Virus record (IMG/VR): IMGVR_UViG_3300020470_002183
Span: 1-20,731 of that record
DNA from: a virus
Direction: 5' to 3' (one strand)
DNA length: 20,731 bases
Shown: piece by piece, positions 1 through 20,731 of the stretch
Layout: every line of letters begins with the position of its first letter
Numbering within the stretch: position 1 is the first letter of the stretch
Translations under genes and position numbers: made by a program
The notes under the pieces: generated by a model
Told to the model about the DNA's origin: nothing
What the model saw: the letters and a program-made list of their open reading frames with translations, nothing else
Databases searched by the model: none

Positions 1-45
1 AGAAAGAAATGCAAAAAGCTCGAAGACGTAGGTAATATGGAATGA
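1..45 (+). other. 3' remnant of an upstream gene, frame unresolved
   Basis: The first bases lie immediately before the tape measure gene and probably hold the end of the preceding gene. Three readings are possible: one ends at TAA 33-35 after a basic tail (KEMQKARRRR), one ends at TGA 43-45 (tail LEDVGNME), and one ends at TAG 29-31. In lambda-type phages the gene before the tape measure is usually the tail assembly chaperone, often with a frameshift product, so that is the natural guess. About 15 codons cannot establish it. Confidence 0.3.
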
Positions 46-48
46 GTT

Positions 49-54
49 AGGAGG
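49..54 (+). promoter_or_regulatory. Shine-Dalgarno site of the tape measure gene
   Basis: A perfect AGGAGG lies 6 nt before the GTG at 61. It is the strongest ribosome binding site in the window and supports the non-ATG start of the tape measure gene. Confidence 0.8.
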
Positions 55-60
55 AAAGTT

Positions 61-2613
61 GTGGCATCGGCAGAAGCACGAATAGATATAGTTGTTAAAA
101 ATTTAGGGAGTGTCGAGCGTTTAAGTAAAACCTTAGACAAGGTAAATGCTACTAATATCAAACTAATTCAAAGTATTGATCGTGCTACTAGAGCTATAGA
201 TCAATTTGCAAAGACATATTCTGGTCAAGTTACTCCTGCTGTTCAAGCCACAACTAAAGCAGCACAAGAACAAAATAATGTATTGGCGAAAATTCCTTCG
301 CTTTTAACAAATCAATTAACTGGGATACAAAAGATTCAAAAAGCATATCAAACTTTTAGTAGTGTTCTTAAATCGGCTTTAAATCCTGTTGCTGCATTAA
401 TAGGTGGTGAATTATTAAGAGGAGTAATTGATATTAATATGCACTTTGATAAGTTCAAAAACATATTAATAGGAGCACAAGTTCCTTTAAAAGAAATTAA
501 CGGATATATTTTAGAAGCTAAGACAACAATGAGTCAGTTTCATTCTTCTACAGAAGAAGCTGCTAGTGCTGCTTATGATTTGGTTATTGCCTTAGAAGCT
601 GTAAATAAAGAGACTGCTGAACAACAAAATTTAATAAATGCTGCTAGAGGTAGAACTTCGAGATCTTTGCCAGGTGGAAGAGTTTATGGATTTAACAATG
701 TACCAACGGTAGATCAAGCAAATGTAAACAGAAGAGATAGAGAGATTGCGAGAAGAGCAGCAGAACAAAGAGAAAACCGTTTATTCTTTACTGATACAGA
801 AGGGACTTACGGAAGACCAGGATCAAAACAATCTATTTTATTAAAAGAAATTGATAACCTTTACGCAAAAACCAAATCTCATGAAGAAGCTTTATTTAAA
901 ACAAGACTACAAAAAGAAGAATTAATTCATCAAAAACGCTTAAAAAACAATGCTTTAGCAAATCAAGCATTATTAGATGATTTTGATAGAAGACTAGCTG
1001 CTGCAACACAATTGCCACCAACTATTACTAATGCAACTCAGTATGCTCCTGGGGCTATAGGGCCACAGCAATTGCCACTTGTTAATAGGCTTGGTTTTGG
1101 TAGAAACGCTAATCCTAGAGGAGTATTTGCAAGTAGAGGAGGAATGGGTGGAAGAGGACGAGGAGCTTTTAGTAGTGCAATGATTGGTGGTATGTTCCCT
1201 CTTCTATTCGGACAAGGAAGAGCTGCATCTCTTGGCGGTGGTTTAGGTGGTTTAGCTGGTGGTGCATTAGGAGGAGGATTAGGATTTGGATTATCTTTAT
1301 TTGGTACAGTTATTGGTTCTAGAGTTCAAGAAGCAGCAGATTTTAGAAAAGAAATTGATAAATTAAATACTGCAATTAAAGGTACAGGTGGAACAAGTGT
1401 CTTTACTGTTGAAAAGATAAAAGAATTAGCTAAAAACTTAGGCGTTACTAAAGAAGAAGCATTACAAGCTGCTGGTTCGTTTGAACAATTTGGAGCAGCA
1501 GCAAGAGCTACTCTTTTACAAGCTTTTCCTGATGAAGAAACATTTAATTATTTTTCAAATATAAAAAATAATCAAAGTCTTTTAGAAGGGATGCTTGACA
1601 TGCAAAAGAAAATAGGTTTTGAACAAAGTCAAATAGCAATAGAAGTATTAAGAACACAAGGATTTAGAGCTGCTGAATTGTTCTTATTAACGAAAACATT
1701 AGAGAAACAAAAACAAGCAAGAATTGACGCTGCTAAAGAGAAAAATAGCAAGATTGGAGGAGGTGAATTGCTTGGAGATTTAGGATCAATGCTTCAACAA
1801 ATTGACGAAGCAAATATAAATAAAGAGTTTGAAGATATGAAAAAAGAAGCTGAAGAATTAATCAATAAAACAAAAGAATGGAATAGGGAATTAGAAAAAG
1901 CAATGATGGTTTCGCAAATAAAAGATGAATTAATAAAATTACAAGACCCAATGTTCCAAATAGTTGAGGCTGCTAATGCGATAGGAGATGCGTTTAGCAG
2001 TTCATTTAAAGGAATTGTTAGTGGTTCGATGAGTGCTCAAGAAGCATTAGCTAATTTATTTAAGCGAACAGCAGATCATTTCTTAGATATGGCTGCACAA
2101 ATACTTGCAGCACAAATAAGAGCAAAGATTGTTGGTATGTTTGCTAATGCCTTTGCAACAACAGCACCAGCAGGGGCTTTTGGAATAGGTTCTAAACCTA
2201 CTGACACCGTATCAAGACACGTTGCAGGTCATTCTTCAATTCAACCTAAATTCGCTTCAGGAGGATATGTAACCAGACCAACTGTAGGACTTATAGGAGA
2301 GGCTGGAGAAGACGAATATGTAATTCCTGCATCGAAGATGGCTTCAAGTATGCAACGCTATTCAGCAGGTGCTAGAGGTGATGCTGTAATTGCTGGAGGT
2401 GGTTCGTCTTATGCAGGTGGAGGTGCAGGAGGTTCTACTACTGTTAATTACTCTGGGCCTATATTGAACTTCAACTCTGAAGAATTTGTTCCTAAATCTG
2501 CTGTAGGACAAATTATTGCAACTGCTACATCTCAAGGTGCTAAAGCTGGAGAAAATAGAACTTTATCTACACTAAGAAATAGTAGAAGTGCTAGATCGAG
2601 GTTAGGAATGTAA
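61..2613 (+). CDS. Tail tape measure protein
   Basis: An 850-aa protein that would span the tail lumen, set tail length and leave the tube at genome ejection. Residues 1-110 are helical with heptad-like spacing, and a charged helical stretch covers about 225-320. Residues 365-425 are glycine-rich and hydrophobic (MIGGMFPLLFGQG, then GG-rich blocks), a likely membrane-active segment typical of tape measure proteins. Near 730-760 is the family's C-terminal signature, FASGGYV followed by GLIGEAGEDEYVIPASKM. The rest is helical and rich in Ala, Glu and Lys. Start is GTG with AGGAGG 6 nt upstream. At about 0.15 nm per residue, a rule of thumb for siphoviruses, the tail would be roughly 125 nm. No peptidase or lysozyme domain is visible. 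The stop overlaps the next start (TAATG). Confidence 0.93.
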   Translation: MASAEARIDIVVKNLGSVERLSKTLDKVNATNIKLIQSIDRATRAIDQFAKTYSGQVTPAVQATTKAAQEQNNVLAKIPSLLTNQLTGIQKIQKAYQTFSSVLKSALNPVAALIGGELLRGVIDINMHFDKFKNILIGAQVPLKEINGYILEAKTTMSQFHSSTEEAASAAYDLVIALEAVNKETAEQQNLINAARGRTSRSLPGGRVYGFNNVPTVDQANVNRRDREIARRAAEQRENRLFFTDTEGTYGRPGSKQSILLKEIDNLYAKTKSHEEALFKTRLQKEELIHQKRLKNNALANQALLDDFDRRLAAATQLPPTITNATQYAPGAIGPQQLPLVNRLGFGRNANPRGVFASRGGMGGRGRGAFSSAMIGGMFPLLFGQGRAASLGGGLGGLAGGALGGGLGFGLSLFGTVIGSRVQEAADFRKEIDKLNTAIKGTGGTSVFTVEKIKELAKNLGVTKEEALQAAGSFEQFGAAARATLLQAFPDEETFNYFSNIKNNQSLLEGMLDMQKKIGFEQSQIAIEVLRTQGFRAAELFLLTKTLEKQKQARIDAAKEKNSKIGGGELLGDLGSMLQQIDEANINKEFEDMKKEAEELINKTKEWNRELEKAMMVSQIKDELIKLQDPMFQIVEAANAIGDAFSSSFKGIVSGSMSAQEALANLFKRTADHFLDMAAQILAAQIRAKIVGMFANAFATTAPAGAFGIGSKPTDTVSRHVAGHSSIQPKFASGGYVTRPTVGLIGEAGEDEYVIPASKMASSMQRYSAGARGDAVIAGGGSSYAGGGAGGSTTVNYSGPILNFNSEEFVPKSAVGQIIATATSQGAKAGENRTLSTLRNSRSARSRLGM

Positions 2614-3083
2614 TGACTATTGTTGCCTTAACTGCTTTTGTCACTGTTGAGACAAAAGACAGTCAAATTAAACATAGATTTCAAAACGGGAAACATGGAA
2701 ATGTTGATGGACATGATTTTTTGTCTTTTATTTATCAAGGAGCAGCAATGAATAGATCAGGAGATAATTTAGAAGCCTCAATTATTCTTGCTAATAATCC
2801 TTTGAGTATGTCTTATGTGAAAGATTTTGTAGAACAAAAATATTACATACAGGTTGAAACTTTTTTAATGACTGCTGATTTTAATAAAGATACTGCTGCC
2901 AAAAATGGAGGCAGATTAACTGGTGAATATTGGTTGGCTGCTGGCATGAGATACGATCCAGAATCAATTGAACTGTTATTAAGTTCTGCTATTGATGCTG
3001 TTGGAGCAAATGCTCCACAACAAACTTTGACTAAAAAAAGGTGTGCTCATCTTCCTTTGACAGGTCAATTACAAAATCTTTGA
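2613..3083 (+). CDS. Minor tail protein, lambda gpL-like
   Basis: 156 aa. The start overlaps the tape measure stop as TAATG, with AGGA (2604-2607) 5 nt upstream, so translation is probably coupled. Position between the tape measure and a gpK-like gene matches lambda gene L, whose product helps build the tail tip. The C-terminal half (EYWLAAGMRYDPESIELLLS, then a Pro-Gln-Gln linker and CAHLPLTGQL) looks like the conserved end of minor tail proteins of this class. Lambda gpL carries a C-terminal Cys-rich domain binding an iron-sulfur cluster; this protein has a single cysteine (C144) and is shorter, so it would lack the cluster. The assignment rests mainly on gene order and weak resemblance. 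A gpM-type or other distal-tail protein is possible, but a better gpM candidate lies downstream of the J-like gene. Confidence 0.6.
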   Translation: MTIVALTAFVTVETKDSQIKHRFQNGKHGNVDGHDFLSFIYQGAAMNRSGDNLEASIILANNPLSMSYVKDFVEQKYYIQVETFLMTADFNKDTAAKNGGRLTGEYWLAAGMRYDPESIELLLSSAIDAVGANAPQQTLTKKRCAHLPLTGQLQNL

Positions 3084-3487
3084 AGCCTTACGAATTAATA
3101 GGACTTGAATATCGTTTAGGATCTGATCCTGTAAAACATGGAACTGGTGATTGTTTATCTTTATGCAGAACTGTTTTAAAATATTATGGAATAGCATCTC
3201 CCGAACCAAAGCGTAATTGGTATAGAAGATTAAAGAGAAAAGACTATAGTATCTTTTTTGAAGAATTAAATCGGTGGGGAGTTGAATCACCCCCTAAACT
3301 AGGAGCAATTGGTTTATGTCATGGTGAAAATGATTCCTATGGTATGGCTGCTTATTACGAGGAAGGATGGCTAAGTTACCAAAAGACATTAGGAAGCCAG
3401 GTGGTGATTTGGTCGCCGCTAGAAGCCCTTTCACTCGCAGGGTGTTACTTCCAACGGAAGCCGATCTCTGTAATGCACTTGGATTAA
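3080..3487 (+). CDS. gpK-like tail protein with NlpC/P60-type fold
   Basis: Read from TTG 3080 it is 135 aa and begins MKPYELIGLEYRLG. TTG overlaps the upstream TGA as TTGA. The longer reading from GTG 3041 adds MCSSSFDRSITKS, which lacks a ribosome site and shows no dual-coding signature. The motif HGTGDCLSLCRTVLKYYG resembles the nucleophile region of NlpC/P60 cysteine peptidases (Asp-Cys followed by a helix). In lambda, gpK has this domain and acts at the tail tip, where it may cut peptidoglycan. The expected histidine, in a pattern like H-V/G-x-x-Y before the following strand, is not obvious: the matching stretch reads SYGMAAYYEEGWLS. The enzyme may be inactive or use another residue. The C-terminus (VVIWSPLEALSLAGCYFQRK) looks like a genuine family end although it is encoded inside the overlap with the J-like gene. 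Confidence 0.7.
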   Translation: MKPYELIGLEYRLGSDPVKHGTGDCLSLCRTVLKYYGIASPEPKRNWYRRLKRKDYSIFFEELNRWGVESPPKLGAIGLCHGENDSYGMAAYYEEGWLSYQKTLGSQVVIWSPLEALSLAGCYFQRKPISVMHLD

Positions 3488-6400
3488 CAGAAGAAGAATA
3501 TTTTCAATTTTTAGAAGGTGTTGCAGCAAAAGCAAAAGAACGTCCAGAAGCTTATGACTTAATTCCTGACATTAGATGTGATCCTGTTTCTCTTGGCCTC
3601 GCCATAAAATCAGCTTCAGGTATGTATAGTTTGACCTTGCTTGGTCAGGTAGTTGTCGGTGTTGCTTTGAGTGTTATTTCATATCTTTTAACTCCAAAAC
3701 CTAAAAGTATGAAGCAAGGCACAGCCGAAAGAACTGCTGATATAGCAGGTCTTAAACGCTTTGCTCCTCAGTTTAGTTTTAATAGTGTTCAAGAATTAGC
3801 AAATTTAGGTGATTTAATACCTCTTGTTTTTACTAATAGAGATCACAATCCTGAAGGTGGAGTTAGAGTTAATTCACAATTGATGTGGTCACAACTTGTT
3901 AGTTTGGGTCGTTATCAACAGTTAAAAATACTTGGGTTGTTTTCTTTAGGAAGAATAAAAGAAGTTCCAGAATTTAAAGGTTATGCAATTGGTGATTTAT
4001 TAATAGAAAATTATCAAAGAAAAAAAATTCATTTAAGCGGAAATAATTTACCTTTTAAAACAGACGGCGGAGTTTTTAGTGATTCTACTTTTAGGGTGGA
4101 TGGACAAAGACATTTTTCAGGGGCGAGGAATCCTACAACTCAAGCAACTTTTGGGTTAAGTAGTCCAATGCCAAATTGTACTTATTTTAGATTGCCATAT
4201 GAATTAGTTCGTGCCCCTGGAGAATTAAATAGTAGCAATAGACCAGCAGCAAGAATTACAAACAGAAAAAGAATCAAGTTGTTAGGAGCATGGCCTACTA
4301 GAGCTGGTTTTTTGGATGGAGGAACCGATTTACAAAAAGCAGGTGACAGCCCTTTAAATGTAGGAACTAATATTACTTATCAAATTGTTGGTGGAATTGA
4401 AACCAACAGTAACGCTTGGCAACAAGACGAAGATCGTTTTGGAAATCATGGCGTTGAAGATGTTAATTCAATTAGTAAAACAATAAGAGAAGCAACAGAT
4501 TCTCAAATAGTAGAAGGTGAAACTTATATGGCAGGGACGGCTTTGGTTACTTGTACACACGTAACTAATGAGCAATGGCCTGGACAACCTTGGGATGGCA
4601 CTGCTTCTTTTACTAGAGAATATAATTTTGAAGTAACAGAATCAGGTCTTTTTGAAAGTCTTCCTCAACCAAATTTAACTACTCATTGTCAAAATCCAAA
4701 ATGGTTAGATGGCAAAGAAGGAAGACCTGAAGGAGACTATTTTGAGGTTAAGGATAGTAAATTTCATTATGAACAACAATACAATCAATTATATGAACCT
4801 TGTAAAAGATATGTTCTTCAAAGAGCATCAATAGGAACTGTTTCTGATAACAGAGATTGTGAGATAACAGAAATAGGCTTTAAGTCTAAGGTGTTTAAGC
4901 AAATGAGTTTTGCTAATGTTAATAGTAAACCTACAGAAGAAGATATTCAAGAAATATTGGATGATAAATCTAGTATTTCATTAGGTAATGTACAAAAATA
5001 CATAGTCAGATACAGTTTTTTTAAGTTACAAATTAGAGAAGCAGGTCAAGATGGTACGTGGAAAACATTAGAGCCAAATTCACCTTCTGATCATTTAGGT
5101 TTATTTTGCATAAGAGGTAATACTCCTGAGTTTCAGTATAATTATGTAAGAATAGATCATCCTAAGAGACAGTATGAATATAGATTTTTACCTTGGCCTG
5201 GGAACGATGTAATAAAACAAATTGAAACTACTGGTTCAAGTAAAACAGTTTGCTTGTTAAATGCTAATGGGGCTATTGATTCTAGTGCGATAAATCAATT
5301 CAATTGCAGTCCTTATGTTGTTAAATTTGCAGGAAAATACGATTTTGTTTTAACAAAAGAGAAATTAAGTAATCCAGAATGGGAATTTGGTGAATTATTG
5401 GTTAATAGAAAACAGGTTAGTGCTTTTGTTCAAGGTATTTCAGGTGCAAGTAGTTATGCTTTTCCTTCTCATTTAACAGCAGATAATTTACCTCAAAAGA
5501 AAGTTTCAACTATTAAATGGACAAAAATTTACCATCCTACTTGTACTTATCCTGGTAGTTACGTTCCAAATACTAATCATACGCTTATTGTTCAATGGAA
5601 AAATTGGCCTGTAGATGGTATTTCGACTTTTAATTTATATATTAATCCTTCAGATGTAACTACAAATGAAGAAGGTAGAACAGGTCCAGATTGGGGAAAT
5701 GCTCAACAAGTAACAAATGTTAGTCTTATTTCAGCTCAGGGTGGTGGAGAAACAGTTAGTGGAGTTATTTTTTCATATGAAACAAGTGACGGTAGAACAG
5801 GAAGATTTATTCCAGTAAAGACTACAAGTATTCCAGGAAATATAGGTGGTTATCCTTGTGGAAAGGTAAATGTACCTGCCTTTGGGGAAGTAACTAAAAC
5901 TTATTGGTACGTTCGGAAGATAGAAGACGAATGGCAAGATGCTGATCAAATAATTAATACGCTTGTTACTACCAGTAGTCGTGAGACTCAATCACCACGG
6001 CGAAGTATTGCAAATGGTACTGGTTTGCAAGTTAGGATGCAGGTGTGGGCAAACGATGCAAGAACTGAAATATTTGCACGATGGTATTTAGACGGTTCAA
6101 GAGGTAGTAATTATAGGAATGGAGATGCAGTAATTATTCCAGCACAAAAAGATAGCAATAATGTCACTGTTGTTCCAGAACATAAAGTAGATTTAGTACT
6201 TAGTAATACGGATGAGAAAATAATTAAAGCAGGTGTAACGGATGACGGTAAAAATCTTAATTTATATGATGCAGCTTCTGACTATTGGAAATATGAAGGA
6301 GATCAATCTAGTCATTTAGATGGTCCAGAGCATCAAATAACATACTGTAATGAGATTGTAAAAACATATTCAAATCCAGCAACTTATGAAAATTTAGCTT

Positions 6401-7536
6401 ATGTAGGTTTAAAAATTAACAGTTCTAAAGAGTGGACAAATTTTAGTCAACTTTCTGCTTATTTCCAAAAAGGAGTCGTAATTAAGAAGCCACAATTTTC
6501 TCCTATGGGACCATATCCTCCTGATACTTCAACAAGTTTATTTCCAGAAATTGCATTTGCTTTATTAACTGATGAAACCTTAGGAGCAGGAAAAGTTATA
6601 AATAAAACATCTGTCCATGAATACAATATGGCTTATTCAGCAGAATTCTGTAAAAGGAATGGATTCTTCTGGGACGGTGTTCTTTCTAACAGAGTCAATT
6701 TACGAGAATTTATTTTTGAAAATGCTAACTATTGCTTATTAGATTTTACAATTATTGGAGGGCAGTTCAGCTTATACCCTGCTGTACCTGTCAAAATGGA
6801 TTACACAATAGATTTCAATGCAAAGCCAACAATAAAAGCAATGTTTACCGATGGGAATATAAAAGATTTAAATGTTGCATTCTTGAGTCCTGAAGATAGA
6901 CAAACATTTAAAGCAAATATTCTTTATAGAAAAGAAAAAAGAAATGGTTTTGCAGAGACTAAATCTTTTGTTTTGAGTCTTGCAGGAACAGAATATGTTA
7001 ATGATCCTATAGAAACATATGATTTAAGTGGTTTTTGTACAAAAAGAGAACATGCTATAAAATTTGGAAAATTTATTTTAAGTAATCGAAAATTAGTAGA
7101 CCATACTATTACTTTCAAGACGGCTCCAAATTATGTTAATGGTTTACAACCAGGAAATTACATAAGAGTATTTTCAACAACGCAACATGTACAGAGATTC
7201 AACAATGGAGCGATTTTAGATGATGGAACTGTTGTTAGTAAGGATACAATTAGTGGAGTTAAATCATTTTATTATTGGAATCCATCTGAACAAGTAGTTA
7301 GAGACAATCAAATTAATTTTTCCGATTCAAATGCAGTTAAAGCTTTTGCTGGTACGTTGTTTACTATTATTGAAGAAAAATCCTCTAATCAATGTTATAA
7401 AGTAGAAAGCATGACTTTTGGAGAAGATGGTTTAATCGAAATTGCTGCTTCATATTCTCCGCTAACTAGCGACGGTAAGTTGGCTATATTGCAAGGATGG
7501 GACGATGGATCTCGTTTCGCTCCTATAGAAACTTAA
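3367..7536 (+). CDS. Central tail-tip / host-specificity protein, gpJ-like
   Basis: 1389 aa, against 1132 in lambda J. It should form the tail-tip hub linking tube and fibres and help receptor engagement. Residues about 25-80 form a conserved-looking lead-in (RRVLLPTEADLC, LTEEEYFQFLE, YDLIPDIRCD). A hydrophobic segment spans 88-109 and ends in LLTPKPK, common in J proteins. Residues 124-197 hold the N-terminal hub motif (APQFSFNSVQELANLGDLIP, then GGVRVNSQ). About 1078-1290 is the classical C-terminal tail-hub domain (YDLSGFCTKREHAIKFGKFI, LQPGNYIRVFS). The large middle is beta-rich and unassigned. GAGGA (3359-3363) lies 3 nt before ATG 3367. The first 121 nt are also read in another frame by the upstream gene. 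A shorter start at GTG 3439 is possible but would drop well-conserved-looking residues. The stop abuts the next ATG (TAAATG). Confidence 0.9.
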   Translation: MAKLPKDIRKPGGDLVAARSPFTRRVLLPTEADLCNALGLTEEEYFQFLEGVAAKAKERPEAYDLIPDIRCDPVSLGLAIKSASGMYSLTLLGQVVVGVALSVISYLLTPKPKSMKQGTAERTADIAGLKRFAPQFSFNSVQELANLGDLIPLVFTNRDHNPEGGVRVNSQLMWSQLVSLGRYQQLKILGLFSLGRIKEVPEFKGYAIGDLLIENYQRKKIHLSGNNLPFKTDGGVFSDSTFRVDGQRHFSGARNPTTQATFGLSSPMPNCTYFRLPYELVRAPGELNSSNRPAARITNRKRIKLLGAWPTRAGFLDGGTDLQKAGDSPLNVGTNITYQIVGGIETNSNAWQQDEDRFGNHGVEDVNSISKTIREATDSQIVEGETYMAGTALVTCTHVTNEQWPGQPWDGTASFTREYNFEVTESGLFESLPQPNLTTHCQNPKWLDGKEGRPEGDYFEVKDSKFHYEQQYNQLYEPCKRYVLQRASIGTVSDNRDCEITEIGFKSKVFKQMSFANVNSKPTEEDIQEILDDKSSISLGNVQKYIVRYSFFKLQIREAGQDGTWKTLEPNSPSDHLGLFCIRGNTPEFQYNYVRIDHPKRQYEYRFLPWPGNDVIKQIETTGSSKTVCLLNANGAIDSSAINQFNCSPYVVKFAGKYDFVLTKEKLSNPEWEFGELLVNRKQVSAFVQGISGASSYAFPSHLTADNLPQKKVSTIKWTKIYHPTCTYPGSYVPNTNHTLIVQWKNWPVDGISTFNLYINPSDVTTNEEGRTGPDWGNAQQVTNVSLISAQGGGETVSGVIFSYETSDGRTGRFIPVKTTSIPGNIGGYPCGKVNVPAFGEVTKTYWYVRKIEDEWQDADQIINTLVTTSSRETQSPRRSIANGTGLQVRMQVWANDARTEIFARWYLDGSRGSNYRNGDAVIIPAQKDSNNVTVVPEHKVDLVLSNTDEKIIKAGVTDDGKNLNLYDAASDYWKYEGDQSSHLDGPEHQITYCNEIVKTYSNPATYENLAYVGLKINSSKEWTNFSQLSAYFQKGVVIKKPQFSPMGPYPPDTSTSLFPEIAFALLTDETLGAGKVINKTSVHEYNMAYSAEFCKRNGFFWDGVLSNRVNLREFIFENANYCLLDFTIIGGQFSLYPAVPVKMDYTIDFNAKPTIKAMFTDGNIKDLNVAFLSPEDRQTFKANILYRKEKRNGFAETKSFVLSLAGTEYVNDPIETYDLSGFCTKREHAIKFGKFILSNRKLVDHTITFKTAPNYVNGLQPGNYIRVFSTTQHVQRFNNGAILDDGTVVSKDTISGVKSFYYWNPSEQVVRDNQINFSDSNAVKAFAGTLFTIIEEKSSNQCYKVESMTFGEDGLIEIAASYSPLTSDGKLAILQGWDDGSRFAPIET

Positions 7537-7980
7537 ATGGCTAATCCAAATCCTAGAAATTTTCCCAATCTTAGGCCAACTAGTCGGAGCTTTTCTCCTG
7601 GGCAATACCCAAGCACTGAATTTGAATCGTTAGATGGGACAAAAACACATCTACGGTTCGGGAACAAGAGGGTAAATGCAACTTTGACATTAGGTTTTTC
7701 TAATATTTCTGACGGAGAAGCAGGATTAATTCTTGCTCATTATGATGATGTAAATTCTGATTGGGATTATGTCAGATTTTCTACTGAAAATGGAGCTTTA
7801 GGTATTAGTGATGCAGGTTCAGGGAATTTTTTAACAAAAGAAATTATTGGTGATGATGGAACAGGTAAAACAAGATTAGGTTTAAAATGGAGATATTCAC
7901 AGCCTCCTCGAGTTACTAGTGTTTTCCCTGGGAGAAGTAATGTTAGTTGTAGTTTTGTCGCTTGTCTCGATTCACCGTAG
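7537..7980 (+). CDS. Minor tail protein, lambda gpM-like
   Basis: 147 aa, starting directly after the upstream stop (TAAATG) with no ribosome site, so re-initiation is likely. The layout resembles gpM-type minor tail proteins: an N-terminal Pro-rich stretch with RSFSPGQYPSTEF, a Gly-Thr-Lys/Arg strand (THLRFGNKRVNATLTLGF), an acidic helix (SDGEAGLILAHYDDV), and a closing WRYSQPPRVTSVFPGRSNV strand pair. Lambda gpM is about 109 aa and acts at the tail tip; in lambda its gene lies between the tape measure and L, not behind J. No signal peptide or membrane segment is seen. The family call is by eye, so a structure-based search is needed to confirm it. Confidence 0.55.
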   Translation: MANPNPRNFPNLRPTSRSFSPGQYPSTEFESLDGTKTHLRFGNKRVNATLTLGFSNISDGEAGLILAHYDDVNSDWDYVRFSTENGALGISDAGSGNFLTKEIIGDDGTGKTRLGLKWRYSQPPRVTSVFPGRSNVSCSFVACLDSP

Positions 7981-8009
7981 AATAAACGCAATAATTTCAA
8001 TTAAAGATC

Positions 8010-8477
8010 GTGTCTAAATTTTACAGTGGAAAAGATGGAGAGCTTTTTATAGGAAGTTCTGCTACGGCAGCAGGTCAGATTCAAAGTTGGAGTTTTTCTC
8101 AGTCAATGTCAGTTTTGGAAGCCACTTCTCTTGGTGATACAGATAGAATTTTAAAAGATGGATTAAGAAGTTACTCAGGATCTTGCAGAGCTTATTACTA
8201 CACTCAGGCTGCTGGTGGAACGTCTAACGTGAAAGATTTGTTGACAGCATCAATTAAAGGAGGATCTGCTGCTGGAGATGCTACTAATGATAGATCATCA
8301 GAAGTAGTGTTAAAACTTAGATTGTCAGAAGGCACAGGAGATACAAACGCAAGAGATATAGTATTTTCTGTATGGGTAACAGGCGTGTCTATGAGTAGCA
8401 GTGTTGGTGAGATTGCATCTGTTGATTTTAATTGGGAAGCAAATGGAGCACCTACTACTACAACTTTAATTAATTAA
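8010..8477 (+). CDS. Tail tube protein candidate (major tail protein type)
   Basis: 155 aa, GTG start, 29 nt after the previous gene, with only a weak AAAG as possible ribosome site. The sequence follows the usual pattern of phage tail tube proteins: an initial GKDGELFIG, then IQSWSFSQSMSVLEATSLGD, then a basic Gly-Ser stretch (KDGLRSYSGSCRAYYY), a loop, and two C-terminal beta strands (DIVFSVWVTGVSMS, IASVDFNWEANG). In known siphoviruses such hexamer-forming subunits stack into the tube and are usually encoded before the tape measure gene. Here the gene sits behind the J-like gene, which is unusual. It could instead be a tube-like fold used at the tail tip. No membrane segment or signal is visible. 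Confidence 0.65.
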   Translation: MSKFYSGKDGELFIGSSATAAGQIQSWSFSQSMSVLEATSLGDTDRILKDGLRSYSGSCRAYYYTQAAGGTSNVKDLLTASIKGGSAAGDATNDRSSEVVLKLRLSEGTGDTNARDIVFSVWVTGVSMSSSVGEIASVDFNWEANGAPTTTTLIN

Positions 8478-8479
8478 TT

Positions 8480-9340
8480 GTGGCTATTTATTTTGGACAA
8501 AATGGAGACATTGAAATTAAGAGGGATTCTCTTAATTCCACTTTGTCAACACAATTAGATCCAAACGATGTAAATGTAAGTTTAAAAAGATTTTCAGTAA
8601 AAAAAGCTGCTGGCTCTTTGATTACGGGAGATTATATTGATGTTGCTACACTCGATGGATCTAATTTAGAACTTGTATCAGGACATAATTATCCAGATGG
8701 TTCTTGGTATGTTCATGTTGATGCCTTAGGGGGTTTACGCCTTTATTCAACATTCGCAGCTTCTATTGCAGGGGGTGCTGAGACAGCAGTTGCATTAGCT
8801 GTTCCTGGTTCATTAAAAAATATTACTATTAGTACAAGAAATAGTAGATTTAGACATGTAGCAAGTATTCAAGAGTTTGAGATTACAACAAGTAGAGAGC
8901 AAGTTGATTTAACACAATTAGGAGATCAATTTAAACAACAATATGAAGCTGGTTTAATTAGTGGGCAGGGAACAATTCAATGTTTATGGGAACACAGTCA
9001 AGCTTTAGCTGATTATTCTGATACGAATAATAGAGAATTTCCATTTTATTTATCGCAATTAATTGTTCGATTGGAACAAGGAGCTGATTTTCTAGGTCGA
9101 TTTTTTATTTATAGAGACAATTCAAATACTGGAAATACAGTTTGGTATGAAGCTGATTGTATTGTGACAAATGTGGCAGTAAGTGTTTCAGCGACTGAAC
9201 AAATCACAGCTAGATTAGATTTCATTACCAATGGTGAAATCAAATTAAATACAGGGACAGCACCTAGTTATTTATTACAAGAAGATCAATACAAGATTCT
9301 TCAGGAAGATGGTAGCGGTATTTTGCTCGATCAGGCTTAA
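8480..9340 (+). CDS. Tail tube-fold paralogue, probable tail structural protein
   Basis: 286 aa, GTG start 2 nt after the preceding stop, with no ribosome site, so coupling is likely. Residues about 127-170 repeat the tube-protein pattern of the preceding gene (IQEFEITTSREQVDLTQLGD, then EAGLISGQGTIQCLW), making the two probable paralogues. An N-terminal part of about 110 residues (GQNGDIEIKRD through TGDYIDVATLDGSNL) is extra, so the protein may carry an added beta domain. A beta-rich C-terminal part ends in LDFITNGEIKL. The tail of the protein contains a short internal repeat (YLLQEDQYKILQEDGSGILL). It may be the main tube subunit, a tube terminator-like ring or a decorated variant; sequence alone does not decide. 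Confidence 0.6.
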   Translation: MAIYFGQNGDIEIKRDSLNSTLSTQLDPNDVNVSLKRFSVKKAAGSLITGDYIDVATLDGSNLELVSGHNYPDGSWYVHVDALGGLRLYSTFAASIAGGAETAVALAVPGSLKNITISTRNSRFRHVASIQEFEITTSREQVDLTQLGDQFKQQYEAGLISGQGTIQCLWEHSQALADYSDTNNREFPFYLSQLIVRLEQGADFLGRFFIYRDNSNTGNTVWYEADCIVTNVAVSVSATEQITARLDFITNGEIKLNTGTAPSYLLQEDQYKILQEDGSGILLDQA

Positions 9341-9372
9341 TATATAGCTAATGGTTTTTTAGTTAGAGGGTC

Positions 9373-12300
9373 ATGCCAGATCTTGAGATCAGTAATCTGC
9401 CAGCATTAGCTGAAGCAGGAGTACAAGGGACAGATCCTGTCGCTGTTGCAGACTTAAGTGCTTCAGAAACAAAAAAGGTAACAGTTAAAGATTTAATTGC
9501 TGCTGGTGTTTCGTTAATTGATGATGGAGATATCCCTGCTGCAAAAGTAGCTACTCCTTTTGCGGCAAACGCAGTTGCGACAGCAACAATTCAAAACTTA
9601 GCTGTTACAGCAGGTAAGATTGCCAATAATACAATTACTGCAAATCAAATAGCTACAAATGCTATTACGGCAACAGAATTAGCGGATAATGCTGTAGACA
9701 CAGATGCCATAGCCAATGCAGCAGTAACAGATATTAAATTAGCTACCAATTCAGTTACGGGAGTAAAAATTGCCAGCAATGCAATTACAGAAGGAAAAAT
9801 AGCTGATGGATCGGTAACTAATGCAAAACTAACTTTAACTGACGGAAGTATTGCAGGATCAAAAATAGCTTCTGGAGGAATAACAGCAACACAGCTATCT
9901 ACAAATTCTGTAACGGCTACAGAGTTAGCGGATAACGCTGTTGATACTAATGCAATTCTTAATAATGCAGTAATTGCAACAAAGATAGCTTCTGGTGTTA
10001 TCACTTCAGCTCATTTAGCAGCAGATTCAGTTACTAATACTCAGATAGCAGATAACGCTGTTGGCACAGATCAAATAGCAGATGGAGCTGTAACTGCTGC
10101 AAAACTTTCTGGAACGTTAGCAGCTACTTCACTTGCAAATGATGCAGTAACAACTAACAAGATTGAAGATGATGCTGTTACTAGTGACAAGCTTGCAACT
10201 AATGCTGTAGATGCAAATGCTTTAGCAGATTCTTCTGTCGATGCAAATGCAATTATTAATGGTGTTGTTACTAATGCAAAACTAGCTAATTCAAGTATTA
10301 GTTTAGGCGGTTTAAATCTGTCTTTAGGTAGCACAGATGCAACTCCAGCATTGAATCTTGTAGATGCTACAAATTATCCAACAAGTTCTTTAACTGGCAC
10401 GATTACAAATGCACAACTAGCAGGAAGTATTGCAGGTACAAAATTATTAAATTCGACAATTGATTATGCAAAATTAAACTTAGCAGATGGAGTTATCCCT
10501 GGAGCAAAACTTACGAATGCAAGTGTTACGGCTACTCAAATAGCACAAGATACTATTACTGCTAATGAGTTAGCAAATAATGCTGTTGATTCAAGTGCAA
10601 TAGCAAGCAATGCAGTCATAAGTGCAAAAATTGCGGCAAATGCTGTTACTGGTGCAAAAATTGCAAATACAACAATTTCAGCTTCTAAATTAGATACAAC
10701 AACTTTAGATCGTTCATTAAACGTAGCTAGTGGAAATCTTGGAATAAATAATGCTATTACTGCTGCAACTCGTTCAGGAATTACATATAACGCTCAAGGA
10801 TTAATTACTGGAACGGTTGCACTTGCTGCTGCTGATTTACCTGTTGCGACAACAACTGCTGTTGGAGGTGTTTCTGTTGGGTCTGGATTAACTGTTAGTG
10901 GAGCAGGTGCATTATCTATTACTAATAGTATTACAGGAGCAACAGTTAGCGGTATAACTTATAACGCTCAAGGCATGATTACTGCTGCTACAGGATTAGT
11001 TGCTGGTGATCTTCCAGTTGCAACTACGAGTGCTAAAGGTGCAGTACAGATAACATCTGGAGGTGGCTTAACTGTAGATGGTAGTGGTAATCTAACGACT
11101 TCAACAAGTGGCGTTTCTGCTGGAACATTTACTAAAATAACTGTTAACAATAAAGGTGTTGCTACCGCAGGGGCAACACTTGTAGATACTGATATTCCTG
11201 ATATTCCTGCAACTAAAATCACAAGTGGAACAATAGACGCTGCAAGAATTGGAAATGGTTCTATTGATGGAACAAAATTAAGTAACGCTTCGACAGCAGT
11301 ATTTCAATCAATAGCACAACAAGGTTATCCAACAGCACAATTTAATGGACAAATACTATTTGATACGGTTTCAGAAGATGCATTTATTTGGGATGGAAAC
11401 GCCTGGCAAGCAATAACCACACTGACAAAAGGAAGTTTGGTCTTTGGTGGAAACTACAACGCAAACACAAGTAAAATGACAGCTTGTACCACCGCAGGAT
11501 TAGCGGCTGGTTTAGCAGTTGGAAGTAATTTACCTACACCTTCAGCGACAACTGATGGTCTATATGTCGTAGTGGACACTGCTGGAACACCTGCGGCTCC
11601 AGCTCCAGTTGTTTCTTTCTCCCCTCCTGATTACATACTTGGAGTTACAAATAGTAGTGGTTCTTCATGGAATGAGATTGATTTATCTCAAACAGTTGCA
11701 GGTCAAGTTGCAAGTAATATTACCTTTACTCCTTACGGTCAATTAAGTTCAACCAATGTTCAAGATGCGTTGCAAGAACTTGAAACAGAGAAGATGGGGT
11801 TTGCTGGTGGAACTGTAAGTGGTCAATTATTGATAGGAAATACTGGAAGTCTTGCTTTTGAAGGAAGCACTGTTGATGCTTATGAATTAACTCTTGCTGT
11901 TTCCGATCCGCAAGGAAGTGATAAGACAATTACTTTCCCAGATGTAACAGGAAATGTTGTAACGACTGGAGATACTGGAACTATTACTGGAACGATGCTT
12001 GCCAATGACACGATCCAGAACGTAGACATTAAGAGTGATGCTGCGATTGCATTTACAAAATTAGCTAATTTAAATTCTGCTCAAATACTTGTTGGTAACG
12101 GATCTAATAAAGCAACAGCAGTAGCAGTTACAGGAGACATAAGCATAAATAATGCTGGCCTGACAGCAATTGCCAGTGGCGTAATTGTTGACGGTGATAT
12201 TTCTGGATCGGCTGCAATTACAGGATCAAAGATTACTACTGGAACGACAAGTGCCGTGGGTGTCTTGCAGCTAACTGATAGCACAAACTCGACTTCTGCT

Positions 12301-15300
12301 ACTACTGCTGCTACTCCTAACGCTGTTAAAACCGTAAATGATGCGTTAACGACAACAACCGCAACAGCTAATGCTGCCTTGCCGAAGGCTGGGGGCACAA
12401 TGACGGATCATTTAACTATTGATAATGGAAAAGAAATTAGATTTAGCGAGGTAGATTCCAATGGTTCTAACTATGTAGCCTTACGATCACCAGATACATT
12501 AAGTACTGATATTACCTTTGTTCTTCCTTCTTCAGCAGGTACAGGAGGTCAGATATTAAGAACAGCAGGATCAGGTGTATTTGAATTTACAGATGATATA
12601 AATGGTAACGCGGCAACAGCAACAGTTTTAGCTAATGCAAGAACAATAGGTGGAGTTAGTTTTAATGGTTCTGCAAATATAGATTTACCAGGTGTTAATA
12701 CTGCTGGAAATCAAGATACGACAGGGAATGCTGCGACAACTACTGCTCTAGCAACTGCAAGAACAATAGGTGGAGTTAGCTTTGATGGTACGGCAAATAT
12801 TAATCTTCCTGGTGTTAATGCTTCTGGAACACAAGACACTTCAGGAACAGCAGCACTTGCAACACAATTTACTGTTACAGCCAATAACACTACAGATGAA
12901 ACTGTCTATCCTTTGTTTTCTGATGGGGCCACTGGATCTCAAGGGGCTGAAACAGACACAGGATTTACTTACAATCCTTCGACTGGAGTTCTAACTTCTA
13001 CTTCTTTTGCAGGTAATTTAACTGGAAATGTAACTGGAAATATAACTGGAGACATAACTGGAGACTTAACTGGAACAGCAGATTTAGCAACTCAATTCAC
13101 AGTTACAGCAAACAATTCAACAGATGAGACTGTTTATCCTTTGTTTGTTGATGGAGCTACTGGATCTCAGGGTGCTGAGACTGATACTGGTTTAACTTAC
13201 AACCCTTCAACTGGGATGTTAACAAGTACTGGATTTACTGGTGCTTTAACTGGAAATGCCTCTACTGCCACAGCGTTGGCAACCGCAAGAACAATTAACG
13301 GAACTAGTTTTGACGGCTCCGCTAATATTTTAGTACCAAAATTACTTCCTTCTTCAGGACAGTCTGGAACGGCACTTGAAATAATAGATTCTGGCAGTAA
13401 TGCACATGTAACGATAGATCTTGACGGTTCTGAGAAATTTAGATTCACATCAGATGGTGAGTTTTTAATAGGGACCACAGGTTCGTCAGTTGCAGCAGCA
13501 GTAGCCGATCAATTTGTAATCAATAGCAGTGGAAATGGTGGTATGTCGATTATCGGAGGTACTACTCACGATGGTCATATCTTCTTTGGTGATACAGACG
13601 CAGCTTTACGAGGAGGAATCTCTTACAACCATGATGGAGATTATTTCTACTTCCGAGCTGCTGGAGATACTGAAAGATTTAGAATTAGTTCAACAGGAGC
13701 AGCAGTAACAGGAGGACTAACAGTAAGTGGAGATTTAACAGTTAGTGGCACAACGACAACAGTTAACAGTACTCAATTAGATGTCACTGATAAAAACATT
13801 ACGATGGGTAATGTTAGTACTCCTACTGATTCAACTGCTGATGGTGGAGGTTTAACTCTTAAAGGTGCTACAGATAAAACATTTAACTGGGTTAACTCAA
13901 CAGATGCTTGGACATCTTCAGAACATATTCAAGTTGCTAGTGGTAAGACATTTATTGGGAATGTAACTGGAAACGTAACTGGTGATCTGACTGGAACAGC
14001 AACAAATGCTACTCATGTATATCTCACAGACAATGAAAACACGAATGAAAATAATTTAATTCCATTTGTTGAGAACGGAGCGTCAAGTACTGGTAATCAC
14101 GGTTTGGAAATGGATGGTGATTTAACTTATACCCCTGCTTTAGGAAGACTCACAGCTACTCAATTAGCAGGAACACTTGTAACTGCTGCACAAACTAATA
14201 TTACTTCTCTTGGAACGCTTACTGGTTTAACTGTTAATGGTGATCTCACCCTGACAGGGGCAAGTGCAAATGTTACCTGGGACAAGTCAACAGATGATTT
14301 AATTTTTAATGATAGTGCTAGAGCAATATTTGGAACAAATTCAGACGGATTAGAGATTTACCATGAATCAAATAATTCATACATTGCTGACACTGGTACT
14401 GGTGCTTTAATCTTCAAAAGCAATACCTATTCATTTAGAAATGCTGCTGATAATGAACAGATTGCGAAGTTCAACGAGAACGGATCCGTTGAGTTGTATC
14501 ACAATGACGTCAAAACTTTTGAGACAGAAGATAACGGTGCATATATTTATGGCCCTGATGGTGGCATAGCTCAGTTAATGCTTTATGCCGATAGAGGAGA
14601 TGATAATGCTGATAAATGGAGAATGGCTACTAGTGCTAGTGCTAGTGAATTTACTTTATTTAATTTTAATGATGGTGCTTGGGAAACCAGTATAAAAGCC
14701 ATTGGTAGTTCAGGTGTAGAGTTATATAGAGATAATGTTAAAAAGCTTGAGACAGACGGAAATGGTATCAACGTAATAGACAATGACTCTACAGTTGAGG
14801 TTTCTCTTACTGATTCAAATGGTGCGGCTGGTCATGTCTATGGAAACAGTTCTAGCGGTTTAATCGCTCTATTAGTTGGTAACGGAGGAACTTCTGTAGC
14901 TGGTTATCAAAGCGGAGCGACACAACTTTTTCACAGTAACTCTAAAAAGCTTGAGACATCCAGTTCAGGCGTTACGGTAACTGGAACGGTATCAGACAGC
15001 AAAGGCGACCTGCGTTCTATACCTCAAAACGCTCAAACTGGAAGTTCCATCTATGAATTTGTTGCTGCTGATGCTGGTAAGCATGTTTTGAGGTCTGGTG
15101 GTCATGTGCGTCTACCTTCTAATATTTTTGCTGCTGGAACGGCTATTACAATAATTAACAATAGTTCTTCAAATATTAACGTTATTTCTGGCAGTGGAGT
15201 CACTCTATATAACACCGCCGATGGCAATACAGGTCAACGAACTTTAGCCGCGAGAGCTATGGCTACTGTTATATATACAACTGCTGGGGCTAATCAAAAT

Positions 15301-15330
15301 GTCTACATCTCAGGTTCAGGGGTGTCATAA
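9373..15330 (+). CDS. Giant repeat-built tail fibre protein
   Basis: 1985 aa, starting at ATG with GAGGG (9366-9370) only 2 nt upstream. A leader (MPDLEISNLPALAEAG) is followed by long arrays of 10-residue repeats (about 71-310 and 347-440), then a duplicated module near 468-577 (SGITYNAQG, DLPVATT). Next come a bridge containing SEDAFIWDGNAWQ, copies of ARTIGGVSFDGTANI-type fibre repeats, a duplicated 51-residue block, and a module around DVTDKNITMGN that I recall from cyanophage fibres. Three copies of an ELYRDNVKKLET-type motif lie near the end. The last 80 or so residues (AITIINNSSSNINVISGSG, ISGSGVS) look like a compact beta C-terminal tip. Such proteins usually trimerise and bind the host surface. 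No chaperone domain or Asp-rich autocleavage motif was seen. It shows no catalytic site. Confidence 0.9.
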   Translation: MPDLEISNLPALAEAGVQGTDPVAVADLSASETKKVTVKDLIAAGVSLIDDGDIPAAKVATPFAANAVATATIQNLAVTAGKIANNTITANQIATNAITATELADNAVDTDAIANAAVTDIKLATNSVTGVKIASNAITEGKIADGSVTNAKLTLTDGSIAGSKIASGGITATQLSTNSVTATELADNAVDTNAILNNAVIATKIASGVITSAHLAADSVTNTQIADNAVGTDQIADGAVTAAKLSGTLAATSLANDAVTTNKIEDDAVTSDKLATNAVDANALADSSVDANAIINGVVTNAKLANSSISLGGLNLSLGSTDATPALNLVDATNYPTSSLTGTITNAQLAGSIAGTKLLNSTIDYAKLNLADGVIPGAKLTNASVTATQIAQDTITANELANNAVDSSAIASNAVISAKIAANAVTGAKIANTTISASKLDTTTLDRSLNVASGNLGINNAITAATRSGITYNAQGLITGTVALAAADLPVATTTAVGGVSVGSGLTVSGAGALSITNSITGATVSGITYNAQGMITAATGLVAGDLPVATTSAKGAVQITSGGGLTVDGSGNLTTSTSGVSAGTFTKITVNNKGVATAGATLVDTDIPDIPATKITSGTIDAARIGNGSIDGTKLSNASTAVFQSIAQQGYPTAQFNGQILFDTVSEDAFIWDGNAWQAITTLTKGSLVFGGNYNANTSKMTACTTAGLAAGLAVGSNLPTPSATTDGLYVVVDTAGTPAAPAPVVSFSPPDYILGVTNSSGSSWNEIDLSQTVAGQVASNITFTPYGQLSSTNVQDALQELETEKMGFAGGTVSGQLLIGNTGSLAFEGSTVDAYELTLAVSDPQGSDKTITFPDVTGNVVTTGDTGTITGTMLANDTIQNVDIKSDAAIAFTKLANLNSAQILVGNGSNKATAVAVTGDISINNAGLTAIASGVIVDGDISGSAAITGSKITTGTTSAVGVLQLTDSTNSTSATTAATPNAVKTVNDALTTTTATANAALPKAGGTMTDHLTIDNGKEIRFSEVDSNGSNYVALRSPDTLSTDITFVLPSSAGTGGQILRTAGSGVFEFTDDINGNAATATVLANARTIGGVSFNGSANIDLPGVNTAGNQDTTGNAATTTALATARTIGGVSFDGTANINLPGVNASGTQDTSGTAALATQFTVTANNTTDETVYPLFSDGATGSQGAETDTGFTYNPSTGVLTSTSFAGNLTGNVTGNITGDITGDLTGTADLATQFTVTANNSTDETVYPLFVDGATGSQGAETDTGLTYNPSTGMLTSTGFTGALTGNASTATALATARTINGTSFDGSANILVPKLLPSSGQSGTALEIIDSGSNAHVTIDLDGSEKFRFTSDGEFLIGTTGSSVAAAVADQFVINSSGNGGMSIIGGTTHDGHIFFGDTDAALRGGISYNHDGDYFYFRAAGDTERFRISSTGAAVTGGLTVSGDLTVSGTTTTVNSTQLDVTDKNITMGNVSTPTDSTADGGGLTLKGATDKTFNWVNSTDAWTSSEHIQVASGKTFIGNVTGNVTGDLTGTATNATHVYLTDNENTNENNLIPFVENGASSTGNHGLEMDGDLTYTPALGRLTATQLAGTLVTAAQTNITSLGTLTGLTVNGDLTLTGASANVTWDKSTDDLIFNDSARAIFGTNSDGLEIYHESNNSYIADTGTGALIFKSNTYSFRNAADNEQIAKFNENGSVELYHNDVKTFETEDNGAYIYGPDGGIAQLMLYADRGDDNADKWRMATSASASEFTLFNFNDGAWETSIKAIGSSGVELYRDNVKKLETDGNGINVIDNDSTVEVSLTDSNGAAGHVYGNSSSGLIALLVGNGGTSVAGYQSGATQLFHSNSKKLETSSSGVTVTGTVSDSKGDLRSIPQNAQTGSSIYEFVAADAGKHVLRSGGHVRLPSNIFAAGTAITIINNSSSNINVISGSGVTLYNTADGNTGQRTLAARAMATVIYTTAGANQNVYISGSGVS
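9583..10302 (+). repeat. 10-residue (30-nt period) repeat array in the fibre shaft, block 1
   Basis: About 24 consecutive decapeptides at fibre residues 71-310 follow the loose pattern x-x-K/Q/E-I/L-A-x-N/D/G-A/S-V/I-T/D, for example GKIANNTITA, NQIATNAITA, TELADNAVDT, SDKLATNAVD. Phase slips of about two residues near 157 and one residue near 250 interrupt it. Regular alternation of Ile/Leu and Val with small residues suggests a beta-solenoid or trimeric shaft, which is inference. Confidence 0.85.
10411..10692 (+). repeat. 10-residue repeat array in the fibre shaft, block 2
   Basis: Fibre residues about 347-440 resume the decapeptide array after a 36-residue break (LGGLNLSLGS onward), with units such as ASVTATQIAQ, TITANELANN, AVDSSAIASN and AVTGAKIANT, about nine units in all. 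The repeat class is the same as block 1. Confidence 0.8.
10774..11103 (+). repeat. Tandem duplicated 51/52-residue fibre module
   Basis: Two copies, at 10774-10926 and 10948-11103, share SGITYNAQG, ITxxxxLxAxDLPVATT, and GLTVxGxGxL. They differ at many other positions, so the duplication is old. The copies link the decapeptide shaft to the central part of the fibre. Confidence 0.8.
12637..12779 (+). repeat. 120-nt spaced direct repeat, ARTIGGVSF module
   Basis: An identical 23-nt stretch occurs at 12637-12659 and 12757-12779, encoding ARTIGGVS within two copies of a 40-codon module (ARTIGGVSFxGxANIxLPGVN). A third, more diverged protein copy (ARTINGTSFDGSANI) follows near 13285. This is a common repeat type in phage tail fibres. 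Confidence 0.8.
12856..13236 (+). repeat. Duplicated 51-residue fibre block, 228 nt apart
   Basis: Copies at 12856-13008 and 13084-13236 encode LATQFTVTANN through TSF/TGF with 46 of 51 residues identical by hand count. The nucleotide copies differ at about 36 of 153 positions. A third degenerate version (NLIPFVENGASS, GDLTYTPALGRLTATQ) lies near 14050-14170. Confidence 0.85.
13018..13077 (+). repeat. 12-nt tandem repeat, tetrapeptide [LIV]TG[NDT] x5
   Basis: Five in-frame 12-nt units encode LTGN VTGN ITGD ITGD LTGT. A shorter version (GNVTGNVTGDLTGT) lies near 13960-14001. The units fit a beta-solenoid-like linker and are a likely site of slippage. Confidence 0.85.
14491..14958 (+). repeat. 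Three copies of a 12-residue ELYxxxxKKLET motif
   Basis: Copies lie at 14491-14526 (ELYHNDVKTFET), 14719-14754 (ELYRDNVKKLET) and 14923-14958 (QLFHSNSKKLET). I recall this motif class from marine phage fibre tips. Spacing is uneven (228 and 204 nt), so these are repeated domain elements and not a tandem array. Between the first two copies lies a small CTAGTG x3 run (14630-14647). Confidence 0.75.
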
Positions 15331-15355
15331 ATGTACCTACTAATTAACACACAAC

Positions 15356-15362
15356 AAAGGAG
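15356..15362 (+). promoter_or_regulatory. Shine-Dalgarno site of the second fibre gene
   Basis: AAAGGAG lies 9 nt before ATG 15372. It is one of the few strong ribosome binding sites in the window and suggests high or independent translation of the second fibre. It sits inside a 12-codon reading frame (15331-15369) that begins directly after the first fibre's stop. Confidence 0.75.
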
Positions 15363-15371
15363 CTATTAATT

Positions 15372-18296
15372 ATGTCTAACCAGCAATTGCTTTTAGGAGT
15401 AGGAGCGCAAGGTGACCCTAAATATTTAGATGATTACTTCGCAATTCATAATTATGTAGGAAACGCAACAGCTAGAAGTATTGATAATGGGATTGATTTA
15501 TCTTCTTCTGACAGTAATGGAGGGATGGTATTTATTGCCAATATTACAGATACATCTCATACGGTTGTACAGGATACAGTTCGAGGAATGTCGAATACTA
15601 CAAGACTGGCAACTGATCAAACTTGGGCTCAAGGCTCAAATGGCAATGCAGATGATCATAAAGGTTATATTAGTGCTGCAAATACAAATGGATTTAGTCT
15701 AAATAAGCAAGGTAGTGGTGATTGGCTTGCTGTAAATAAATCAAATTCTGCTTATAACAGTTATACATTTAGACGTGCTGAAAAGTTTTTTGATATTGTT
15801 ACTTATCAAGGGAATGGTTCATCTAGTGCAAGAACAATTTCTCATGGATTAAAAAGTGCTGTTGGATGCATTTGGATTAAAAATTTGAGTAATAATCGGA
15901 ATTGGAGTGTTTGGCATCGAAGTTATAATGGAAGTGCTAAGTTAAATCTTTATAATAGTTTTGATACTGGAGAAACTCGTGTAAGTGCTACTTCAACTGA
16001 TGACTTTACTATTAGTTCAAGTAACAATGAAGTAAATGCTTCAGGTGATAATTATGTAGCATATGTTTTTGCACATAACGATGGTGATGGAGGTTTTGGA
16101 ATTAACGAAGATGCTGATGTTATTAAATGTGGAATATGGAATGGAGGATATTATTTTGGTCAGTGGTTAAATATAGGTTTTGAACCTCAATGGATTCTAT
16201 GGAAGGAAGCTGATAATAATAATGATTGGCGATTACTTGATAATCAAGCAGGAATGAATAGTTCATTCCAACTGTTCCATAGAATTAATAATGAAGCGGC
16301 TGGAGAAACGCTGTCAACTGCAAGTAATTTCTTTATGCCAGGCGTAACAGGTAATGGAGGTAATACTTCAAGTTATGGAGCAGAAGGAGCTGGAATTAAT
16401 TTTAATGATGACGCTACTCCTTGGAATCCAAATAGACATATTGTATATATAGCAATTAGAAAATTAGATGGAGTTTGTGCTAGACATTTAACTGATTCAA
16501 ATAAACTTTTTAGTATTGTTCAAGGAACATCAAATAATCCAACATTTAAACATGATCATTATATCGAAGCAGCACTATTATTTAAACCTAATGATAATGA
16601 AACAGAAAATGCAAAGAAGAAATTTTATACCAGAAGTGGCACAGGAGATTATTATATACAAACTACTGGAGGTAATTCAAAAAGTAATAGTAATAGTCCT
16701 GTTGGTAAAGCAGACTTTTATTCATACGCAGAAGGTTATGGTTCAGGTGTAAATACTGATTTCTACTCTTTAGCTTTTAGATCATGTAATTTTATTTTTC
16801 AATCGCACTATGTGATTCCTTATAACAGGATGTCAGCAGATCAATTAATAGGTCATCAATTAGGTGGTACTCCTGAGATGATATTTATTAAAAGTTTGAG
16901 TAGTCAAGAGTGGGTTGTATGGCATAAAGATTTAACATCTGGGAATGTAATGAAATTTAATAGAGAAGACTCACAATATTCAGAAAGTTTAATTGATGCT
17001 GTTAGCTCTACAAATATTGAGATAAATGCAAATACATCTAATAACGTTTCACAACCATATAACACAACTCCTTTTTCTCTTACAATGTTTAGAACGGCTA
17101 ATGATGAAGATGGTAATCGAATATGTCATGTTGGTTCGTATCAAAATGCTTCTAGTGATGTAAGTGTTAATTGTGGATTTGAACCAAAATTTTTACTTGT
17201 AAAAAATAGGGATAGAGATGGAGATTGGATTTGTGTTGATACAACAAGGGGATGGGTTAGTCCTACTGCTGGAATGGGTGAAGCTGTATTTACTTCAGCA
17301 GGTACACATTCTTGGACAGCTCCTAGTGGTGTAACTTCTGTTTCTGTTGTGTGTATAGGAGGTGGTGGTTCTGGTGGTTCTGGTTCAGGATCAGGAGGTG
17401 GTGGTGGTGGATTAGGTTATAAAAATAATATTTCAGTAACGGCTGGACAAAGTTATACCGTTGTTGTTGGTGGAGGTGGAGCGATGAGTTGTGGGGCGGC
17501 AAGAGCTGGATTTGATGGTGGTGATTCTTACTTTATTAATACTTCAACAGTAAAAGGAGGGAAAGGATATGGAGGTGGTTATTACGCTTATAACTGGGGA
17601 AATGCAGGAAAAGGTGGAGATTATACTGGAGATGGAGGAGGGAATGGAGGAGATGGAACATACAATGGTGGTACTTCTGGAGGAGGAGGAGCTGGAGGAT
17701 ACGCAGGGGATGGAGGAGATGGAGGATCTACTGGTGGAACAAGTGGAAGTGCTGGATCTAATGGTGCGGGAGGAGGAGGCGGTGGAGGAGGTACAACTCC
17801 ATACCCACCAAGCGATAAAGGATCAGGAGGAGGTGGTGGTGTAGGAATATATGGGCAAGGCTCTAATGGCACAGGAGGTGCTGTTTATAATTATGGATGG
17901 AGTAGCAATAACTATTCTGATGGTGGAACAGGAGGATCAGGAGGAGGAGATGGTACAAAATGGCAAAGTAATGTTTGCTCAGGCTCAAATAGATCTGGAG
18001 GATATGCTGGAAATTATGGAGGTGGTTCTGGTGGTGGCTTCTCAAACGATGGTGCTCCTGCTGGAGGCAGTGGAGCTGTAAGAATTGTTTGGTCTACATC
18101 AGGAACAACAAGAGCTTTCCCTTCTACAAACGTGGGAGGCAGTACAGATAAAATCACTTTTGCCAACAATACTGAAAAGCAACAAGATATTGATGCCTTC
18201 TCTAAAGACGGAAATGGATTTACAGCTTTAGCTGGAACGATTGCAAATCCATCTTCAAATACAGGAGATACATTTATTTATCTGGCAATTCGATGA
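15372..18296 (+). CDS. Second tail fibre / adhesin with lectin-like repeats and glycine-rich domain
   Basis: 974 aa, ATG with a good ribosome site. Several related beta-rich repeats are visible, starting near residues 22 (YFAIHNYVGNATARSI), 138 (FFDIVTYQGNGSSSARTI), 246 (DVIKCGIWNGG), 490 (HQLGGTPEMIFIKSL) and 580 (RICHVGSYQN). Their shared elements are Gly-x-Pro before a strand such as IWIKNLS, WILWKEA or FLLVKNRD, then a Trp-containing strand, and an ending like YIAIR. They match my memory of a repeat domain common in marine cyanophage fibres (DUF7483-like), which I cannot confirm here. Residues 637-907 are a glycine-rich domain beginning EAVFTSAGTHSWTAPSGV and ending SGAVRIVW, a class found in phage adhesins. 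The protein ends FIYLAIR, the same ending as the internal repeats. The likely role is receptor binding outside the cell. Confidence 0.85.
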   Translation: MSNQQLLLGVGAQGDPKYLDDYFAIHNYVGNATARSIDNGIDLSSSDSNGGMVFIANITDTSHTVVQDTVRGMSNTTRLATDQTWAQGSNGNADDHKGYISAANTNGFSLNKQGSGDWLAVNKSNSAYNSYTFRRAEKFFDIVTYQGNGSSSARTISHGLKSAVGCIWIKNLSNNRNWSVWHRSYNGSAKLNLYNSFDTGETRVSATSTDDFTISSSNNEVNASGDNYVAYVFAHNDGDGGFGINEDADVIKCGIWNGGYYFGQWLNIGFEPQWILWKEADNNNDWRLLDNQAGMNSSFQLFHRINNEAAGETLSTASNFFMPGVTGNGGNTSSYGAEGAGINFNDDATPWNPNRHIVYIAIRKLDGVCARHLTDSNKLFSIVQGTSNNPTFKHDHYIEAALLFKPNDNETENAKKKFYTRSGTGDYYIQTTGGNSKSNSNSPVGKADFYSYAEGYGSGVNTDFYSLAFRSCNFIFQSHYVIPYNRMSADQLIGHQLGGTPEMIFIKSLSSQEWVVWHKDLTSGNVMKFNREDSQYSESLIDAVSSTNIEINANTSNNVSQPYNTTPFSLTMFRTANDEDGNRICHVGSYQNASSDVSVNCGFEPKFLLVKNRDRDGDWICVDTTRGWVSPTAGMGEAVFTSAGTHSWTAPSGVTSVSVVCIGGGGSGGSGSGSGGGGGGLGYKNNISVTAGQSYTVVVGGGGAMSCGAARAGFDGGDSYFINTSTVKGGKGYGGGYYAYNWGNAGKGGDYTGDGGGNGGDGTYNGGTSGGGGAGGYAGDGGDGGSTGGTSGSAGSNGAGGGGGGGGTTPYPPSDKGSGGGGGVGIYGQGSNGTGGAVYNYGWSSNNYSDGGTGGSGGGDGTKWQSNVCSGSNRSGGYAGNYGGGSGGGFSNDGAPAGGSGAVRIVWSTSGTTRAFPSTNVGGSTDKITFANNTEKQQDIDAFSKDGNGFTALAGTIANPSSNTGDTFIYLAIR
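17280..18092 (+). other. Glycine-rich adhesin domain within the second fibre
   Basis: About 271 residues (637-907) with long glycine-dominated stretches framed by a beta-strand entry (FTSAGTHSWTAPSGVTSVSV) and exit (SGAVRIVW). This frame is characteristic of the glycine-rich domain family in phage and bacterial surface proteins. In T-even phage gp38 adhesins such segments form a polyglycine-II sandwich whose loops contact receptors. At DNA level the plus strand is rich in GGA and GGT triplets, and the opposite strand gives spurious proline-rich open frames. Confidence 0.8.
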
Positions 18297-18336
18297 TGCT
18301 AGGCTTACAATCTATTAGATTATCATTATTATTTTC

Positions 18337-18564
18337 ATGGCAGACCGTAATCAACTTGCACAAGAAAAAGCTGAGATTTTAAAACAGGTAGAAGAAATTT
18401 CTTCTGAATATAAGGTTCAATTAGAAGAGTTAAACAAAGCAACAAAGGTAAAATTAGAACCTTTAGAGAAAAAAATTGTTGATATCAATAATCAAATTTT
18501 AGCCTCAGTTGATGAAGAGGCTGGAGTTGCGTCACTAGGCGAGGCTTGCCCTGCTAATGCTTAA
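18337..18564 (+). CDS. Small coiled-coil protein, unknown function
   Basis: 75 aa. It follows the second fibre gene after 40 nt of AT-rich sequence, with no ribosome site before its ATG. Residues 4-60 are highly charged and helical with regular hydrophobic spacing (AEILKQVEEISSEYKVQLEE, KLEPLEKKIVDINNQIL), so a coiled coil is likely. The last dozen residues (SLGEACPANA) look flexible. No membrane segment is present. Its stop overlaps the next start by 8 nt. I do not recognise a family; a small virion or assembly accessory protein is a guess from context. Confidence 0.7.
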   Translation: MADRNQLAQEKAEILKQVEEISSEYKVQLEELNKATKVKLEPLEKKIVDINNQILASVDEEAGVASLGEACPANA

Positions 18565-18763
18565 AATTCTTACCTATATCAATACTGCTGCTCTTGTAGT
18601 AGCAGTAGGTGGTGGTACGTTTGCTTACTTTCAACGTGGCAAAATTACCGAATCAATAATGAGCGAAGTGCAAAAGCAATTGCCTTCTCTTGTTAAAGGA
18701 GCAATGCCATCAATACCAAGCGTTCCAAAAACAACTGGCCCTGTAAATCCGTTTACTAAATGA
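18557..18763 (+). CDS. Small single-span membrane protein, unknown function
   Basis: 68 aa, ATG overlapping the upstream stop by 8 nt; a distant GAGG (18541-18544) is the only possible ribosome site. Residues 3-25 form one hydrophobic span (ILTYINTAALVVAVGGGTFA), followed by a basic and amphipathic stretch (QRGKITESIMSEVQKQLPSL) and a Pro-rich tail (PSIPSVPKTTGPVNPFTK). The layout would place a short N-terminus and a long soluble tail on opposite membrane sides. Size and single span are compatible with a holin or holin-like protein, but no lysis enzyme is nearby, and a virion membrane-active protein is equally possible. The stop overlaps the next start as ATGA. Confidence 0.65.
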   Translation: MLKILTYINTAALVVAVGGGTFAYFQRGKITESIMSEVQKQLPSLVKGAMPSIPSVPKTTGPVNPFTK

Positions 18764-19341
18764 TCCAATTCAAGTCACTGAATGGATTAAGTACGTTGGT
18801 TCTTGCTTCTGGATTAATTGCTACGAACTTTATGAGTCTTAATCTTTTGGCTCGTAAAGATAGTGGTATTCCTAATTTGGCAGCAATGCCTTCCAATCAG
18901 TATTCCAGTTTTTCTATCCGTTCAGAAAAGAAAGGAGAAGATCACACATGGTCAATGGCAAGTAATCAACACGATCCAAAGACTTTGCTGTACTCAGAAG
19001 ATAGAAACGAAAACCTTCCTGGTTTCTTAGGCAAGAAGAAGCGTGAGGTTTATATTCATAAAGAAACGGTTGCTCATACTGACTTTAATCCTGCGTTGTT
19101 TCAAGGAGGCGGTAGTGATACCGAGGAATTAACTGCAAAAAAGATTAAGTGTCTTGAGCAAAAGGCTATGGGTAAAAGTAATGGAGAAATGGTTGGTACT
19201 TTAGGAGCAGCTCATGTTACTCCTGCATTAGCAAGTCTTCCTATTGTTGGTCCTATTCTAGGCGGTATTGCTTTTGGTCAAGCTCGCAAAGCAGCAGGAA
19301 ATATTGGCAGTGATATTGCTTCTGATTTCAATGACTGCTAA
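18760..19341 (+). CDS. Hypothetical membrane-anchored protein, probable virion protein
   Basis: 193 aa, start overlapping the previous stop (ATGA). Residues 8-30 form a hydrophobic span (GLSTLVLASGLIATNFMSLN) that could be a signal anchor. A polar middle (about 40-130) contains a basic cluster (GKKKREVY). Near the C-terminus a Gly/Ala-rich hydrophobic segment (HVTPALASLPIVGPILGGIA, about 152-173) precedes an ending of SDIASDFNDC. There are two cysteines (C131, C193). I have a vague memory of similar C-termini in virion proteins of T4-like cyanophages, but cannot verify it. No enzyme motif is seen. The stop abuts the next ATG (TAAATG). Confidence 0.65.
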   Translation: MIQFKSLNGLSTLVLASGLIATNFMSLNLLARKDSGIPNLAAMPSNQYSSFSIRSEKKGEDHTWSMASNQHDPKTLLYSEDRNENLPGFLGKKKREVYIHKETVAHTDFNPALFQGGGSDTEELTAKKIKCLEQKAMGKSNGEMVGTLGAAHVTPALASLPIVGPILGGIAFGQARKAAGNIGSDIASDFNDC

Positions 19342-20166
19342 ATGGAAATAGAAGATATTTCGATTCAAGAAATACCTGAAGCTTCGATAGATACAACCTT
19401 AATTACTACCCCTGAACCATTAATACCTAACAATATAGGTTTCCCTGTTATTCAAATGCCTGGCTGTGTAAGGGCTAGGACGTTGAAAAATAAAAACTTA
19501 GTTACTAACGATGAAAAAGGAAATTTAATCCTTTGTGATGGCAACGTTCCGACACTAGAAAGCATGGCTGTTGACTGGGACGGGCTATCTGTTGTTGGAC
19601 CAGTAAAAGCAGATGAGCCAGAATTAGTTCCACCTGTCCCAAAAATCAACTCAAAAGGGAATAAGAGAAAGGAAGTGGAAAAGGAGGATAGCAAAAATAA
19701 CGAGGAGGGAAATACCGATGTAGGGCAACAAGATTTTAAAATTCCAGATATTGATGGACAGTTTATTGCAGATAAATTACCTTGCCCACCTTTAGACACA
19801 CTTGCTAAAACTCCTATTGGTTCGCTAGGTAAAGGCGGTCTTGCAAGAATAAAAGGATGGAAAAGAGATGAGCTTACAGGTAAATGTGAAACAGTTTGGG
19901 AAGGCTTGAGTCCATTAGATATTGCGGGAAATTACGCTCCACAACCTACAGTTCTTGTTAACACATCCGCTATTGCAATTACATCAGTTGTTGGTGTAAC
20001 TGTTATTGGTCAGCCAATAGCTAAATTTGTCCAGAAGCAATTAAAAGGACAAGTTAAAAGTTTTTCTAAGAAGATCACTAAAAAATTATTAGCTATTCGG
20101 GGGAAGAAGCCTCTTGTAAAGTCCCTCGCTGAAAGGAGAAAGGATCAGAGAGACTCTCGGAAGTAG
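19342..20166 (+). CDS. Hypothetical structural protein with C-terminal membrane segment
   Basis: 274 aa, starting directly after the upstream stop. An acidic N-terminus (residues 1-30) leads to a conserved-looking region (IQMPGCVRARTLKNKNLVTN, then GNLILCDGNVPTLESM). A highly charged linker spans 103-130, and a second Cys-bearing region follows (KLPCPP, then GKCETVW). One hydrophobic segment covers about 210-234 (TSAIAITSVVGVTVIGQPIA), and the last 40 residues are strongly basic (KKITKKLLAIRGKKPLVKSL). The four cysteines (42, 65, 148, 182) could pair or bind metal. From memory, cyanophage virion proteins have this kind of basic tail after a hydrophobic span. The last 74 nt overlap the convergent minus-strand gene. 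Confidence 0.65.
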   Translation: MEIEDISIQEIPEASIDTTLITTPEPLIPNNIGFPVIQMPGCVRARTLKNKNLVTNDEKGNLILCDGNVPTLESMAVDWDGLSVVGPVKADEPELVPPVPKINSKGNKRKEVEKEDSKNNEEGNTDVGQQDFKIPDIDGQFIADKLPCPPLDTLAKTPIGSLGKGGLARIKGWKRDELTGKCETVWEGLSPLDIAGNYAPQPTVLVNTSAIAITSVVGVTVIGQPIAKFVQKQLKGQVKSFSKKITKKLLAIRGKKPLVKSLAERRKDQRDSRK

Positions 20167-20731
20167 CTTTAGTAACCTCAATACTATGCGTGTGATCTGG
20201 CAATGTATTAGGAGGATTCACTAAACGAACATCTTCACAGACAACGTAACTAGGACTATCTTTTGCATAAACGACACCAAGTTTTAATTGCTCGGCACAT
20301 ACTTTTAAACGTCCCAAAGCATAATCTAACTTCTTAGCTTTATAGGCTTGTTCTAAATACTTTACACGGCTATTCATAGCGGCTACGCACCTGTTAGTCA
20401 TGCGTCTATCTAGTGGAACGGCCACGGTTGCAGTTATGCCATAGTTGAAACTTAGATTATTACGAGCTTGTCCAGTTCTGATTGGTTTGGTATATAAAAC
20501 TCCACCAGGATTGATTAAATTACCATCATCATCTGTACTGTCATCATATACATTTTCTTGGTAATAAGGTTCAAATGGGTCTTTCCAAGTATTCACTTTA
20601 GAGATGAAGGGATTTATTGTAAGAGTCGTTCCACTGCAACGGATTCCATCACCCACTTCTTGAAACATAAAGCTACCATTTTGCACTTGAATACCCTGGT
20701 TAATTACTGACCCCTGTGATGTAGCTGAAGG
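20093..20731 (-). CDS. Hypothetical virion protein, 5'-truncated by the window edge
   Basis: The minus-strand frame stays open to the right edge, giving at least 212 residues; a GTG at 20686 is possible but the codons before it read PSATSQGSVINQGIQ and look native, so the true start probably lies outside. The stop TAG is at 20095-20093, inside the neighbouring plus-strand gene. The visible part has SQGSVINQGIQVQNGSF, a Cys-Ser-Gly turn and NPF motif, an acidic loop (DDSTDDDGNL), and a helical region (RMTNRCVAAMNSRVKYLEQA through LGRLKVCAEQLKLGVVY) ending in VVCEDVRLV. Four cysteines sit at similar positions to a conserved virion protein family I recall from marine cyanophages. Its opposite orientation is unusual for this otherwise one-directional region. 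Confidence 0.7.
   Translation of the reverse strand, partial: PSATSQGSVINQGIQVQNGSFMFQEVGDGIRCSGTTLTINPFISKVNTWKDPFEPYYQENVYDDSTDDDGNLINPGGVLYTKPIRTGQARNNLSFNYGITATVAVPLDRRMTNRCVAAMNSRVKYLEQAYKAKKLDYALGRLKVCAEQLKLGVVYAKDSPSYVVCEDVRLVNPPNTLPDHTHSIEVTKATSESLSDPFSFQRGTLQEASSPE

Follow-up and report, generated by a model that had tools for sequence, protein, structure and literature searches.

A TNF-like and glycine-rich module nested within a repeat of a probable fibre-tip adhesin from a marine siphophage

The stretch of DNA analysed here, referred to as the window, is a virus record of 20,731 bases. It is a fragment of a metagenome contig and carries siphophage tail genes: first comes the tape measure, then a set of small tail genes, and after these the genes for a 1389-aa tail protein, a fibre of 1985 aa, and a 974-aa protein. 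Among named phages, the 1389-aa tail protein shows similarity (~27%) only to Synechococcus siphophages S-CBS1, S-CBS3, and S-LBS1, a distant likeness from which a cyanobacterial host is possible. The features discussed below belong to the last two of these genes. Repeat borders marked as mapped were carried over from the model of an orthologue that lacks the insert and is designated L246; such insert-free proteins are referred to as empty.

9373–15330, plus strand: long tail-fibre gene, 1985 aa; an ORF with PHROG tail-fibre matches and Pfam Phage_fiber_2, syntenic in relatives and directly upstream of the adhesin gene
14995–15327, plus strand: C-terminal ~111 residues of the fibre, defined with their own HMM; proposed docking end (socket)
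15372–15407, plus strand: N-terminal tag of the adhesin, MSNQQLLLGVGA, common to unrelated adhesin bodies behind similar fibre ends; proposed plug
15426–15776, plus strand: repeat 1 (beta-sandwich); PF24299, mapped from the L246 model
15777–16076, plus strand: repeat 2; PF24299, mapped from the L246 model
16122–16460, plus strand: repeat 3; PF24299, mapped from the L246 model
16497–16781, plus strand: repeat 4; mapped from the L246 model
16782–17096, plus strand: repeat 5; mapped from the L246 model
17097–17270, plus strand: repeat 6, first part, up to ...DTTRGWVSPT; PF24299 and alignment with empty homologues
17271–18128, plus strand: inserted TNF-like/glycine-rich module, residues 634–919; PF21722, a stand-alone gene, AlphaFold, and a match to Pam3
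18129–18293, plus strand: repeat 6, second part (...DKITFANNTEKQ...GDTFIYLAIR); matches repeat ends by itself and aligns with empty homologues

The 974-residue protein (15372–18296) comprises two DUF7483 domains (Pfam PF24299), which amount to six beta-sandwich repeats of ~100 residues each. PF24299 matches the protein in two stretches, with 132.8 bits against a cut-off of 27. The six-repeat body is seen both in this match and in the predicted structure of the L246 orthologue, which was folded with AlphaFold2 from 51 sequences (pLDDT 92.1, pTM 0.90). The model opens with a short helix at residues 3–8, followed by a low-confidence linker at residues 9–14, and contains six beta-sandwich repeats. 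Mapped onto the window, it replaces the five repeats counted in an earlier note on this DNA with six. The same note had called the repeats lectin-like; matches to galectins are weak (best Z 5.2 over 76 residues) and within the range of common arrangements, and the resemblance is retained as a lead. Two PHROG labels also fall on 15372–18293, “tail fiber assembly” from phrog_863 and “head and packaging” from phrog_19943. Since these matches are made through the glycine-rich and DUF7483 parts only, the labels can mislead annotation.

Repeat 6 is split by an insert of 286 aa, 37% of which are glycine, and is completed by the last 55 residues of the protein. At the insertion site the window reads DTTRGWVSPTA, then ~286 residues, and then NVGGSTDKITFANNTE, while empty homologues read DTERGIVSGNDPxLxLNxT. 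This point corresponds to the turn between strands 587–590 and 600–604 of repeat 6 in the L246 model. When the flanks are joined, they match positions 12–638 of the 639-position family profile with 356 bits. No match to the DUF7483 profile is obtained with the insert by itself (E 1.4). The final 55 residues by themselves do match a repeat end (E 9e-6), with the end of repeat 3 as the best single-domain match. On the module side, Marine virus AG-345-E15 has a stand-alone gene of 298 aa that matches the whole insert with 58% identity and fixes the borders. Empty homologues on one side and this copy on the other make the borders accurate to ~6 residues. The open frame is continuous across both junctions, and Pfam Gly_rich_2 (PF21722) is found at residues 641–857 (35.3 bits against a cut-off of 24.3; profile positions 1–219 of 226). 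At the sequence level, these comparisons place the module within the repeat-6 hairpin of the window protein.

Much of what the earlier note had read from the letters holds. It had correctly located the beginning of the repeat, the stretch rich in glycine, and the end of the repeat, and alignment, by which it had hoped to fix the borders, does so when the stand-alone copy is added to the empty homologues. Its span of 17280–18296 does contain the glycine-rich insert, but also takes in the end of repeat 6 and the stop codon. Its idea of a cassette in a loop agrees with the turn in the insert-free orthologue and with the empty versions seen in syntenic relatives and in most homologues. Neither of the two contrary outcomes it had named was found, namely a glycine-rich segment in all homologues or a C-terminal part that is a separate domain.

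Base composition gives no sign that the module was imported recently. Third-position G+C (GC3) is 0.13 in the module and 0.145 and 0.22 in its flanks, and the high overall G+C reflects glycine codons. Nor can a donor be named, since identities of 44–65% to relatives are ordinary for the module’s family. Small ORFs within the module (17569–17844, plus strand; 17621–17872, minus strand) are by-products of the glycine codons, proline-rich on the opposite strand, and are not genes.

The insert was folded with AlphaFold from 46 module sequences, apart from the L246 body, and is predicted with confidence to be a TNF-like/glycine-rich module (pLDDT 86.9, pTM 0.88). Structure prediction, a check proposed in the earlier note, thus covers orthologue and module separately, and both are predicted with confidence. 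The best matches among solved structures, those to the fibre of cyanophage Pam3 (Foldseek E 2e-6), reach Z 19.1 by VIA (198 residues, rmsd 4.7) and Z 18.1 (189 residues, rmsd 3.2). A tail-tip protein of Bxb1 follows with Z 14.3, and the TNF-like/glycine-rich domains of ALK/LTK with Z up to 8.8. Structures of gp38 are absent among the listed fold matches of the module model, an absence that does not exclude likeness. From these matches, what had been termed a glycine-rich adhesin domain is indeed glycine-rich but is better named a TNF-like plus glycine-rich receptor-binding module. In the alignment of the module family, conserved glycine stretches alternate with variable segments at residues 704–712, 735–747, 807–818, 837–850, and 862–876. 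A sequence search of the PDB with the window protein returned only antibody linkers, matched through glycine composition, and was discarded.

To place the insert within its family, 161 distinct, near-full-length DUF7483 proteins were gathered from two IMG/VR scans with homologue alignments and from other loci that were fetched. No insert is present in 152 of these, and nine carry inserts of >200 aa at three sites only; the scans rank their matches from the best downward, and the insert-bearing glycine-rich cases came in part from a search for the module, so these counts are not population frequencies. The sites and their occupants are:

Site A, a loop of repeat 1: L063, L082, L344, CRP-603, L101, and L135
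Site B, the linker joining repeat 2 to repeat 3: L247 and L335
Site C, within repeat 6: the window only

Pfam identifies LamG domains in five of the inserts (L063, L082, L344, L247, and L335) and a glycine-rich domain in two (L101 and L135), while the CRP-603 insert has no Pfam match. Site A therefore accepts two unrelated kinds of domain, LamG-like and glycine-rich. The exchange of domains envisaged in the earlier note is thus found in the family, at the repeat 1 loop, but not at the site used in the window, which has a single occupant among the 161 proteins. A second case at that site was sought with the DNA pattern GFEP...WTAP...KNN; it returned 17 loci, none with DUF7483 sequence. When viral contigs were scanned with patterns from the window protein by itself, these proved too specific and gave no match. 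Homologues of 641–661 aa from Roseobacter phages CRP-1, CRP-4, CRP-9, and CRP-13 match both flanks of the insert and have no glycine-rich stretch.

The 1389-aa tail protein led to relatives of the window phage, in which its gene is followed, in conserved order, by three small tail genes, the fibre, the slot for the adhesin, and the phrog_605 gene. The content of the slot is variable. For instance, the L246 slot holds an empty DUF7483 protein only 29% identical to that of the window, whereas the neighbouring genes are 52–81% identical. The L247 slot holds a DUF7483 protein with LamG. In L269 (12281–15361), the slot encodes an adhesin of 1027 aa that bears the tag MPIQQIFLGAGG and a LamG array made up of four Laminin_G_3 stretches. 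The slots of L200, L209, and L229/L230 hold another adhesin or none. These differences among syntenic relatives indicate that the adhesin changes far faster than its neighbours. By comparison of sequences, the DUF7483 family is seen to gain and lose modules at a few permissive sites and to exchange whole adhesin bodies within one and the same gene slot. In four of the relatives (L200, L209, L229, and L230), the fibre is without the conserved end and the slot without a tag-bearing adhesin, an unrelated 516-aa protein being present in L229/L230.

The module itself occurs in other settings as well, for example alone behind a short N-terminus, as C-terminal fusions after other domains, and in tandem. 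It is a widely used phage module, and its nested position is the unusual part. In L132 and L133, an ORF from position 3450 encodes 985–986 aa with three tandem TNF-like/glycine-rich modules and the same kind of tag. Another phage protein (L121, 1680–5354) combines a subtilase (Peptidase_S8) domain with a glycine-rich module.

The association of fibre ends with tags extends beyond DUF7483 proteins. The last ~111 residues of the window fibre, searched with their own HMM, recur at the ends of other fibre genes and have no Pfam or PHROG match of their own. Thirty-two loci (some near-identical) have such an end followed by further sequence, and in these the next gene starts with a short N-terminal tag, which in about half is of the kind M..(I)QQ(M/L)LLG.G. 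The bodies behind the tag are empty DUF7483, DUF7483 with an insert, the glycine-rich module, or a LamG array. Loci with such a fibre end ahead of a short-tag adhesin include L246, L247, L269, L014, L113, L130, and L132. Across 176 adhesin genes with an upstream neighbour, the upstream ends fall mainly into two classes, each of which precedes both DUF7483 and glycine-rich adhesins.

The link between fibre end and tag was measured in two ways. Globally, the rank correlation between fibre-end similarity and tag similarity is weak (0.13; 110 of 2000 shuffles were as high). In a nearest-partner test, the tag of each of 27 glycine-rich adhesins was compared with that of the DUF7483 adhesin whose fibre end is nearest. 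This test asks a sharper question, was chosen after the global correlation had been seen, and does not fully control for relatedness; it gave a mean tag score of 21.0 against 13.2 in shuffled sets (sd 1.1), with none of 10,000 shuffles as high (p ~1e-4). Control residues 21–60 show no link to the fibre end in the same test (p 0.64). Examples of such tag pairs are SNVKKLMMTAAA with SNIKKLMMTAAG, SVIGSNILAGAS with SVIGHSPLAGAS, and PLLGTRGAASAR with PLLETKGAASAQ. The pattern suggests a plug-and-socket exchange like that of T2 gp37/gp38, although recombination linkage of the tag to the fibre end, with no physical docking, could also be its source.

The neighbourhood, the empty orthologues, and the predicted folds together make the DUF7483 protein encoded by ORF 15372–18296 the probable adhesin at the fibre tip of a marine siphophage. 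A tag of ~12 residues at its N-terminus would dock on the C-terminus of the long fibre, whose gene lies just upstream, and the two DUF7483 domains, with their six beta-sandwich repeats, form its body. Judged from the sequence, the chain exits at the hairpin that links strands four and five of repeat 6, builds a complete module, and returns to finish the repeat. By analogy with Pam3 gp24 and T-even gp38, the glycine-rich stem may hold variable loops that touch a receptor on the host surface. That the module binds a host receptor is suggested by Pam3 and by slots elsewhere in which the module is the sole adhesin body, while a function specific to the repeat-6 site would rest on one sequence, the nested arrangement being seen once there. 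Exchange of modules at permissive sites and of whole bodies could allow different receptors to be tried while attachment to the virion is kept, with a presumed effect on host range. A tag-docked fibre-tip adhesin with six repeats, a nested receptor-binding module, and exchange is the best explanation as a whole, and is considered likely.

Of the competing explanations, the most serious, though still unlikely, is that the nested module serves as a structural spacer or a generally sticky surface (e.g., for polysaccharide or particles) and that specific binding is left to the beta-sandwich repeats. In empty orthologues the slot is retained and binding presumably takes place without the module, and the weak similarity of the repeats to galectins fits a binding role for them. 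The closest solved structure, however, is the receptor-binding end of a cyanophage fibre (PMC9608196), and in other viruses the module alone is the entire gene body in the same slot, both of which argue for a receptor-binding module.

The remaining two alternatives concern whether the module is nested at all. The appended-module reading, in which the last 55 residues form a small domain of their own and the module simply follows an incomplete sixth repeat, draws on the best single-domain match of the tail being to repeat 3 instead of repeat 6. It is made very improbable by the ending being common to all repeats, by the alignment of the joined flanks through repeat 6 to its end, and by the alignment of the tail to the final strands of empty homologues, which the L246 model shows as ordered. 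Just as remote is an assembly artefact, in which two genes of a mixed metagenome were joined and the insert is not part of one real protein. While the window is a metagenome contig fragment, the arrangement occurs once in 161 homologues, and the targeted pattern scan gave no second case, a chimera would need two in-frame joins exactly flanking one hairpin, plus a tail that completes the same repeat. Moreover, the frame is open through both junctions, third-position G+C is alike in module and flanks, and independent contigs carry the same kind of insertion at other sites.

Both domain families were already known, and the fold and role of the module have been published for Pam3. The literature searched contains no mention of DUF7483, and, as far as it shows, three things are new: the nesting of the module in a repeat of DUF7483, the mapping of sites permissive for insertion, and the rule that links fibre ends to tags. 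Host recognition by uncultured marine phages is mostly unknown, and DUF7483 is without an assigned function. The present analysis locates sites in a DUF7483 adhesin that accept a second binding domain, and it indicates that insertion into internal loops, and not only C-terminal replacement, is a way in which receptor-binding domains of phages can spread. The fibre-end/tag rule might also find tip adhesins in unannotated contigs, even where the bodies are unrelated. A broader reading, about which opinion is evenly poised, is that marine tailed phages share a plug-and-socket system in which a previously undescribed fibre end of ~110 residues is the socket, an N-terminal tag of ~12 residues is the plug, and unrelated bodies are swapped behind the plug, with modules additionally inserted at permissive DUF7483 sites. 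The bodies would include six-repeat DUF7483 proteins, TNF-like/glycine-rich modules, and LamG arrays, and the window would be one case of second-level insertion.

Within its own family, the window protein resembles the DUF7483 proteins of Roseobacter phages CRP-1, CRP-4, CRP-9, and CRP-13, which are likewise full-length members, and differs in the 286-residue module added in repeat 6. The proteins of CRP-603, L063, L082, L344, L101, L135, L247, and L335 are, like it, DUF7483 adhesins with an inserted domain, but at other sites. Outside the family, the N-terminus of gp38 in T2-type phages must match gp37, and gp38 of phage PP01 functions on T2 only with the T2 N-terminus (PMC12892980), as would be expected if a plug has to fit its socket. 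The gp38 proteins of the T2/S16/PP01 type share with the window a fibre plus tip adhesin encoded by two genes and a glycine-rich stem with variable loops. T-even gp38, however, combines a beta-helix with a polyglycine II sandwich, whereas the glycine-rich module of the window is internal. The ALK/LTK domain has the same general fold as the module (Z 7 to 9) but belongs to animal cytokine receptors and implies nothing on function here. The closest in structure is gp24 of Pam3 (PDB 7ypx, 7yfw; PMC9608196), which likewise has a TNF-like plus glycine-rich fold, a conserved glycine stem, and variable loops. In gp24 the module forms the C-terminus of a short trimeric fibre whose shaft is alpha-helical, whereas in the window it is internal, followed by 55 residues of repeat 6, and nested in a loop of another adhesin domain.
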